This document shows positions 1 through 64,000 of a DNA stretch of 64,000 bases, one piece after another; positions within the stretch are counted from its first letter, which is position 1; each line of letters opens with the position of its first letter. The DNA lies in the NCBI RefSeq assembly GCF_002980525.1, contig NZ_PVBQ01000019.1, positions 1 to 64,000 on the forward strand, read 5' to 3'. Source of the stretch: Sphingobacterium haloxyli (lineage in GTDB: Bacteria > Bacteroidota > Bacteroidia > Sphingobacteriales > Sphingobacteriaceae). The notes beneath the pieces are model-generated. The model saw only the letters and a program-made list of their open reading frames with translations, ran no database searches and had not been told where the DNA came from. A program made the position numbers and the translations under genes.

Positions 1-539
1 GCATACCCCTGTTGCGCATACTCACCGATAGAGGGACGGAATATTGCGGAGCAAGGGAACATCATGAGTTCCAGCTATATCTGGCTATTGAAGATATAGA
101 ACACACTAAGACCAAAGCTAAAAGCCCACAGACAAACGGCATCTGTGAACGCTTTCACAGGACTATGCAGGATGAATTCTATGCCACAGCGTTCCGAAAG
201 AAGATCTATGGAAGCATAGAGGAACTCCAAAAGGATCTTGATGTATGGTTGGACTACTACAACTCTGAAAGACCGCACTCGGGTAAATATTGCTACGGTA
301 AAACACCGAAAGATACCTGGGAAGAAAGTATCTATCTTGCAAAAGAGAAATTATTACATACTCATTCCCAAAACGTTGTATCTTTGCCGATGTCGGATGA
401 AGTAGAAACGGCACCTTATCAGAAGCATCCCTTCAACAATAACCCGACCCAACAGAATGATGAAGGGGAACGTAAATCCCCCTCCAACAACTTTTTTATA
501 GAGAAAACAACTGAGGCAATAAAACCCGTAAAAATCTAG
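1..539 (+). CDS. DDE transposase/integrase, C-terminal part (IS481-like)
   Basis: This is the catalytic C-terminal half of an rve-type DDE transposase, which would move the insertion sequence by cut-and-paste or copy-out. The frame is open to base 3, so the start lies outside the window; the TTG at 12 is not a real start. Visible motifs are the second catalytic Asp in LTDRGTEYCG and the catalytic Glu in PQTNGICERFHRTMQDEF, about 35 residues apart. The typical tail DVWLDYYNSERPHSG follows. The last 60 residues are low in known motifs. The first catalytic Asp is off the left edge. IS481 is my preferred family; IS3 orfB is the alternative. Confidence 0.85.
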   Translation, partial: IPLLRILTDRGTEYCGAREHHEFQLYLAIEDIEHTKTKAKSPQTNGICERFHRTMQDEFYATAFRKKIYGSIEELQKDLDVWLDYYNSERPHSGKYCYGKTPKDTWEESIYLAKEKLLHTHSQNVVSLPMSDEVETAPYQKHPFNNNPTQQNDEGERKSPSNNFFIEKTTEAIKPVKI

Positions 540-582
540 TAGAAAAATTGCCCAACTGTCAGATTAAGTCTTAACTTTTACA
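1..582 (+). mobile_element. Right end of an IS481-type insertion sequence (left part outside window)
   Basis: The transposase reading frame is open to the left edge and ends at 539. It is followed by about 40 untranslated bases ending in a run that finishes TTTTACA at 576-582. IS481/IS3-type elements commonly end in TGT...ACA, so I place the right terminal repeat near 557-582. The left end is not in the window, so the terminal repeat pairing and any target duplication cannot be verified. The boundary is an inference and could be off by a few bases. Confidence 0.6.
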
Positions 583-823
583 CATTAGCAAAAGATTCCG
601 CGTTAATTTCATGTGTATACAATCCGTATATAGTCACCAGATCGCTTTCGATAATATTCCGAATTGTCATTAGATCTGCTGCTTTGTACAAGTGACTTAA
701 TAATTTATTGGCTAATGTATCAAATTCATCTGATGGAGAGCCGGGGATTAAATTCCAGGAATTGATGATCCTTCTCAGTTGACTGATATGGCCATGATAT
801 TGGCTTCTTATAATCTCATTCAT
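578..823 (-). CDS. Small hypothetical protein, possibly truncated by the insertion sequence
   Basis: An 81-residue, probably helical protein that I do not recognise. It begins three bases after the stop of the XRE-type regulator gene on the same strand, so the two form an operon. Its TAA stop (578-580) falls inside what looks like the terminal repeat of the neighbouring insertion sequence. The true C-terminus may therefore have been replaced when the element inserted. No catalytic motif, signal peptide or membrane segment is visible. The pairing with an HTH gene is compatible with a small regulatory or toxin-antitoxin-like module, but nothing in the sequence proves that. Confidence 0.5.
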   Translation of the reverse strand: MNEIIRSQYHGHISQLRRIINSWNLIPGSPSDEFDTLANKLLSHLYKAADLMTIRNIIESDLVTIYGLYTHEINAESFANV

Positions 824-826
824 GAA

Positions 827-1390
827 TTACAAATAATAGACATCTACTTGTCTAGCACCGAATTCGCCATCTTTTAATCTAATCGGTGCCTTTTTACTCT
901 TTAACTTACCAACTTTTACCGCATAACGAAGTGCTTTAGAAAGTTGATCACCAACGAATGTTCTTTTAAGAGTATCTTTGCTGTAAATCTCAATGTCTCG
1001 AAGATATTGTGGTTTTTTTAAAAAGTCGTCTTTCAATAGAATTTCAAGGATAAAAGCATTTGCACTACGGTCTGTTGTTGAACTTTGAAAATATTTTAAG
1101 TTTTCTTTATTATCCTTTTTGAACTGAATAAGAATATCTGATTTTGAAATGTTTGATGGTACTTCAGAACTTAGATTAAAGATTTTCGCACCACTAAACC
1201 CTAGCTTTTTCCCAATTTTTACTGCTAAAGATTCACTTAAACTCCTCGATCCATTTAACACTCCATATATATGTGATGGTTCCCTTTCTACAAATGCTGC
1301 AAACCCCTCTACTGTTAGATCGACTATTTCCATTATCAAAAGGACTCTTTTAATGACTTCTTTGTTATAGGTTTCATGTTTAGTATTCAT
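827..1390 (-). CDS. XRE-type helix-turn-helix regulator
   Basis: 187 residues. Residues about 12-70 form a Cro/C1-type HTH: a helix, then LTVEGFAAFVEREPSHIYGVLNGSRSLS, where the recognition helix region SHIYGVLNGSRSLS resembles SxIsrilnGkrxps. The C-terminal 110 residues are lysine-rich with no recognised domain and end in a region like an OB or winged fold (KAPIRLKDGEFGARQVDVYYL). It probably represses its own operon, which includes the small downstream gene. It is divergent from the long structured leader upstream of the TlpA/SusCD genes, so it could also control that promoter. No Shine-Dalgarno is seen, which is usual in this phylum. Confidence 0.65.
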   Translation of the reverse strand: MNTKHETYNKEVIKRVLLIMEIVDLTVEGFAAFVEREPSHIYGVLNGSRSLSESLAVKIGKKLGFSGAKIFNLSSEVPSNISKSDILIQFKKDNKENLKYFQSSTTDRSANAFILEILLKDDFLKKPQYLRDIEIYSKDTLKRTFVGDQLSKALRYAVKVGKLKSKKAPIRLKDGEFGARQVDVYYL

Positions 1391-1459
1391 GAAAACAAAG
1401 ACCGTATAATATTTACGCTAAAAATTATCATTAATTTACTTTTTATGTAAAATATTTTG

Positions 1460-1467
1460 TATATTTG
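1460..1467 (+). promoter_or_regulatory. Putative -7 box TATATTTG for the leader/TlpA-SusCD operon
   Basis: TATATTTG matches the Bacteroidota -7 consensus TAnnTTTG exactly. No clear -33 TTTG is found 19-21 bases upstream, so the call rests on the -7 box only. If used, transcription would start near 1474 and give a leader of more than 500 bases before the TlpA-like start codon. Confidence 0.45.
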
Positions 1468-1998
1468 CTTATGCTTTAGAAGGATTTCATAAGCATATTT
1501 GGTGTTTAAACTAGAGAGTCTTGCGGTTGCATTTCTGAAGCCGTAACGCAAGGCAGCAGTATAAACACCCACATCTTCATTGTTATGTGTATATTTGTAT
1601 GCATACGGTAGATGTGGGTCTGCTGTTAGTCCGTGTTACGTAAGGCTTCAGAAACTTTTTCGCAACCACGGCTTGCAGGCCCACATGTATCAAAAGAAAC
1701 TGCTAGCCATCAAGACTCGTTAATGGATAACGAGCGATGAAAACCGAAAAGAAAAAACTTTACAAAAATCTCATTTCTCCACCCGATTAGGTGGACGCGT
1801 ACAGCCATTATGGCTTTCCATAGATGCGACAGCGTAAAACCGAATTATAAAACCAATATCGAAACCCGTATCGTTCGTATCATTTCCGACAATATTTTAC
1901 TAACAGCGTGTGGTCTAAACTAGGTTTAGCCACAAAGGAGATATAGCGAAGAAAGAAAAAAGCAGAACCTCTGGGCCACACCCTTAAAACCTTAAAAA
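1468..1998 (+). other. Long gene-free leader with several hairpins upstream of TlpA/SusCD
   Basis: About 530 bases hold no credible gene. Besides the paired repeats at 1501-1686, short stems are visible at about 1778-1793 (CCACC/GGTGG) and about 1803-1815 (AGCCAT/ATGGCT). Another at about 1909-1933 pairs GTGGTCTAAAC with GTTTAGCCAC. The GTGTGG of this last stem can alternatively pair with CCACAC about 60 bases further on, just before the start codon. Exclusive pairings so close to the start suggest attenuation or translational control, but this is inference without folding software. Confidence 0.5.
1501..1686 (+). repeat. Pair of homologous hairpins in inverted orientation
   Basis: Hairpin A (1501-1569) has an 8-base stem GGTGTTTA/TAAACACC. 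Hairpin B (1612-1686) has a 12-base stem ATGTGGGTCTGC/GCAGGCCCACAT with one G-U pair. The interiors are reverse-complement relatives. TTTCTGAAGCC-GTAAC (1532-1547) matches GTTAC-GGCTTCAGAAA (1635-1654), GGTTGC (1525-1530) matches GCAACC (1662-1667), and ACCCACATC (1567-1575) matches GATGTGGGT (1611-1619). A and B can thus form either two local hairpins or one large stem around a 35-base loop. Confidence 0.7.
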
Positions 1999-3414
1999 AT
2001 GAACAATTTTTACAGGGGTGGGAGAGGACTGGCCTTTTTCAAGCACCTATTTCGCCTTTTCAAATCAAGAAATAACCGAAGCCGGACGCTGTTCAGCTTC
2101 GCGGCACCAATTTTATGTTTCATGTTGTTTAATCTATCAGAAGCCCGGACGCAGTCCCGAGATGACCTCGGGGCTGCCGAAAGGCAAACCGAGATTAAGC
2201 CATTGGAAATAGGGGATACCATCCCCGAATATATATGGCAGCTGCCATTGCGGGTTGTTAATCATCCCGCCGGAAAGGATACGATTACTTTATACGACTA
2301 CCGAGATAAGAAACTGATTATTCTGGACTTTTGGGCAACATGGTGTACGAGTTGTATTAAAGCTTTTCCTAAGTTAGACACGCTTCAAAAAGATATTGGA
2401 CAAAAGGAAATGCAGATCGTGTTGGTGAACAGTAAGTCGACCAGGGACAATAGCATCAGTACGAAGCAGTTCTTCCGCAATAAACGGTATCTCCCAGACC
2501 TGCTGTCGGTGACGGAAGACACAGTATTCAAAGAACTTTTCCCTCACCGGAGCATCCCACATTATGTCTGGCTCCGCGATGGGCGTCTGCTAGCGACGAC
2601 GAAGGCCGAAGATCTTACTTGTGAAAATATCCAAAAGGCGATGGCAGGAGGCGCGATCAATTCTTCCCGTGTGCCGCGGATTTCATTCGATATCCGCCAG
2701 CCTTTATTTGACAACGGAAACGGCGGACAGGCACCCGTTCCCATTTATAAATCGACTTTGAGCCCTTTCATGAATGGGCTTAAAAGTGCATTTGCAATCG
2801 ATGTGAACGATTTTGGACAATATACCAGATTGGTATTTACAAACAGTCCCCTGATCAATCTTTTGACCTACGCTTACCCAGCGCTTCAAGCTCTCTCTCC
2901 GTCACGCCTCATTCTGGATGTGGAAGACAAAAGTCCATTTCGACAGGAACCCTTCATGAAGTGGAAAAGTAGGCATCTCTATACCTATGAGGCCCGCTTC
3001 CCCGCAACTACTGAAGAGAAAGCGAAAGAGCTTATGCAATCCGACCTTCGCACATATTTCAAATACGATATTACAGATACGATCATGGAGATGGATTGTT
3101 TAGTTGCGAGGCCGGTCGATCCGAATGTCGGCAAGGTGCGCGATATCGCTAAGTCAACAAACCAAAACGAAGGTGAGAGCACGGATACTTATTTCCAAGA
3201 CTATGCACTCGACGCTTTTTTTGAACAGATAGAGGCACTCCAGCGAATGCCTGTCGTAAATGAGACTGGCATGGAAGATCGCTCCATACTCCGGCTACCC
3301 ACCGACCTATCGGATATGTCTAGGGTAAAGAGTGCTTTGCAGCGATATGATATTGAATTCTCGGTAGAAAAAAGACAGGTACCTGTTGTCATCCTTTCAG
3401 ATAAAAAAAACTAA
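1999..3414 (+). CDS. TlpA-like thioredoxin-fold protein with unknown C-terminal region
   Basis: 471 residues. A basic N-terminus and hydrophobic stretch (about residues 30-46) act as signal peptide or anchor. Residues about 68-210 are a redoxin/TlpA domain with the active site FWATWCTSC (Cys116 and Cys119), so it should be a periplasmic thiol-disulfide oxidoreductase. The remaining roughly 260 residues match no domain I can name. It is the first gene of an operon with SusC, which starts 3 bases after its stop, and SusD. TlpA-like proteins fused or linked to SusCD pairs are common in this phylum, but the substrate is not known. Confidence 0.75.
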   Translation: MNNFYRGGRGLAFFKHLFRLFKSRNNRSRTLFSFAAPILCFMLFNLSEARTQSRDDLGAAERQTEIKPLEIGDTIPEYIWQLPLRVVNHPAGKDTITLYDYRDKKLIILDFWATWCTSCIKAFPKLDTLQKDIGQKEMQIVLVNSKSTRDNSISTKQFFRNKRYLPDLLSVTEDTVFKELFPHRSIPHYVWLRDGRLLATTKAEDLTCENIQKAMAGGAINSSRVPRISFDIRQPLFDNGNGGQAPVPIYKSTLSPFMNGLKSAFAIDVNDFGQYTRLVFTNSPLINLLTYAYPALQALSPSRLILDVEDKSPFRQEPFMKWKSRHLYTYEARFPATTEEKAKELMQSDLRTYFKYDITDTIMEMDCLVARPVDPNVGKVRDIAKSTNQNEGESTDTYFQDYALDAFFEQIEALQRMPVVNETGMEDRSILRLPTDLSDMSRVKSALQRYDIEFSVEKRQVPVVILSDKKN

Positions 3415-3417
3415 AAA

Positions 3418-6400
3418 ATGAAAAATATATTTTTACTAACTTTCCTATTCTTTCCTTTCGTATCGATCGGCCAAACGGTAAGGGGATATGTTTTTGATAA
3501 CCGAAACGAGCCTATAGCAGGTATCACCATTACTCTTAAGGAAACCGAGTCAAACACAACCACAGATAAACAAGGACGGTTCGCTATAGCAGTACCACCC
3601 GAGGGTGGGATCCTCGTCTTTAGCGGAATCGGTTACTCTACAGTTGAAGTACAGGCCGAATTCGACACAGAGTTGAAGGTCAATATGTCCAGCGAACGCA
3701 ATAATTTAGACGAAGTACAAGTGATAGGGTATGGAACCACTACGCGGCGTTACAATGTTGGTTCGGTGACGACGATCAAAGCCGAAGATATAGCGAAGCA
3801 ACCTGTTTCCAATCCATTAGCAGCACTTCAGGGCCGCGTCCCAGGTCTGGTCATCAGTGCGACAAGCGGCCTGCCGGGAGCTTCGTTCAATGTACAGGTC
3901 AGGGGGCAGAATACACTTTCCTCAAGTGTTCAGGGGTTGGGTGTCGCGACGCCCCTGGATAATCCACTTTATATAATTGACGGTGTTCCGTTCGCTCCGC
4001 AGAACGGGAATATAAATCAGCTTCGGTCCATCCAGTCGCCGGGCGGAGCTACGGTATTCAATAACCAATACGGCGGTTCAAGTCCGTTCAACAGTATCAA
4101 CCCAGCGGATATCGAAAGTATCGAAGTCTTACGGGACGCGGATGCGACAGCCATATATGGCTCCAGAGGAGGTAATGGCGTTATACTGATCACAACGAAG
4201 CGGGGTGCAAATGGAAAAACGGAATTCACCGCCGACGTAAGTTCTGGCGTGAGCGTAATCGGAAAGACGATACCGATGATGGATACACGCGAATACCTCG
4301 CCATGCGGAGGGAAGCGCTGGCGAACGATGGTCTTGAGCCTAATCTGACGCTTTGGGATCCCGCGTACGCACCCGACCTGTTGGCTTTTGATGACGCGAA
4401 GCATACAGATTGGAAAGATTATTTTATGGGAAATACGGCAAGGAACACGATCGCGAACGCATCGATCTCCGGCGGTAACCAGTATACTAATTTTAGACTG
4501 TCAGCCGGCTTTAACAGAAATACGTATATCTTCCCTGGCGATTTTTCAGAAAACCGTACGAACTTGGCTGTCAACCTGCAGCATCGATCAGTAGACAGCA
4601 GGTTTGGTATCGATTTTTCAGCAAACTACTCCTATACCATCAACAATTCTTCGGGTTCACCAGATCTTTTGATGGCCTATCGGCTAGAGCCCAATTTCCC
4701 GGACTTGCTGGACGATCATGATAATCTTGTTTGGTCCTACAACGGGATAGATCTCGGCATGGGGATAAACGGTAATCCGATAGCATATTTAAGAAACTTG
4801 TACTCCACGGAAAACACGTTGCTGAACAGCAGCCTTCAGCTCTCCTACAAAGTGAGTAAAGCACTTCAACTTCGAGCTAGTCTCGGCTATAACACCGTGA
4901 TGGGTGAAGAGTATTTCGGAAATCCGTTATCGGCACAGAATCCTCATCGGGGCCTCGAAGCAGAGGCGACCTTTGGCAATAATAATTTCGGCGCGTGGAT
5001 CGCTGAACCGCAATTGGAATACAGGAAACCGGTCGGTCAGGGAACGATAAGTATCCTGATCGGTGGAACGATACAGTACAGTACGAACGACAAGACGCAG
5101 ATTACCGGAATCGGTTACGCAAATGATGATCTTTTGGGATCGATAAACGGTGCGTCGGACCGCTATGTAAGCGACGGGTTCAGCGAATATCGGTATGCCG
5201 CCGTATTTGGTAGGGCTAATTACAGGTTGAAAGATAAGTATATTCTCAACCTGACCGCCAGACGGGACGGGTCGAGTCGATTTGGACCGGGAAGACAATT
5301 CGGAAATTTCGGATCGATAGGTGCCGGTTGGCTTTTTGCAGAAGAAAAATTCATCAGCGACAACCTACATTTTTTGACGTACGGTAAGCTACGGGCAAGC
5401 TATGGCGTTACAGGAAGTGACGCGATAGGCGATTACCAATATATTCCGCGTTGGGCTCCTACGACTTATCCATATAACGGTGTTGTTGGTTATAGTCCGC
5501 AGAACCATTTCAATCCAACACTTAGTTGGGCATCTACGCGAAAATGGGAAGCTGGATTAGAACTCGGAGTTTATCAAGATAGGATACTGTTGAGTTCGGC
5601 CTATTTCAGGAATCGTTCCGGAGATCAGCTCGTTAGCTATTACCTGCCTACCCAGACGGGGTTTGGTGCAGTGGTTGATAATTGGGACGCCCTAGTGCAG
5701 AACGCAGGTTTTGAGTTTGTACTGCAGACAAATAACTTACAGAATCAACACTTTGGCTGGACGTCGTCCTTTAATATCTCCCTCCCACGCAATGAGCTGA
5801 TCAAGTTCCCTGATCTGGAAACCTCTCCGTACGCGACTCGATATGTCGTTGGACGGTCGCTTGGAACCATATACGGCTTTGACTTTGCCGGTGTCAATCC
5901 GGAAACGGGACTTTTCCAGTTTCGGAATGCGCAAGGTGAGCTGACGAGTACTCCTGTCAGCCCGTCGGGCACCCGATTTAACGACTTTATACCGATCGGC
6001 AATCGCGATCCTAAATTTTATGGCGGTTTGCAGAATGCCTTGCGTTACAAAGGGATACAGCTGGATTTGTTCCTTGAATTTCGGAAACAGTTAGGGACAA
6101 ACTTTTTGCAGCAGGCCTATACGTTTACACCGGGACACCAGTACAATGTTCCAGCCGCACTATTGGACAGGTGGCAAAAAGAAGGAGATATGAAGGACTT
6201 ACAGCGGTTTACGGCGTCATATGGAGATGCATACCGTACCGGGCAGCACTTCGTCATGTCGAGCGGTGTATATTCCGACGCATCCTATATACGACTTCGT
6301 AACCTCAATTTATCCTATACCTTTGGTTCCGCCACGGCGGCCCGTCTCGGCCTAAGTAGGTTTCGTATACATGCAGCGGCACAGAACCTTTTTACATTCA

Positions 6401-6492
6401 GCGGCTACCAGGGGAATGACCCGGAAACGCAGAGCCTGTACGGCGTTCCTGTATTAAAGACCTTTGTACTTGGTATAAATCTAACATTATAA
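3418..6492 (+). CDS. SusC/RagA-type TonB-dependent outer membrane transporter
   Basis: 1024 residues with a signal peptide (MKNIFLLTFLFFPFVSIGQ). A CarboxypepD_reg-like domain follows (VRGYVFDNRNEPIAGITITL), then a TonB-box region near DEVQVIGYGTT. The plug domain includes NPLAALQGRVPGLVI and VLRDADATAIYGSRGGNGVILITTKRG, and a 22-strand barrel ends at VLGINLTL. It would import an oligomeric substrate captured with the SusD partner encoded 11 bases downstream. There is no STN domain, so this locus is not controlled by FecR-type trans-envelope signalling, unlike the second SusC in the window. Confidence 0.93.
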   Translation: MKNIFLLTFLFFPFVSIGQTVRGYVFDNRNEPIAGITITLKETESNTTTDKQGRFAIAVPPEGGILVFSGIGYSTVEVQAEFDTELKVNMSSERNNLDEVQVIGYGTTTRRYNVGSVTTIKAEDIAKQPVSNPLAALQGRVPGLVISATSGLPGASFNVQVRGQNTLSSSVQGLGVATPLDNPLYIIDGVPFAPQNGNINQLRSIQSPGGATVFNNQYGGSSPFNSINPADIESIEVLRDADATAIYGSRGGNGVILITTKRGANGKTEFTADVSSGVSVIGKTIPMMDTREYLAMRREALANDGLEPNLTLWDPAYAPDLLAFDDAKHTDWKDYFMGNTARNTIANASISGGNQYTNFRLSAGFNRNTYIFPGDFSENRTNLAVNLQHRSVDSRFGIDFSANYSYTINNSSGSPDLLMAYRLEPNFPDLLDDHDNLVWSYNGIDLGMGINGNPIAYLRNLYSTENTLLNSSLQLSYKVSKALQLRASLGYNTVMGEEYFGNPLSAQNPHRGLEAEATFGNNNFGAWIAEPQLEYRKPVGQGTISILIGGTIQYSTNDKTQITGIGYANDDLLGSINGASDRYVSDGFSEYRYAAVFGRANYRLKDKYILNLTARRDGSSRFGPGRQFGNFGSIGAGWLFAEEKFISDNLHFLTYGKLRASYGVTGSDAIGDYQYIPRWAPTTYPYNGVVGYSPQNHFNPTLSWASTRKWEAGLELGVYQDRILLSSAYFRNRSGDQLVSYYLPTQTGFGAVVDNWDALVQNAGFEFVLQTNNLQNQHFGWTSSFNISLPRNELIKFPDLETSPYATRYVVGRSLGTIYGFDFAGVNPETGLFQFRNAQGELTSTPVSPSGTRFNDFIPIGNRDPKFYGGLQNALRYKGIQLDLFLEFRKQLGTNFLQQAYTFTPGHQYNVPAALLDRWQKEGDMKDLQRFTASYGDAYRTGQHFVMSSGVYSDASYIRLRNLNLSYTFGSATAARLGLSRFRIHAAAQNLFTFSGYQGNDPETQSLYGVPVLKTFVLGINLTL

Positions 6493-6503
6493 ATGAAGCA
6501 GTC

Positions 6504-7871
6504 ATGAAAAAATTAAGTATACTGTACATACCGATAATTTTGGTAGCAATAGCCTCATCCTGTAAACAGCTTGTCCAGATCGATCTACCCAAAGATGAAC
6601 TGACAACAGAAAAGGTTTTCTCCGATAGTACTAACGCCAATGCGGCAATCGTTGGGATATATGTGCGCATGCAGGGCGGCCTGAACCTATGCTCAGGTTC
6701 GCTATCCATCTATCCGGCATTGTCCGCGGACGAACTGTATCTAGCAAGTGCAACAGAGGAGAACGGACAGTTTTTTGCCAATGCGCTGCTGCCTATCAAT
6801 AATACAGTGGGAGGGATATGGTCAACAGCGTATTCGTTCATCTATGATCAGAACGCATGTATTGAAGGAATAACGCAAAGCGACAACATTAGAGAAGACC
6901 AAAAGGCTGAGCTGGTTGCTGAAGCAAGGGTTATAAGAGCCTTTCTATATTTTAATCTGGTGAACCTCTATGGCGCTGTGCCGTTGGTACTCACAACCGA
7001 TTACGATCACAGTCGGACGCTGTCGAGGATGCCCGTGGAGGTGGTGTATGATCAGATCATCTCGGATCTGCTCTATGCCAAGTCTACTTTGCCGCTGACG
7101 GTAGATCAAAATTTCCGTGCAAACAGCGATGCCGCTACAGCCCTATTGGCGCGAGTATATCTCTATAGAGGCAACTACGCGGCAGCTATCGAGCAGGCTA
7201 CGGAAATAATAGAATCAGGTCGCTATACACTGGCGCCGACGCCAAACGAGGTGTTTTCCGCCCAGAGTACCGAGACGATATGGAATCTGCTGCCTGTCAA
7301 TCCGGCACGCGCTACCTGGGAAGGATTCAATTTTATCCCATCATCGCCAACGCGTATTCCAACTTATGTCCTCTCGGAAGCATTGCTTGATTCATTTGAT
7401 GAAGATGATCTCCGTGCGTCGCAGTGGGTCGGGCATAGTACGGTGAATGGTCAGATCTATGCCTATCCCTACAAATATAAAATGCGAACTTCAGCAGGGC
7501 AGACCAATGTTGAGCGATATGTTGTATTGCGACTGGCCGAGCAGTATCTGATCAGAAGTGAAGCCGCCGCTGAAATGGGTGATATCCAAGGTTCCACAGC
7601 TGATATCAACGTGATCAGGATCCGTGCGGGATTACTCGCTACTGCAGATGGATATGATAGGGAGTTTATACTTAATGAAATCGCAAAACAGCGAAGGCTG
7701 GAGCTGATGTGTGAGTGGGGGCACCGCTGGTACGATTTAAAGAGGACAGGTGTAGCAGATGCTGTACTCTCGAATGTCAAACCAAACTGGCGGCCATCGG
7801 CAGAACTATTCCCCATCCCGCAGACGCAGATAAACAGAAATCCATTTCTAAGCCAGAATACCGGATACTAA
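6504..7871 (+). CDS. SusD/RagB-type substrate-binding lipoprotein
   Basis: 455 residues. The lipobox VAIASSC lies about residue 20, followed by KQLVQIDLPKDELTTEKVF, the typical SusD start. The TPR-like core (EARVIRAFLYFNLVNLYGAVPLVL) and C-terminal signature (EIAKQRRLELMCEWGHRWYDLKRTG) are clear. It caps the preceding SusC barrel on the cell surface. It ends the plus-strand operon: a strong terminator hairpin follows within 10 bases. The protein is slightly shorter than most polysaccharide SusDs, which says little about its substrate. Confidence 0.93.
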   Translation: MKKLSILYIPIILVAIASSCKQLVQIDLPKDELTTEKVFSDSTNANAAIVGIYVRMQGGLNLCSGSLSIYPALSADELYLASATEENGQFFANALLPINNTVGGIWSTAYSFIYDQNACIEGITQSDNIREDQKAELVAEARVIRAFLYFNLVNLYGAVPLVLTTDYDHSRTLSRMPVEVVYDQIISDLLYAKSTLPLTVDQNFRANSDAATALLARVYLYRGNYAAAIEQATEIIESGRYTLAPTPNEVFSAQSTETIWNLLPVNPARATWEGFNFIPSSPTRIPTYVLSEALLDSFDEDDLRASQWVGHSTVNGQIYAYPYKYKMRTSAGQTNVERYVVLRLAEQYLIRSEAAAEMGDIQGSTADINVIRIRAGLLATADGYDREFILNEIAKQRRLELMCEWGHRWYDLKRTGVADAVLSNVKPNWRPSAELFPIPQTQINRNPFLSQNTGY

Positions 7872-7876
7872 AAAAA

Positions 7877-7903
7877 CAGGGGCGGTTATCGAAACCGCCC
7901 CTG
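7877..7903. terminator. Terminator hairpin after SusD
   Basis: The stem CAGGGGCGGTT/AACCGCCCCTG (7877-7887 and 7893-7903) has a 5-base loop and is preceded by an A-run. It can terminate the susD transcript and, with the A-run read as U, transcription from the right. Confidence 0.8.
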
Positions 7904-7961
7904 CTATTAACCAGAGTTTTTAGCCAACATGATGCGCATTCTTACGCACAGGTTTACGCAT

Positions 7962-8318
7962 CTAATCTTTTAGCGCACTTGTGGTTACTGGAGCCTGGGT
8001 TCCGTCCAGAACGAACGAACCGCCACTCGGATTCGTCTGGCTTGGATTGAACCCCGATATGCACTGATTAGTTTCGCCATCACATTCGTTCATGTCCTCC
8101 GGAGGATTAACGCTAGTGCCTAAATAGACAGCGTCAGACTGAGGGATGGGGCTACCTGGCGAATGAGAACCCGTTATCTGGAACCATCGTAGCGGTGTTT
8201 GCACCGTGATAGCCTCATCTTTCTTGTTCTCCGCGGCGTTTATCAGAAGGAAAGCGCCGAATAATAATATGATCGATGTTATACTGGCGATCATCCAGTT
8301 TGTTTTTAATGTAGCCAT
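7962..8318 (-). CDS. DUF6520-like small exported protein
   Basis: 118 residues. The N-terminal membrane segment or uncleaved signal is LKTNWMIASITSIILLFGAFLLINA. A low-complexity Ser/Pro/Thr-rich part then contains CDGETNQC, one Cys pair six residues apart. This architecture matches DUF6520, a Bacteroidota family of unknown function often found near TlpA/SusCD loci. It is convergent with SusD across a terminator and downstream of AraC on the same strand, about 255 bases away, with its own promoter-like box. The two cysteines could be a target of the TlpA-like redoxin; that is only a suggestion. Confidence 0.6.
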   Translation of the reverse strand: MATLKTNWMIASITSIILLFGAFLLINAAENKKDEAITVQTPLRWFQITGSHSPGSPIPQSDAVYLGTSVNPPEDMNECDGETNQCISGFNPSQTNPSGGSFVLDGTQAPVTTSALKD

Positions 8319-8485
8319 AAGGCAATCTTTTTTAATTATTAATCCTTGGTAAGTCCTATCGTTGCTTTGCCCTTCTTAGTACGATGCCCGGACATCACGA
8401 TCACGATAGTCTGAAATGTCTTTTGGCTGACCCGCCCGCCAAACCGGATAGCCTAGATCCAGTTCTTCGATGGTTGCTTGTAAGA

Positions 8486-8493
8486 CAAAGTTA
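8486..8493 (-). promoter_or_regulatory. Putative -7 box TAACTTTG for DUF6520 gene
   Basis: On the minus strand TAACTTTG fits TAnnTTTG exactly. It lies about 170 bases upstream of the DUF6520 start in the otherwise gene-free interval 8319-8573. No convincing -33 box is seen. Confidence 0.4.
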
Positions 8494-8573
8494 GCCTCAG
8501 AAATAGCCGTTGTGACTGACCGTTTTCGTAAAACATACAGACAGTTTCTGAAAAGCGAACTTTTGCTTAACGT

Positions 8574-9554
8574 CTATTCTTTTGGGCTCTTTCCGGTAAT
8601 GCGCTTGAAAAGTCGATAGAAACTGCGTTCATGCTTAAAACCCAATCTGTCCGTGACGCTCATGACGGTTTCACCAGATAACAATAATAATTTTGCCTTT
8701 TCGATAAGATAGCGTTTTTTGTATTGTGTAGGCGTCACACCGAATTGCTTTTTGAACAACAACGTCAAATTGGCTTCTCCGAGAGGCAGTACATCTGTTA
8801 ATGAGGAGAGATCATAGCGCATGCCGTTTTCTTCCACCCCCAATTCAATTAAAGTTTTGGCAGTCTTGACCATATCCTCGTTTTCAGTGACGGCCTCCAG
8901 TTCTCTGTCAATTTTACGCTTCGACAGCTTAATCATTTCCTTCAGATGGAAAATGATAGCGATCTGGCTGTCCACATCGGCCTTTTTTAGTTTCTTGCAA
9001 AGTGATCGGATGTAGATCACCGTAACCGGGCCAGCCATGAAATCGCTGCTCACCAGCGGCGTAGACGATTTTTGCCGATGTGCTTCCAACAGAGGTTGAA
9101 GAAAGTCAAAATCGTGATCGGCACCGGCATCAAAAATACCCACATCAAAATAGCATACGAATAATTGGTAGGTTCCCGGCGGTACGTGAAGGTAGTAGTG
9201 CCCGCGAGGCAGATAGATGTATCGCGCTCTTCGTTTATTCAATGATGTGACTGATGCGTTTTGAGCGTTAGCAATTTGGATACTATCACTGGCCTGCATG
9301 AGATAGATGATATATAGATCGGACTGTTTCACGTTGATAGGAAGGCTCACCGCTTCATCCAATACAAGATCGAATTGCTGCAGGTAGCCCAGACGTCCTT
9401 TGAAGTCTTGAGCGATACAACTCTTCTTGTTGTTTCTGCTGTAAACGATTTCTCCTTCACGAAAGGGCAACGATGGAATTAAGCCTGCAATTTGGTCGCC
9501 ACGTAGAGGCTTACCAAATACAGTTGCAGTTTCTAAAAAGAAGCTTTTTCTCAT
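8574..9554 (-). CDS. AraC-family transcriptional regulator
   Basis: Reading from the ATG at 9554 gives 326 residues starting MRKSFFLET; an ATG 13 codons upstream is possible. The C-terminal 100 residues are an AraC HTH pair: LPLGEANLTLLFKKQFGVTPTQYKKRYLIEKAKLLLLSGETVMSVTDRLGFKHERSFYRLFKRITGKSP. The N-terminal part has no named ligand-binding domain. It sits between DUF6520 and the divergent peptide/acyltransferase genes. A large palindrome lies in its upstream region, so it may regulate itself, those divergent genes, or the SusCD operon. Confidence 0.85.
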   Translation of the reverse strand: MRKSFFLETATVFGKPLRGDQIAGLIPSLPFREGEIVYSRNNKKSCIAQDFKGRLGYLQQFDLVLDEAVSLPINVKQSDLYIIYLMQASDSIQIANAQNASVTSLNKRRARYIYLPRGHYYLHVPPGTYQLFVCYFDVGIFDAGADHDFDFLQPLLEAHRQKSSTPLVSSDFMAGPVTVIYIRSLCKKLKKADVDSQIAIIFHLKEMIKLSKRKIDRELEAVTENEDMVKTAKTLIELGVEENGMRYDLSSLTDVLPLGEANLTLLFKKQFGVTPTQYKKRYLIEKAKLLLLSGETVMSVTDRLGFKHERSFYRLFKRITGKSPKE

Positions 9555-9634
9555 CGTTGCGATTAGGTATACGCCCGAAATATAGGGAACCAAATAGCAG
9601 ATTCGTAAAAAAAGGCTGGATAGTGCGTTTTCAT

Positions 9635-9720
9635 GGTTTTCGGCTTTTTTTGGCTAGGCTGAACAGAGCGATTTGAGGTATTTCGGTGGTGTTCAGCCCG
9701 AGGTTAAAAAGCCGAAAACC
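9635..9720. repeat. Long imperfect palindrome between AraC and the peptide gene
   Basis: The arms 9635-9664 and 9691-9720 (30 bases each, 26-base spacer) pair as GGTTTTCGGCTTTTT with AAAAAGCCGAAAACC and GCTGAAC with GTTCAGC. Only an 8-base middle portion is mismatched. It lies inside the divergent promoter region, so it may be an operator for a dimeric regulator or a terminator insulating the two sides. Confidence 0.7.
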
Positions 9721-9746
9721 AGCTTTCCGGGGTTTCCAAGGTTTTT

Positions 9747-9779
9747 TTTGGATTTTACAATCATCCTATTGCATCTTTG
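9747..9779 (+). promoter_or_regulatory. Putative promoter of the peptide/acyltransferase operon
   Basis: A TTTG (9747-9750) is followed after 21 bases by CATCTTTG (9772-9779), which differs from TAnnTTTG in one position. This gives a start near 9786, about 80 bases before the short peptide ORF. An overlapping TTGATTTG at 9777 is an alternative -7 box. Confidence 0.4.
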
Positions 9780-9865
9780 ATTTGCAGGCCGATAGATACT
9801 GTTACCGCGGGCAGTAGATGCGGAATGCAACATAAGAATATTAAAAACTTTAAATTTTAGAACAC

Positions 9866-10009
9866 ATGAAAAATTCAATGCACCACAAAGACGTCGTTTG
9901 GCGAAAAGATCCGAATCAACGTAAGGTTTTGGTATGGTCAGATTTAAGCTCGTACTTAGAGGAAAAACCAGAGCGTGGAAAGAAATGTCCTATTTATACA
10001 TTTTCATAA
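9866..10009 (+). CDS. Short peptide (47 residues), candidate precursor or signal
   Basis: ATG at 9866, TAA at 10007-10009. The peptide begins MKNSMHHKDVVWRKD, is charged and soluble in the middle (two Trp, LSSYLEEKPERGKK) and ends CPIYTFS with a single Cys seven residues from the end. It has no signal peptide or membrane segment. It is the first ORF after a promoter-like sequence and is followed by a hairpin and a LpxL-type acyltransferase gene. A short first gene, hairpin, then enzyme is the classic layout of a modified-peptide operon. I do not recognise a family. The alternative is a small regulatory or leader protein unrelated to modification. Confidence 0.5.
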   Translation: MKNSMHHKDVVWRKDPNQRKVLVWSDLSSYLEEKPERGKKCPIYTFS

Positions 10010-10039
10010 CATGATTCTTTTAAAGAAGTCCTAATCAAA

Positions 10040-10079
10040 AGCTATCTATGCCGCTTACTACATAGGGGCGTAGATAGCT
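10040..10079 (+). terminator. Hairpin between the peptide gene and the acyltransferase gene
   Basis: AGCTATCTATGCC (10040-10052) pairs with GGCGTAGATAGCT (10067-10079) with one G-U or mismatch position and a 14-base loop. No long U-run follows. It may be a leaky attenuator or an mRNA-stabilising stem that makes the peptide message more abundant than the enzyme message. Confidence 0.55.
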
Positions 10080-10098
10080 ACCCTTAAACCACAACCTT

Positions 10099-10974
10099 AT
10101 GTATACGTTTAATTCTTGGTCGTTTGCACTGTTCAGTGCAAACCTGCACCGCTATTTGCCTAAGCTAGACTGGCCACAGCATGAGACCGTTTATATCAAT
10201 TGGAAAGATCATCACCGAAAAAAGCCGCTGGACGAGCTATTAAACAAGAGGGAGATCGACGTTCAAGTTCTTGAATCGTTTCGAGACCCCGCTATTATCA
10301 CCTTATTCCACTTGGGAGATCATTTGGTCTGGCCGGTGCTTCTAGCGCAAAACGGCATCCGTTTTAATGTCATCTTGGATCGCGTGGTTTACCTGGATGC
10401 GAAAGGACTGTTTGACCAGCTGTTGATAAAGTTGGGAGCATACGGGCACGCGCCGGAACTGCTCTTCAGCGACGACCGTGCATTATTGCTTAAAATTAGA
10501 TCCCGTATAGCAGACGGCCAACACCTGCTATGTTTTGCCGATGGAGCATCCGGTTCGGAAACCGTTAAAAAAGATGAGCGATTGCCAATCCGCTTCTTGG
10601 AGGGAACACTGTGGTTAAAAAAGGGGATACCCTTTATTAGCCATCTATTTGATATGCCGGTGATCTCGCTTTTGCCACAGGGGATCGGCGACATCGAGCA
10701 GTTGCAATTTCATAAAACCATTTTGCCAGTTTCGTATGAGGATCGAGAGGTGTATCTACTTCGATGCTTACAACAACTATATGGAAGCTTGGAAAAAAAA
10801 ATAAAAAATGAACCGCATTTGTGGGAATGTTGGGGATATCTACATCAAAATGGGATGTTGGGAAAAATCGTTGATAATCAAATTTTTAACGATATATCCG
10901 CAACTGTTCAAGTGGTGTGGGACGACAAAATGGTGACCTTTGATCGGCTGAATTACACGGTTAGAAGGGAATAG
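10099..10974 (+). CDS. LpxL/HtrB-like (LPLAT) acyltransferase
   Basis: 291 residues. The pattern matches the lysophospholipid acyltransferase fold of lipid A acyltransferases. ITLFHLGDHLVWP (His71, Asp74) sits where LpxL has HFGNWE. FADGASGS (147-154) sits where the family has its second acceptor/donor loop, and FLEGTLWLKKGIPFI (167-180) matches the later Gly motif followed by a hydrophobic beta strand. There is no N-terminal membrane anchor, unusual for LpxL, so it may be soluble or peripheral. It lies in an operon between a 47-residue peptide gene and a LytS/LytR pair, far from any LPS gene. That suggests a dedicated substrate, possibly the peptide. The substrate is inference. Confidence 0.65.
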   Translation: MYTFNSWSFALFSANLHRYLPKLDWPQHETVYINWKDHHRKKPLDELLNKREIDVQVLESFRDPAIITLFHLGDHLVWPVLLAQNGIRFNVILDRVVYLDAKGLFDQLLIKLGAYGHAPELLFSDDRALLLKIRSRIADGQHLLCFADGASGSETVKKDERLPIRFLEGTLWLKKGIPFISHLFDMPVISLLPQGIGDIEQLQFHKTILPVSYEDREVYLLRCLQQLYGSLEKKIKNEPHLWECWGYLHQNGMLGKIVDNQIFNDISATVQVVWDDKMVTFDRLNYTVRRE

Positions 10975-11036
10975 CTTATTTGTTGTGTTGACATTTATAA
11001 TGTATATTGAGATTCATAATCACCTAGATCGTGCTA

Positions 11037-12098
11037 ATGAATCCAATTGTCAGAACTATATATCGTTCCAATGTTTGGGCTTTTCCAGTTTTTGTCCTAG
11101 TCTTTTGCGCGGCGAACGGATTGTTCGTAAAAGACCGTATACCAAGCAATCAGATATTGCTGGCATCGCTTTTATTTGCAATATATTATAACTGGGTGTA
11201 CTATGTTGTGCTAAACGTCTATAGGGGCGGAAGAAAGAAAAGAATAATTGCAGGAGTCGCTTTAGTTATTCTTTTACTGACTATAGAACCTACGCTGGAA
11301 TTTTTGATATATACTTGTTTCCCCTCCATGGATGTTTATTTCGACAAATACATGTTAGAAAAGGATTATGTCCACGATATTTCAGAGTTTCGGCAACGTT
11401 GGATAACGGCTTTGCTAGTTATTTTTTTTGCTGTGATAATAAGGCTGGCTTTCCGTTTAAATAGAAACAAAACAATCGAAGCCGAAGAGTCAAAAAAACA
11501 GAAAGCTAAGCAGGATGAGGAAATAAAAACGTTGCACGATCGCTTGAAGGCTCGGCAGCTCAACACACACTTTATCGAGAATTTCGTGCTCATTGCGCTC
11601 CATAGAGAAAAGAAACAGAATAAAGAAAACGTGGAGATGTTGACTATGTTGACCGACCTCATGAACTACCAATTGAGTATGGATAATCAACAACAAACCA
11701 CCAATTGGCAAGAAGAATGGGACCAAGTGGAAAATCTCCTACAGATGGCGTATTATAAGGATGCGAATTTTGTGTACGAATGGGCCCACGACGACGGAAT
11801 AGCTGATTTGGAAATGGTTATCCCGCACGGCTTATTGTTGATGCCCTTGGAAAACGCACTAAAATACGGAAGGAACACCGCAGCATGGCCGTTACGGATG
11901 GAGTTCAGCAGAAAGGATAACCGGATATACATTAGGTATACTAACTATTTTGACCCCGTGGTGCGCGACAGAATTAAGTCTACCGGCAAGGGATTTAAGC
12001 TTATGGAGACACGGATAGCAGCTGGCGCATGGCCTATTATACTTCGTAAATCGGAAGTAGATAATCTTTTCTGGGTGGATATTGAAATAGCATGTTGA
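11037..12098 (+). CDS. LytS-type sensor histidine kinase
   Basis: 353 residues from the ATG at 11037; a GTG two codons earlier is the alternative. Four predicted membrane helices lie at about residues 10-30, 38-62, 70-95 and 122-142. A charged linker or coiled coil follows, then a His_kinase box LKARQLNTHFIENF with His178. The ATP-binding part has VIPHGLLLMPLENALKYG (N-box) and STGKGFKLMETRI (G-box). The usual NPHF is NTHF, a mild deviation. There is no extracellular domain, so ligand sensing would be through the membrane helices, as in AgrC or LytS kinases. Its partner regulator starts 19 bases downstream. Confidence 0.85.
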   Translation: MNPIVRTIYRSNVWAFPVFVLVFCAANGLFVKDRIPSNQILLASLLFAIYYNWVYYVVLNVYRGGRKKRIIAGVALVILLLTIEPTLEFLIYTCFPSMDVYFDKYMLEKDYVHDISEFRQRWITALLVIFFAVIIRLAFRLNRNKTIEAEESKKQKAKQDEEIKTLHDRLKARQLNTHFIENFVLIALHREKKQNKENVEMLTMLTDLMNYQLSMDNQQQTTNWQEEWDQVENLLQMAYYKDANFVYEWAHDDGIADLEMVIPHGLLLMPLENALKYGRNTAAWPLRMEFSRKDNRIYIRYTNYFDPVVRDRIKSTGKGFKLMETRIAAGAWPIILRKSEVDNLFWVDIEIAC

Positions 12099-12117
12099 AA
12101 GATATAAACCTATCATA

Positions 12118-12840
12118 ATGAGAAAGGAAAAATATACTGTACTAATTGTTGACGATCAGTTGGAATCCATGGGGCATATTGAAACAACATTAAGGAAACT
12201 ACCGCATTTGGAGGTACAGACCGAGAGTGACCTCATGAGGGCAAGATCTACAGTGGACCAAGGTGTCGTCGATATCCTTGTCTTAGATCTGCATATGCCG
12301 GAAACGGACGGATTTACGTTTATAGGTCTTTTAGAGCATGAACCAGCCGTGATTATGTGTTCTGGTCATGAAATATCAGGCACGGAAGCTTTTGACCATG
12401 GCGTTGCAGATTGTATAAAAAAAATGGCTTCCAGAAAAAGAGTAATAGAAGCTGTGGAAAAGGCGATAAAGCGACTGTACGACCGTGAGAAAGAAAAGGA
12501 AAGTGCGAAGACAGTAATCACGCTTAGAGGGGTACAAGATAATTCACCAGAGGAAATTAATTGGAAGGAAATTCAATATGTATCCATCAAGGACGGTGTA
12601 CTGACGGTATTCGACATGGAGGCCCAAAAGTCTGATTATAATTGCACTTTATTAGGGTTTTTAGCCAAGGTGCCTTCGCAGGAATTTGTGCAGACACATC
12701 GATGCTACGCTGTTCGGGTAGATACAATTTGTTACAGGGAAGGTAAAAAAGTGATATTGACCAAATGGTGTGAGGTGCCGATTGGAGATAAATATTTTGA
12801 TGAAGTAGAGCGGGTAATTGACCGTTTGAAATATGAATGA
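12118..12840 (+). CDS. LytTR-family response regulator
   Basis: 240 residues. The receiver domain has acidic pocket VDD (11-13), phosphoacceptor Asp57 in DILVLDLHMPETDG, Ser82 and Lys101/102. From about residue 135 the LytTR DNA-binding domain is visible: INWKEIQYVSIKDGVLTVF, LGFLAKVPSQEFVQTHRCYAVRV. It would be phosphorylated by the LytS-type kinase encoded just upstream and bind direct repeats about one to two helical turns apart. The 11-base-periodic region some 370 bases downstream and the palindrome upstream of the peptide gene are possible targets, not proven. Confidence 0.92.
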   Translation: MRKEKYTVLIVDDQLESMGHIETTLRKLPHLEVQTESDLMRARSTVDQGVVDILVLDLHMPETDGFTFIGLLEHEPAVIMCSGHEISGTEAFDHGVADCIKKMASRKRVIEAVEKAIKRLYDREKEKESAKTVITLRGVQDNSPEEINWKEIQYVSIKDGVLTVFDMEAQKSDYNCTLLGFLAKVPSQEFVQTHRCYAVRVDTICYREGKKVILTKWCEVPIGDKYFDEVERVIDRLKYE

Positions 12841-12865
12841 AATTTGAGTATGCAATCTACCTATT

Positions 12866-13216
12866 ATGAGAAGAACCTTAATGGCCATATGCCGTTATCT
12901 GATTCGTATTATCCGTTTGTTGCATGAATTAAAGTTTCAGATCACCCATCAGGAAACAGAAAACAGGCGCGTGCTGTGCGCTCTCCGAGACGAATACGCT
13001 GACCTAAAACAACAGCTATCGAGTCAAGTGGAGCAGGAAACCATATACCGCGATGCGGAGTATGCCATGGAATTTATCGGCATCAGCGAGAGTACCTTGG
13101 CTCGCCACCAGCGCAAGGGGCAGCTTGCTGTGGCGAAGATTGACAGAGGTAAGCGTTATTTTAGACAGCAGGATCTAGAGCGTTTCAAAAGAGAGTACTG
13201 GAACTTACCGGACTAA
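12866..13216 (+). CDS. Excisionase/MerR-type helix-turn-helix protein
   Basis: 116 residues. The N-terminal half is a basic helix and coiled-coil region. From about residue 65 a HTH_17-type domain runs YRDAEYAMEFIGISESTLARHQRKGQLAVAKIDRGKRYFRQQDLERF, with helix-turn-helix, wing and a conserved RYFRQQDLERF tail. Such proteins are common in Bacteroidota mobile elements as excisionase-like DNA-binding factors. Its stop codon coincides with the beginning of the 11-base-periodic array, which makes it the nearest candidate to bind that array. It follows the response regulator by 25 bases and is probably in the same transcript. Confidence 0.75.
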   Translation: MRRTLMAICRYLIRIIRLLHELKFQITHQETENRRVLCALRDEYADLKQQLSSQVEQETIYRDAEYAMEFIGISESTLARHQRKGQLAVAKIDRGKRYFRQQDLERFKREYWNLPD

Positions 13217-13520
13217 CCTTTTTCCATACCTGCTTCACCCTTTCTTCGAACCTTATTCGCCCATTGACTGCGTTTTTTATGTGATTTTACCGTGCAATTA
13301 CCGAGCGGCACACGGTAATCACACGTTGGTTACACGGTAAATCTACGGTAAATGGGCGAACACTCTCCGAACAGTGTCCGAACTGAAGGCGAATACTATT
13401 CGAATAGACCGTGAAACACATCCTGTCAGTGTCCTGTCAATCCAACGGGAAATGCCTGTCAGCACCCTGTCAACCGCCTTCTAGCTCTTGTTTTGTGCCT
13501 GTGTTGTGCTGTATGTTTGT
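13213..13520. repeat. Non-coding array with strict 11-base period (about 27 blocks)
   Basis: Read in blocks of 11 bases from 13213, neighbouring blocks share about half their positions by my hand count, against about a quarter expected. The shared core drifts along the array. ACGGTAA occurs at 13312, 13334 and 13345. CGAA occurs at 13357, 13368, 13379, 13390 and 13401. CCTGTCA occurs at 13422, 13433, 13455 and 13466. A TGTnTTGTGC form occurs at 13489 and 13500. A CG dinucleotide is at the same block position in eleven consecutive blocks (13291-13401). There is no credible gene. Eleven bases is one turn of DNA, so the cores lie on one face. Confidence 0.75.
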
Positions 13521-13591
13521 TGCCGTAAGCCCCATATACCGGTATGCGAGAAGGCGTTACAGATGGTTTAACAATTTAATTTTTTTTAATT

Positions 13592-14236
13592 ATGGGAACG
13601 ATTAGAAGAGGAGCAAATGGAGGATTCAGCGGGAAAGCTGGATCGGTTATCGGCAGCAGCTGGAAGAGCATAGACTACATTAAAGGGCTGCCGAAAAAAC
13701 GGACGAAACCGATGACGCAGGAACAGCTGGTACAGCAGGCGCGTTTTGCGGTATTGACCCGTTTCTTGATGCCGCTCACCCCGATGGTGCGCGTGGGCTA
13801 CGGCCAGATCCAGTCGCATCGGGCCACGCCGATGAATGTAGCCGTGCAGCAAAATATGGACCGTGCCGTAACCGGTACGTATCCGGATTTTTCCGTCGAT
13901 TATGCCGCTGTGCGTATCAGCGAAGGCCGCCTGCTCGGAGGAGGTACGGTATCTGCGACAGTAGATGCTGGTGTATTGACGGTGAACTGGAGCACGGACG
14001 TGAACGACCTGATGGATTCCAATGCGGATGATCTGGTGTATATCGTGCTTTTCCAGCCGGAGATCGATGAGTTCATGTCGACACCTACACGCCCTACAAG
14101 GGCAGACGGTGAGGTAGACATCGCTATTCCGGAGCATTTCCTTGGAGGGCAAGGCCATGTCTGGATTTTCTTTTCCGATCGGAAGGCTAAGCGCGTGTCG
14201 CGGAGTTCCTACTTGGGTGAGTTAGACCTGCAATAA
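13592..14236 (+). CDS. DUF6266 family protein
   Basis: 214 residues. It starts MGTIRRGANGGFSGKAGSVIGSSWKSIDYIKGLPKK, the hallmark of DUF6266 (a Gly-rich SGKxGxVxGxxWK start followed by RxKP). The remainder looks like two beta-sandwich-like repeats (ISEGRLLGGG...VTVNWSTDVNDL; VDIAIPEHFLGGQGHVWIFFSD). There is no signal peptide or membrane helix. The family is restricted to Bacteroidota and has no established function. It stands alone after the periodic array and is followed by a hairpin and a second, shorter paralogue. The opening resembles phage structural or packaging-associated proteins, but that is impression only. Confidence 0.8.
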   Translation: MGTIRRGANGGFSGKAGSVIGSSWKSIDYIKGLPKKRTKPMTQEQLVQQARFAVLTRFLMPLTPMVRVGYGQIQSHRATPMNVAVQQNMDRAVTGTYPDFSVDYAAVRISEGRLLGGGTVSATVDAGVLTVNWSTDVNDLMDSNADDLVYIVLFQPEIDEFMSTPTRPTRADGEVDIAIPEHFLGGQGHVWIFFSDRKAKRVSRSSYLGELDLQ

Positions 14237-14250
14237 AAGCAGGCAGACGA

Positions 14251-14273
14251 AGGGGCAGTGCAAAGCTGCCTCT
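14251..14273 (+). terminator. Hairpin between the two DUF6266 genes
   Basis: AGGGGCAG/CTGCCTCT (14251-14258 and 14266-14273, one G-U pair, 7-base loop) is followed by TCCTTTA. It is a weak terminator or attenuator separating the first DUF6266 gene from the downstream cassette. Confidence 0.55.
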
Positions 14274-14312
14274 TCCTTTAAACAAAGATTTATAATATAA
14301 AAAGAATAACAT

Positions 14313-14894
14313 ATGATCGTACATAATGGAATATCCGCCCCAATAGATGGACGGACATTGGCCAGGCTGCGGTTCCGATCCGCTTCAAAATTTTTGGCTC
14401 CGTTGGCGGGGTTGATAAATCAAGGTCTAGGAAGTGTGAAGAAGTCTGGCGCGACACCGATGGGAAGAGCAATGTCACATTTGTTGACTGCGGGCTTTAA
14501 CGACAAGTACCCCGGATTGGAGATAGATCCCGGCAAAGTGAAACTGAGTGACGGCAATTTGGACAACCCACCGGAAGTGGAGCTGGCTCTCCATGGGGAT
14601 AGGGCAACCGTTTCTTGGTCTACGGCGACGTTGAACCCCTTCAATGCCTATGATGACGACCTCGTTATTGTTTGCGCGTATAATGTCGCTGCGCGCTGCG
14701 CTGTGCTCCAGGAAGGAGAGGTACAGCGAAAAGACGCTGAAGCGATCGTTGTCCTACCGGCCGAGTTTTTAGAGGAGACCACACACCTCTATTTGCTGAC
14801 GCACACCCGTGATGGGAAACGGTTTTCGCGAAACATATACCTAGGTGTACGGACGGCAGAAAATAGAATAGTTAACGAAAAGCGAAGAACATGA
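14313..14894 (+). CDS. Second DUF6266-like protein
   Basis: 193 residues, a diverged paralogue of the preceding gene. It shares RFRSASKFLAPLAGLINQGLG with the ARFAVLTRFLMPLTPMVRVGYG region, the ATPM motif, LSDGNL/ISEGRL, VSWST/VNWST and the closing SRNIYLG/SRSSYLG. It lacks the N-terminal Gly-rich SGKAGSVIG segment of its neighbour and is therefore shorter. Its stop overlaps the start of the next gene as ATGA, so the two are translationally coupled. The function is unknown; coupling to a lysis-like cassette suggests a shared cell-envelope or particle-related role. Confidence 0.75.
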   Translation: MIVHNGISAPIDGRTLARLRFRSASKFLAPLAGLINQGLGSVKKSGATPMGRAMSHLLTAGFNDKYPGLEIDPGKVKLSDGNLDNPPEVELALHGDRATVSWSTATLNPFNAYDDDLVIVCAYNVAARCAVLQEGEVQRKDAEAIVVLPAEFLEETTHLYLLTHTRDGKRFSRNIYLGVRTAENRIVNEKRRT

Positions 14895-15277
14895 AAACAC
14901 TTCAAACAAATACCCCCTGGCTCATCAAGGATATGGCAGGGGAGCTATCGGGAAAACACAAAATCGGGATTGTAGTCTTGCTGATGCTGGCATTGTTCCT
15001 GTTTATCGGAACGATCTTGCAGTTCATAGATCGTACCGCAGGTGTACTCGATATCGGCATCTTATCGGTATGGCTCTTTGGTCTATTAGTAGGCATGGCG
15101 GCCATCTTCTGTAGCCTCTGGTTGCAGGAAATCCTTTGGCAGCCCTTCAAGGCATTCCGTAAAGAATTCAATTACCATTTTAATCAATTGACATCATGGC
15201 AACAATGTATCATCTATTTTTCGGTATTCTTTTTATCGCTGTTTGCGGTGCTGTGGGCACTGGCCATCCTCTTATAG
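14891..15277 (+). CDS. Small membrane protein, holin-like position
   Basis: 128 residues with three hydrophobic segments: IGIVVLLMLALFLFIGTILQF, ILSVWLFGLLVGMAAIFCSLWL and CIIYFSVFFLSLFAVLWALAILL. The start overlaps the DUF6266 stop (ATGA) and its end overlaps the next gene by 82 bases. Short multi-helix proteins directly before a peptidoglycan hydrolase and a spanin-like lipoprotein occupy the holin position in phage lysis cassettes. I see no sequence similarity to a named holin family, so the assignment is positional only. Confidence 0.6.
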   Translation: MKTLQTNTPWLIKDMAGELSGKHKIGIVVLLMLALFLFIGTILQFIDRTAGVLDIGILSVWLFGLLVGMAAIFCSLWLQEILWQPFKAFRKEFNYHFNQLTSWQQCIIYFSVFFLSLFAVLWALAILL

Positions 15278-15777
15278 TGGCGAAACATGTGCCTTCATTA
15301 CAAGAGAGGGCGGAGAGCACGCTACGACAAGAGGTCATCGGGATTGCCCTGCAAGAAATCGGTGTGCGGGAGGCAACGGGTAATAACGATGGGAAGCGGG
15401 TAGAAGAATATCTCCGGTATACTGGTCTGGGTAAAGGTTATGCCTGGTGTTCAGCATTCGTGAGCTGGTGTTATGGTCAAGCTGGATTAATCGAACCCCG
15501 CAATCCGTGGAGCCCGGCCTTGTTTCCAAATGCCCGGACATATTGTAGGGGCGACGCCTGTGGTCGTCCCATTACATTGACGCAGATAAAGCCAGCCGAT
15601 ATCTTTGGTATTTATGGTCAAAGCGTCCGACGGATAAACCACGTCGGTCTTATCAAAGATATAAAGGGCAAATACCTGCGTACGATCGAAGGCAACAGCA
15701 ACAACCGGGTGGAATCTAAACGGCGACATCTGTCTACGATATATGCTGTGGCCGATTGGATAGGAGGTGGGAGATGA
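15196..15777 (+). CDS. CHAP-like cysteine peptidase/amidase (endolysin-like)
   Basis: 193 residues. An N-terminal hydrophobic segment (FFGILFIAVCGAVG) is a signal anchor. The catalytic domain spans about residues 45-190. It has GYAWCSAFVSWCYG with Cys85, RRINHVGLI with His149, and an EGNSN acid/amide motif near 165-169, the classic Cys-His-Asn/Glu set of CHAP/NlpC-like peptidoglycan hydrolases of the TIGR02594 type. It should cleave peptide cross-links in the periplasm. It overlaps the upstream membrane gene by 82 bases and the downstream lipoprotein by ATGA. Confidence 0.8.
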   Translation: MATMYHLFFGILFIAVCGAVGTGHPLIVAKHVPSLQERAESTLRQEVIGIALQEIGVREATGNNDGKRVEEYLRYTGLGKGYAWCSAFVSWCYGQAGLIEPRNPWSPALFPNARTYCRGDACGRPITLTQIKPADIFGIYGQSVRRINHVGLIKDIKGKYLRTIEGNSNNRVESKRRHLSTIYAVADWIGGGR

Positions 15778-16181
15778 GAAAGCTGATGACCATACAGGCG
15801 ATAGCATACTTGGCGTTATTATTAACATCATCGTGTTATACGATGCGCAAAACGACGAACAGCGCGGAGCAGCATGGGTTTGCCTATGCGCATACGGCTT
15901 TTGCTTCGGATAGCGCTATTCGGTATTGGTACTTTGCTTCCGATTCCGCCTTTGCCTACCATCCCGACAGCGGATTGCGTACGTTTTCCGGAAGGCTACT
16001 CGGTTGGGAATCCAACGTTAGCCGTAAACTGGAGCAACAAAACTTAGATAGTGTCAGCAGCTACCAACATAAAGCGAAGGAGTCGACTCGGAATAGCGCC
16101 AGCAATTGCTTGCTGCGCTATGCTATATTTTTATTGCTATTGGTGATCTTTGTTATAGCTTATCGGGTGATAAAACGATGA
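15774..16181 (+). CDS. Lipoprotein with C-terminal membrane helix (one-piece spanin-like)
   Basis: Reading from the ATG at 15774 gives 135 residues. I chose this start because AGGAGG sits about 6 bases upstream and the ATG overlaps the preceding stop as ATGA. The lipobox LLLTSSC places the acylated Cys at residue 21. A 90-residue polar periplasmic part follows, then a C-terminal membrane helix (LLRYAIFLLLLVIFVIAYRV) with a basic tail. An outer-membrane lipid anchor plus inner-membrane C-terminal helix is the topology of unimolecular spanins such as phage T1 gp11. It follows an endolysin-like gene, the expected place. No sequence homology to known spanins is claimed. Confidence 0.6.
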   Translation: MRKLMTIQAIAYLALLLTSSCYTMRKTTNSAEQHGFAYAHTAFASDSAIRYWYFASDSAFAYHPDSGLRTFSGRLLGWESNVSRKLEQQNLDSVSSYQHKAKESTRNSASNCLLRYAIFLLLLVIFVIAYRVIKR

Positions 16182-16204
16182 GAGAACTTGGGTTCTTTAT
16201 CTTG

Positions 16205-16519
16205 CTACTTGCCGTTTTCTAGGTTGCGGAGAATTTTATAGTCGATATAGAAAGTCCCGAAAGGGATGAAACAAGCGACAAGAACTTGCCAGGTCGTTTC
16301 TTTGAATTTCCATTGTTGTTCTACGCCGGTACGCAAAGCGTTAAATACAAACAGCAAAAATAATGCACCGTGAATTGGCCCGAGAACTTTTGATACGGAA
16401 GGCTCGTTAAAATAGTACTTCAACGGAACGGCTATAAAAACCAGTACAAGCAATGAAATTCCTTCTAAGAAAGCAAGTAACCGCAGGTGTCCGATTGTCG
16501 TTGTGAAAAGCTTTTTCAT
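16205..16519 (-). CDS. DUF3817 small integral membrane protein
   Basis: 104 residues from the ATG at 16519 (MKKLFTTTIGHLRLLAFLEGISLLVL). The typical DUF3817 pattern is visible: LRLLAFLEGISLL, PLKYYF, HGALFLLFVFNAL and a final IPFGTFYIDYKILR, with about three membrane helices. The function of the family is not known. It starts one base after the stop of the upstream membrane protein and forms an operon with it. Confidence 0.8.
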   Translation of the reverse strand: MKKLFTTTIGHLRLLAFLEGISLLVLVFIAVPLKYYFNEPSVSKVLGPIHGALFLLFVFNALRTGVEQQWKFKETTWQVLVACFIPFGTFYIDYKILRNLENGK

Positions 16520-16520
16520 A

Positions 16521-16985
16521 TTAAAACATTCTGAAATTTGGTCTGCTGGATAATGGCGAAAAAGGCCACGGAATAGCGATAAGAATAATAATGAAGGCAA
16601 TGGAAAACCAAACGAACATCGTTTTAAATTTTTCTCTGTCCGTAAGCCTTCGTTTTGCCAATGCAGATCCGATTGTTATTAAAACGACCGAAAGTAGCAT
16701 GAGTACCATATGTATCAAACCGTAAAATGTCAATTCCAGCTGGTGTAAACCGGATTCTGTTTTAGCCCAGAAATAGTTCACAATCGGACTTTGTGTATAG
16801 AGAATAATGCCGATCATGAGTTGGATATGCGAAACAGTTGCGGTCCAATGGCGGAAAGCATTATCGGCCTTAGAAAACCTTTTGTCGCGGGTATAGCCAA
16901 CAAATGCGCTGCAAATGGAATACACCAAAAAGGCCAACACGAGCCAACGGGTTAATGAGTGTATAATTAATAGGGTGGAGTACAT
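16521..16985 (-). CDS. Four-helix membrane protein (cytochrome b-like annotation in relatives)
   Basis: 154 residues with about four membrane segments. Conserved His residues lie in IIHSLTRW, FRHWTATVSHIQLMIG and GLIHMVLML, the spacing expected of a small b-type haem or quinone-binding membrane protein. Homologues in Sphingobacteriaceae are often named cytochrome B, but haem binding is not shown. It is the first gene after a palindromic TetR-type operator. A -7 box (TACCTTTG) ends only 6 bases before the ATG, so the transcript could be nearly leaderless. Confidence 0.55.
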   Translation of the reverse strand: MYSTLLIIHSLTRWLVLAFLVYSICSAFVGYTRDKRFSKADNAFRHWTATVSHIQLMIGIILYTQSPIVNYFWAKTESGLHQLELTFYGLIHMVLMLLSVVLITIGSALAKRRLTDREKFKTMFVWFSIAFIIILIAIPWPFSPLSSRPNFRMF

Positions 16986-16990
16986 GTGTA

Positions 16991-17028
16991 CAAAGGTAAT
17001 ACAAAAACATACTATACGGTATGTTTTT
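16991..17028 (-). promoter_or_regulatory. Promoter -7 box with adjacent TetR-type operator
   Basis: On the minus strand TACCTTTG (16998-16991) fits TAnnTTTG. Immediately upstream, AAAAACATAC (17003-17012) and GTATGTTTTT (17019-17028) form a perfect 10-base inverted repeat with a 6-base centre, typical of TetR operators. A TetR gene is the next gene upstream, so autorepression or repression of the two membrane genes is likely. Confidence 0.65.
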
Positions 17029-17039
17029 TGGTAAAAAAA

Positions 17040-17630
17040 TTACCCCAATCCCGCTAGGTATATTTTAAGTTGCTTTAAATAAGGTGTATATACCAGTTTA
17101 TTATTTGCTAACTTTCCGAAATTCCGTATGCCCCAGTAGCCTGATGTGACAAATACGGTCACTTCTTTCGCGTTTACATCGTTGCGGACAAAACCGTTTT
17201 TCTTTCCTTCTTCAATAGCTTCGGTCATTGCTTTTTCCCATTTTTTGGTCAGTTCATTTAGGGCGGCATTAAATTCTTTGTTCCAAGGGCTCATTTCCTG
17301 CGTAAAGTTTGATGCAGGGCAACCGTATTCCACTTTCAGAAAATCATTTTTCATCAACAGATTGTCCATCAGGTTATATATTGCTTCCAATGGGTTTTGT
17401 TCATTTGCTAAAGGTTCAACGAAGCTCTTTGTCAGTGTCGGGTTTAGAATTTCGTTAATAATGGCCAGTCCCATTTCGTCTTTGGTTTTGAAATGGTAAT
17501 AAAATGCACCTTTTGTAACTTGTGTCGTGGCAAGGATGTCATCAATACTCGTAGTCTGATAACCTTTAACGTAAATCAGCTCAAAAGCCTTCTGTAAAAT
17601 TGTTAATCGTGTTGCCGCTGCTTTTTTCAT
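17040..17630 (-). CDS. TetR/AcrR-family transcriptional regulator
   Basis: 196 residues. The N-terminal TetR HTH is clear: RLTILQKAFELIYVKGYQTTSIDDILATTQVTKGAFYYHFKTKDEMGLAIINE. The C-terminal ligand domain contains a single Cys in EYGCPASNFTQEMSP, a region shared with TetR_C_16/LmrA-YxaF-like regulators that respond to small hydrophobic compounds. It lies just upstream of the perfect palindrome and two membrane protein genes on the same strand and most likely represses them. An ATACTATA-like half site also occurs upstream of its own start, suggesting autoregulation. Confidence 0.9.
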   Translation of the reverse strand: MKKAAATRLTILQKAFELIYVKGYQTTSIDDILATTQVTKGAFYYHFKTKDEMGLAIINEILNPTLTKSFVEPLANEQNPLEAIYNLMDNLLMKNDFLKVEYGCPASNFTQEMSPWNKEFNAALNELTKKWEKAMTEAIEEGKKNGFVRNDVNAKEVTVFVTSGYWGIRNFGKLANNKLVYTPYLKQLKIYLAGLG

Positions 17631-17785
17631 CCGTGATTTACTGCCAAGTATTTTTACAAAGTAACAAAAAATATAGTATTGGGGCTGTTATCGATTCCAG
17701 GGAAATATCACATAAAGTTAATATCAGTAATTTGTAACGAAGTTTTAAATGTCTTAACTTGGATCGATTTTTAAGCAATAGATTT

Positions 17786-18373
17786 ATGTCTTTAAAACCG
17801 CCGTTAACCGAAGAAGAATTCTTGTCTTTCCAGGAAGGTGATGAACATATCTTCGAATATGTCTATAATATCTATTTTGATATTATAGTTAAAAAGGTTT
17901 ATCGTCTGTGCAAAGAGGTCGCTGTCGCCGAGGAAATTACCCAGGAATCCTTCGTGCAGCTTTATTTACATAAAGAGAATCTAAAAGACGCGGAAGGCAT
18001 ATATCCCTATCTATACGTGGTATCTAAACGATTGGCTATATCCCACTTCCGAAAAAAGGTAAATCGGGAAGAATATGAGAACTATCGTGCGTCTAGCTGG
18101 GAAGAATCGACGGATGAGAACCAGAAAAGAATAGAAGATAAGGATTTGAGTACGGTGATACAAAATGCAATCAATGAGCTTCCTCAACAGCAACGGGTAG
18201 TGTATCAGATGAATAAACTGGAAGATAAATCCTATCATGAAATAGCTAATAGTGTTGGTCTTTCGAAAAATACAGTTCGCAACCACATCGCGACCGCGAC
18301 CAAAATTATACGACTCAAACTCAATAATTTCCTCTTTCTTCTTTTTTTAATAAAAATTTTATTTTCCGTATAG
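17786..18373 (+). CDS. ECF sigma factor (FecI-like)
   Basis: 195 residues from the ATG at 17786 (MSLKPPLTEEEFLSFQEGDEHIFEYVYNIYFD). Region 2 (VAEEITQESFVQLYLHKENL, YLYVVSKRLAISHFRKKV) and region 4 (NELPQQQRVVYQMNKLEDKSYHEIANSVGLSKNTVRNHIATATKIIR) are intact. A hydrophobic tail (NFLFLLFLIKILF) is seen in many Bacteroidota FecI-like factors. Together with the FecR gene 50 bases downstream and a SusC with an STN domain, it forms a trans-envelope signalling cascade activating the SusC/SusD/glycosidase genes. Confidence 0.93.
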   Translation: MSLKPPLTEEEFLSFQEGDEHIFEYVYNIYFDIIVKKVYRLCKEVAVAEEITQESFVQLYLHKENLKDAEGIYPYLYVVSKRLAISHFRKKVNREEYENYRASSWEESTDENQKRIEDKDLSTVIQNAINELPQQQRVVYQMNKLEDKSYHEIANSVGLSKNTVRNHIATATKIIRLKLNNFLFLLFLIKILFSV

Positions 18374-18422
18374 TACTTTTTTTGATATAGGGCGTGTATC
18401 TATATAGAAGCACAGCCAGAAA

Positions 18423-19634
18423 ATGAGTAACGAGCCCCAATTAAAGGAGTTAATAATACGCTATCAACAAGGAAAATGTAGCGAGGAGGAAATACAACGG
18501 CTTCGCGCGATGCTTGCTGATGTCAAGGATACAGAACGCTTGGAAGAGCTGTATGATACGTTACCTGAAGGGTTTCCTGACGATAAACTATTTCAACGCA
18601 AAGCGAGTATTTATCAACAAATTTTGCAGGATAAACGCGTTCGTCGAAAGGTCGCGGATGAATCTGTGTCAACCCATAAACTTTGGTGGAAAAAACCATG
18701 GATAGCCGTTGCTGCTGCTGCATTAATTGTCATGGTGCCATTTTTATATAATAATCTTTCTTTTTTCGATACACCGGAAGATTCTGCTTCAAGCGATCTG
18801 GTGCAAAATGTCATTGTTCCGGGGGGCGACCGTGCCCGTATTATTCTTGATAATGGTTCAGAAATTAATCTAGAGGAAATTATAGGCGATACGGTCATTG
18901 TTCGAAACGGATTTTCCATCGTTAAAGACGAGAACGGTACGATTTATTATCGCTATGACGATGCACAGGCCTTGGCACAAACTGCCATTCATAATACGGT
19001 AGTGACACCCAAAGGTGGTCAATATCAAGTGGTATTGCCAGATGGTACCCGTGTTTGGTTGAACGCGGAGAGTAAACTGCGGTATCCGGTATATTTTGGG
19101 CAGGACAAACGTGTGGTAGAGCTGGAAGGAGAAGGTTATTTTGAAGTGGCTAAACAAACGACCGGTGCTAAACGCATACCGTTTATAGTAGAAACGGGTT
19201 TACAGAAACTGGAAGTGTTGGGAACGACGTTTAACATCCAAGCTTACGGGAAGAATATAAAAACAACCTTGGTGGAAGGAAAAGTACGTTTAGGTCTTGA
19301 GGCTGGAGGACAGGAAGTTTTACTGCAACCAAACGATCAGGCCACAATAAGCAATCAGACGCAGCGATTTGATGTAAAAAAGGTAGACCCTATATATGCA
19401 ACGGCTTGGAAAAATGGAAATTTTGCTTTCCGCAAGGCGACCATCAAAGAAGTAATGGAAAGTGTAGCGCGGTGGTATAATGTAGAGGTGGTTTACAACG
19501 CAGCGGTCGATAACAGCCTTTTTACAGGAACAATATCGAGATTTGAGCAAATTGATAACTTGCTTGAACTTATAGAATTAACAGGGAGCGTTCGCTTCAA
19601 AATAGAAGGAAGGAGGGTCATCGTGGAAGAATAA
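18423..19634 (+). CDS. FecR-type anti-sigma factor
   Basis: 403 residues. A cytoplasmic part of about 95 residues binds sigma, then one membrane helix WIAVAAAALIVMVPFLYNNL. The periplasmic FecR domain (TPKGGQYQVVLPDGTRVWLNAESKLRYPVYF, RVVELEGEGYFEVAKQ, FIVETGLQKLEVLGTTFNIQAYG) follows. A C-terminal DUF4974 (IKEVMESVARWYNVEVVY...VRFKIEGRRVIVEE) completes it. It holds the ECF sigma factor encoded upstream inactive until the STN domain of the downstream SusC signals substrate. Confidence 0.95.
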   Translation: MSNEPQLKELIIRYQQGKCSEEEIQRLRAMLADVKDTERLEELYDTLPEGFPDDKLFQRKASIYQQILQDKRVRRKVADESVSTHKLWWKKPWIAVAAAALIVMVPFLYNNLSFFDTPEDSASSDLVQNVIVPGGDRARIILDNGSEINLEEIIGDTVIVRNGFSIVKDENGTIYYRYDDAQALAQTAIHNTVVTPKGGQYQVVLPDGTRVWLNAESKLRYPVYFGQDKRVVELEGEGYFEVAKQTTGAKRIPFIVETGLQKLEVLGTTFNIQAYGKNIKTTLVEGKVRLGLEAGGQEVLLQPNDQATISNQTQRFDVKKVDPIYATAWKNGNFAFRKATIKEVMESVARWYNVEVVYNAAVDNSLFTGTISRFEQIDNLLELIELTGSVRFKIEGRRVIVEE

Positions 19635-19662
19635 GGTTACTTTTTTCATGAGACAAAAAAAA

Positions 19663-19685
19663 CAGGAGCGGTCGTAACGCCCCTG
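19663..19685 (+). terminator. Weak hairpin between fecR and susC
   Basis: CAGGAGCG/CGCCCCTG (19663-19670 and 19678-19685) has one mismatch and follows an A-run. It may partly separate the regulatory genes from the sigma-dependent transport genes. Confidence 0.4.
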
Positions 19686-19755
19686 GTTTCCGTCTACATG
19701 ACTAAGGATTGAAAAATAACTAAGGACTAATTAATAATCAATCATATACAAATGT

Positions 19756-22700
19756 ATGAAAAAAAAATATTCAATTCTGATGAAATTGAGTCTAGCCATT
19801 CCATTGTTATTAGCCGCCAATCTACATGTTAGCGCATTAACATTCGGACAGACATTTACCTTAAAGCAGAACAAGCTGCGAGTAGAACAATTATTAAATG
19901 AATTACAACGTCAAACGGGATACAATATTTTTTATGACGAATCTGTTGTGCCGGCAGATGCTATTCTAGACGTTTCTTATAACGGCGTTACCACACAAAG
20001 GGTATTAAAAGATGTTTCCGATAAATACCATTTGTCATACAGCATCGTTGGGAAGAACGTCGTACTCCGTCGGCGCGAGATTTCGGTTCCAACGGCGACG
20101 TTGGTTCGAGATATAGAAGAATCTGTACAGCAACGGATGATAATGGGTACCGTAGTTGATGAAAGTGGACAACCGCTAAGCGGCGTCACAGTGCGGGAGA
20201 TCGGGCATGAAAACCGTAGCGCTACTGATGGCGACGGAAAATTTGTTTTGCAGCTACAAGGCACAGACGGGCTGCTGCGGTTTTCCCTAATGGGCTATCT
20301 TCCTAAGGAGCAGAGCGTGGGAGCTTCCAACAATGTGAATATTAGAATGGAGCTAGATATACAGGAAGTGGATGAAGTCGTTGTAGTGGGATACGGAACA
20401 CAAAAGAAAGAGAATTTGACAGGGGCAACTACGGTGGTCGATTCCAAGTTATTGCAAAGCCGGCCTGCCGCAAACGTGTCATCGCTTTTACAAGGAACTG
20501 TTCCAAATCTGCAGGTTACCTTTGGTTCGGGAAGACCAGGTGCTCCCGGAAGATTTAATATCCGCGGCGTAAACTCGATTTCCAGCAACGCTACACCCTT
20601 GGTTATCATTGACGGATTCGAAGGGGACATCAACCGTATTAACCCCGCCGATGTGGAATCGATTACGGTACTTAAAGATGCTTCTGCCGCAGCGGTATAT
20701 GGCGCACGCGCTTCATATGGTGTGATATTGGTAACCACCAAAACCGGAAGTGGAAATCGCGCGCAGATTACGTACTCCGGACAGACCTCCATTAGTGCGC
20801 AAACTACATCTACGGATTTTGAAACTCGCGGTTATTATTCAGCGGCCATAAATGACTTGTTTTTTTCTAACTATGCCGGCTCCAATTATACCCGGTATAC
20901 GGACGACGACTATTACCAGCTCTGGCTGCGTCGAAACGATGAGACGGAGCATCCGGACCGACCTTGGGTAGTAGTAGATGATCGGGATGGCCGTGAAAGC
21001 TATGTATATTACGGAAATACCGATTGGTATAATCATTTGTTTGACCTGAGAAGACCGATGCAAACACATAACCTCAGTGTGAATGGTGTCTCCGAAAATA
21101 TGAAATATAGCTTGTCGGGGAATTATTTTAATCAAGCGGGTGTCTTTCGTCAGAATACCGATGATCTGAAACGGTATAATTTACGGTCGCGTGTCGATTT
21201 TACCGTAAACAACTGGATGGATATTAATACAAACCTGTCTTATTTTAATTCGGCTTATGCTTATCCTGGACCAAGCGGCGTAGAAAATAGTTTTAGTTCG
21301 TCCGTAGTGCACGGGCTGGCAAGCATCGTCCCGGTGAACCCGGATGGTACGCAAGTGTATCAAACAAGTATCAGTAATTATAATCTTATGGATGGTTATG
21401 CTGCTCTGCTCGGGCAAGATTTGCATCGAAATATGGATAAGGTAAGTGAATTTTCGCCTACGATAGAAGCTGTGATCAGACCTTTTAAAGGTTTTGATAT
21501 CCGGTCAAGTTACCGGTTTATTCATTACAATTACCAAACGATGAACAAGTCGGCCAATATAGCATATTCTAAATATCCGGGAGAGGTATTAAATATCACG
21601 TCAGGCATCGGAAATGACCGCTTATATGAAACCCAGGTTAATCATCAATATCAAGCGGTGAATACGTATGCTACTTATCAGAACGTATTCAATAATGACC
21701 ATGATTTTAAGATAATGGCTGGATATAACTATGAAACGAAGCATTTAAAAGATATTAAAGTAGCGCGGAATGGTTTGCTGAGCGATCAGCTTACCGACTT
21801 CGAAATTGCTACCGGTGATGTGTTGGAAATCAACGGTGGACAAAATGAATATGCTTTGTTTGGTACATTTTATAGGCTTAATTATGGTTACCAAGATAAA
21901 TATTTAGTAGAAGCAGCCGGACGGTACGATGGTACGTCACGTTTTGCTAAGGGACACCGATTTGGCTTCTTTCCGTCTTTCTCTGCGGCTTGGCGAGTGG
22001 ACAAAGAAAGCTTCTTTGAAGCATGGGATCAAAATGTGCTGAACGGGTTGAAAATAAGAGCATCATATGGCTCGTTAGGTAACCAGCAAGTGGGATACTA
22101 CGATTACTTGCAGACCATCAATGCCGGGAATGTTTCCAAAGAATATTCTTTCGGTGAAGTGATGGCTCCTTATGCGCAAGAAAGTAAACCTAACGCGAGC
22201 GATTTGACTTGGGAAACCGTAAATACGACAAACTTGGGGATTGATGTTGCCTTGTTCCAGTCGAGGTTGACGTTTACGGGAGATATCTACCAACGCGAAA
22301 CCTTAAACATGCTGACAGCCGGAAGAACAATACCGGCTTACTATGGAGCGGATTTTCCGTTGGAAAATGCTTCTGATCTATTAACGAAAGGTTGGGAGGC
22401 TAGCTTGAACTGGAAAGACGGGTTTGATCTGGATGGTAAGCGTTTCAATTATTACGTTGGCGCAGGGGTTGGAGATAATATTTCTAGGGTGACCCGATTT
22501 GACAACCCGAATAAAAACCTATCCAATTTTTATGAAGGGCAACGATTAGGGCAGATTTGGGGGTACGAAGTAAATGGATTCTTTAAAACAGATGAGGAGG
22601 CTGCGAATTACGCGGTTGATCAAACATCGGTGAATACGATTATTAACACCTCGGCTATAGATCAAGGACTACATGCGGGCGATATGAAGTTTGAAGACTT

Positions 22701-23316
22701 AAATGGGGACAACGTTATTTCGCTTGGCGATAATACCGCAAACAATCCGGGCGACCGCCGTGTAATTGGAAATTCTTTACCACGATACAACTTCAACTTT
22801 ACATTCGGCGGCGACTGGAATCATATCGACCTGTCTGTGTTTGTACAAGGAATAGGGCGGCAGCACTGGTATCCTGGTAGGGAATCCTCTTATTTCTGGG
22901 GGCCTTATTCACGTGCGTATTCGACATTTATAGGTCAGGATTTTTTAAGCCGTGTATGGAGCGAGGATAATCCGAATGCCTACTTCCCCCGCCCACGCGG
23001 ATACATCGCATTGAATGATACGAACCGCTCATTGGGCGTTGCAAATAGCAAGTATTTGCAAGATTTAGCTTATATGCGCTTGAAGAATGTCACCGTTGGT
23101 TATTCATTGCCACAGAAAGTTGCGTCTAAAGCGGGGCTATCTCGCCTTCGTGTATATTTTAGCGGTGAAAACTTACTGACGTTTACGAAGCTGGAAAGTA
23201 AATATATCGATCCCGAACAGGCGGCAACAGAGAATACGTATAATAGGTCGACAAGCCACGCTAAAGTATATCCCTGGGCGAAGACATTTACGTTTGGGTT
23301 GGATATCAGTCTTTAA
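19756..23316 (+). CDS. SusC-type TonB-dependent transducer with STN domain
   Basis: 1186 residues. After the signal peptide (to about LHVSALTFGQ), residues about 30-115 are an STN/secretin N-terminal domain (KQNKLRVEQLLNELQRQTGYNIFYDESVV...YHLSYSIVGKNVVLRRR). This domain contacts FecR. A carboxypeptidase-like domain (MGTVVDESGQPLSGVTV), TonB box region (VDEVVVVGYGTQKKENLTGA), plug and barrel ending TFGLDISL follow. The extra STN explains why it is about 160 residues longer than the other SusC here. It is co-directional with SusD (11 bases) and a secreted glycosidase, giving a self-inducing uptake locus. Confidence 0.95.
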   Translation: MKKKYSILMKLSLAIPLLLAANLHVSALTFGQTFTLKQNKLRVEQLLNELQRQTGYNIFYDESVVPADAILDVSYNGVTTQRVLKDVSDKYHLSYSIVGKNVVLRRREISVPTATLVRDIEESVQQRMIMGTVVDESGQPLSGVTVREIGHENRSATDGDGKFVLQLQGTDGLLRFSLMGYLPKEQSVGASNNVNIRMELDIQEVDEVVVVGYGTQKKENLTGATTVVDSKLLQSRPAANVSSLLQGTVPNLQVTFGSGRPGAPGRFNIRGVNSISSNATPLVIIDGFEGDINRINPADVESITVLKDASAAAVYGARASYGVILVTTKTGSGNRAQITYSGQTSISAQTTSTDFETRGYYSAAINDLFFSNYAGSNYTRYTDDDYYQLWLRRNDETEHPDRPWVVVDDRDGRESYVYYGNTDWYNHLFDLRRPMQTHNLSVNGVSENMKYSLSGNYFNQAGVFRQNTDDLKRYNLRSRVDFTVNNWMDINTNLSYFNSAYAYPGPSGVENSFSSSVVHGLASIVPVNPDGTQVYQTSISNYNLMDGYAALLGQDLHRNMDKVSEFSPTIEAVIRPFKGFDIRSSYRFIHYNYQTMNKSANIAYSKYPGEVLNITSGIGNDRLYETQVNHQYQAVNTYATYQNVFNNDHDFKIMAGYNYETKHLKDIKVARNGLLSDQLTDFEIATGDVLEINGGQNEYALFGTFYRLNYGYQDKYLVEAAGRYDGTSRFAKGHRFGFFPSFSAAWRVDKESFFEAWDQNVLNGLKIRASYGSLGNQQVGYYDYLQTINAGNVSKEYSFGEVMAPYAQESKPNASDLTWETVNTTNLGIDVALFQSRLTFTGDIYQRETLNMLTAGRTIPAYYGADFPLENASDLLTKGWEASLNWKDGFDLDGKRFNYYVGAGVGDNISRVTRFDNPNKNLSNFYEGQRLGQIWGYEVNGFFKTDEEAANYAVDQTSVNTIINTSAIDQGLHAGDMKFEDLNGDNVISLGDNTANNPGDRRVIGNSLPRYNFNFTFGGDWNHIDLSVFVQGIGRQHWYPGRESSYFWGPYSRAYSTFIGQDFLSRVWSEDNPNAYFPRPRGYIALNDTNRSLGVANSKYLQDLAYMRLKNVTVGYSLPQKVASKAGLSRLRVYFSGENLLTFTKLESKYIDPEQAATENTYNRSTSHAKVYPWAKTFTFGLDISL

Positions 23317-23327
23317 AATAGAGAACG

Positions 23328-25073
23328 ATGAAGATGAATTTTAATAACATAATAATAGGGGTAGGGCTGATAGTAAGCTTGATATCCTGTGATTTGGATA
23401 AAGTACCACTAGCGACTCTTTCTCCGGAAACTTATTTCTCTAACGAAGAAGAACTTCGCTTATATAGTAATAAATTTTATGAAGATGTATTTCCAGAAGC
23501 TGATGATGTATACAACGATAGGGCAGACGTCATTATTTCCACGCCGTTAAACACAGAAATATCCGGTCAACGGACAGTGCCTGCCACCGGAGGTGGATGG
23601 GATTGGAAAGCATTAAGGAGAATTAACTATCTCTTGCAGAACTCGCATCAAACGGATGATATAGCGGTTAGAAATGAATATGATGCCTTGGCCAAGTTTT
23701 TCCGTGCTTACTTTTATTTTGAAAAACTCAAAAGGTTCGGTGATGTGCCCTGGTTTAATGAAGTTTTAGGATCGGATGATGAAAGATTATTCAAACCTAG
23801 GGATTCGAGAAGTCTCATAGCAGATTCCATTATACAAGATTTGGATTTTGCGATTGCATACTTGCCCACAGCTAAAGATGTGTATCGGGTAAATAAATGG
23901 ACAGCATTAGCGTTAAAATCGCGGGTAGGTTTGTTCGAGGGCACTTTTCGAAAATATCATGGTATGGCAGATGCCGAAAAATATCTAAATGCCTGCGTAA
24001 TAGCATCGGAAGAACTGATAGACAACGGTGGCTATGCACTATATACGAGTGGGAGTACCCCTTATCGAGAGCTTTTTGCAACGCCCAATGCTAGAGGTCA
24101 AGAGATCATTTTGGCGCGGCATTATAACCAAGGACTTAACTTGACACATAGTGTACAGAATGCTACAAACGCGAGCACTATGGGACGCCCCGGGTTATCG
24201 AAGAGCTTCGTTAATACCTATTTGACGACAGGAGGGCTTCGGTTCACCGATCAACCAAATTATAATACAAGAGAGTTCGTACAAGAAATGCAAAACCGCG
24301 ATCCGCGTCTTGCGCAGACTATTCGCACGCCAGGCTATACTAGGATCGGTGGAGGTGCTGCCGCACCAAACCTGTCCTTTACCGTTACGGGTTATCATCT
24401 GATTAAGTACACCATGGAACAGATATATGATGCTAATGATGCTAGTATCAATGATATGCCATTATTCAGAATAGCAGAAATTTATTTGAATTTTGCGGAA
24501 GCAAAAGCAGAACTGGCTACGTTGACACAATCCGATTTAAATAAATCGGTGAATTTACTTCGCGCGAGAGTGGGAATGCCTGCGTTAAATTTAGAACAGG
24601 CCAACACAAATCCTGATCCTTATTTATTAAATGAAAATACTGGATTCCCGAATGTGCCGGAAAAAAACACACAGTATATGGGCGTTGTCCTGGAAATACG
24701 AAGAGAAAGAGGAATAGAATTGGTTATGGAAGGCCACCGGTATTACGATATCATGCGTTGGAAGGCCGGTAAATTATTTGAAAAGCCGTTCCTTGGTATG
24801 TATTTCAGCAGATTAGGCGATTTTGACCTCGATGGGAATGGGACTATTGACCTCTGTTTATATCAGGGTACGAGACCTGGATCGTCGGCGAGTCTTTTTA
24901 TGGAAGTCGGCCAAGATATCGTGTTGTCAGAGGGGAATAGAGGTCATGTCGTGGCACATGGCAACATCAGTAGGAAATTTGACGAAGTAGAAGGTAGGGA
25001 TTATCTATATCCGATTCCTTCGGAAGAGATCAATTTGTCGAACGGAATATTAAAACAAAATCCTAGATGGTAA
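23328..25073 (+). CDS. SusD/RagB-type substrate-binding lipoprotein
   Basis: 581 residues. A lipobox (IVSLISC, Cys about 21) is followed by DLDKVPLATLSPETYFSNEEEL. SusD signatures are YDALAKFFRAYFYFEKLKRFGDVPWF and RRERGIELVMEGHRYYDIMRWKAGKLFEKPFLGMY. The long final segment (FDLDGNGTIDLCLYQG, resembling a short Ca-binding loop DLDGNGTID) is typical of the larger SusD subgroup that pairs with FecR-controlled SusC. It would bind the substrate later processed by the phosphodiester glycosidase encoded next. Confidence 0.94.
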   Translation: MKMNFNNIIIGVGLIVSLISCDLDKVPLATLSPETYFSNEEELRLYSNKFYEDVFPEADDVYNDRADVIISTPLNTEISGQRTVPATGGGWDWKALRRINYLLQNSHQTDDIAVRNEYDALAKFFRAYFYFEKLKRFGDVPWFNEVLGSDDERLFKPRDSRSLIADSIIQDLDFAIAYLPTAKDVYRVNKWTALALKSRVGLFEGTFRKYHGMADAEKYLNACVIASEELIDNGGYALYTSGSTPYRELFATPNARGQEIILARHYNQGLNLTHSVQNATNASTMGRPGLSKSFVNTYLTTGGLRFTDQPNYNTREFVQEMQNRDPRLAQTIRTPGYTRIGGGAAAPNLSFTVTGYHLIKYTMEQIYDANDASINDMPLFRIAEIYLNFAEAKAELATLTQSDLNKSVNLLRARVGMPALNLEQANTNPDPYLLNENTGFPNVPEKNTQYMGVVLEIRRERGIELVMEGHRYYDIMRWKAGKLFEKPFLGMYFSRLGDFDLDGNGTIDLCLYQGTRPGSSASLFMEVGQDIVLSEGNRGHVVAHGNISRKFDEVEGRDYLYPIPSEEINLSNGILKQNPRW

Positions 25074-25078
25074 TTATT

Positions 25079-27133
25079 ATGAAAAAGCATAATCTGTTTC
25101 TAGCATTATTTTTTCTAGCGTGTTTTACTACACTTGTTCCGATAAGTGGTTGTAGTAAAAAAATATTAGATAATTCGGAGTTCGGTAATCTGTTGCCTGA
25201 GCTCCAAGAACCGGAACCGCCGGTTACAAATGAAACATTAAAAGATAAGGATGGATGGGTGAGTGATACGATAGAAAACGGATTTATACATTATCAGTTT
25301 TCGAAGTATATTCAAACACAAACAGCCAACCAGTTTGTAAACGTAGTGGAACTGGATTTGTCAAACCCAGACTATGAATTGGAGTTTGTCTCCTTAGGAG
25401 ATCGAGATACGCTGTCTGCCGTCGCCGAAGCCCGTGGCGCTATTGCAGCTATTAATGGGACCTATGAAGCAGATGCGAGTTTTATAAAAGCGAATGGGAA
25501 CATCGCCTCGCCGGTTACATTAACCGAAGGGCATTTGCGGTTTTGGAAGCACGAGGGAGCTATTTCGTACAATGCCGGCCAGGATTTGACTATAGGCTAT
25601 GGTACGAAAGATAGTTACGCACAATCTCCTTATATCAATATATTTTCTGGCGCTCCATTGCTGATTGATGATTACAGAAACGCGGGAGAAGATTTTATCG
25701 GGGATGTTACCGGGATTAACTTAAATAGCTTAGATTACGAAGATTATCGGAGGCATCAAGGCGTTAGGCATCCACGTACCGCGGTTGCCCTAACGGAAGA
25801 TAATAAACTCCTATTGATTACGATTGACGGTCGCTTTAGTGAATCGGCGGGCATGACCGCTAAGGAAGCAACCCAGTTTTTGACGAATTATTTCGCACCA
25901 CAATACGCACTAAATATGGATGGTGGCGGCTCTACGACCATGTTCGTCAAGGATAAAGGTTACAAAGGTGTAGTCAATTATCCTACGGATAACGGCGTTC
26001 GCAATCATTATGGGCAACGCCTATTGCGGACGTTTATATTAGTCAAAAAGAAAAGTGGTAGCAATGAACAGTTTGCAGGAGGAGATGGGACGGCGGACAA
26101 TCCTTATTTGATTGCCACTGCCAATCACCTACAAAATATGCATTCGCTTAATTGGAGCAATACAGAAAGCAATCCCTACTATTTTAAGTTGACAGCGGAT
26201 ATTGATATGATCGGACGTAATTGGATACCTATTAATAACGCCGACCCGTATATGAAATTTCTTCATTTCGATGGAAATGGACATCTTATCAAGAACTTGA
26301 CGTCTAAGGATGCTTCGTATGCCAGTTTGTTTGGTGTATTATTCGGTTCCTGTAAAGACCTCGGACTTGTTGATGTGGATATTCAATCAACTAACGGTGG
26401 CGGTGCTTTTGGTGGTTATCTCGGTCTGCGTTCACCAGATAAACCTGTTAAGGTTGGTGTCATCGAAAATTGTTTTTCTACGGGTAAGGTAACCGGAACA
26501 GATGCAGTAGGTGGAATCGCTGGTAATGTCGGAAAGGCGAATGGTGGCAAAACGAGTATTATCGTCAATAGCTTCTCCACAGCGGAAGTCATTGCAACTA
26601 ACGCAGGCACAAGCAACAGCCGAGCCGGAGGTTTAGCAGGTATCGTATGGGATGGTGGAAAAGTAGATAACGGCTTCTCTGCCGGAAAAATCCTTTCTAA
26701 TACAAACTCAGGTCGAGGCGCTGGAGGCCTTTTGGGTTGGACAGATGGCGATGTTAAGGGATTAATAGCTTTCAATCCAACTGTGGAAAACGTTGGGAAT
26801 GGTTTGGCAGGTCGTGTTGTTACCAATATGGGCCAAGTAGCCGGCGTGATCGCACAGGGAGAAAACTGTTGGGCATCTGAGGATGTTGTCGTGATTAAAA
26901 ACGGCACGCCTGTTCCCGCATCTAGCTTCGTCACGGGCATAGTTACTGTTCGGGATACACCTTACGATGGAGAAACAAAAAGTAAAACGTTTCTGAGTGA
27001 TATGAACAACTATCAAAGTGTTCTCGGCTGGCAGCTTGGTCCGCAAAATCCTTGGGCTTCAACTGTAAACAGCAAAGGATATCCTATTTTGCAATGGTTG
27101 TTTTTAAGAGGCGATTATGAATCGTATTATTAG
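25079..27133 (+). CDS. Secreted phosphodiester glycosidase (NAGPA-like) with GLUG-type repeats
   Basis: Reading from the ATG at 25079 gives 684 residues; an ATG four codons upstream overlaps the SusD stop. It carries a lipobox (VPISGC). Residues about 90-330 match the phosphodiester glycosidase family of the GlcNAc-1-phosphodiester uncovering enzyme: AAINGTYE, HPRTAVALTEDNKLLLITIDGR, YALNMDGGGSTTMFV. The C-terminal 350 residues begin GDGTADNPYLIATANHLQNM and carry Gly-rich GLUG-like repeats (VGGIAGNVG, AGGLAGIVW, AGGLLGWTD), a beta-solenoid used for surface binding. It completes the sigma/FecR/SusCD locus and hints at a sugar-phosphodiester or phosphorylated glycan substrate. Confidence 0.85.
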   Translation: MKKHNLFLALFFLACFTTLVPISGCSKKILDNSEFGNLLPELQEPEPPVTNETLKDKDGWVSDTIENGFIHYQFSKYIQTQTANQFVNVVELDLSNPDYELEFVSLGDRDTLSAVAEARGAIAAINGTYEADASFIKANGNIASPVTLTEGHLRFWKHEGAISYNAGQDLTIGYGTKDSYAQSPYINIFSGAPLLIDDYRNAGEDFIGDVTGINLNSLDYEDYRRHQGVRHPRTAVALTEDNKLLLITIDGRFSESAGMTAKEATQFLTNYFAPQYALNMDGGGSTTMFVKDKGYKGVVNYPTDNGVRNHYGQRLLRTFILVKKKSGSNEQFAGGDGTADNPYLIATANHLQNMHSLNWSNTESNPYYFKLTADIDMIGRNWIPINNADPYMKFLHFDGNGHLIKNLTSKDASYASLFGVLFGSCKDLGLVDVDIQSTNGGGAFGGYLGLRSPDKPVKVGVIENCFSTGKVTGTDAVGGIAGNVGKANGGKTSIIVNSFSTAEVIATNAGTSNSRAGGLAGIVWDGGKVDNGFSAGKILSNTNSGRGAGGLLGWTDGDVKGLIAFNPTVENVGNGLAGRVVTNMGQVAGVIAQGENCWASEDVVVIKNGTPVPASSFVTGIVTVRDTPYDGETKSKTFLSDMNNYQSVLGWQLGPQNPWASTVNSKGYPILQWLFLRGDYESYY

Positions 27134-27155
27134 GACTCTTTAACATCCTATACAC

Positions 27156-27183
27156 GAGGCAGCTCTAAAAAGGCTGCCTCTTT
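27156..27183 (+). terminator. Terminator after the glycosidase gene
   Basis: GAGGCAGC/GCTGCCTC (27156-27163 and 27173-27180, 9-base loop) followed by TTTA. It closes the SusCD/glycosidase operon. Confidence 0.8.
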
Positions 27184-27328
27184 ACTGTTGGTTTGGTGTT
27201 TTATCTTTAAACTTGCCGGTGAATAACCGCGTTAGGATTAATGACATTCTTATTACTTTGTCAATACTTTGATGGTCAGAATATTATTCGGAATTCTAGC
27301 TCTTAAACAGAAAAATATGTTTTGAAGT

Positions 27329-27359
27329 TTTGCTTCGCAACGTAAAACGCTTAGATTTG
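27329..27359 (+). promoter_or_regulatory. Promoter of the porin-like gene
   Basis: TTTG (27329-27332), 19 bases, then TAGATTTG (27352-27359): both Bacteroidota elements match. The start would be about 27366, some 20 bases before the ATG. Confidence 0.65.
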
Positions 27360-27387
27360 CGGCAGTTTAAATTAAAATCAATTTTAT

Positions 27388-28023
27388 ATGAAAAAATTAT
27401 TACTTACTTTAACTGCAGTTGCAGGTCTTACAGTTGCTTCAAAAGCACAGGAATTTGGTTTCCAAAAAACAGATTTCATCGTAGAAGGCTTTATCAACTC
27501 TTCGAATACGGATGACAAACAAACAGAAAAAAAAGTTTCTAAATTTAACTTTAATCCGAAATTCGGATATTTCGTAAGCGATAAGATCGCTGTAGGTTTA
27601 GAGTTGGCTGTAGGTAATTCTAAAACAACAGATTATTCTGGACAACAAGATGCTTCTGTTAAGAAAAACAACTTTGGAATCGGTGCATTCGGACGTTACT
27701 ATTTTCTAGAAGTAGGTTCACGTTTCAAAACCTACGCTGAACTAGGAGCGGGTTACAACCAACTTGGTGGAGAAACTGCCGACGGTAATGCAACTACCGA
27801 TCTTGCCAAAACAAAGGGCTTTGGAGTGAACGCTGGTGTAGGTGCCAACTATTTTCTTACAAATAACATCGCAATTGGCTTTTCTTTCGGAGATGTTATA
27901 GCATTTAACTCTTCAAAAGTAGACGTTGACGGTGCTAAATCACAAAATGAATTCAGTACCAAAATCAACGTGTTTGATAACTTCTTTAACACAACTCACT
28001 TTGGACTAACGTTCAAGTTCTAG
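27388..28023 (+). CDS. Outer membrane beta-barrel protein (OmpW/OmpX-like)
   Basis: 211 residues. The signal peptide is MKKLLLTLTAVAGLTVASKAQ. Alternating amphipathic strands then form a small 8-strand barrel (FGYFVSDKIAVGLELAVG, FGIGAFGRYYFLEVG, YAELGAGYNQLGG, FGVNAGVGANYFLTNNIAIGFSFG), ending TTHFGLTFKF with terminal Phe as recognised by the BAM machinery. It has its own promoter and terminator, so it is a stand-alone gene. Codon use is biased to AT-rich, highly expressed codons compared with its neighbours, consistent with an abundant surface protein. No substrate can be inferred. Confidence 0.88.
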   Translation: MKKLLLTLTAVAGLTVASKAQEFGFQKTDFIVEGFINSSNTDDKQTEKKVSKFNFNPKFGYFVSDKIAVGLELAVGNSKTTDYSGQQDASVKKNNFGIGAFGRYYFLEVGSRFKTYAELGAGYNQLGGETADGNATTDLAKTKGFGVNAGVGANYFLTNNIAIGFSFGDVIAFNSSKVDVDGAKSQNEFSTKINVFDNFFNTTHFGLTFKF

Positions 28024-28050
28024 TGTTATCCAGTTTTTAATGGTATAGAA

Positions 28051-28080
28051 AAGGCAGTCCAAACGGACTGCCTTTTTTTA
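28051..28080 (+). terminator. Rho-independent terminator
   Basis: AAGGCAGTCC/GGACTGCCTT (28051-28060, 28065-28074) with a 4-base loop and a T-run. Canonical terminator of the porin-like gene. Confidence 0.92.
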
Positions 28081-28142
28081 TGTCGGTCACAGATGCTGGC
28101 GGACACATAAGCTACGTGAGATAGATTTTAAAAGAAACTTTG

Positions 28143-28174
28143 TTGCATTTGTGGTTTTTTATTTATTAACTTTG
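28143..28174 (+). promoter_or_regulatory. Promoter of the TonB/DUF4876/DUF6850 operon
   Basis: A perfect -7 TAACTTTG (28167-28174) lies 21 bases after TTG (28143-28145); TTTG is also present at 28148. Transcription would start near 28181, about 20 bases before the ATG of the receptor. Confidence 0.65.
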
Positions 28175-28202
28175 CAGCAAACAAAAACCATATCTATCAA
28201 AC

Positions 28203-31055
28203 ATGTCAGACCAAAGATGCTTTATCAGGTGTGCTTCCCTACTCTTGGCGCTTTGTATAGCTGCAACGTTAGCAAACGCCCAACAACGAGGGATAAATCT
28301 AAAAGGAGCCATTTATGAATTGCAGCAGGATAACCTACGTCCGCTCGGCGCCGCCTCGATCAAAGTATTACCATACAATTTACATACACATGCCAACGAA
28401 CACGGAACGTTTCAGCTAGCGGATATCCCAATGGGAGCTATTCGGGTTGTGGTTAGTCACGTAGGTATGGCTGATTTGGATACAACTATTATACTGGTAC
28501 GGGATCAGGAACTTCGCCTTGTGATGCGGCCCAATTCGTACAGGCTTTCTGAGGTCGATGTTACCGGACGGAGTTCGTCCACCAACGGTTCGTCCAGTAC
28601 GCATATCGGACGTAATGCCATTGATCATTTGCAGGCCAATAGTTTATCGGATGTCATGTCACTTGTACCGGGTGGCTTGGTTGTTAATCCGAACCTGAAC
28701 GAACCCAAACAGATCAACATCCGAAATGTGGCCAACACGACCTCCAATTTGAACGCATTCGGAACCGCCATTGTGATGAACGGTTCGCCTGTATCCAATA
28801 ACGCAAACTTGCAGACGCTTACACCCGTACACGAGGCGAGATCAATGTCCGGAGGCACGCCACCCTCGGGTGGTTTTGACACGCGTAATATTCCGCTGTA
28901 CAATATTGAATCTGTGGAGGTCATTCGAGGGATACCGAGCGTGAAGTATGGTGATATGACGTCTGGGGCGGTGATCGTCAATCAAAAGGCCGGTATGCAT
29001 CCGCTAGCTATAGAAGGTAGCACCAATCCCAATCTATACGGCATCAACCTATCCAAGGGATTTGCACTAAACGACAAGCAGGATGCACTCAGCATCGGAG
29101 CGGATTACGCGCATAATACACATGATCCCGTACAGTCCTACCTTTTCTACGAACGTACATCCCTAAATGCGCTTTACAGTTCGAACTGGCTAAAGAACAA
29201 GCTGCGTACCCACCATGGATTGGTGGTTTTCCATGGGGGCGAAACGAGAAGGCAAAACCCAAATGATCAAACGCGACAGCTGAGGTCTTCAGCGAAAGAG
29301 TTGGGCTGGGTGTTGAACAGCTCGGGTACGTATCGGCCGCAATCATCCTCTTGGTGGCGCGAGCTGTCTTATTCGGGTAGGATTGGGGTGACGGACAAGG
29401 AGGGCTATTATCAACAGCGTTATACCGCTGCTAATGCAGCCTACGGGATGTCAACACAGGACGGGGCTATATTATCCAATATACCGGGAGGTCGGCTTTT
29501 CGACGAAGAGGGGCGGGAAATCACCCGTATCCTACCGGGAGATGAACGTCGACATGCCGTTTATCTCCCGAGCACCTATTTAGGTATGCACCAGATCGAC
29601 GGCAAAGAATTCAACGCCTTTTTCTCGGCGAATACCACCTTCTTTCATCGGCTCGGCAGTTCCCATCACACGTGGTTGGCAGGAGGGGATTTTAAGCTAG
29701 ACCGGAACTTTGGCGCTGGAAGAATTTTTGCAGACAGCTTGCCGCCATACCGAAACCTGAGCTACGTCAACTCTTCCTTTCGTAACTGGCCATTTGATAA
29801 TATTCCTGCCCTATACCAGATCGGCGCTTTTGTAGAAGACAATATCGTTTACCATATCGGAGATCACCGTCTTAACGTGATTGCTGGTCTTCGCTATGAT
29901 CGCTTTTCAAGCGTAGGCGACCGCCTCTCGCCCCGAATCAATTTCTCTGCAGACATTGTACCTAATAGGGCTGTACTCCGGTTAGGTTACGGTTCTTTGG
30001 CCAAAGCGCCAGGTTTACTCTACGCGCATCCTGAACCGGCTTATTTCGATTATATAAACATCAATGAAATGGCCAGCGGGCGTGAAGATGCGCTATTCAT
30101 GACGACAACGCGCGTATTCGATACCAAGAATAACGATCTAAAAATTGCGACGAATACCAAATTGGAAGCCGGAGTGGATCTACGGCTAGGGAAGGCACAA
30201 TTGCATGTAACGTTATTTCAGGAAAAGCTGCGCAATGCGTACGGTATCGGTCCTACCCTGAATACATTTCGTCCGGTAGAATACCTACAATATGAGCGTG
30301 TTCAAGCAGCTGATCCGACATTAAAGGTTGCTTCTTCCAATCCGGTATTGGCCTCCTTCAACCAACCCCATAGCAATAACCAGTTGGATAAGTGGGGGCT
30401 GGAGTTCGACTTGGACTTGGGGAGAGTAGATGCGATAAGGACAGCATTTCAGCTTTACGGTGCCCACATTCAACAGAAATCCTATTCTTCGGACTATTTT
30501 TTCTACGACGAACAGAGCGGCGCCGGAGCAGCGGATCGGACACACATTGGTTTGTATGCGCCGGAAATGACAAGCGCGCACGAAAAATCAACCGTGACCA
30601 CGTTAAAGGTTGTCCATAATATTCCCACCATCGGTTTTGTCGTGACGCTAACGACCGATGCCATTTGGAACGAATCGAATTGGACGGTCTACGGCAACGA
30701 TTCCATTCCTCTTAAATACATCAGTAAAATAGATGGCCAGGTACACGATTTTAATTTCAAAAATAGGGAGGAGGTTACAGAAAAGGAATTTCAGGAGATC
30801 CTTCGTCCGGTAGCGCGCCCATTGGAAGTGGTGGAAAGCTTGCCGGCCATGTTCAATTTCAACATGAACATCAGCAAAGAGATTAAGGACTTTCTGAAGA
30901 TATCGTTTTTTGCAAACAACCTATTTCGGTCATATCCGGTGGCACAATCGGATCGGGTCAGTACGCGGTACTATACACGAAATATGCCTGACAATACACG
31001 GAATAGTCCCGGCCTTCCCTTCTTTTTTGGATTTAGAGTCGGTGCTAAATTTTAA
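28203..31055 (+). CDS. TonB-dependent receptor (first gene of DUF4876/DUF6850 operon)
   Basis: 950 residues: signal peptide to about residue 26 (LALCIAATLANAQQ), then a CarboxypepD_reg domain (LKGAIYELQQDNLRPLGAASIKVLPYN). The plug contains SLSDVMSLVPGGLVVNPNLNEPKQINIRNV and IESVEVIRGIPSVKYGDMTSGAVIVNQKAG, and a 22-strand barrel ends FGFRVGAKF. It imports a substrate across the outer membrane with TonB energy. The plug carries FDTRNIPLYNIESVEV, matching the receptor subclass that travels with DUF4876 and DUF6850 proteins. Such operons are suspected of metal or siderophore uptake, but the ligand cannot be read from the sequence. Confidence 0.9.
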   Translation: MSDQRCFIRCASLLLALCIAATLANAQQRGINLKGAIYELQQDNLRPLGAASIKVLPYNLHTHANEHGTFQLADIPMGAIRVVVSHVGMADLDTTIILVRDQELRLVMRPNSYRLSEVDVTGRSSSTNGSSSTHIGRNAIDHLQANSLSDVMSLVPGGLVVNPNLNEPKQINIRNVANTTSNLNAFGTAIVMNGSPVSNNANLQTLTPVHEARSMSGGTPPSGGFDTRNIPLYNIESVEVIRGIPSVKYGDMTSGAVIVNQKAGMHPLAIEGSTNPNLYGINLSKGFALNDKQDALSIGADYAHNTHDPVQSYLFYERTSLNALYSSNWLKNKLRTHHGLVVFHGGETRRQNPNDQTRQLRSSAKELGWVLNSSGTYRPQSSSWWRELSYSGRIGVTDKEGYYQQRYTAANAAYGMSTQDGAILSNIPGGRLFDEEGREITRILPGDERRHAVYLPSTYLGMHQIDGKEFNAFFSANTTFFHRLGSSHHTWLAGGDFKLDRNFGAGRIFADSLPPYRNLSYVNSSFRNWPFDNIPALYQIGAFVEDNIVYHIGDHRLNVIAGLRYDRFSSVGDRLSPRINFSADIVPNRAVLRLGYGSLAKAPGLLYAHPEPAYFDYININEMASGREDALFMTTTRVFDTKNNDLKIATNTKLEAGVDLRLGKAQLHVTLFQEKLRNAYGIGPTLNTFRPVEYLQYERVQAADPTLKVASSNPVLASFNQPHSNNQLDKWGLEFDLDLGRVDAIRTAFQLYGAHIQQKSYSSDYFFYDEQSGAGAADRTHIGLYAPEMTSAHEKSTVTTLKVVHNIPTIGFVVTLTTDAIWNESNWTVYGNDSIPLKYISKIDGQVHDFNFKNREEVTEKEFQEILRPVARPLEVVESLPAMFNFNMNISKEIKDFLKISFFANNLFRSYPVAQSDRVSTRYYTRNMPDNTRNSPGLPFFFGFRVGAKF

Positions 31056-31078
31056 AGAGTTTAATAAAGTATATATAT

Positions 31079-32326
31079 ATGAAATTAGAAAAATATAACG
31101 TGGGTAGTTTCTTCGTTGTTTTTTGTGCATGTTGCTCTATCTTTCAAGGCTGTCAGAAAATCAATGATGCACGCGAGATAGAAAATATTCAGTATGCTTC
31201 GTTACGCTTGGAGGCTATTCCGGTTATCGAGGAAGTTACATCGACCGAAGGCTTGCGATTGGTTTTGCAAAATTTTCCGGAGGGAATCCGGATCGAACGT
31301 ACCATGGAGGCTGGGGCCAACTATATCGATAACATGGTGCCCGGTGTGTATAGCGTTACCGTGAGCGGGACGGTAGAGAGTGACCAGGGAAATTTTTTCC
31401 TGAATGGAAGCGCGAACAATGTGATGATCCTTCGGGAGCACGAGACGTTGGAAATCGAAGTCGACGGTGCTACGGTGGGTCCTTTCGCCTTCAGCGAAAT
31501 CTTTTATTCCGGGACAGATCCTTTTTACTTTCGAAACCAGTTTTACGAAATTACCAACAATTCGGATGGAACTGCTTATGCCGATGGGTTATACTTTGCT
31601 CGACTGGTGCCTATAGCGGCTTCGACAAGTATGCCGATCTGGCCGGAAGAAGACGGTAATCGATACGTATACACTGATCGTATATGGCGTGTTCCGGGCA
31701 ATGGCGCGCAGTATCCACTGCAACCGGGAGAATCCTTTACCATTGCACAGTTTGCCGCAAACCACCGTTTGCCCCAGTATAGTCCAAATTCACCCATTGA
31801 CTGCTCGAAATGTGAGTTTGAGTTCAATATGAATAATCCTAATTTCCCGGACCAGCCGGCCACCGATATGCAACATATATTTTTTAACGGGAACGCTGCG
31901 ATGGGTTCGTCTCCGCAATACCTGACTTCGGTATTTGGAAGTGCGTTGGTTATATTCCGCGTTCCGGAAGGAGAGACGTATGACCCCGTTGGCAATCCGG
32001 ATTTACAGACCCGTGACCTGTCCACGACCGCGCCCAATTTGTACGCCAAGATACCGCGTAGCTATGTCGTTGACGCGGTGGAAGCGGTACAAAATGAAAC
32101 TATGGGGACCGCAAAACGCGTACCTACTGTATTGGATGCGGGGATTACCTATGTCGATGCCACCTACAACTCATTGGGCATTCGGCGGAAAAAGCTGGGA
32201 AACAGAAACGATGGATCACCTATCTTGATGGATACCAACAACAGCACAGATGATTTCGAGCGTAAGGTGGTTCCGCACTTCAGGTACCACGGACAAGGCG
32301 TCCCCGATTGGTCATCTGCGAATTAA
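31079..32326 (+). CDS. DUF4876 lipoprotein
   Basis: 415 residues. A lipobox (ACCSIFQGC, Cys about 24) is followed by a beta-rich N-terminal domain (ASLRLEAIPVIEEVTSTEGLRLVLQNFPEGI), then GPFAFSEIFYSGTDPFYFRNQFYEITNNSDGTAYADGLYFARL, the DUF4876 core. SPIDCSKCEFEF contains a CxxC motif. It is presumably surface-exposed and acts with the TonB receptor whose gene ends 24 bases upstream. The family has no known activity; the LTD-like look of the core (feature of lamin-tail-like domains) suggests a binding role. Confidence 0.8.
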   Translation: MKLEKYNVGSFFVVFCACCSIFQGCQKINDAREIENIQYASLRLEAIPVIEEVTSTEGLRLVLQNFPEGIRIERTMEAGANYIDNMVPGVYSVTVSGTVESDQGNFFLNGSANNVMILREHETLEIEVDGATVGPFAFSEIFYSGTDPFYFRNQFYEITNNSDGTAYADGLYFARLVPIAASTSMPIWPEEDGNRYVYTDRIWRVPGNGAQYPLQPGESFTIAQFAANHRLPQYSPNSPIDCSKCEFEFNMNNPNFPDQPATDMQHIFFNGNAAMGSSPQYLTSVFGSALVIFRVPEGETYDPVGNPDLQTRDLSTTAPNLYAKIPRSYVVDAVEAVQNETMGTAKRVPTVLDAGITYVDATYNSLGIRRKKLGNRNDGSPILMDTNNSTDDFERKVVPHFRYHGQGVPDWSSAN

Positions 32327-32354
32327 TCACGGATTAAAAATAGAATTGAGCGAC

Positions 32355-33932
32355 ATGAGTATATACCAAAATATCACTTTCTACCTATTGGCATTACTTT
32401 CCCTTGGCTATGCTAACAGCGTAGTGGCACAGCAAGAGACGGTAGACAATATGCTGCAATGGGAAGTGGGTCAGCAATACGGCAATTGGCGTCACACAGG
32501 TAACGCTGCCGGGCTGCTAGTTGACCGACCGGCTCACTTTTCTGTGCTACAGGCTGGGTACAGTAGTCAAGCTGGAGATTTCAGAAGACCGCAGGAAGCA
32601 CGAAAAAGCACACAAGCTGATGTGGGTACGCTAGGTAATATATACCTGGGTGATCTATACATACAGGGACACTTCGGTTACGCTAGACAAGATCGTCGCG
32701 ATGCCGAATACAATGCATCCTTGATTGATCCGTTTCGCGGAATGCCATACATGATTGCAGACACCAATGCCAGTCATTGGGCTAACGAACATTATCACCT
32801 TGGTTTCGAGTTGGCGTTCCCGCTCAAAGACGACAGGTTACAGCTAGGATTGGCCATGGAGTACCGCTCCTCTAGTGGGGCTAAGCAACGTGATGTGCGT
32901 GCATTGAATAGGTTCTATGCGCTCGAGGTCAGCCCGGGGGTACTCTACCGGATCGCTCCAAAGTATCGGATAGGTGTCCATGTTTCTTACCGTAACCACA
33001 AGGAAGAAGCGACGAATCGAAGCGTAAACAATGAGATCGACCAAGGATATTTTTCGTTATATGGTCTTGGGCATTCGATTGCTCGGTTAGGCTACGAAAA
33101 CCTAACCACAACTCGCCAGACAAACTATGAAGCAGATAGGATAGGGGTTGGATTACAATATGGATTTGAAGGTCCTTGGTCTGTGCTGCTTTCGGGGAAC
33201 TACGAAGTGGGGGCTGAGAATGTACACGTCGGTTTTATGGATACCCGGCCTGAAGGGACACTTTTGCAGGACGATTGGACGGTTACACTGGCGCTACGCC
33301 GCTCACAAGAACATTGGAAGCACATTATCGATGCGAAAGGCTATTGGTCAAATGCCAGAGGTTCGGAATATATCAACGAATTCGTTCCTGGTCTCGATAG
33401 TGACGGCTATATGAATAGATACAGCAGCGTACGTTCTACATATGATAAATCTAGCATTGGAGCAAGCTACGAGCTGATTAAAATGAATGGCAGCCAATAC
33501 AGCTATAGAGCTAAGGGAAGGCTGGCTTATGGTAAGACAAAGGATAGATACCTGATACCAAGCTCTACGTTTGCATTCGAAGAAATGCTGTACGGGGCAA
33601 GTTTTGAAAAGGCTTTTTCGCTCAGTAGTGCAACGACATCTCTTTTTTCCATCGGTGTATCGGTTGATTATCGACAATGCCTAAACGCAAATTACGATTA
33701 TGGTGGAGCCCTTCCGAATTCCCTTCCAGTGGCCGATATGATGGCGCAGGAAACACATTATTTTGCGTCGGATTTCCTGACCATTGGCGTGCCACTCGTT
33801 TATTCGTTTGAACTTTCCACAGCTCGGGAAACCAGTCTGTTCATCAAGGCCCATGGCTTTTATCAACGAGCAGACCAAACGTTTTTCGATCATCGAAAAG
33901 GTGTGCAGGTTAGCGTAGGTGCAACATTTTAG
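32355..33932 (+). CDS. DUF6850 outer membrane beta-barrel protein
   Basis: Reading from the ATG at 32355 gives 525 residues (MSIYQNITFYLLALLSLGYANSVVAQQ is an ideal signal peptide). Upstream in-frame codons back to 32250 overlap the preceding gene and are not used. The rest is a long series of amphipathic strands typical of a 16- to 18-strand barrel, ending HRKGVQVSVGATF. DUF6850 proteins occur only in operons with DUF4876 and a TonB receptor. It may be a second channel or a receptor accessory; the role is unknown. Confidence 0.8.
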   Translation: MSIYQNITFYLLALLSLGYANSVVAQQETVDNMLQWEVGQQYGNWRHTGNAAGLLVDRPAHFSVLQAGYSSQAGDFRRPQEARKSTQADVGTLGNIYLGDLYIQGHFGYARQDRRDAEYNASLIDPFRGMPYMIADTNASHWANEHYHLGFELAFPLKDDRLQLGLAMEYRSSSGAKQRDVRALNRFYALEVSPGVLYRIAPKYRIGVHVSYRNHKEEATNRSVNNEIDQGYFSLYGLGHSIARLGYENLTTTRQTNYEADRIGVGLQYGFEGPWSVLLSGNYEVGAENVHVGFMDTRPEGTLLQDDWTVTLALRRSQEHWKHIIDAKGYWSNARGSEYINEFVPGLDSDGYMNRYSSVRSTYDKSSIGASYELIKMNGSQYSYRAKGRLAYGKTKDRYLIPSSTFAFEEMLYGASFEKAFSLSSATTSLFSIGVSVDYRQCLNANYDYGGALPNSLPVADMMAQETHYFASDFLTIGVPLVYSFELSTARETSLFIKAHGFYQRADQTFFDHRKGVQVSVGATF

Positions 33933-33973
33933 ACGCGTATTTAATCCATACAACAATTTAAAAATTATTCCAA

Positions 33974-34804
33974 ATGACGATCATCAAACCCCTTTCCGCT
34001 CTATTATTGACACTGGTTTTATTGCTGTCTTGTAAGACGCAATATCAAAGTTTACCGCAAGCCGGCGTGGAGATTAACGACGATTATAGGCTGGCTGATT
34101 CCATATTACAGGTCGGGCTTGATAATGAGGCACTTTTTACGCTGCTCGCAGACATCAAGCCCATGAGCAGTTTGACTTCTTTTGCTTTTCCGATTGCCAA
34201 TTCGGATTCTACGAAACTTGACTCCGCATTTGCTTATCTTGCGGAGATTGCTCGTATACAGCGGGCGGTCAATTCCATACACCTAGACGGTTTGGATGTG
34301 GTGTTTGTGCCTTACGCAGCAGCTTACGGCAAGAACCGCTCGCTACAGGTTAGCGTGGTTCGTACCGCGTTGCTGGATAGCCTGTTGGACGCGCAGCAGG
34401 CATTTTTTGGACAGTTTGGCATAACACGGGGTGCTAACCCGGCAATGGTCGTAACGGCCAACGAGTATGGGAAGAAATATGATCGCCTGCGCGGGTATGG
34501 ATACCTGTTCGGCTACCCCGATTATGCGGTAGACTTTTTCGTCAAGGCGTTTCATACCGCTGATACTTCTGGTAAGCATGTGGAGCGAGATTTCTTCCGG
34601 ATGCCCACGTTTAGCTCAGAAGAGGGGAATTTTGTTTACGCTGTGCCGAAAGGTCATCGTATCGGCGAGCTCGATTCCTTGATGCATAAACGTGCTGCAG
34701 GTCTCTTGGAAGAATACAAGCGTTGGCGTCCTCGCTACCTTAGATCCGATAGTACGCTACGATCCCAAGAATTGATTCGGGACTTTATCCGTGAACAGAA
34801 TTAA
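33974..34804 (+). CDS. Hypothetical lipoprotein, last gene of the TonB/DUF4876 operon
   Basis: 276 residues with lipobox LVLLLSC (Cys about 20). The body is mainly helical with a repeated Asp/Leu-rich character and DFFVKAFHTADTSGKHVERDFFRMPTFSSEEGNFVYAVPKGH. I do not recognise the family. It starts 41 bases after the DUF6850 gene and shares its strand and context, so it likely belongs to the same transport system as a periplasmic or surface-anchored component. Confidence 0.6.
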   Translation: MTIIKPLSALLLTLVLLLSCKTQYQSLPQAGVEINDDYRLADSILQVGLDNEALFTLLADIKPMSSLTSFAFPIANSDSTKLDSAFAYLAEIARIQRAVNSIHLDGLDVVFVPYAAAYGKNRSLQVSVVRTALLDSLLDAQQAFFGQFGITRGANPAMVVTANEYGKKYDRLRGYGYLFGYPDYAVDFFVKAFHTADTSGKHVERDFFRMPTFSSEEGNFVYAVPKGHRIGELDSLMHKRAAGLLEEYKRWRPRYLRSDSTLRSQELIRDFIREQN

Positions 34805-34922
34805 TACGTTCAGCCGAACATTTTTTATAGTGATCGCTGTTAGCGAAAAGTGGCGACACTCCGTTGGGTTTTGGAAAGGTATTTGCGAATAAAACTTTAT
34901 TTTAAAGATTAAATAAAGGAAT

Positions 34923-35291
34923 ATGGAAGCTTTGGAATTTGAAAAACGGTATTGGAAAGCCATGGAAGACCGCGATATTGACGCTGTTAAAAATCTTACC
35001 CGCTTTCCTTGTATTATTATGGGGAAAACCGGCGTGCGAAAAGTGGATGAAACCGAATTTCACAAGAATTTCGAATCTAGCAAAAACATGCAGATGCAGG
35101 TTCTTGATATTTCGGATATCACGTCGCAAACAATCAATGAAACGACGGCTGTTATTGCTTACATCATTCAATTGGAATATGTCGTCGACGGACAGACGTC
35201 AGCATTTCGCTGTGCATGTGCATCAACATGGGTAAAGGAAAATGATCAGTGGCTTTGCGCCATGCATACAGAATCCGATTTAGAGAAATAA
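34923..35291 (+). CDS. NTF2-like (SnoaL/DUF4440) small protein
   Basis: 122 residues: MEALEFEKRYWKAMEDRDIDAVKNLTRFPCIIMGKTGVRKVDETEFHKNF...SAFRCACASTWVKENDQWLCAMHTES, the alternating helix and curved-sheet pattern of the NTF2 fold used by SnoaL-type cyclases and stress proteins. Conserved NTF2 features are the paired acidic start (EDRDIDAVKNL) and the closing W.L..H. Catalysis is not assured. It is convergent with a sigma-factor gene whose stop is only 2 bases away. Confidence 0.75.
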   Translation: MEALEFEKRYWKAMEDRDIDAVKNLTRFPCIIMGKTGVRKVDETEFHKNFESSKNMQMQVLDISDITSQTINETTAVIAYIIQLEYVVDGQTSAFRCACASTWVKENDQWLCAMHTESDLEK

Positions 35292-35293
35292 AT

Positions 35294-36553
35294 CTACTTG
35301 GAAGGGGGCAGGGAGATTCGGAGTAATCTATTGATTTCTCGTTGGAGTGTTTCCTGCTCTACTTTGGATTTTGTCAAATCAATTGCGTTTGTATAGTGTT
35401 GAATTGACCTAGGAATGTCTATGCTGGAATATAAATAGCCTAATAGTCCGTGGTAGTAGTTGCTTTCCGAAAGATTTAACTTTTCCACCTCCTTGATGGC
35501 TTTTTCATTACCATAGACTTTAGAGAAAGCAAATGCTCTATTTAAGGCCGTAATGGGTGAATATTCAACAAGTATAAGTTTGTTGTATAATTGTAGGATG
35601 TGTTCCCATTTGTTATTATCGGTCGAGGTCGTATGCCAATAGGCTATACCTGCTTCCAAGTGATACGTCGAAATTTCTCCGCCATGGCAGGCTTCGACCA
35701 AATAGTAATTTCCCCTGTCGATTAGTGATTTGTCCCAGAGGCTTTTGTCCTGTTTGTCAAACAGGATAGCTTCCCCGTTAACGCCTGTTCTGGCATCCAA
35801 TCTCGAACTCTGAAAGCACATCAAAGCGAGTAAAGCATTTACTTCGGGTGTATTAGTCAACTGGTTTTCAGTTAAGACCAATGTTAACCTGACGGCCTCG
35901 GAACAAAGGTCTTTTCTGATTAGTTGATTGTTGGTCGTGGAAAAGTAGCCTTCGTTGAAAAGCAAGTACAATGTTTTTAGTACAGTGTTCAGCCTTGTTT
36001 TGATATCGGCTGCGGTTAAGTCGTTAATTTGAAACTTGTCATTCCGCAATTTGGTCCGAGCTCTTTGCAACCGCTTTTTGATGGTCTCTCGATTTGTCAA
36101 AAAGGCGTTGGCTATTTCTTCTACGCTGAAACCGCATAAGATTTGAAGTGCCAAAGAAATTTGGGCTTCTATGGGGATGGCAGGGTTGCATACCGCAAAA
36201 ATCATCGCTAACTGACTGTCTGCAATGATTTGATGATTAATTTCAAAATCTTTTCCTAGTTCAATTTCAGCGGGTTTTACGTCCTCCTTTATCTTGTTCT
36301 CAAAGATAGATTTATGTTTGAAATAGTCTTTGATCTTGTTTCGGGCTACTGTGTATAGCCATGCGGTCGGGTTATCGGGTACGCCGTTGATAGCCCAATG
36401 TTCAGACGCTTTCAAAAATGTATCACTGGCAATGTCTTCTGCAATTTCAATATGGGCTAAGCCAAAATGACGGCAAAGCACAGCCGTCATTTTAGCATAT
36501 TCCTGTCGGAATAAATGCGGTAATAGTTCCCTATGCGATTTTGAATTAATCAC
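35294..36553 (-). CDS. Sigma-70-like factor with DUF6596 C-terminal domain
   Basis: Reading from the GTG at 36553 gives 419 residues; this start overlaps the stop of the upstream YCII gene, implying coupling. Region 2 (LFRQEYAKMTAVLCRHFGLAHIEIAEDIASDTFLKASEHWAINGVPDNPTAWLYTVARNKIKDYFKHK) and region 4 (LQILCGFSVEEIANAFLTNRETIKKRLQRARTKLR) are present. A long TPR-like domain follows (LYLLFNEGYFSTTNNQLIRKDLCSEAVRLT, ending with HYTNAIDLTKSKVEQETLQREI). This family is regularly paired with a YCII/DGPF protein, as here, and is thought not to use a classical anti-sigma factor. Confidence 0.9.
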   Translation of the reverse strand: MINSKSHRELLPHLFRQEYAKMTAVLCRHFGLAHIEIAEDIASDTFLKASEHWAINGVPDNPTAWLYTVARNKIKDYFKHKSIFENKIKEDVKPAEIELGKDFEINHQIIADSQLAMIFAVCNPAIPIEAQISLALQILCGFSVEEIANAFLTNRETIKKRLQRARTKLRNDKFQINDLTAADIKTRLNTVLKTLYLLFNEGYFSTTNNQLIRKDLCSEAVRLTLVLTENQLTNTPEVNALLALMCFQSSRLDARTGVNGEAILFDKQDKSLWDKSLIDRGNYYLVEACHGGEISTYHLEAGIAYWHTTSTDNNKWEHILQLYNKLILVEYSPITALNRAFAFSKVYGNEKAIKEVEKLNLSESNYYHGLLGYLYSSIDIPRSIQHYTNAIDLTKSKVEQETLQREINRLLRISLPPSK

Positions 36554-36890
36554 GTTGTAAAACTTCCCGCACTTCAATGCTTCCACCTACTTGGTCGAAA
36601 ATTGGATTACCCTTTGCCATTTCTACCGCTTCGTCGATGGTATCGGCTTTTACGACGATATAACCACTGATAAATTCTTTAATTTCGGTATAAGCACCGT
36701 CCGTAATGACATTGTTGGGTTTTACGGTTTTCGCGCTTGCTGCGAAGGGTAGCAGCGTATTGCCTTTATCTGCTAATTTGTTTTGCGAGGCGATACCTGC
36801 CAACCAATTCATCCTTTCTTGCATTTGTTCGGGAGAGGGTTTGAAATCGGAAATGTCTTTCAGTCTGAAAATTAACGCAAATTCTTTCAT
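36546..36890 (-). CDS. YCII/DGPF-domain protein
   Basis: 114 residues with the YCII fold: MKEFALIFRLKDISDFKPSPEQMQERMNWLAGIASQNKLADKGNTLLP...NVITDGAYTEIKEFISGYIVVKADTIDEAVEMAKGNPIF..GGSIEVREV. DGAYTEIKEFISGY is the variant of the DGPF[AT]E.KE...GY motif, with Pro replaced by Ala. It is translationally coupled to the downstream sigma factor and is its standard genomic partner, possibly a co-regulator. Activity on a small molecule is possible but not shown. Confidence 0.87.
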   Translation of the reverse strand: MKEFALIFRLKDISDFKPSPEQMQERMNWLAGIASQNKLADKGNTLLPFAASAKTVKPNNVITDGAYTEIKEFISGYIVVKADTIDEAVEMAKGNPIFDQVGGSIEVREVLQRD

Positions 36891-37016
36891 TGTTTAAAAA
36901 TTTAAATTAAAATATACCCTAATGACGACCGAATGCATGGAATGGGGACAAATATAATGAATGAAAGAAAAATAATAGTAACTTTATTGACGACGATTGG
37001 CTAATATTGGTTATAG

Positions 37017-38531
37017 ATGGAGAACGAAAATATAGAAAAGCACACCCATAGCGAAGAGGATCAGCATTATAAACTTCACCGTGCCGAGGTATTGTTGGCA
37101 AAGCTGCAGGAAAGCGAATCAAGATTGCAACTGGCGATCGATTCCACAAAGTTAGGGACTTGGGACTGGAACCGGGAGCGAGGCAAAGTGTATTGGTCCG
37201 CTGAATGTAAAAGAATTCTCGGTCTCCGAGCAGAAGATCATATTTCTTTCCAGGAGTTCCTGGAACGGATAGATATAGCGGATCGATCGGACGTAAAAGA
37301 TAAGGTGAGGGAGATCGCTAATGGTTCCAATGAGGGGCATATCGATGTACGATATAAGGTCAGGAGGTTCGACGATGATAGTCTACGTTGGATCAGAATT
37401 CAAGGTACCGTTTTTGTCGAGAATAAGACGTTAACCCGGTTTATCGGTACAATGCTGGACATCACCGATACGATTCAGGCGGGTGAGCGGAACGCATTGC
37501 TTGCTGCAATCATCGCTTCGTCCAATGATGCCATAGTGGGTAAGACCACCGAAGGAATAATTACGAGTTGGAATAACGCCGCACAAAAGATGTTTGGATA
37601 TGCTCCCGAAGAAATTATCGGCGAATCTGTTATGAAAATTATACCCGAGGACAGAAAGGAGGAAGAACATTATATCTTATCTAAATTACGGAACGGTGAA
37701 AGTGTTGAGCATTACGAAACCAGGCGACGGACGAAGGCCGGACAGCTAATAGACGTTTCGCTAACGATATCGCCTATAAAAGATGATTCGGACAACATTA
37801 TCGGCATCTCTAAGATAGCGCGTGATATTACCGAACGAAAGCAGGAAGAAAAACGGAAGAATGACTTTGTCGCGATGGTAAGCCACGAACTCAAAACGCC
37901 GTTAACATCGATATTACTATATGCCCAGCTGTTGGTTAAAAAGTCCACGAAAGTAGAAGATACTTCCTTTCTGAATATGAGCACCAAAATCGAAGCGTAT
38001 GTGAAAAGAATGATCTCGATGATAACGGATTATCTTGGACTCTCCCGGATTGAAGACGGGAAGATTAATATACAGAAGACGCATTTTGCGCTGAAGCCTT
38101 TAGCTGATGAGGTGATGGAGGAAGCTCGTCTGATCAGTTCGAACCATACCCTTGAAATTGTGGGACGTGAAAGCGTGGAGGTTTTTGCAGATCGCGAGAA
38201 AATGAGGCAAGTTCTGATAAACCTCGTCGGCAACGCCATAAAATATTCACCTCTGGGCGGTCCCGTCACGCTAGGTTGGGAAAGTGCATTAGACAAGCTC
38301 CGGGTTTATGTCAAGGATGAAGGTTTGGGTGTTACGCCCGAGGATCAAACCAAATTATTCCAACGCTTCTACCGTGTTAATGATGATGACCGGCAAAATA
38401 TAGCGGGATTCGGAATAGGGTTATATTTGGTTTCGGAACTGTTGCGCTTGCACGGTAGCACCATTGCAGTAGATAGTAAGCTGGGCGAGGGATCCGTTTT
38501 TTATTTCCATCTAGATCCAAAAATCAGTTAA
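37017..38531 (+). CDS. Cytoplasmic PAS-PAS sensor histidine kinase
   Basis: 504 residues without membrane helices. An N-terminal PAS domain (about 35-155: LQLAIDSTKLGTWDWNRERGKVYWS...TRFIGTMLDITD) and a second PAS (about 160-280: IIASSNDAIVGKTTEGIITSWNNAAQKMFGYAPEEIIGESV...GISKIARDITERK) are visible. HisKA has FVAMVSHELKTPLTSILLYAQLL, and the ATPase has NLVGNAIKYS, VKDEGLGV and GFGIGLYLVSELL. No response regulator is adjacent, so it is an orphan kinase that probably senses an internal redox or small-molecule cue. Confidence 0.93.
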   Translation: MENENIEKHTHSEEDQHYKLHRAEVLLAKLQESESRLQLAIDSTKLGTWDWNRERGKVYWSAECKRILGLRAEDHISFQEFLERIDIADRSDVKDKVREIANGSNEGHIDVRYKVRRFDDDSLRWIRIQGTVFVENKTLTRFIGTMLDITDTIQAGERNALLAAIIASSNDAIVGKTTEGIITSWNNAAQKMFGYAPEEIIGESVMKIIPEDRKEEEHYILSKLRNGESVEHYETRRRTKAGQLIDVSLTISPIKDDSDNIIGISKIARDITERKQEEKRKNDFVAMVSHELKTPLTSILLYAQLLVKKSTKVEDTSFLNMSTKIEAYVKRMISMITDYLGLSRIEDGKINIQKTHFALKPLADEVMEEARLISSNHTLEIVGRESVEVFADREKMRQVLINLVGNAIKYSPLGGPVTLGWESALDKLRVYVKDEGLGVTPEDQTKLFQRFYRVNDDDRQNIAGFGIGLYLVSELLRLHGSTIAVDSKLGEGSVFYFHLDPKIS

Positions 38532-38592
38532 TCTAAAAACCAAAAATGCCGGCATGCGTTCTTCTGATGTGTGAATGTAAAATCGCGCAACA

Positions 38593-39060
38593 ATGGAATC
38601 TGCAACGAACATATCGAAAGCCGTGCGATGGTCGGCAAGGGCCGGGGCCATGGTTGGAATAGGCACCATGGCGGCTGTTGACGAAATCGTTTTTCATCAA
38701 ATATTGGCATGGCATCATTTTTATGACGGGGCCACGGAAGCCATCGGCTTATTGGCTGACGGCTTTTTACACGCTTTTGAATTGATTCTTTTGGTAGCGG
38801 GATTTTTTATTATGCTCGACCTCCGGCGTAAGAATTGTTTCTTGCCAAAAATCGCATGGGCGAGCGCATGCTTAGGTGCAGGAGGTTTTCAGTTGTTCGA
38901 TGGGCTAATCAACCATAAGGTGCTACGCCTTCATCAGATCCGTTATGTTAGTAACGTGTTGCCCTACGATATTGCTTGGAACATGGCTGGGCTGTTATTG
39001 TTAGGGGTGGGGATACTGCTGTATCGACGGTATACCAAAGAAATATACTCGGCACGATGA
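38593..39060 (+). CDS. DUF2243 membrane protein
   Basis: 155 residues with about four membrane helices. The DUF2243 pattern is clear: MVGIGTMAAVDEIVFHQILAWHHFYD, DGFLHAFELILLVAGFFIM, FQLFDGLINHKVLRLHQIR. The several conserved His and Asp residues (VDEIVFHQILAWHH, DGLINHKVLRLHQI) could bind metal or haem. It overlaps the next gene as ATGA. The coupling with a CtaG-like copper protein is recurrent in bacteria and suggests a role in copper delivery to a terminal oxidase, though this is inference. Confidence 0.88.
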   Translation: MESATNISKAVRWSARAGAMVGIGTMAAVDEIVFHQILAWHHFYDGATEAIGLLADGFLHAFELILLVAGFFIMLDLRRKNCFLPKIAWASACLGAGGFQLFDGLINHKVLRLHQIRYVSNVLPYDIAWNMAGLLLLGVGILLYRRYTKEIYSAR

Positions 39061-39878
39061 ACGGCATCGTATGGCTGCTAGGACTTGTCTATCTCGTTCT
39101 GTTCCTGCGGATACGCTACCGTGGGAAGAATATTTCATGGTGGCACTTATTGAGTTTCGGTTTCGGTATTGCCCTGCTTTGCGTTGGTACAGCGCCTTCG
39201 ATGATGCAGTGGGGGCACCAAGATATCCGGGGGCATATGGTGCAACACCTGCTGATAGCGATGTATGCACCGATATTTTTAGTACTCGGGATGCCGCTGA
39301 AGGTAACGCTACTTTCCGTTTCACCTGCCGTTGCTAGGTGGATGATGGTTATCTTAAAATCTGGCGCAGTCCGTTTTTTGTCACATCCGTTTACAGCGTT
39401 ATTGCTAAATATAGGCGGGATGTATATCCTCTATTGTACGCCGCTTTATCAATTAAGCTTGGAAAGGTCTTTGATACATCACGCCGTGCACCTTCATTTC
39501 TTCCTCGCGGGATATCTTTTTGTCTGGTCATTGATTGGTTTAGAGGCGATTCCGCGTCGGCCAAATATATATGTACGACTTACTGCTATCTTCTTGAGCA
39601 TTGCGCTTCATGCTTATTTATGCAAAATAATGTATATACAGCTGTTACCCGCCACGGGCTACGCAGATAGACTTTCTGGCGCGGTGACGTGCAAATCGTG
39701 GTATATGGATCCGTTAATGGACGCCGGCTACGATACGGCTTCTGCCAAGCAGGAGGCTGCTGTGATGATGTACTACGGTGGTGATATAGCAGAGTTAATT
39801 ATACTCGTAATCCTGTTTATACTCTGGTTTTATCGTAAACAGCCTACTGTCCGGCGGTTAACGCTTTTTCCGAATTAG
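39057..39878 (+). CDS. CtaG-like (caa3-type) cytochrome c oxidase assembly membrane protein
   Basis: 273 residues from the ATG at 39057, coupled by ATGA to the DUF2243 gene; upstream in-frame codons are not used. Seven or so membrane helices are visible. Caa3_CtaG motifs include MMQWGHQDIRGHMVQHLLIAMYAPIFLVLGMPLK, HHAVHLHFFLAGYLFVWSLIG and a C-terminal YYGGDIAELIILVILFILW. His-rich helices (GHMVQHLL, HHAVHLHFF) are the likely copper ligands. No oxidase subunits lie nearby, so it would act on genes elsewhere. Confidence 0.88.
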   Translation: MNGIVWLLGLVYLVLFLRIRYRGKNISWWHLLSFGFGIALLCVGTAPSMMQWGHQDIRGHMVQHLLIAMYAPIFLVLGMPLKVTLLSVSPAVARWMMVILKSGAVRFLSHPFTALLLNIGGMYILYCTPLYQLSLERSLIHHAVHLHFFLAGYLFVWSLIGLEAIPRRPNIYVRLTAIFLSIALHAYLCKIMYIQLLPATGYADRLSGAVTCKSWYMDPLMDAGYDTASAKQEAAVMMYYGGDIAELIILVILFILWFYRKQPTVRRLTLFPN

Positions 39879-39977
39879 GATAACCTATTTCGCTATCGTA
39901 TAAATTAGCAGCACGCTCAAAAGTGGAAACAAATTTTCTTGACGGGCGTTCCTTCCTAGGATTCTTATAGCATACAA

Positions 39978-41374
39978 ATGGCGAAAGCAACAATCTTCTT
40001 TTGTGTTTATACATACTTGGGGTGGATCTTTACGGACAGGAACCTCATTTCCAACGATCTATTCTGCGATCTCAACTGGCAGACCCTTGGTCTGTCGTTT
40101 ATGGGCCGGACGATCATTTATGGATTACCGAGAGTAAAACGTACCGCGTTTTGCGATTCGATCCAAAGACGAAGAATGTACATGTAGCTCTTGATCTCAG
40201 CACAGTACGAGAATTTCCGCGTTACGATACCTTAGACCTGGACGATAGGCCATGGCCGCAAGGCGGATTGATGGGAATGGCACTCCATCCTCAATTTGCC
40301 GATGGCAGTCCTTATGTTTACCTAGCCTATGTATATAAACACCTTTCAGGAAATGAATTTACGTCTAGATTATCGCGCTTTCGATATAATGAGCAGACTA
40401 AATTACTGCATGACGAAGAAGTGATTGATCAGGATATTCCAGGGAGCAATGACCATAATGGGGGAAGATTAGAGGTGATGCAGCATGAGGATAAATACTT
40501 TCTCTTTTATGCATTGGGTGATATGGGTGCAGGGCAGTACAGTAATGCAGCGCGCGTGAACTACGCTCAGGACCCTACACGTAAGGAAGGAAAGATATTA
40601 CGATATCGTCTAGACCCAGCAGTGTCATCGGAGGGTGGACATCCGTGGATACCCATAAATAACCCGTTTCAGGGCTCGCCGGTTTTTTCTTTGGGCCACC
40701 GTAATCCACAAGGCCTCTCTTGGGGCAAATCCGATGTTTTCTCATACCTATACGCTTGCGAGCATGGACCGATGTCTGACGATGAAGTTAACCTGATTGA
40801 AGCCGGCAGGAATTATGGCCATCCGTTCATAGTAGGGTATGCTGATGGCAATTACAATGGTTTAGCAGCCGCCGTCTCGGACGACGGGGAACTGCCAGGA
40901 GAATGGAATACGATGCTTCCGTCTATTGTGGACGAAGCAGCCACGGCAAGGTTATGGGGAATGAAGTATCGCGATCCGTTATATAGTTTCAAGCCAACGG
41001 GCAATGACTCGTTACGGGTAAAGATGGAAAAAATAAGATCGGGCGAGAACCAAGATTGGCAATCTATAGCGCCGAGCAGCCTTATCTACTATAACCATCC
41101 TGGAATTCCGTCATGGCAGAATAGTTTGCTGGTAACCAGCTTAAAACATGGCGCTGTTTATCGGCTAAAACTTACTGCCGATGGAAGGAGTGTTGAAGGC
41201 ATTCCCGAGAAATTATTCGCAGCGGACGTGCGCTATCGCGATATTTGTCTTTCGCCAGATGGAAGCAGAATTTATCTGATCACGGATCGGTCGGCGGTAA
41301 CTTCAGGTCCGACAGCGGAAAGCCCCGATCATGTTGATCTCCGAGGGTGCCTGGTCGAATTTAGCGTTAAGTAA
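39978..41374 (+). CDS. PQQ-type soluble glucose/sugar dehydrogenase-like beta-propeller, start region frameshifted
   Basis: The body (frame of 40001-41374) is a GSDH-type six-blade propeller: DPWSVVYGPDDHLWITESKTYRVLRFDP, GGLMGMALHPQF, YVYLAYVY, SNDHNGGRLEVM (catalytic-type His), FSLGHRNPQGLSW and CEHGPMSDDEVNLI, all standard for PQQ-dependent sugar dehydrogenases. In its own frame only TTG (40001) is available near the start. ATG 39978 opens MAKATIFF in another frame. One extra A in the run at 39984-39986 would give a smooth MAKSNNLLLCLYILGVDLYGQ signal peptide, so a one-base indel or phase-variable run is likely. It would oxidise a sugar in the periplasm. Confidence 0.8.
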
Positions 41375-41453
41375 ATATAACGTAGCGTAAACCAAAGACG
41401 TGAGTTCGTGTTCTTCTTATATAGAACGGATTGTCGATAAAGAGAAAAATACC

Positions 41454-42248
41454 ATGAAAAACGATAACTTAAAAAAATATGCACTCATTACAGGAGGCAC
41501 AGCTGGTATTGGCCTGGAACTCGCGAAGTGCTTTGCAAAAGACGCTTACAACCTGGTATTGGTAGCACGGGACGAAGCTCGGCTTGAGCGGGTGAAGCAT
41601 GAGCTAGCGGCGGCGTTTGAAATTGAAGTATATACCATAGCGCAAGATTTGGCTGCGCCCGATGCAGCGAACGAGGTCTATCGCAAAGTCAGCGACCAGC
41701 ATATTTTTATCGATGTATTGGTTAATGACGCCGGACAGGGCGAGTATGGGCTTTTTGCAAAAACGAACCTGGACCGCTTACTGGAGATTATTCAGCTCAA
41801 TATCGTGGCAACGACCAGTTTAACCCATCTATTTCTGAAAGACATGTTGGCGCATGAACGTGGTAAGATTCTCCAACTTGGATCCATTGCCTCCGAAGTT
41901 CCGGGGCCTTGGCAGGCAGTTTACCATGCGACGAAAGCGTTTGTTCTTTCCTTTTCTGAAGCTGTTCGACAAGAGATTGCGGATAGCAATATTACCATCA
42001 CTGTGCTTGAGCCGGGCGCCACAGACACGGATTTCTTCAACAAAGCAGGCATGACGGAGTCTAAGGTTATGGACCAAAAGCTAAGCGATCCCGCGAAAGT
42101 GGCGGAAGATGGCTATAACGCACTGATGGTGGGCAAGGACAAGGTAATTTCTGGTGTGAAAAATAAATTAATGATTGCTGCGAGCAACCTGATGTCTGAT
42201 AGTTCGGCTACCAAACGGATGGGGAAGATGCAGGAACCAAAAAAATAA
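41454..42248 (+). CDS. Short-chain dehydrogenase/reductase (classical SDR)
   Basis: 264 residues from the ATG at 41454. The Rossmann start is YALITGGTAGIGLELAKCFAKDAYNLVLVARDEARL, followed by NDAGQGEYG (NNAG equivalent with Asp) and the catalytic Ser in LQLGSIASEVPGPWQAVYHATKAFVLSFSEAV, where Tyr and Lys (YHATK) are present. GATDTDFFNKAG is the usual substrate-entry segment. ARDEARL after beta-2 favours NADP. It resembles DltE-like/YqjQ-type SDRs of unknown substrate. It is 6 bases upstream of a second SDR and co-transcribed. Confidence 0.92.
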   Translation: MKNDNLKKYALITGGTAGIGLELAKCFAKDAYNLVLVARDEARLERVKHELAAAFEIEVYTIAQDLAAPDAANEVYRKVSDQHIFIDVLVNDAGQGEYGLFAKTNLDRLLEIIQLNIVATTSLTHLFLKDMLAHERGKILQLGSIASEVPGPWQAVYHATKAFVLSFSEAVRQEIADSNITITVLEPGATDTDFFNKAGMTESKVMDQKLSDPAKVAEDGYNALMVGKDKVISGVKNKLMIAASNLMSDSSATKRMGKMQEPKK

Positions 42249-42254
42249 GATATT

Positions 42255-43274
42255 ATGATAGTAGGCATGCTCACCCGAACGATTAAACTGGCTACCTTGG
42301 CTGGAGCAGCTTGGTATGTTGCGAAGAAAGTGCGCCGGCGGATGCATTCGGCCGATCTGGCTGGCCAAGTGGTTTTGATTACCGGAGGTTCTCGTGGACT
42401 CGGCCTGGCGCTGGCAAGAGAGTTGGCAGCTAGAGGAGCCCGTATAGCGATATGTGCACGGAAAGCGGAGCATCTAGAAAACACACAGCAGGAGTTCGCT
42501 GTGTATGATTATCCGATGTTCACCTGTCAGGCAGACGTTACCGTGCCGGATCAAGTAAATGAAATGATGGAAAAGGTTGTACAGCATTATGGGCGCTTGG
42601 ATATGGTAATCAATAATGCCGGCACGATGCTCTTAGGACCGGACCAGGTGATGAGCATAACCGATTACAAAAATGTGATGGAAGCGAACTGTTGGTCTGC
42701 CCTGTATACGACAAAAGCCGCTACACCTTATTTCAAAGCGCAGGGCGCAGGTTACATCGTCAATATCTGTTCGATCGGCGGAAAGATTTCGGTGCCGCAT
42801 ATGTTACCCTATAGCGTGAGTAAATTTGCCATGGTCGGTCTTTCGCAAGGCCTGGCAAGTGAGTTGGATCGGGACAATATTGTTGTGACCACAGTAATCC
42901 CCAATTTAATGCGAACAGGTAGCCCTCGCAACATCGATATAAAAGGCAATCATCGAGCCGAATACGCATGGTTTAAACTGGCAAACGCGTTTCCTTTATT
43001 GTCGCAAGGAGCGGAGACGGCTGCCAAGCGTATTGTGGATGGGATAGCCCGTCGAGATAGAGAGATCACGCTTTCCCTTACGGCGAAACTGGCGATAGCT
43101 TTGCAGGCACTTGCGCCCGAGTTAATCAGCGCAGGTACGCGATTGGCAGGCAGGGTGATGCCTGCGAGCAACGACACGACGGTGAAAAAAGGATACGAGA
43201 GCGAGTCTGTCGTTACGCGAGGTGTAACGGGGGGTAAAAAGAATGCCGATACCCTCAAGTTCAACCAACAATGA
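42255..43274 (+). CDS. Membrane-anchored SDR-family oxidoreductase
   Basis: 339 residues. A short hydrophobic N-terminus (TIKLATLAGAAWYVAKKVRRR) may be a membrane anchor. The SDR core has VVLITGGSRGLGLALARELAARGARIAICARKAEH, INNAGTM, ICSIGGKISVPHMLPYSVSKFAMVGLSQGLASE (Ser-Tyr-Lys present). The C-terminal 80 residues (GAETAAKRIVDGIARRDREITLSLTAKLAIALQALAPELI) extend beyond the usual 250-residue SDR length. The pairing with a second SDR suggests two steps on a related substrate, not identifiable here. Confidence 0.9.
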   Translation: MIVGMLTRTIKLATLAGAAWYVAKKVRRRMHSADLAGQVVLITGGSRGLGLALARELAARGARIAICARKAEHLENTQQEFAVYDYPMFTCQADVTVPDQVNEMMEKVVQHYGRLDMVINNAGTMLLGPDQVMSITDYKNVMEANCWSALYTTKAATPYFKAQGAGYIVNICSIGGKISVPHMLPYSVSKFAMVGLSQGLASELDRDNIVVTTVIPNLMRTGSPRNIDIKGNHRAEYAWFKLANAFPLLSQGAETAAKRIVDGIARRDREITLSLTAKLAIALQALAPELISAGTRLAGRVMPASNDTTVKKGYESESVVTRGVTGGKKNADTLKFNQQ

Positions 43275-43308
43275 GTTTCAAAATGTTGGCAAACTGCTTA
43301 CGGCTGGT

Positions 43309-44343
43309 TTAAACTTCCGTCGACTTTCGGTTGATTGTCGTCGCCTGAAGCATAAAATTCTCATAGACGATATCCCGTCTGTCTTGTTGTTTGTCAATAA
43401 GCTTTATTAACAATTCCAGCGCTAGTCGAGCCATCTCTTGTGTAGGTTGTCGGATGGTGGACAAGGCCGGATTTAAGTAGTTTGCAAGATTGGTATTGGT
43501 AAAACCGATCACGGCGACATCTTGCGGAACAGACAGATCAAGTGTGGCCAATATGCCTAACACCTTAACGGATAAAGTGTCCGTGCCGCCAACAATGGCA
43601 TTTGGCATGTTGTCCGTTGTTTGAAGCTTTCTGAAGACTTCTTTTAGTTCGCTATCGATGTTTTGTGTTGGATCTTGATAATCTGCGTGAATGACATATT
43701 CTTCCCGAAATGGGATGGAATAGTTATGAAGTGCGTTCTTGTAGCCTCGGATGCGGTCTTTCGTGTTACCAATATCTTTGCCACAGAGAAAAGCAATCTT
43801 CGTCCGTCCTTTCTTAATGAGCTGCTCTGTCGCACTATAGGTTTCTAGACTGTTGTGTATACCGATCTTATAAGTGTCTAAGCCGTGTTGGATGCGATCA
43901 AAGAGGATCACAGGGCAAGTATGGTGATGGATATGTTTTAGTAATTCGGTGTTAGACTTTTCGTGGGCGGGTGAAATGATGATGCCGGCTACGTGCTGAC
44001 GAACGAGAAAATCTAGCGCTTCTTTTTCTATTTTCTCATTGTTTTGTGTTTGAAAAGGAATGAGCGTATAGTGGTGCGGCAAAACGGCGTTGTATAGTTC
44101 GTCAATAAATTCCAAAAAGAAGGGGCTGGAAAGAAACGGAATCACCACGCCGATGAGATTGGTCTTCCCCGTTTTGAGGTGCTTTGCAAAGGGGTTGGGC
44201 CTATAGTTGTGTCTAGCAGCATATGCCAAAACCCGCTCTTTAGTCTCCTGTTTTATTTCGTAGCTGTCATTTAAAGCGCGAGAAACGGTAGCTGGAGATA
44301 GATGGAGTGCTGCTGCAATAGATTTGATATTGACTTTACCCAT
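43309..44343 (-). CDS. LacI-family transcriptional regulator
   Basis: 344 residues. The N-terminal LacI HTH is intact: VNIKSIAAALHLSPATVSRALNDSYEIKQETKERVLAYAARHNYRPN. A periplasmic-binding-protein-like domain then has LIGVVIPFLSSPFFLEFIDELYNAV, IVGGTDTLSVKVLGILATLDLSVPQDVAVIGFTNTNLANYLNPALSTIRQP and a C-terminal tail. It senses a sugar or related small molecule in the cytoplasm. Its target is not adjacent in an obvious operon: the SDR pair lies convergently on one side and a small lipoprotein gene divergently on the other. Confidence 0.94.
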   Translation of the reverse strand: MGKVNIKSIAAALHLSPATVSRALNDSYEIKQETKERVLAYAARHNYRPNPFAKHLKTGKTNLIGVVIPFLSSPFFLEFIDELYNAVLPHHYTLIPFQTQNNEKIEKEALDFLVRQHVAGIIISPAHEKSNTELLKHIHHHTCPVILFDRIQHGLDTYKIGIHNSLETYSATEQLIKKGRTKIAFLCGKDIGNTKDRIRGYKNALHNYSIPFREEYVIHADYQDPTQNIDSELKEVFRKLQTTDNMPNAIVGGTDTLSVKVLGILATLDLSVPQDVAVIGFTNTNLANYLNPALSTIRQPTQEMARLALELLIKLIDKQQDRRDIVYENFMLQATTINRKSTEV

Positions 44344-44459
44344 GAGTTATAATTTATTGCTTTTGGCTAAATTATCGATTTATTTCCATATAATCTCATC
44401 TTCGCATTTATAGGTTTTGGCTTGGAATTTGTGTGTAGTGCGGAAATATTTAATCAGGT

Positions 44460-44693
44460 ATGAAAAAAATTCTGGGATTTACATTGATATTGACATTCTT
44501 GCTGGCGCTTTCGTCGTGTTATTCACATAGACATCCTCACCGGAATTTGCCTCCCGGAAAGGCAAAAAAAATCTATGGAGACAAGTCGGCTAAGCGTCAT
44601 GCTCCCGGGCAAAAAAAGAAGCGATACAAAAATAATAAAAGGGGAAAAGGACATTACAAGCACGATGTTTACCTCCACTTTGGCGATAGATAA
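44460..44693 (+). CDS. Small basic lipoprotein
   Basis: 77 residues: signal peptide with lipobox (LLALSSC, Cys20), then a His/Lys/Pro-rich tail with LPPGKAKKIYGDKSAKRHAPGQKKK. The PPGxAKK motif defines a small Bacteroidota lipoprotein family that automated pipelines sometimes call quinol oxidase subunit 4; nothing here supports an oxidase role. High charge suggests electrostatic association with envelope polymers. It is divergent from the LacI regulator. Confidence 0.75.
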   Translation: MKKILGFTLILTFLLALSSCYSHRHPHRNLPPGKAKKIYGDKSAKRHAPGQKKKRYKNNKRGKGHYKHDVYLHFGDR

Positions 44694-44737
44694 TTTTATT
44701 TTGTAGATTAGCGTCTTTAAAAACCTTAACTAAAGCT

Positions 44738-45739
44738 ATGCTAAAAAAATATCTAGGATATAGCACGTTGATGTGCTTGTTAACTGCAGGTATGGTTTCG
44801 TGTAATGACGACACACCCGGACAGAAACAGGAGGAAGAAATACATAACGCTGCTACGCAGGTGGTGCCTGAAGAGGCGGAAGGACTGATTGGACGCTGGA
44901 ACATTACCGTAGATAAAGATGGTAAAGAAGCTCCTTCTTGGCTGGAAGTTAAACTTTCGGGGCTTAATGTATTGGTGGGCTCCTTCGTAGCCGATGCAGG
45001 AAGTGCGCGACCTGTTTCGCATATTCAAATCAAGGACGGTAAATTTTCGTTTCAGATCCCGCCCCAATGGGAAGGAGGAGACGGTTTCTTTACGATTGAA
45101 GGGGAACTGGCCGGTGAGGGAATCAGCGGTACTATCACAACGAATAAGGGTAACACCTTTAGCTTTACAGGAGTAAAGGCGCCTTATCTCGTACGTACGG
45201 GAGAGGCACAATGGGGAGAACCTATTGAACTGTTCAATGGAAAAGACATTACGGGGTGGGAAACATCTGGCGAGAATAGCCAATGGATTGTTGAAAATGG
45301 CATCCTGATCAACAAGGAAAGTGGTGCAAACCTGATCAGCGAACAGAAATTTGAAGACTTTAAGCTGATTGCGGAATTCCGTTATACGGAAGGGGCGAAT
45401 TCGGGAATATACCTCAGAGGGCGCTATGAAGTGCAGATTGAAGATTCACCGAAAGACAGACACCCGGGGTCGTTGTATTTTGGAGGTGTATACGGATTCC
45501 TGTCACCCAGCGAAATGGCGACTTTAGGACCAAACGAGTGGAATAAGTACGAAATAACGCTGCGCGGTCGGATGGTGACGATTGTTTCCAACGGGAAAAC
45601 AATCATCAGCAACCAAGAAATTCCTGGCATTACAGGAGGAGCACTGGACAGCAAGGAAGGCGAACCGGGGCCGATTTATCTGCAGGGAGATCACACAGCA
45701 GTAGAATTCAGAAAAATCACGGTAATTCCGGGGAGATAG
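44738..45739 (+). CDS. DUF1080 (3-keto-disaccharide hydrolase-like) lipoprotein
   Basis: 333 residues with lipobox (LLTAGMVSC, Cys22). A beta-rich domain of about 120 residues (LIGRWNITVDKDGKEAPSWLEVKL) is followed by the DUF1080 lectin-like sandwich: EPIELFNGKDITGWETSGENSQWIVENGILINKESGANLISEQKFEDFKLIAEFRYTEGANSGIYLRGRYEVQIEDS...AVEFRKITVIPG. DUF1080 members hydrolyse 3-keto-glycosides or bind carbohydrate. The SDR and LacI genes nearby would fit 3-keto sugar metabolism but are not in one operon. It is convergent with hutG, 9 bases apart. Confidence 0.9.
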   Translation: MLKKYLGYSTLMCLLTAGMVSCNDDTPGQKQEEEIHNAATQVVPEEAEGLIGRWNITVDKDGKEAPSWLEVKLSGLNVLVGSFVADAGSARPVSHIQIKDGKFSFQIPPQWEGGDGFFTIEGELAGEGISGTITTNKGNTFSFTGVKAPYLVRTGEAQWGEPIELFNGKDITGWETSGENSQWIVENGILINKESGANLISEQKFEDFKLIAEFRYTEGANSGIYLRGRYEVQIEDSPKDRHPGSLYFGGVYGFLSPSEMATLGPNEWNKYEITLRGRMVTIVSNGKTIISNQEIPGITGGALDSKEGEPGPIYLQGDHTAVEFRKITVIPGR

Positions 45740-45747
45740 GGTAGAAA

Positions 45748-46707
45748 CTAACGTTTAACAATCCTAAAAATCAGATCTGCCGTCAATTTTGCGGTGCGGT
45801 TATCGATATCGTAATCTGGATTTAGTTCCGCGAAATCAATGCTGACAAGTTTTGGTGAATTGATGATACGTTCAAAAACGGCCATAAAGAAAGGGTTAGG
45901 TATTATCCCGTTATAGGCTGGTGCACTGACACCCGGTGCGTAGGGGGATGCAAATACATCCATATCCACGGTAACATAGAGCTGATCTATTTCCCGTATA
46001 AACGAAGATAGTCGATCCTGTATTATTACTTGGTTGGAAACATCAAAATCCTGTGCTTCAATCCAGTTTACGCCGTAGGTCTGTGCAGTGTTGAAGAGCG
46101 CTTGTGTATTGCTTATTTGCTGTATACCAATAGGTAGGTAGTGGAAGCGCTCTTCTTGCTGTGCGATTTGATAAAACCCAGTGCCGGAAGTAGCCTTATG
46201 GTCTCTTGGTTCTCGGATGTCAAAATGCGCATCGAAGTTGATGATGCCGATCTTTTTGTCGCTGGCCTTCCGAAGTCCGAGATAATGGCCAAAAGTAACT
46301 TCATGTCCGCCTCCGAGTACGATAGGAAAACCGCCTTTCTTTAAAATGCGAGCCACTGCTTCGCCAAGTGCTTCCTGAGATGCTTCTAGCTTGTTATCAT
46401 GGCAGTGAATGTCGCCCACGTCAATAATATCGGCCTGTTGTTCTTGTCGGAGGGGCAGGTTCGATAAGCTTTTTCGCAACGTTTGGGGGGCTTTTGCGGC
46501 GCCAGCTCGTCCTAAATTCCGTTTCACGCCTTCATCGCACGCATAACCAAGTAGCACATAACGGCCACTTAAATTTTCGGTTTCATCCAAATGTATAGAT
46601 TTTACAACTTGGTGCCAACGGAGATGATCTCGGCCAGAACCATCTACTCTCCCGGTCCAATTAGCTGATGATGGTGGCGTGTAATAGTTTTGATAGGCGG
46701 TCGACAT
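45748..46707 (-). CDS. hutG: Formimidoylglutamase
   Basis: 319 residues of the ureohydrolase (arginase/agmatinase) family. The binuclear Mn site motifs are GGGHE (VLGGGHEVTFGHY), INFDAHFDIR and VTVDMDVFASPYAPGVSAP, plus the C-terminal ELNPDYD. It hydrolyses N-formimidoyl-L-glutamate to glutamate and formamide, the last step of the hut pathway. It is the last gene of the hutH-I-U-G operon, starting 1 base after the hutU stop, so its role is supported by context as well as motifs. Confidence 0.95.
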   Translation of the reverse strand: MSTAYQNYYTPPSSANWTGRVDGSGRDHLRWHQVVKSIHLDETENLSGRYVLLGYACDEGVKRNLGRAGAAKAPQTLRKSLSNLPLRQEQQADIIDVGDIHCHDNKLEASQEALGEAVARILKKGGFPIVLGGGHEVTFGHYLGLRKASDKKIGIINFDAHFDIREPRDHKATSGTGFYQIAQQEERFHYLPIGIQQISNTQALFNTAQTYGVNWIEAQDFDVSNQVIIQDRLSSFIREIDQLYVTVDMDVFASPYAPGVSAPAYNGIIPNPFFMAVFERIINSPKLVSIDFAELNPDYDIDNRTAKLTADLIFRIVKR

Positions 46708-46708
46708 A

Positions 46709-48712
46709 TCAGTTGAATAGATTATTTAATATACGGTCATCCACTTCGTTTGCTAGGGTAACCTTCAGGGAACTTGTCCGGTTCAATTCTAATTCTATGG
46801 CTTGGCGAGCTTCTTTGTTGCGTGCCCATGCACGACGTGCTATACCATTGTTAACATCGTAAAATAACATACTTTCTAGTTTTCGGTCTGCGTACGCTGA
46901 CCCGTCCAAAACCATGCCGAAGCCTCCATTCATGACCTCGCCCCACCCGACACCACCACCATTGTGGATAGAAACCCATGTAGCACCACGGAAACTATCG
47001 CCTATAACATTGTGGATAGCCATATCTGCCGTGAATTTACTACCATCATAGATGTTACTCGTCTCACGATATGGAGAGTCGGTTCCACTGACATCATGAT
47101 GATCGCGTCCTAAGACAACAGGAGCGGTAATTTGTCCATCCCGAATGGCTTTATTGAATGCTTTGGCGATCCGTACGCGGCCGAGGGCATCGGCATAGAG
47201 TATGCGGGCTTGTGAACCGACCACAAGCTGATTGGCTTCCGCTTGCCGTATCCATTGGATATTATCTTGCAATTGTTGTTCGATCTCCGGATAAGCGGAT
47301 CCTAATAACTCTTCCAGTACCGTTAAAGCCATGTTGTCGGTTTTGCGGAGGTCATCGGCTAAACCAGAGGTACATACCCATCGGAAGGGCCCGAAGCCAT
47401 AATCGAAGCACATCGGCCCTAATATATCTTGTACATAAGACGGATAGCGAAAATTAATGCCGTCTGCTGCCATCACGTCTGCACCTGCTCGACTACTCTC
47501 CAAAAGAAAGGCATTGCCATAATCGAAGAAATAGGTTCCACGGGATACGTGTTTGTTGATTGCCTCTACTTGTCGTATCAATGAACGTTGCACTGCTTCT
47601 TTAAAAACTTCGGGTTGCTGGACCAGGAGTGTATTAGATTCTTCAAATGAAAATCCTACCGGATAATAACCGCCTGCCCAAGGGTTGTGCAGCGATGTTT
47701 GGTCTGAACCAACAGACACTTGTATGTTGGCATCCCAAAAAGCTTCCCATACATCAACCACATTCCCAATGTAGGCAATTGAAATGACCTGTTGCTGTTC
47801 GACCGCTTGTCTTACGCGGCTAATGAGTTGTGCCATATCTTCGATCAGCAGGTCTACCCATCCTTGTGTATGGCGTTTACGCGCCGCAGCCGGGTTCACT
47901 TCTGCACATACGGTAATACATGCAGCGATATTTCCGGCTTTGGGTTGTGCGCCACTCATGCCGCCGAGCCCAGATGTAAGGAATATTTTGCCACGTGGAC
48001 TTTCATTTGCAGGTAGCTGCTTTCGAAAGGCGTTCATGACAGTGATCGTGGTTCCGTGGACGATACCCTGTGGGCCAATATACATAAACGACCCCGCGGT
48101 CATCTGCCCGTATTGTGTCACACCAAGGGCATTGTACCGTTCCCAATCGTCCGGTTTAGCGTAATTGGGAATCATCATGCCATTGGTCACGACGACCCGC
48201 GGCGCTTCTTTAGAAGACGGAAATAACCCCATTGGATGTCCGCTGTAGACGTGAAGCGTCTGTTCGTCTGTCATTTCAGATAAATACTGCATCGTCAGTA
48301 AATACTGCGCCCAATTTTGGAAAACGGCTCCATTTCCGCCGTAGGTAATCAACTCGTGCGGATGTTGCGCCACGGCGGGATCAAGGTTGTTTTGTATCAT
48401 GAGCATAATAGCCGCGGCTTGTTTGCTTTTGGCAGGATACTCCGAAAGAGGACGTGCATGCATGGCATACGGGGGGCGGAATCTGTGCATATAAATACGG
48501 CCGTAGTCTTTAAGCTCTTCTAAAAATTCGGACGCTAATTCATTGTGCCACGCAGCCGGAAAATAGCGCAGCGCATTGCGAACGGCGAGTTTCTTTTCAT
48601 CTGGACGCAAGATGTCTTTACGCTTTGGCGCGTGGCTTATCGTGTCATCATATACGGCCTTGGGAGGGAGCACTGCGGGTATACCCTGGATCACTTGTTC
48701 TTGAAATGTCAT
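46709..48712 (-). CDS. hutU: Urocanate hydratase
   Basis: Reading from the ATG at 48712 (ATGA overlap with the hutI stop) gives 667 residues; 14 upstream codons are not used. Urocanase motifs for NAD binding and catalysis are visible: LITYGGNGAVFQNWAQYLLTMQYLS, YSGHPMGLFPS, TAGSFMYIGPQGIVHGTT, SGLGGMSGAQPKAG, FRYPSYVQDILGPMCFDYGFGPFRWVCTSG and the HNGGGVGWGEVMNGGFGMVLDGS loop. It converts urocanate to imidazolonepropionate. Its length (longer than the 550-residue proteobacterial type) fits the Bacteroidota subgroup. Confidence 0.96.
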   Translation of the reverse strand: MTFQEQVIQGIPAVLPPKAVYDDTISHAPKRKDILRPDEKKLAVRNALRYFPAAWHNELASEFLEELKDYGRIYMHRFRPPYAMHARPLSEYPAKSKQAAAIMLMIQNNLDPAVAQHPHELITYGGNGAVFQNWAQYLLTMQYLSEMTDEQTLHVYSGHPMGLFPSSKEAPRVVVTNGMMIPNYAKPDDWERYNALGVTQYGQMTAGSFMYIGPQGIVHGTTITVMNAFRKQLPANESPRGKIFLTSGLGGMSGAQPKAGNIAACITVCAEVNPAAARKRHTQGWVDLLIEDMAQLISRVRQAVEQQQVISIAYIGNVVDVWEAFWDANIQVSVGSDQTSLHNPWAGGYYPVGFSFEESNTLLVQQPEVFKEAVQRSLIRQVEAINKHVSRGTYFFDYGNAFLLESSRAGADVMAADGINFRYPSYVQDILGPMCFDYGFGPFRWVCTSGLADDLRKTDNMALTVLEELLGSAYPEIEQQLQDNIQWIRQAEANQLVVGSQARILYADALGRVRIAKAFNKAIRDGQITAPVVLGRDHHDVSGTDSPYRETSNIYDGSKFTADMAIHNVIGDSFRGATWVSIHNGGGVGWGEVMNGGFGMVLDGSAYADRKLESMLFYDVNNGIARRAWARNKEARQAIELELNRTSSLKVTLANEVDDRILNNLFN

Positions 48713-49962
48713 GGTTGCTCTCCTTTCGTATAAATGAGTTTGCCGCTTTTCCAAACTTGTTGTGGCAAGAGGGTCCCTTGCATATAGGTGATGTTCTGGT
48801 AGTTGGCGGTTGCGTAGATATTGAAATCCGCGAGCTGTCCGCGCTGTAACTGTCCTCTATCAGCCAAGTTCAATGCTTTCGCTGCACGAGAAGTTAGCGC
48901 CGCAAATACTTCTGCATTGCTGAGCTTTTCGGCCGCCGCTAAGATAGATGCCTGTATCATGAGCTGCCCCATAGGCGCTGAGCCGGGATTCCAATCGGTT
49001 GCTATGGCTAGGATGGCCCCATGATCTAACAAGCGGCGTGCAGGGGTATACCCGCAGCCTAGTCCTAAAGATGCACCTGGCAGGGCTACGGCAACGGTAT
49101 CTGATTTAGCGAGTATCTGAATCTCTTTTTCGGTGGATGCTTCCAGATGGTCGGCGCTGACCGCTCCAAATTCAACAGCAATTACGGAACCCGATGTCGT
49201 AAACTGATCGGCATGCACGGTAATATCAAATCCTTGTTCTTTGGCATTACGGAAATAGGGTCTTATTTCGGTTGCGCTAAACGCGCTTCTTTCCAAGAAC
49301 GCATCGATTCTGTTGGTGAGGTTCTCTCGTCGTATGACTGGAAATAGTTCGGCCGCCATCTTTTGTAAATAGGCAGATGCATCTCCGGCGAAATCCCGAG
49401 GTTTCATATGGGCGGCAAGGCAGGTAGGCACTAGATCGACCGGAACCTGTTTTTGAGCTTGTTGTATGGCACGTAGCGTTTTCAGCTCTTGCTCGACCGA
49501 AAGACCATAGCCACTCTTGACTTCGATGGTTGTAATCCCTTGCTTGATCAAGGCATCGACCCGTTCTATAATACGTGCAGTAAGCGCTTCCATAGAAGCG
49601 TTGCGCGTATGCTGTACCGTACTCCAAATACCGCCGCCTGCTTCAGCTATTTCCAAATAAGTCGCTCCTGCATTGCGTAGCGCATAATCATTTGCGCGAT
49701 TTCCGCCGAAGGCGATATGGGTATGGCAATCGATATAACTCGGCATACATACCGCCGGTGTATCGATTTCGACGAGCGTTACCGTAGGACCGTGTTTTTC
49801 TTGCAATGCAACATACGGCCCGACCTCGACGATGCGGTCGTATTCTATTACAATACCGCCGTATTCGATAATTTCCAATACGTTGTCGGCCAATGGGCCA
49901 TGTAACGGTAGGTTTGTCAAAGGCAATAATTGAGTGAAAGGACCTAACAGTTTTTTCGCCAT
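48709..49962 (-). CDS. hutI: Imidazolonepropionase
   Basis: 417 residues of the amidohydrolase superfamily. Metal-binding motifs are YIDCHTHIAFGGNRANDY (HxH), VDLVPTCLAAHMKP and DITVHADQFTTSGSVIAVEFGAVSADHLE, then the final IATDWNPGSAP Asp. It opens the imidazolone ring to give N-formimidoyl-glutamate. It starts 2 bases after the hutH stop and overlaps hutU by four bases, so the three are translationally coupled. Confidence 0.96.
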   Translation of the reverse strand: MAKKLLGPFTQLLPLTNLPLHGPLADNVLEIIEYGGIVIEYDRIVEVGPYVALQEKHGPTVTLVEIDTPAVCMPSYIDCHTHIAFGGNRANDYALRNAGATYLEIAEAGGGIWSTVQHTRNASMEALTARIIERVDALIKQGITTIEVKSGYGLSVEQELKTLRAIQQAQKQVPVDLVPTCLAAHMKPRDFAGDASAYLQKMAAELFPVIRRENLTNRIDAFLERSAFSATEIRPYFRNAKEQGFDITVHADQFTTSGSVIAVEFGAVSADHLEASTEKEIQILAKSDTVAVALPGASLGLGCGYTPARRLLDHGAILAIATDWNPGSAPMGQLMIQASILAAAEKLSNAEVFAALTSRAAKALNLADRGQLQRGQLADFNIYATANYQNITYMQGTLLPQQVWKSGKLIYTKGEQP

Positions 49963-49964
49963 AA

Positions 49965-51533
49965 TTAAAAGGTATTGAATTGTTCTACATGATTGCCGTA
50001 ATAGGGAAGACCTTGTTTTTCGGCGACGCGCGACGCCAATGCAACAAGTTCTCCCGACTCAACTAACTCCTGGGCTTTAGACAATACGTCTTCCATAGGT
50101 TGATCGGCTTCGATATGCGGAATATATTTACGGATTTCTTGATGGATGGCTTCGATGATCGGGGTCGATTGTAAAGGCCGGTGGAAATCGAACGCTTGGG
50201 CTGCACAGATCAATTCGATGCTAAGGATACGGTTTACGTTTTGGATGACTTGGCGAAGCTTGCGCCCACTGATTGACCCCATGCTCACGTGATCTTCCTG
50301 TCCCAGCGAAGTGGGAATACTATCTGCACTAGCTGGGAAACACAAGCCTTTATTTTCACTTGCCAAAGCAGCCGTGGTGTATTGCAATATCATAAATCCG
50401 GAATTTAGCCCAGTTGATCGGAGTAGTAATTTTGGGACGCCGATCGTGTCCCCCTCAAGAGAAAGGTAGATGCGTCTATCGGATACATTTCCTATTTCGG
50501 AGATGGCTAATGTGGCGTAATCCATGGGCAGCGCGATGGGTTGTCCGTGAAAACTACCACCGCTAATAGTCAGGTTTTCGCTGATGATAACCGGGTTGTC
50601 CGTCACGGCGTTAATTTCTGTTTCGACAATATCCCTGAGGTGCGCCCAAGCTTGTCGGGATGCGCCGTGAATTTGCGGGATACAGCGGAGCGAATAGGGG
50701 TCTTGTACACGCGAACAGTTTTTATGAGATTCGACAATCTTGGACCCGTGGAGCAAATTGTAGATCGTGCTGGCAACAAATTGATTGCCCGGATGAGGGC
50801 GGAGTGCGTGCAATTCCGTATAAAACGGCTTGATGGAAGCGTTTAATCCTTCGAGCATCAAGCAGGCTATGAGATCTGCATTTGTTAATGCATTGTGTAA
50901 TTCGGTTACCGCCATGACTGCGTGGGCTGCCATGAACTGGGTGCCGTTAATAAGTGCTAAGCCCTCTTTGGCGCCTAATGTAAGGGGTGAAAGTTGGTGT
51001 TCCGCCAGAGCAGAAGTTGCGTCTTTTATTTCACCATCAACCCAGACTTTTCCTAGGCCGATAAGGGGTAAGAAAAGATGGGCTAGGGGGGCAAGGTCGC
51101 CCGAAGCGCCTACAGAACCCTGTTCGGGGACAATAGGTATAATGTCGTGATCAATATGCCACAGGATGCGTTCCATTGTACGCCACTGTACGCCGGAGAA
51201 ACCCTTCGCTAGTGCATGTATTTTTAGCACGAGCATCAGTTTGGACAGCAAAGGTGAAATCGGTTTACCGACACCCACTGCGTGGCTTTTCAAGATATTC
51301 TCTTGCAATTTCTGGGTGTCGCTGGCATTTATAACCGTTGTACATAGCGGGCCAAAGCCTGTATTCACACCGTATACTGTGTCGCCCGAAGCCACAATAT
51401 CCTGAACATATTGCGCACTTCGTTGTACTGCTTCTTTCGTGTCGGCCGATAGAATACCTTTTTTTTCCCCCCGTGCCAAGCGCAACGCGGTGGAGCTGTT
51501 AAGATTATCGATACCGTATTTGAAGTTGTTCAT
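49965..51533 (-). CDS. hutH: Histidine ammonia-lyase
   Basis: 522 residues from the ATG at 51533 (MNNFKYGIDNLNSS); an ATG three codons earlier (51542) is possible. The self-forming MIO cofactor triad is in PEQGSVGASGDLAPLAHL (Ala-Ser-Gly). Substrate and catalytic motifs include YGVNTGFGPLC with the Tyr, and QDPYSLRCIPQIHGASRQAW. It deaminates histidine to urocanate, the entry step of the operon. A promoter and a short overlapping upstream ORF precede it. Confidence 0.97.
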   Translation of the reverse strand: MNNFKYGIDNLNSSTALRLARGEKKGILSADTKEAVQRSAQYVQDIVASGDTVYGVNTGFGPLCTTVINASDTQKLQENILKSHAVGVGKPISPLLSKLMLVLKIHALAKGFSGVQWRTMERILWHIDHDIIPIVPEQGSVGASGDLAPLAHLFLPLIGLGKVWVDGEIKDATSALAEHQLSPLTLGAKEGLALINGTQFMAAHAVMAVTELHNALTNADLIACLMLEGLNASIKPFYTELHALRPHPGNQFVASTIYNLLHGSKIVESHKNCSRVQDPYSLRCIPQIHGASRQAWAHLRDIVETEINAVTDNPVIISENLTISGGSFHGQPIALPMDYATLAISEIGNVSDRRIYLSLEGDTIGVPKLLLRSTGLNSGFMILQYTTAALASENKGLCFPASADSIPTSLGQEDHVSMGSISGRKLRQVIQNVNRILSIELICAAQAFDFHRPLQSTPIIEAIHQEIRKYIPHIEADQPMEDVLSKAQELVESGELVALASRVAEKQGLPYYGNHVEQFNTF

Positions 51534-51585
51534 ACTGGTCATGTATTTGTGTTTTGTTGTCAAGAAGTAAAGCGAAATCGTTCAT
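51505..51585 (-). CDS. Short upstream ORF overlapping the hutH start
   Basis: 26 codons (MNDFALLLDNKTQIHDQYEQL...) begin at an ATG at 51585 behind GGAGAAAAG, the best Shine-Dalgarno-like sequence in the region. The ATG lies about 11 bases after the predicted transcription start. The ORF ends inside hutH in another frame, overlapping it by 29 bases. It may be a leader peptide that couples or tunes hutH translation; a shifted hutH N-terminus is the alternative. Confidence 0.35.
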   Translation of the reverse strand: MNDFALLLDNKTQIHDQYEQLQIRYR

Positions 51586-51602
51586 CTTTTCTCCTATAGA
51601 AT

Positions 51603-51634
51603 CAAATGTAATAGATTTGAATGATATTCTGCAA
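51603..51634 (-). promoter_or_regulatory. Promoter of the hut operon
   Basis: On the minus strand TACATTTG (51610-51603) matches TAnnTTTG, with TTG (51634-51632) 21 bases upstream. The predicted start near 51596 places the upstream ORF close to the 5' end. Confidence 0.6.
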
Positions 51635-51787
51635 TTGGCTGTGTTGGAGGTAATCTAACGGATTAACAAATCGCGAAAGACAAACCAATTATTGTTTTTT
51701 TTGTTCAAAATTATATCTATATAGGTATGAAAAATCAAATATTCTACTAAAAAATTTAATTTTTATCTATTTAACAATAATGAACGT

Positions 51788-51807
51788 AAATCTGTTTGCA
51801 CAGATTT
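51788..51807. repeat. Short inverted repeat between Smr and hut genes
   Basis: AAATCTG/CAGATTT with a 6-base centre. It could be an operator for the hut promoter about 180 bases away or a weak terminator of the Smr gene. The rest of the interval 51586-51839 apart from the promoter shows nothing. Confidence 0.35.
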
Positions 51808-51839
51808 CTTATCCTTATGAGGTCTACCGTGTAAAAGTG

Positions 51840-52145
51840 TTATAGGCCGATATTAACGGTCACGATATCTTCGTTGTGATAGGAGGGGTAATAGCTGGCG
51901 ATAGCACCGCTCTGTTTATAATAGGCTAGTTCTTCATAAACGGCTTGGCGCAGTATACCCTTTCCTTTTCCGTGGATAAAACGGATTTCTGTATAATCCC
52001 AATAGATCGCTGCGTCAAGCATTTCCCGCATCAATTCCAGCGATTCTGCTAATAGCTCATCGGTCTCGTAACTGTCGAGATTGTTCAGAAAAGCTTCTGC
52101 ATGTAAATCTACCGTCTTCGGTGGTTTCGGTAACGTCCTTGCCAT
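51840..52145 (-). CDS. Smr-domain protein
   Basis: 101 residues consisting of a single Smr domain: VDLHAEAFLNNLDSYETDELLAESLELMREMLDAAIYWDYTEIRFIHGKGKGILRQAVYEELAYYKQ. Both hallmark motifs, DLHxxx and the [TS]GxG-like IHGKGKGILRQ, are present. Short Smr proteins are the C-terminal half of MutS2-type proteins and act as nucleases, recently linked to ribosome rescue on mRNA. No neighbour suggests a more specific role. Confidence 0.9.
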   Translation of the reverse strand: MARTLPKPPKTVDLHAEAFLNNLDSYETDELLAESLELMREMLDAAIYWDYTEIRFIHGKGKGILRQAVYEELAYYKQSGAIASYYPSYHNEDIVTVNIGL

Positions 52146-52246
52146 GTGTCAAAAATAATGGTTATTTTAGGATTACAAACAATAAAATGTCCATTTGGTC
52201 GATCAGCAAAAATAGACCGATTACCTTAAGATGGGTAGGTGATGAT

Positions 52247-52639
52247 TTAAAGCAATGGTTTAAAAGGCGATTGGCGGATATGTTCAAGCTTCACTTGGAA
52301 CAATGCGGCCATTTTGCGTCCTCGGCTTTTTGCCTCGTCGGCAACGGGGCCCTCGAATAAATCGTTTACGGTGTTATCAAAAAGCTGTAACCAGCGTTCG
52401 AAGTGTTTTGCTTCGATCGGCAATTGTGCATGGGGAGGGAACGGTCGTCCTTGGTATGTATACTCGTCCAGTAGGATGGTCTGCCAGAATGTATACATCT
52501 TTTCCAAATGTACCGGCCAATGCCCTTCCAATTTGGCGTTGAATATCGGACCGATAAGATCGTCTTCTTGTACCCGGTGGTAAAAAGTATCGACCATCAA
52601 TTTAATATCGTCTAACGTTTGTATATCTGCTTTTGCCAT
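52247..52639 (-). CDS. Group III truncated haemoglobin
   Basis: 130 residues from the ATG at 52639; upstream in-frame codons are not used. The truncated globin pattern is MVDTFYHRVQEDDLIGPIFNAKLEGHWPVHLEKMYTFWQTILLDEYTYQGRPFPPHAQLPIEAKHFERWLQLFDNTVNDLF. The proximal His is in AKHFERWLQLF, and DDLIGPIF and HWPVHLEKMYTFW match group III (CtrHb-like). It binds haem and O2/NO in the cytoplasm. It stands alone between a terminator hairpin and the Smr gene. Confidence 0.9.
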   Translation of the reverse strand: MAKADIQTLDDIKLMVDTFYHRVQEDDLIGPIFNAKLEGHWPVHLEKMYTFWQTILLDEYTYQGRPFPPHAQLPIEAKHFERWLQLFDNTVNDLFEGPVADEAKSRGRKMAALFQVKLEHIRQSPFKPLL

Positions 52640-52700
52640 AATGTACTCCCTAATGACAAAGTTAAACAAGATATAGTGGAAAAAATATGACGAAACGCAC

Positions 52701-52738
52701 AAAAGGTTGCATTGTTTGTCTGTACAATGCAACCTTTT
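52701..52738. terminator. Strong terminator hairpin after panD
   Basis: A perfect 14-base stem AAAAGGTTGCATTG/CAATGCAACCTTTT (52701-52714, 52725-52738) with a 10-base loop. Its outer A/T pairs give a T-run on both strands, so it terminates in either direction. Confidence 0.92.
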
Positions 52739-52752
52739 CTGAACGCCTGCCG

Positions 52753-53121
52753 CTAATAATCGTATTTTTCGATTGATTTGATTTTGTTTTCTCCTTCTGT
52801 GAAGACAAGGGTAGGCTGATACGTATCGGCCTCTTCTGGGGATAGCTGGACAAAGGAAAGGATGTGTACGGTATCACCTACTTTGGCGTGAAGTGCCGCG
52901 CCGCCATTCATACAAACTTCGCCGCTGCCTCTTTTGCCCGGCAATACATACGTCATGATACGGCTGCCACTGATGGCATTGTTAATATAAACTTGTTCAT
53001 ATTTCTTGATGCCGGCGGCATCGAGTAAATCAGCATCTATCGTAATAGAACCGTTGTATTCTACATTTGCTTCCGTCACTTTAACGGTGTGAATTTTTGC
53101 TTTTAAAATTGTTAATTCCAT
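52753..53121 (-). CDS. panD: Aspartate 1-decarboxylase
   Basis: 122 residues. The self-cleavage site is EYNGSITIDADLLDAAG, where Gly-Ser is the processing bond that generates the pyruvoyl cofactor. YEQVYINNAISGSRIMTYVLPGKRGSGEVCMNGGAAL and VGDTVHILSF match the family. It makes beta-alanine for pantothenate. It lies 67 bases downstream of the DUF6695 gene on the same strand and is followed by a strong terminator. Confidence 0.95.
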   Translation of the reverse strand: MELTILKAKIHTVKVTEANVEYNGSITIDADLLDAAGIKKYEQVYINNAISGSRIMTYVLPGKRGSGEVCMNGGAALHAKVGDTVHILSFVQLSPEEADTYQPTLVFTEGENKIKSIEKYDY

Positions 53122-53188
53122 TTATTTGTCTATTAATACTTTTGTTTTTTTACTGGTCGCTAAGCGGGTGTCCCTTGGCTTCGTGTTG

Positions 53189-54259
53189 TTATAAAATAGC
53201 TTTCATGTTCTCCTGATTGCTGTTTGCGTTGCCAATCGTCGGCTCTGCTGAAAATATGTACAGGTTATCGTTCTGTATAACGGAATAGCTGCTATACAGG
53301 AAGTTGGGTGTGAAAATATAAGGGCGATCAATTTGGAAATGTTGGGTGCATACTGTTCGTGTTTTATATTCTAGTTTTCCTGAGGCGGCATATTTATAGA
53401 TGACAAATATGTTCTCATCTTGTAATTTTTCCAACCGGAACCAGGCCCCTTCTCCGATGCCGCCCATCCACTGTACGTCCTCTGGTACGGTTGAGGGACG
53501 CGTCGGTTCTTCTATCATACCGGGTGTTTGGTCGGATATCAAATTTTTTGAGCCTTTTTTGGTAAAATTATCTTTTAGCAATCCGAATTGGAATGATAAG
53601 GAATCTTTGCGTCTCATTTTTCTAGTTTGGAGCACCCCTTTTTCGTAACAGAACACTTCTCGGCTAGATACCGCATTAACCACGTTACTTGTCGGACTTG
53701 CTTTTAAGCATTCCGGATATAGTATTTTGCGACGCCTGCTGTCATCGGTGTCCATTCCTTCGGTTAGTATTTGTGCGACAAAACGGGAGCAGCTGTTGTT
53801 GTCTTTGGCAAGTGCACCATACAAAACAGGGCCTTGGGCGACCAACTTTTCTGCATAAGCTACGCACTTTGAAAAGGAAACGTGTTTGCATATCGAAAAG
53901 AACGTACGTCCGCCGCCATGTGTAGCCTCTTCTTTTTCACAAAGCTCTTCCAAGATTTCCTCAATATTCTGAACGTCTCCATTTCGCGTGATTCGCGCGG
54001 CGGTGGAAATTGCTAAGCGTGGATCGAAAAGAACGGACCTTGCCCTTCCATAACCCCGTGGTGACAAATAGCGGCCGAAATCAAAGTAACGGATCTTCCC
54101 GCTATTTCTTTCAACAAGTAATATTGCGGCATGCCCTACTTTAAAATGGAGATTTTTTACGAGGCCTATTTGTTTTAAAAATACCATCCATTTTTCATCT
54201 CCCAAAGCGGTTTTATCCGGCCAGGAAATAGGAATAGCGATATCGTTGAAAGTATACAT
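53189..54259 (-). CDS. DUF6695 protein, possible permuted papain-fold enzyme
   Basis: 356 residues, no signal peptide. The N-terminal half has FKVGHAAILLVERNSGKIRYFDFGRYLSPRGYGRARS (His43) and later KDNNSCSRFVAQIL (Cys157). A Gly-His followed about 115 residues later by NxCxxFV resembles the permuted NlpC/P60 and LRAT fold (H...NCEHFV), whose members are acyltransferases, amidases or phospholipases. The C-terminal 150 residues look like a small beta-propeller or binding domain (WFRLEKLQDENIFVIYKYA). It starts 2 bases after the PLP lyase gene, so the two act together. DUF6695 has no established function. Confidence 0.7.
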   Translation of the reverse strand: MYTFNDIAIPISWPDKTALGDEKWMVFLKQIGLVKNLHFKVGHAAILLVERNSGKIRYFDFGRYLSPRGYGRARSVLFDPRLAISTAARITRNGDVQNIEEILEELCEKEEATHGGGRTFFSICKHVSFSKCVAYAEKLVAQGPVLYGALAKDNNSCSRFVAQILTEGMDTDDSRRRKILYPECLKASPTSNVVNAVSSREVFCYEKGVLQTRKMRRKDSLSFQFGLLKDNFTKKGSKNLISDQTPGMIEEPTRPSTVPEDVQWMGGIGEGAWFRLEKLQDENIFVIYKYAASGKLEYKTRTVCTQHFQIDRPYIFTPNFLYSSYSVIQNDNLYIFSAEPTIGNANSNQENMKAIL

Positions 54260-54261
54260 AT

Positions 54262-55251
54262 TCAGAAGTTAAATGAAGTGATACGGGAAGAAGTGTCGGC
54301 TTGTTGAACGCTCCCGTTATAAAGTTTGCTGATATATCGGTCACCATGATCCGGAAAAAGTAGAACAACGTTATCCGTTGCGGTAAAGTCCATCATATCT
54401 GCGTACCGATCCAGCGATGCGACCACGGCAGCACTGGAAAACCCCGTCATGATATTGGTCTGGGCATAGTATTCTTTTGCTACACGTTTTGTTTCTCGAT
54501 AGTTCACTTGAAAGATATGGTCAACATAGTCGGCATCAAATGAACCAGGAACGAAGTTTCGCCCGATGCCTTCAATGGCATCGAAAGGCGCGATGTTGTT
54601 AGGCAATGTGCGGTGCCTAAGAAAATGGGCGAGTATGGACCCATAAGGTTCTACTCCCCAAACATGGATATTGGGATGTTGCTCTTTTAAAAAACGACCA
54701 ACACCTGATATCGTTCCACCGGTGCCTACACCCGCTATAAAGTGGGTAATATTACCTCCGGTTTGCTTCCATATTTCGGGGGCAGTAGTTTTATAGTGTG
54801 CTCTAATATTTTGGGTATTGTAATATTGATTTGTGAAGTACGCATTTGGATGCGACGCAGCGAACGATTGTGCGCGAAACTGTGTAGAATTGAAATCGTG
54901 TAAACCGTTGGAGTTCTCGCAAATTTCAATATCGGCCCCAGCCTTTATCAGTAGATCTCTCTTTTCTTCTGAACAGCTTTGCGATACGAATATTTTAGCA
55001 CGATATCCTAACTTTTTGGCTATTATAGCTATTCCTAGTCCAGTGTTACCGCTACTTGCTTCTACGAAAAGCCCACCTGGCTTAACTTTCTTTCGAGCGA
55101 TGGCGTCCTGAATCATAAAAAGCGCAGGACGATCTTTCGCTGACTTTCCTGGATTGTGAAATTCCTCTTTAATAAAAATGTTGGTGTGATACCGAGTGGA
55201 GAGCGCATCACATTGCCGAAGTGGGGTATTGCCTACAAATTCGCTAATCAA
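54262..55251 (-). CDS. PLP-dependent beta-replacing enzyme (cysteine synthase/SbnA-like)
   Basis: 329 residues of fold type II: NTPLRQCDALSTRYHTNIFIKEEFHNPGKSAKDRPA with PLP Lys39, EASSGNTGLGIAIIAKKLGYRAKIFVSQSCSEEKRDLLIKAGADI, VGTGGTISGVGRFLKEQ and the C-terminal SSAAVVAS/LFPDHGDRY. It forms or uses a dehydroalanine-type aminoacrylate intermediate. PxxSAKDR instead of PxxSVKDR and its pairing with DUF6695 set it apart from housekeeping CysK. It may build an unusual amino acid such as 2,3-diaminopropionate or a cysteine adduct. It is first in the operon. Confidence 0.88.
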   Translation of the reverse strand: MISEFVGNTPLRQCDALSTRYHTNIFIKEEFHNPGKSAKDRPALFMIQDAIARKKVKPGGLFVEASSGNTGLGIAIIAKKLGYRAKIFVSQSCSEEKRDLLIKAGADIEICENSNGLHDFNSTQFRAQSFAASHPNAYFTNQYYNTQNIRAHYKTTAPEIWKQTGGNITHFIAGVGTGGTISGVGRFLKEQHPNIHVWGVEPYGSILAHFLRHRTLPNNIAPFDAIEGIGRNFVPGSFDADYVDHIFQVNYRETKRVAKEYYAQTNIMTGFSSAAVVASLDRYADMMDFTATDNVVLLFPDHGDRYISKLYNGSVQQADTSSRITSFNF

Positions 55252-55341
55252 AATATTTTATTTTTTAATTATGCTGTGTTCAACATCTATAACGAAAAAA
55301 AATGCATTATAGTGGGTTGGCTATAAACTATTTTTTCTACG

Positions 55342-55365
55342 CTACATTATATGTTGACAATGTAG
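55342..55365. repeat. Inverted repeat upstream of the PLP lyase operon
   Basis: CTACATT (55342-55348) and AATGTAG (55359-55365) with a 10-base centre lie about 95 bases upstream of the lyase start, in the gene-free interval 55252-55392. It could be an operator. Confidence 0.4.
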
Positions 55366-55392
55366 TATTGAATTTGGGAAACAATTGGGAAT

Positions 55393-56415
55393 TTATTTCC
55401 CGACAAATGTACGGTCGCTTAGCGTTTTAATAAAAGCGATAATATCTTCTTTTTCCTGTTCGCTTAGCGGTATCCTGTTGCCGTTTGCTTTTAAGATGGG
55501 ATCGAGGTTATCGGCGTCTAATACACCATTGTCGAAGTAATCCAGAACAGCTTTTAAGGTCGGAAATTGGCCAAAACTGCCATAAGGTGCTGTATATTCG
55601 GCATTTCTTAATGATGGAACTCGAAAACGCATGTAATCTGCAGGGATTAATGTTACTCTGCCACGTCCTGCCTCTTCTGAGCTGGGGTTTAGCGGAAATC
55701 CAACATTTCTGAAACTTTGATCTGTAAATAGTTCAGTACTGTGGCAGCTCGCACATTTGATTTTAAACGCTTGATAACCTCTGGTTTCACTTTCTGTAAA
55801 TGTCGTCCCGTCGTTTCGTTTTACTTTATCATACTTACTGTTGGCGGAAATTAACGTATATTCATACTGTGCAATACTTCGATAAATCCTGTCAGGGGTG
55901 ATGCCTTCATCGCCGAACGCTTTTTGGAACAAATCTTTATAACCGTAGTCGTCCTTTATTTTTTCAATCACTTCTAAAATGGACGAGTTCATTTCTTCGT
56001 GCGTGATGATCGGGACTAATGGCTGGCTTTCTAACGTAAGCTTGTTACCATCCCAATTGTAGAACTTCATAAACGCCAAATTTTGAATGGGAGGTGTATT
56101 CCGAAGTCCTACTCTGCCATAGATACCTATAGCCTGGGCGTTATTATCGGCAAAAGCGCTAGATTGATGATGGCAACTAGCACATGAAATCGTGTTATTG
56201 CCACTGAATTTTTTCTCGTGAAATAATTTTTCACCTAGTTCTACCCCGTACTTTGTGGGCTTGTTCTGGCTTACTGCGGGGTTCAACGCGGGAAAATCTT
56301 GCGGAATCTCGAGTTGGATTTCGGGGTTGTCATGAGGTGTGGACTGTATAATATCGTCTTGGCTACAGGATAGCAATAGCAATAAAATGGAGAATACAAT
56401 AAATACGGTTTTCAT
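55393..56415 (-). CDS. mbnH: MbnH-type di-haem cytochrome c peroxidase homologue
   Basis: 340 residues from the ATG at 56415. A lipobox (FSILLLLLSC) precedes two c-haem motifs, ISCASCHHQSSAF and IKCASCHSTELF. MauG/CCP features are FRVPSLRNAEYTAPYGSFGQFPTLKAVLDYFDNG. It starts one base after the MbnP stop. MbnH enzymes oxidise a Trp of MbnP to a kynurenine to build a copper site, so this is the likely role. An ordinary cytochrome c peroxidase is less likely given its partner. It is the last gene of the copper operon. Confidence 0.88.
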   Translation of the reverse strand: MKTVFIVFSILLLLLSCSQDDIIQSTPHDNPEIQLEIPQDFPALNPAVSQNKPTKYGVELGEKLFHEKKFSGNNTISCASCHHQSSAFADNNAQAIGIYGRVGLRNTPPIQNLAFMKFYNWDGNKLTLESQPLVPIITHEEMNSSILEVIEKIKDDYGYKDLFQKAFGDEGITPDRIYRSIAQYEYTLISANSKYDKVKRNDGTTFTESETRGYQAFKIKCASCHSTELFTDQSFRNVGFPLNPSSEEAGRGRVTLIPADYMRFRVPSLRNAEYTAPYGSFGQFPTLKAVLDYFDNGVLDADNLDPILKANGNRIPLSEQEKEDIIAFIKTLSDRTFVGK

Positions 56416-56416
56416 G

Positions 56417-57286
56417 TTAGTTTTCAACACTTTTAACCGAAAACATACCGGTAAGGTCGCTGGAACCGTTTCCGCCGAGGTTGTCGACAAACAGTACCAT
56501 ATTTTCCATTTTATTTCCGCTGTGAACAGTTGGTGTGGTAGCGTTTCCTGCTTCCAATGTTATTTCAGTGTTTCCGCTTAGTAATTTATCGAAATCTGCT
56601 TCGATGGTGATTTGAGGTGCGTTGCTCCCGACGATGGCGTTGTCCGTGAGTGTTAGCGTAATGTCCCTGTAAGCATCAACGCCTTGCACCCAAGATGAAG
56701 GATCATTCCGGTCGCCGTTCAAAGTGCTTCCTGTATGAATAGACATCGCTTTGTTATCTGTATCATAGAAACCTTCAAGTTTAGTAAATCGATACCCGGT
56801 TGCCCATTGCCAATGCATTTCAGTGTCATTCGCACCGGCTTCGTCATAAAACTTCGGGAACCTTGCTTGATCTAGATCATTTAATTCGTGCTTAACACCC
56901 AATCCGAATCTGATCTGTTTATATTCGCCTGCCGGTATGTTGGTCAATACGTAATCCAGTGTGTGTGGTTTCGCTTGATTGATAACGGTAGCTCCCTTAT
57001 CCAGGTCATTAACGTTATATGGAAATTCGGCCCCGTCGGCTTTTATCAAGCGGATATTGCTTATCACGTATTTTAATTCGGAAAAGTGGTGTACTTGACC
57101 TTCTGCGGAGGTGTTAACGGTAGCCGTAGAAGACGTAGGATCGCCAAGCTGGATTGTTTTCTCTTTGAATGTGTTATTAAAATGCAGCGTTATATTATTG
57201 GCTACAGGGTTATCGTCGTTGTTACAGGATATAAAAAATGCTAGCGAACAAGCTGGTAATAGTAGATAGTTTTTTAGTTTTTTCAT
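56417..57286 (-). CDS. mbnP: MbnP-type copper-binding lipoprotein
   Basis: 289 residues from the ATG at 57286. A lipobox (LAFFISC) is followed by the MbnP pattern: ITLHFNNTFKEKTIQLGD, VHHFSELKYVISNIRLIKADG, IPAGEYKQIRFGLGVKHELNDLDQARFPKFYDEAGANDTEMHWQWATGYRFTKLEGFYDT. The MHWQW segment is the probable Trp site processed by the MbnH homologue. MbnP is known from methanotroph methanobactin loci, where the Trp is oxidised and copper bound. No methanobactin genes are seen here, so a methanobactin-independent copper uptake role is inferred. Confidence 0.88.
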   Translation of the reverse strand: MKKLKNYLLLPACSLAFFISCNNDDNPVANNITLHFNNTFKEKTIQLGDPTSSTATVNTSAEGQVHHFSELKYVISNIRLIKADGAEFPYNVNDLDKGATVINQAKPHTLDYVLTNIPAGEYKQIRFGLGVKHELNDLDQARFPKFYDEAGANDTEMHWQWATGYRFTKLEGFYDTDNKAMSIHTGSTLNGDRNDPSSWVQGVDAYRDITLTLTDNAIVGSNAPQITIEADFDKLLSGNTEITLEAGNATTPTVHSGNKMENMVLFVDNLGGNGSSDLTGMFSVKSVEN

Positions 57287-57323
57287 CGTTTTATTAATTA
57301 TTTTGTTCAATTTGTTGTTTGTA

Positions 57324-59312
57324 TTAAAATTCAATCTTCAGTGAAGTGAAAACATTCCGTCCCATTCTCGGGATATTGCCCCAATCGGCATAGGTACTGT
57401 AGTATTCGTTGAATAAATTTTCGGCACCGACCTGCAACGCGGCTTTGTAATTTCTGAAGCTGAAGCTATAGTCTGCTGCTACGTTCCATATTTTATAGGC
57501 TGGGGTATGGTCTTCGCCATATTCGGGACTGAAGTTGTCTTGTGCAAGATCGCCGTGTAAAGATGTCTGGATGCTGAATTTTTTATGCATGAAATGGAGA
57601 GACGTTTGATAGGTGAGCGGACGGATAAAGGGTAGGTTTCCATTTTTATCGTCCGTGGCTCTTGCGTAGGTGACCATTCCTTTCCAATGCAAGTGTTGCA
57701 GGAAATCGTATTTGGCATTTATTGTCGTATTGAAAAGTTTGGCGTGATCTAATGATGTGTAGCCTTTCACACCAACAGACTGATAGTTCATCGGGCTTCC
57801 TAGACTCAAAATTCGTCCGACGATATAATTTTGGATATGAAAATAGTTTACTTTGGCTTCTATGGCCATCTTCTCGTTTTTAAACCCTGCACTTGCATTG
57901 AGCTCATACGAAATTTCGTTTTTCAGATCGGGGTTTCCGATATAATCGTAGCGGTCAAAGCTGTTATAGATGTAATATCCGTATCCCTCCGAAACAGAAG
58001 GTGCCCGATGTCCATACCCTGCTCCCAAAGAAAAATCGAATTGATCGATGTTCAGTTGGTAACTGGTATGCAGTGCCGGTAACGCTCTGCTTTTCTCCTG
58101 TGGTGCTCCGGGGTAAAATATCCAATTGAATTCCACGTATTTGGAATAGTTGTAATTCCAACCTAAAGAACCGCCAAAATTTAATCGGCTCATTTCCGAA
58201 ATATCCCACGCGTTGTTCATCGAAAGCCCCGCAAAGCGGGTGGTGACCCATGGCCAGGTATATGCAAACATCGTTTTCTTGCTTCGGTCTTGTGGATACA
58301 TAGTCATCTCGGCAATGGATAGATTGTCGTACACGTTCAACTGGATTTCAGCGCTATAATCACCGCGTTTCAAGTTTGCAGTTGAAACTAGCCCATACGT
58401 TGTACTCCAGCCCGGCATATCCATATGAACCAGGTTTTCGGGACGTTTGGTATCATCCATGTAATGCTCAACGGCATTGAAATAGAGCTTGGTGTCCCAA
58501 GCGCGCAGGATTCCCTCTTCAAATAATTGTTTGTAAGCGGCTGAGGTGATAATCGCGCGCGAAAGCCATAGATCCATCGGCAGTGCAGGGAAGCCTACAT
58601 CTTTGGCTCTGTCGTAGATAGCATCGACGCGTACGGAGGAAAGCGGACTTGTTTTATAGGCTAGGCCCAATGAGGTGTTGAATTTATTGTACTGTGAATG
58701 GTTCACTTCATCGTTGTTCCCATCAAAGTAGTTACCGGCTTTTCTGAAAGCAATACTGCCATCTGCAACAAATTTATCGCCTGAATAAGATAGATTTCCG
58801 AGGTTGAAAAACTGTTTGTTATTGGTCTCGAAACCGGTTTGATAACCGCCGTGCCATTTCCTGTCTAGACCGAATGGGGTGCTTTTCCTTTTCAAATCGA
58901 TGCTCCCGGCTACAGTCGCCCCGTGCATACTTCCTTCTTGGCCGGATGTGATATCGATGGCAGAAAGGTTATTGCTTTCGACATATGAAGTGACCGGATC
59001 CATCTTATCTGTACACGCACCAAAGACGTGCATACCGTCAATTGTAATGGTAGACCGCTCGGTACTCATGTTGTTGAGCAATGGCTCCCACGCGTAAGCG
59101 CCTCGTTTTATAAAGCTGATGTTGTCCGAAGAGGCTAAGAACTCATCCACTGAAACAGCCATTTTCATGTCGGTCTCTATTTTTTTCTTCGTCTCGGCGA
59201 TAACCTTTACGGCTTCAATACGGTGGATACTGTCACTCTGGGCATGTATGTGTTGAGCATTTGCACTCATTCCAAGAAAGAGTAGCCCACAGATGATATG
59301 TAGCTTCTTCAT
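57324..59312 (-). CDS. OprC/NosA-like copper TonB-dependent receptor
   Basis: 662 residues from the ATG at 59312 (signal peptide MKKLHIICGLLFLGMSANAQ); 33 upstream in-frame codons are not used. The plug carries IDGMHVFGACTDKMDPVTSYVESNNL: Cys100 and Met104 form the CxxxM motif. The barrel carries NAVEHYMDDTKRP: His283 and Met285 form HxM. In Pseudomonas OprC these are the structurally proven copper ligands. The C-terminus VFTSLKIEF is a proper barrel end. It should import copper across the outer membrane. It lies between a YtkA-like lipoprotein gene (4 bases) and MbnP. Confidence 0.9.
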   Translation of the reverse strand: MKKLHIICGLLFLGMSANAQHIHAQSDSIHRIEAVKVIAETKKKIETDMKMAVSVDEFLASSDNISFIKRGAYAWEPLLNNMSTERSTITIDGMHVFGACTDKMDPVTSYVESNNLSAIDITSGQEGSMHGATVAGSIDLKRKSTPFGLDRKWHGGYQTGFETNNKQFFNLGNLSYSGDKFVADGSIAFRKAGNYFDGNNDEVNHSQYNKFNTSLGLAYKTSPLSSVRVDAIYDRAKDVGFPALPMDLWLSRAIITSAAYKQLFEEGILRAWDTKLYFNAVEHYMDDTKRPENLVHMDMPGWSTTYGLVSTANLKRGDYSAEIQLNVYDNLSIAEMTMYPQDRSKKTMFAYTWPWVTTRFAGLSMNNAWDISEMSRLNFGGSLGWNYNYSKYVEFNWIFYPGAPQEKSRALPALHTSYQLNIDQFDFSLGAGYGHRAPSVSEGYGYYIYNSFDRYDYIGNPDLKNEISYELNASAGFKNEKMAIEAKVNYFHIQNYIVGRILSLGSPMNYQSVGVKGYTSLDHAKLFNTTINAKYDFLQHLHWKGMVTYARATDDKNGNLPFIRPLTYQTSLHFMHKKFSIQTSLHGDLAQDNFSPEYGEDHTPAYKIWNVAADYSFSFRNYKAALQVGAENLFNEYYSTYADWGNIPRMGRNVFTSLKIEF

Positions 59313-59316
59313 GATC

Positions 59317-60240
59317 TTAGAATAGAATATCAAGGTACAACTCACTTTTGACCCCCTCAATTCCTGGCGTGAAATCGGTAGGCACATTAGTCCCTTTGAG
59401 GATTTTTCCATTTTGGTTCAGCATGATGAAATTCAACGTCCAGTTTCCTGTCATGGTGTAATTGACCACGCCGCGATACAGACCGTCGTCTCGCTGCACC
59501 AAATCCTCATTGTTAGGGGAGGAATGGTTCCCCATAGAAGGCTCGGGCATCCTCGGATCTAATTGTAGCGTATAACCACTTGCCTCGGTGTATGAGAATT
59601 GCGACGGATCTGGATAATCCTTGGCGGAGGCGGCAGATTTATTGAACTTGTAAATTCCGGCTATCAATTCGTTTTCGCCCACCTTCGGTCTTTGTGGCGA
59701 CACCAGAGCGATGACGTACTGCTCATCGTCTCTCGCTGTAAACGTTGTCATGTTCAGGTTTTTGTTGGTTTGCTGCTGAACGGTGATACGTTGTTTCGTC
59801 GTGTAGGTTTTATGGTTGATCGTAAAACGAATATGAAGTTCCCATGCTCCGTCCACTAAACTCTCTGATGTAAATACCGAGTATCCTGAGAAGTATTTAC
59901 CGTCTGTTCTATACGCCAAATTGTATCTATGTGGACAGGAATGCTTATTCCCATCGGCTTTAGTCACAATGGGGAGCAATGTTACATCTGTTGCATTTGC
60001 TTCTTTACGGGTTTGACTATCCAATATCGTTAAACGGATTTCGTTATACCCTTTATAAAAAGTTCCATTCAGGGCTTCAACCTTGATATCATAGCCTTCG
60101 CTATGGATGGTAACAGCTTCTTTAAATTCGTCGTACTCAGGTACTACGACCTCTATTTCCGCTTCGTAATCTGTTTTTTCTTTTGTACAGGACAATAGCG
60201 CAAAGCATGTTGCCATAAGAAAAAATATTATTTTGTTCAT
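59317..60240 (-). CDS. YtkA/FixH-like lipoprotein of the copper operon
   Basis: 307 residues with lipobox (TCFALLSC, Cys18). Two beta-sandwich modules are visible, each with a strand ending in a W.L.I pattern (DGAWELHIRFTINHKTY; TGNWTLNFIMLNQNG). The second contains MPEPSMGNHSSPNNEDLVQRDDGLYRGVVNY, the typical YtkA/CopC-like metal-site stretch with clustered Met and His. It probably binds or hands on copper at the cell surface or periplasm. It is 4 bases upstream of the receptor gene. Confidence 0.75.
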   Translation of the reverse strand: MNKIIFFLMATCFALLSCTKEKTDYEAEIEVVVPEYDEFKEAVTIHSEGYDIKVEALNGTFYKGYNEIRLTILDSQTRKEANATDVTLLPIVTKADGNKHSCPHRYNLAYRTDGKYFSGYSVFTSESLVDGAWELHIRFTINHKTYTTKQRITVQQQTNKNLNMTTFTARDDEQYVIALVSPQRPKVGENELIAGIYKFNKSAASAKDYPDPSQFSYTEASGYTLQLDPRMPEPSMGNHSSPNNEDLVQRDDGLYRGVVNYTMTGNWTLNFIMLNQNGKILKGTNVPTDFTPGIEGVKSELYLDILF

Positions 60241-60385
60241 TATTATTTATATAGATTAATCATGCACGCACAGCAATGACCTTTAGAAAAGATATGCTGC
60301 TCTTGATTTATGCTAAGAAATGGGGGCTGTATCCAAATGGCAAAAAATGCCAAATAGAGGATAAACTAGGCTCCACGAATGGGAA

Positions 60386-60754
60386 TTAGCTAATAGGGGG
60401 GTGGAATATGGACGTATTATAATTAAATATATAATCAATCCGATAGGGTGAAAAATGGTTTGGACTGGCCACTTCCTTCGGCTGGCACATGCTGTACATG
60501 GTGCTCTCTTTATGCACATAGAGCGCGTTGTATTCGTACACCACTAAATTCTTCTTTGTTTCCTCTTTTTCTTTTTCCTTTATTTTCTGCATCAGCACGC
60601 ACTGGCCGTCACAATGAAGCTGAGGTTGGTCTTTGTTTATACATTTTGCCAGATAGTCGGGTAGGTTTATCTGATATTCCACAGCCATAATGCTGCGATA
60701 GAAGGATTGCAGCGTTAAAGCGATTAATAGCATATATGTACAGAAACGTATCAA
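60386..60754 (-). CDS. Small membrane-associated Cys/His protein of the copper operon
   Basis: 122 residues. The N-terminal hydrophobic segment (FCTYMLLIALTLQSFYRSI) is a signal anchor. The core PQLHCDGQCVLMQKIKEKEKEE has His and two Cys, CxxxC, followed by Met, then a charged helix and a terminal SIFHPPIS. This Cys-Met/His pattern in the first gene of a copper operon suggests a copper chaperone or sensor. The family is common in Bacteroidota beside TonB copper receptors but not characterised. It follows a promoter with a palindromic operator. Confidence 0.65.
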   Translation of the reverse strand: MIRFCTYMLLIALTLQSFYRSIMAVEYQINLPDYLAKCINKDQPQLHCDGQCVLMQKIKEKEKEETKKNLVVYEYNALYVHKESTMYSMCQPKEVASPNHFSPYRIDYIFNYNTSIFHPPIS

Positions 60755-60782
60755 AGGTTGTGCTTGTCTTTATTGACCTGGC

Positions 60783-60806
60783 CAAATATACGGAAAGAAT
60801 TTCCGT
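60783..60806 (-). promoter_or_regulatory. Copper operon promoter with palindromic operator
   Basis: On the minus strand TATATTTG (60790-60783) is a perfect TAnnTTTG box. Directly upstream lies ACGGAAA-GAA-TTTCCGT (60790-60806), a perfect 7-base inverted repeat with a 3-base centre, overlapping the -10 to -25 zone. A repressor bound there would block transcription. Confidence 0.6.
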
Positions 60807-60838
60807 CTTGAAAGGATAAGTGTTTTAAAAAGTTGTGC

Positions 60839-61489
60839 TCACATGGCCAGTAAAATTGCTACGTAATGGCAAATGGCTGCTGCAAGTACCAATGCGTGCC
60901 ATACGGCATGTGCATTCAGATTTTTCTTATAGATGTAAAACGCGATACCTAACGAATATAATCCTGCCCCCACAAAAATCAATACCAGCACCGTGGTAGG
61001 AAGGGCGTTGAAAAATCTGCTTCCGCCGGCGACCATGATCCACCCCATCAGAAAGTATATGAATGTGGAGATGATATTGAACCTGCCAGTGAACCAGATC
61101 TTGAAAAAAACACCCATGATCGTGAGGCCCCAAAGGATAGCCAGTAGCGTAATGCCGAAGGCGTCGTTTATATACACCAGAAGGAACGGCGTATAGGTGC
61201 CGGCGATAAGAAAGTAGATGCTGATGTGGTCAAACACCTCGAAAATACCTTTGACGGCTGCATCTTTTGACAGATGGAATACCGTGGAGCAGGTGAAAAG
61301 CAGCAGGAAACAAAATCCGTAAATACCCGATCCGATTACACCGGGAGTATTGCCGTGCGCCGTGGCAATACCGGTCAGCACAGGCAAACCGCTAATACCA
61401 AAAAGTATACCGACGCCGTGTATCAGTCCATTTATCAAATCCTGTCTACGGGTGTAAGTCGCCGTAGCCTGTCGTTCCCTATACATCAT
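60839..61489 (-). CDS. trhA: Haemolysin III/PAQR-family membrane protein
   Basis: 216 residues with seven membrane helices. The family signature is complete: RRQDLINGLIHGVGILFGISG, LLLFTCSTVFHLSKDAAVKGIFEVFDHISIYFLIAGTYTPFLL and the closing HAVWHALVLAAAICHYVAIL, giving the conserved Ser, three His and Asp that bind zinc in PAQR proteins. YqfA/TrhA proteins regulate membrane lipid composition in other bacteria. No operon partner is evident. Confidence 0.92.
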   Translation of the reverse strand: MMYRERQATATYTRRQDLINGLIHGVGILFGISGLPVLTGIATAHGNTPGVIGSGIYGFCFLLLFTCSTVFHLSKDAAVKGIFEVFDHISIYFLIAGTYTPFLLVYINDAFGITLLAILWGLTIMGVFFKIWFTGRFNIISTFIYFLMGWIMVAGGSRFFNALPTTVLVLIFVGAGLYSLGIAFYIYKKNLNAHAVWHALVLAAAICHYVAILLAM

Positions 61490-61520
61490 TACATGGGTTG
61501 AAAGTCCTTCTTACTTACTT

Positions 61521-61652
61521 CTATTTATTAATGGTAACAATGAGCTGTATAGGTTGGTTTATCTTTTTTGAACGTTTCCTTCGATAGCGATAGGCAGAAC
61601 GGTTCTCAATCCAGGTTATTTCATCGACTATAATTTTATCCGTTGTCAGCAT
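61521..61652 (-). CDS. Possible very short protein (43 residues)
   Basis: ATG at 61652 to TAG at 61521. The product is basic at the centre (AYRYRRKRSKK) with a hydrophobic end (IQLIVTINK). It fills an otherwise gene-free 243-base interval (61490-61732). The same frame continues about 25 codons upstream without an ATG (DKSEFAILKEILSEIWKKS), so it may be the remnant of a slightly longer gene. I do not recognise it. Confidence 0.3.
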   Translation of the reverse strand: MLTTDKIIVDEITWIENRSAYRYRRKRSKKINQPIQLIVTINK

Positions 61653-61732
61653 GCTCTTTTTCCATATATCTCGGAAAGTATTTCTTTGAGAATGGCAAAT
61701 TCGCTTTTGTCAGTTAATGACTTTCGTCAACT

Positions 61733-62182
61733 TCAAAAGAGCAAAGCGTGAATTAAAAGTTGTCGGCTAACGCTGCGTTGATCATTAAAATGTGATGAAA
61801 TGTCCCATTCGCCCCATCGCTTAACAATTTTGCTTTCTGCTATCTCAATGATTTCAATTCCAGTAATGAAGGCTATCTTATTAGTTGGCCCGTGTCCTAA
61901 AAAGGATCGTCTGTTAGTTCCCTGCGCTTTCCAACGCACAGACACACGACCTCCCTCAACATCAACTATCATATCTTCAACAGTTGTTGTCAAATCGGGG
62001 AAAGCCCGTAGCATTTCGCGGAGGCCAGCGGCGAATCCTTCTTTTGTACTTGGCCTTCCTGCCGAAGAGCAATCTTCGAAATGGTCGGCATGGATCTGAT
62101 CGAACAGCGCCCAGTCGGTAGGGCTGCACCATAAGGAAATCCATTGACGAGCGATGTATTCCAATTGGTTTCGTTTTATCAT
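61733..62182 (-). CDS. SnoaL-like ester cyclase/NTF2-fold protein
   Basis: 149 residues. The SnoaL polyketide-cyclase pattern is YIARQWISLWCSPTDWALFDQIHADHFEDCSSAGRPSTKEGFAAGLREMLRAFPDLTTTVEDMIVDVEGGRVSVRWKAQGTNRRSFLG...ITGIEIIEIAESKIVKRWGEWD. It retains the usual His/Asp/Trp pocket residues. It overlaps by one base the remnant hydrolase gene upstream on the same strand. The substrate is not known; this fold is widely used for small-molecule cyclisation or epoxide chemistry. Confidence 0.85.
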   Translation of the reverse strand: MIKRNQLEYIARQWISLWCSPTDWALFDQIHADHFEDCSSAGRPSTKEGFAAGLREMLRAFPDLTTTVEDMIVDVEGGRVSVRWKAQGTNRRSFLGHGPTNKIAFITGIEIIEIAESKIVKRWGEWDISSHFNDQRSVSRQLLIHALLF

Positions 62183-62499
62183 TATACTTTATTTATATGT
62201 TCAGCGAAAAAATCGATCGCTAAATCGATTACTTTCTGGTGTACAGATTTTCTGTCTACCGACGGATCATCCACAAAGACCTCTGGCGTCTCTTTTTTCA
62301 CCTCATCGCTAGCCTCTGGCAACATAACGTAGTGTCCTACTTCACCATCAAATTCGAAATATTCACTATGCTCTATCAACGCATGATAGTGTCTTGCATA
62401 TCTCGCTACGGGTGTTACCCGGTCTGCACGACACCCTACAATGAAAACCGGATCTTTAACCAGCTTAAACATCTTTTCCATTTTTAAAGTCAAGAACAT
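62182..62499 (-). pseudogene. Truncated alpha/beta hydrolase (C-terminal third only)
   Basis: 105 residues corresponding only to the end of an alpha/beta hydrolase: DPVFIVGCRADRVTPVARYARHY holds the catalytic acid region and FDGEVGHYVMLPEAS the catalytic His. The nucleophile elbow GxSxG and the N-terminal 150-plus residues are missing, and the preceding gene ends only 9 bases upstream. The ORF can be translated but cannot form an active enzyme. It is probably a deletion remnant now abutting the Omp85-like gene. Confidence 0.65.
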
Positions 62500-62508
62500 A
62501 AAACTAAA

Positions 62509-64000
62509 TCAAAAAGCCACGCCTACACCGCCGAAAACACCTATATCACCTCGTGTATTAATGGAACAATCAATGCGTGACTGAAGCTTTAGCTTGGGAA
62601 CTAACTGCTTTCGTACCCCTAAACCGAAAACACCGATTAGTCTAGGGTCATATGCCTTGAGAAAATTGGTAGCAACATCACCGGCACCAGCGAATAATAC
62701 GTAACCAAATCTAGGGTCTATGTTAGTGAAATTAGAACGAAGTTCTCCCTGAACGGCAAAAGCCTGCCTATCAATGTAGAGGTTGCGCCAAACCCCTCTC
62801 AAAAGACGGTCGGCCGACAAGTACGGCAATTGGTAGAATGGAACATCACCGTTAAAAGTGCCATGATATTGTGCCTGAACCGCTAAGGTGGTTCCTTCTG
62901 TTAATATGGGTAATGAATGGTATCCCCGGTAGTCTATTTTCAAATCGCTGTACGCATAGTCGCTTCCAATCCAATCCCCAAATCTGGTAAACGAAATATC
63001 GAAATAGTTTCCGGTAGTTGGAAATATGACGTCGTTTCGGGTATCAAAACGTAATATTGGGCCAATTCCAATTGTAAAGCCGCCTTTATCGTCAGGTAAA
63101 GCCAATGATTCTGACGCTTCGAAGTCTAAGGGACTGTCATGCCGAATAAGGGCAGCAATACCTGCAAAGAAACGGTGCCCAATGGTTTTTGTAAGCACAC
63201 TTTCCCATGAGAAAATGTGATTACGGTAAAGGGCACTAACGTCTTGCTTGACGTTGTTTCCCAATCCGAAAAATTGAGATCGGTTATTCATCAGATAATC
63301 AATGCGGTTAGACAAGTGCCATCCTTTTTTGCTAAAATACGCTGACGACAACGTAGCCTGTAGTTGTCCTTTGAAACCATAAGACAAGGAGGGTGTCAGT
63401 GAAGATGGCCGAAAAAAGTGGCTGTCAGTCGCTGTTGAATCCATGGGGGGAGCAAATATAAAACTCATACCGAGTCCTAACACCAAACTGGTTTCTGGTC
63501 CATAGGCAATGATCGGAATAGGCGCAATCCCAACATTTCCAGTTCTCCGTGACATAAAGGCTGAATCTGGCGGAATGCCCAATGAAGCTTCTTTACCGTG
63601 ATTGCTGAACTCCCACTTTTCCGTCAAAAATGACAAACGGCCATTGCCAAGCTGATTAAATGCCCTGACATTGCTTTTCGCTAGTTGGCGCTTCTTATTA
63701 TGTAAGTCCCAGACGTTCAGATTACCCAAATCGTCAAGACTAACCAATTGGTTTTCTAAACCGTATGCCAATTGCTCGATTTGCCCTTTTCCTCCTCGAA
63801 TAGTATGAACCACACGATCTTTAAGCAGATCCCGGACCTCAATTACGTTCTTATGATTTACACTAGCGTAATACCGATTGTTTGTGGGGTCGTAAACTAG
63901 TTTCTTCAGCCGCGAGGTTTCCCAGTTCACTTTTTCTGTGTTCAGTGTTTCCGCGTCGATTACCCTGACTACCGATTTTGCTGCTGCCAATAGTTGCGAT
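62509..64000 (-). CDS. Beta-propeller plus Omp85/BamA-like barrel protein (5' end outside window)
   Basis: The frame is open to the right edge; the TTG at 63990 is not a proven start. The visible N-terminal part has WD40/PQQ-like blade repeats (KLVYDPTNNRYYASVNHKNVIEVRDL, QLAYGLENQLVSLDDLGNLNVWDL). From about residue 150 the C-terminal portion is an Omp85 surface-antigen barrel: GPILRFDTRNDVIFPTTGNYFDISFTRFG, YHSLPILTEGTTLAVQAQYHGTF, LSADRLLRGVWRNLYIDRQAFAVQGELRSNF, closing INTRGDIGVFGGVGVAF. The RLLRGVW motif corresponds to the VRGF/Y motif of loop 6. POTRA domains are not visible here. Confidence 0.85.
   Translation of the reverse strand, partial: SQLLAAAKSVVRVIDAETLNTEKVNWETSRLKKLVYDPTNNRYYASVNHKNVIEVRDLLKDRVVHTIRGGKGQIEQLAYGLENQLVSLDDLGNLNVWDLHNKKRQLAKSNVRAFNQLGNGRLSFLTEKWEFSNHGKEASLGIPPDSAFMSRRTGNVGIAPIPIIAYGPETSLVLGLGMSFIFAPPMDSTATDSHFFRPSSLTPSLSYGFKGQLQATLSSAYFSKKGWHLSNRIDYLMNNRSQFFGLGNNVKQDVSALYRNHIFSWESVLTKTIGHRFFAGIAALIRHDSPLDFEASESLALPDDKGGFTIGIGPILRFDTRNDVIFPTTGNYFDISFTRFGDWIGSDYAYSDLKIDYRGYHSLPILTEGTTLAVQAQYHGTFNGDVPFYQLPYLSADRLLRGVWRNLYIDRQAFAVQGELRSNFTNIDPRFGYVLFAGAGDVATNFLKAYDPRLIGVFGLGVRKQLVPKLKLQSRIDCSINTRGDIGVFGGVGVAF

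Follow-up and report, generated by a model that had tools for sequence, protein, structure and literature searches.

Mirror-symmetric arrays on an exact 11-bp lattice precede DUF6266 genes in Sphingobacterium and related genera: a candidate operator scaffold

INTRODUCTION

Direct repeats of 11 bp that are read by MerR-like proteins are already known. The MerR-type winged helix-turn-helix (wHTH) protein CarH occupies operators of three to four tandem 11-bp direct repeats, in which pseudo-repeats are tolerated, as in the arrangement DR1-dr2-DR3-DR4 (PMC9304148). Head-to-tail filaments of BldC assemble on direct repeats (PMC5859096), each protomer taking up one DNA turn (a description given in PMC11963761). 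In Bacteroides, operons of the LytTR type carry 11-bp direct repeats that are separated by 11 bp and lie 11 bp upstream of the promoter (PMC6193735).

Operators are usually known by their conserved letters. Here, we describe arrays that keep the spacing (11.0 bp) and a mirror layout, while their letters change completely and seem to do so together with a neighbouring DNA-binding protein. The first of them lies in a 64,000-nucleotide stretch of Sphingobacterium haloxyli DNA (contig NZ_PVBQ01000019.1, hereafter the window), between an HTH_17 gene and a DUF6266 gene. Like the CarH and CarA operators, it consists of exact 11-bp tandem direct repeats at a promoter with a MerR-type winged HTH as candidate reader, and the part that we term module B is similar to them. 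Operators of CarH contain three to five units, all pointing the same way, whereas the arrays described here have 10 to more than 20 units arranged about a dyad, and the HTH protein (116 aa) shows no B12 domain, unlike CarH and CarA, which are MerR-family B12 photoreceptors. BldC resembles the HTH protein in being a short MerR-like wHTH and is among its fold matches, and its repeats vary in number. The protein here is a putative binder that differs from BldC by an extra 54-residue N-terminal helix, and the array differs from BldC sites in being mirror-symmetric, exact to 11 bp and much longer. The one-turn spacing of 11 bp recurs in the window and in 53 related arrays, but the single repeat orientation of BldC and CarH sites does not hold in module A, which inverts at the dyad.

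In the literature searched, we found no dyad arrays of 10 to more than 20 units that conserve their period with free letters before one gene family across genera, and no description of such arrays in Sphingobacteriaceae; as the search lacked most subscription journals, this is weak evidence of absence. In length, mirror symmetry, dispersed copies and conservation of period without sequence, the arrays go beyond the known members.

RESULTS AND DISCUSSION

The array has an exact 11-bp period and consists of two modules

Over positions 13213-13520, identity at lag 11 was 0.495, compared to a mean of 0.254 (sd 0.025, maximum 0.357) in 5,000 dinucleotide-preserving shuffles (z 9.5). Identity at lags 22, 33 and 44 was 0.441, 0.382 and 0.307, while lags 10, 12, 21 and 23 were at background level. 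With 300-bp windows and lags 2-39, this was the top score of the entire 64-kb window. The exact 11-base period noticed in the sequence-only reading was thus borne out, as was its expectation of an autocorrelation peak at lag 11 and multiples well above shuffled controls. Tandem Repeats Finder reported mere fragments of the array because distant units differ. The CG that had been read at the same phase of eleven consecutive blocks proved exact (13291, 13302 and so on to 13401), and 13 of the 18 CGs in the region fall on that phase.

The strongest part of the array is 13225-13395 (lag-11 identity 0.556, z 9.1); 13396-13520 is weaker (0.404, z 3.5) and holds a module of R-R-gap-R-R layout and a predicted promoter. 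The array is two modules, A (~13225-13405) and B (13422-13476), and not one drifting array (Table 1). Of the earlier description as a single array with a drifting core, the period stands and the unity does not, and the last step of the supposed core, TGTnTTGTGC, is the promoter region. The earlier statement that neighbours agree while distant blocks differ is correct but incomplete, as blocks far apart often match as reverse complements. That reading lacked the mirror symmetry, the division into modules, the promoter, a conserved ATACCGGTAT palindrome and the dispersed copies, all of which were found here.

Table 1. Features of the array and its gene neighbourhood, in window coordinates
Feature	Position	Strand	Basis or remark
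LytS/YehU-type histidine kinase partner	11031..12098	+	PF06580 E 1e-4, slightly under curated cut-off
LytTR response regulator (Response_reg + LytTR), candidate activator at module B	12118..12840	+	PF00072 4e-15, PF04397 3.5e-5
HTH_17 protein, candidate array binder	12866..13216	+	PF12728 8.8e-7; 116 aa
Module A, dyad-symmetric array on exact 11-bp lattice	13225..13405	.	Lag-11 z 9.1; mirror score; dispersed homologues cover module A
TTCG units of module A	13245, 13256		Left arm
TTACCG units of module A	13287, 13298		Left arm
CGGTAA units of module A	13313, 13335, 13346; degenerate copy 13324		Right arm
CGAA units of module A	13357, 13368, 13379, 13390, 13401		Right arm
Best ungapped palindrome in module A	13243..13373 (arms 13243-13305 and 13311-13373)		Dyad ~13308; 39/63 positions complementary
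Module B, four CCTGTCA in R-R-gap-R-R layout	13422..13476	+	Copies at 13422, 13433, 13455, 13466; gap unit AACGGGAAATG at 13444
Predicted Bacteroidota promoter	13491..13519	+	TTTTG 13491-13495; -7 box TATGTTTG 13512-13519, exact match to TAnnTTTG
ATACCGGTAT palindrome just 3' of predicted start	13536..13545	.	Recurrent across several genera at loci linked to LytTR/HTH
DUF6266 protein, first gene of operon	13592..14236	+	PF19781 1.9e-39
Second DUF6266 protein	14313..14894	+	PF19781 8e-14
Small hydrophobic, CHAP and lipoprotein-like genes behind DUF6266	14891..16181	+	Gene order conserved
Small hydrophobic protein (128 aa), putatively holin-like by position	Within 14891..16181	+	
CHAP endolysin-like hydrolase	15196-15777	+	PF05257 1.8e-6; phage endolysin PHROG 5e-11
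Small lipoprotein-like protein, putatively spanin-like	15756-16181	+	

In module A, TTCG and TTACCG units are followed by the dyad and then by CGGTAA and CGAA units, so that, on one lattice, the units right of the dyad mirror those left of it as reverse complements. The best ungapped palindrome had a mirror score of 12.5 versus a shuffle maximum of 6.0, and the next five palindrome diagonals were always offset from it by a multiple of 11. In the 15 arrays examined, mirror complementarity concentrates at the phases of the core motifs and mostly drops in the spacers, the pattern that protein half-sites should give.

The CCTGTCA copies of module B stand at offsets 0, 11, 33 and 44, all in a single orientation and identical in 7/7 core columns, and the unit at offset 22 differs. 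The same geometry with other letters (CGCTTCA, CCCGTCA, TCGGTCA and others) occurred in 20/80 DUF6266 loci, compared to 0-5 for alternative spacings. LytTR operators are marked by a direct-repeat pair with centres 20-22 bp apart just 5' of the promoter; in module B, 22 bp separate copies 2 and 3, yet there are four copies, with neighbours at 11 bp. Module B shares with LytTR operators an adjoining LytTR gene and 11-bp repeats, and differs in having four repeats and one gap, not two repeats. The earlier suggestion of a LytTR multi-site operator fits module B, given the LytTR-type 11-bp repeats of Bacteroides (PMC6193735); module A is without LytTR precedent.

Boxes equivalent to the TAnnTTTG match of the predicted promoter were seen by eye in other loci. 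The ATACCGGTAT palindrome recurs in HTH/LytTR-linked DUF6266 loci (L329, L337, L338, L344, L354), often within a longer imperfect palindrome.

The array precedes a DUF6266 operon with lysis-like genes

The gene order at the locus (one protein, histidine kinase, LytTR, HTH_17, array, two DUF6266 genes, small hydrophobic, CHAP, small lipoprotein-like) is kept in other genomes, and the LytTR gene is present at many syntenic loci. The model of the first DUF6266 protein (pLDDT 89.4) has a helical N-terminal part and an FN3-like C-terminal domain. A fold search returned only weak, generic FN3-type matches with no pointer to function, and PDB sequences gave no match. PHROGs, NCBIfam and PADLOC assigned the locus no named system for DUF6266, and we found no paper on this family in the literature searched. 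The array is the first functional handle on DUF6266 found here, before lysis-like genes under two-component control.

The hydrophobic, CHAP and lipoprotein-like genes look like a lysis cassette, judging by size, order and the CHAP domain. Taken together, the genes of 14891-16181 resemble a holin-endolysin-spanin set that has been domesticated and placed under two-component control by LytTR. Related loci (L069, L073, L080-L082) appeared by eye to carry DUF5675-like and other small hydrophobic proteins instead.

The neighbourhood bears on whether the array might be a parC-like partition centromere, or a recombination or excision site served by an excisionase-like HTH protein. The parC site of plasmid R1 consists of 11-bp direct repeats, which the array recalls, and the HTH_17 protein resembles excisionases. 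However, the arrays are found at many chromosomal sites in a genome, each site lying before a gene; next to the locus, where the neighbours are histidine kinase, LytTR, HTH_17, DUF6266 and CHAP genes, no gene of ParM/ParR type was recognised; and no tyrosine recombinase is present among the annotated flanking ORFs. A DNA search of phage records gave no match. We therefore consider a site of this kind extremely unlikely, and the parC centromere and recombination site put forward by the sequence-only reading were set aside, as was a copying template, which found no support.

The geometry is conserved without the sequence

DUF6266 genes were collected by a scan with an alignment of closer DUF6266 sequences, giving 80 loci from named species, Sphingobacterium, Pedobacter, Parapedobacter, Olivibacter, Daejeonella, a Flavobacteriaceae genome and others. 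Lag 11 was the winning lag upstream of 61 of these 80 genes, which are mutually related and so are not independent events; lag 22 won in seven more, and z exceeded 4 in 63. As a control, lag 11 won at 37 of 591 ordinary gene starts, in stretches of the S. haloxyli genome totalling 800 kb and with a slightly different window width. In a set of 40 DUF6266 genes, lag 11 ranked first upstream of 31 and in the top three in 35, and nearly all of 40 further upstream stretches ranked it first or second, with one clear exception (L279). Behind relatives of the HTH gene in other genomes of the genus, too, there are arrays that keep this period but are spelled differently.

Core motifs varied by group: TTAGG|CCTAA; ATAGGGAC/TTCGGAC|CCCTAT; TTCAGTGCTT|ACTGAA; TATAGGGG|CCCTA; TTCGGTGCTT|CCGAA; and TTACC|GGTAA in Pedobacter. 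The common feature is therefore the geometry. Averaged over 53 arrays, the period was 11.00, with identity on multiples of 11.0 and zero shift up to 66 bp. The earlier proposal to look upstream of other DUF6266 genes was thus answered at orthologous and paralogous loci alike: the period is conserved and the sequence is not.

The precision of the period weighs on a generic DNA-wrapping or nucleoid site such as a strong gyrase site, where a dyad would be flanked by phased GC content over ~130 bp. The gyrase motif is symmetric, covers ~130 bp and shows a phased 10-bp GC variation (PMC6379681), and many arrays alternate GC-rich cores and AT-rich spacers around their dyad. Their period is exactly 11.00 rather than ~10.5, though, with no drift at six periods, and specific cores repeat letter for letter and differ by locus, whereas the gyrase motifs of E. 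coli are degenerate. We regard this explanation as very unlikely.

A further reading is that of a new class of element in which the geometry is the message: the exact 11-bp lattice and the dyad would be fixed, the letters of the units would be free as long as neighbours and arms change together, and the pattern would be read by a letter-tolerant filament protein or through the self-similarity of DNA, with many genes across Bacteroidota reusing it. In Neurospora, homology recognition during RIP relies on short words that match at 11-bp spacing along hundreds of bp, with a preferred period that depends on sequence (PMC4858203). RIP acts between two DNA copies in a fungus, while the arrays here show no sign of pairing, and the likeness is an analogy only. 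We give the new class of element a fairly small chance.

Arrays are linked to a MerR-like winged-HTH gene

The AlphaFold model of the HTH_17 protein (pLDDT 90.9) places a 54-residue helix in front of a MerR-like winged HTH (residues 61-112). Fold matches were led by GlnR, RacA, MtaN, NmlR and BldC, with Xis, CarA, RdfS and CarH lower, none of them at E<=0.001. An HTH_17-like gene lies within 2 kb upstream of 51/80 DUF6266 genes, co-directional in 50 of the 51; its stop is typically 370-600 bp before the DUF6266 start, with the array typically between that stop and the TAnnTTTG promoter. The S. haloxyli genome has just three HTH_17 matches, and each of its two DUF6266 arrays with a LytTR link has one of them immediately 5'.

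Core motifs fall into classes that go with the HTH type (GGTAA, TCGAA, GGCAA, CGGTA, AGTAG). Partial Mantel correlations between motifs and HTH proteins given DUF6266 were 0.42 (module A) and 0.45 (module B), compared to -0.10 and 0.02 for DUF6266 given HTH, in a set with zero pairs of similar HTH and strongly diverged DUF6266. HTH similarity thus appears to account for motif similarity better than DUF6266 similarity, a comparison confounded by the common ancestry of whole loci. The adjacent HTH_17 protein is the best candidate reader of the array. Stand-alone DUF6266 genes (groups G1-G5) keep their arrays, but the stretches inspected there showed no adjacent HTH_17 gene, which calls for another factor at these loci. 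For these arrays and for those that lie away from a promoter, the alternatives are a trans-acting relative that serves them or an independent existence of module A as a dispersed repeat, the main rival explanation considered below.

A model for the array as an operator scaffold

We think it somewhat probable that the array is an operator for a wHTH protein that oligomerises with one protomer per turn, combined with a site for a LytTR-type activator, and that it controls the lysis-like DUF6266 operon. Among the possibilities that the sequence-only reading had listed, a helical nucleoprotein or multi-site operator fares best. The whole-number period and the gain or loss of entire 11-bp units between homologous copies count in its favour, and CarH and BldC provide precedents for the mechanism. 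The assignment of proteins to modules, the single protomer per unit, the filament, its polarity and the sign of regulation are inferred.

In this model, the array would act as a cis-regulatory DNA scaffold 5' of the operon promoter. The putative half-sites of module A are one 11-bp step apart and flip their orientation at the dyad. A MerR-like winged-HTH protein, here most likely HTH_17 (12866-13216), would load one protomer per 11 bp, and protomers would polymerise head to tail on each arm, either towards the dyad or away from it, and two oppositely polar filaments would meet there. The filaments on module A may produce a stiff or wrapped scaffold, with access to the promoter controlled via module B. 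The latter would be a shorter operator beside the promoter, with either the LytTR regulator next door or the same HTH protein as its probable reader, and modules A and B together may switch DUF6266 and the lysis-like genes that follow it on or off. A direct precedent for symmetric opposed filaments was not found in the literature searched, and the arrays offer a test case for whether such filaments exist on DNA. The dozens of natural protein-site pairs could also yield a recognition code for small MerR-like proteins.

Module A has dispersed copies

Homologues of module A occur elsewhere in the same genomes: seven matches in G014, four in G015, and three each in G008 and S. haloxyli (the orthologous DUF6266 site included). 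The dispersed copies are 94% identical over 179 bp and have mostly unrelated flanks, and homologous copies gain or lose single whole 11-bp units. One of the sites with a homologous copy is near an ORF6N gene. Arrays of the same architecture also lie away from DUF6266, between convergent genes (L143) and, on a TTCG lattice, near SusC/thioredoxin genes, and thus not every copy is a promoter operator.

These observations raise the possibility that module A is a dispersed palindromic repeat (REP/MITE-like) that is copied and shaped by 11-bp slippage and by template switching between its arms, with the DUF6266 site frequent but secondary. In its favour are the homologous copies at unrelated sites and a further ~20 related copies across the chromosome of another genome, G030. 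Like REP/BIME and MITE sequences, the arrays are dispersed intergenic imperfect palindromes with several to ~20 copies per genome. They are unlike these elements in their strict internal 11-bp lattice and their tight association with one family, and transposase-like ends were not found. Neither a target-site duplication nor a clear element end was found for the dispersed copies, and a single attempt at an empty-site comparison, at the L143 locus, gave no clean syntenic empty site. Arrays are also rare, at just ~4 in stretches of the S. haloxyli genome totalling 864 kb. Lag-11 arrays precede nearly all DUF6266 genes of several genera, with letters particular to each ortholog group and a near-constant distance to the ATG, which random insertion would not give. 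We consider the dispersed repeat unlikely, though a contender to be taken seriously.

Within one dispersed subfamily, the two arms covary in the spacer closest to the dyad (columns 94-124, 96-122 and 98-120), which speaks for a dispersed repeat. Imperfect palindromes tend to be corrected by template switching, and the covariation reflects either such correction or selection on the palindrome. It counts against simple protein half-sites because these do not require covariation.

The same compensatory changes, at three spacer columns of the central helix, would also suit a strand that functions when folded, as a long RNA hairpin or a DNA cruciform in which each helical turn carries one motif. 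In A-form RNA, a turn takes ~11 bp, and the folding energy of many arrays was below that of shuffles (z -3 to -7; L137, L074, C3_222, L092, L093). The window's own array folds modestly, however (z -2.3 and -2.7), and in most arrays the two strands fold about equally, with no sense preference. A transcript from the predicted promoter would exclude the array because the promoter is 3' of it, and complementarity sits at core phases. Rfam covariance models matched nothing in the window region at E up to 1, and in five other loci they returned only a tRNA and a sub-threshold plastid match. A functional fold is quite improbable in our judgement, and the operator scaffold remains the reading we prefer.

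Several further arrays were seen in the course of these searches. The ~20 dispersed palindromes on the chromosome of G030, a Sphingobacterium genome, share a TTCGAG lattice (e.g., L129, L130, L134, L135); L129 differs from other arrays in folding at -59.6 versus -29.4 kcal/mol between strands. Among 396 genomes of the phylum, the TTCG-lattice pattern picked up sporadic arrays elsewhere, some of which are plain identical tandem repeats and a different thing. In the distant Bacteroidota G444, G257 and G147, identical or near-identical 11-bp tandem repeats (e.g., TTCGTTGAGAA) have the same unit length and are not dyad arrays. L220 (G008:C13:47167) is ~95% identical to L216 in module A and in the DUF6266 leader to the start codon, without module B, and resembles a duplication of the promoter region with an internal deletion.

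ORFs that start M-x-x-FYKGGRG(L)AF, with an XRE-like gene close by, lie before SusC/thioredoxin genes at L124, L125, L126, L136, L142 and window positions 1999-3414. Several of these ORFs contain a large 11-bp array near their start, while no strong array was seen in the window's own copy (1999-3414). L125 carries a second array, of GTACC and then CTACT units.
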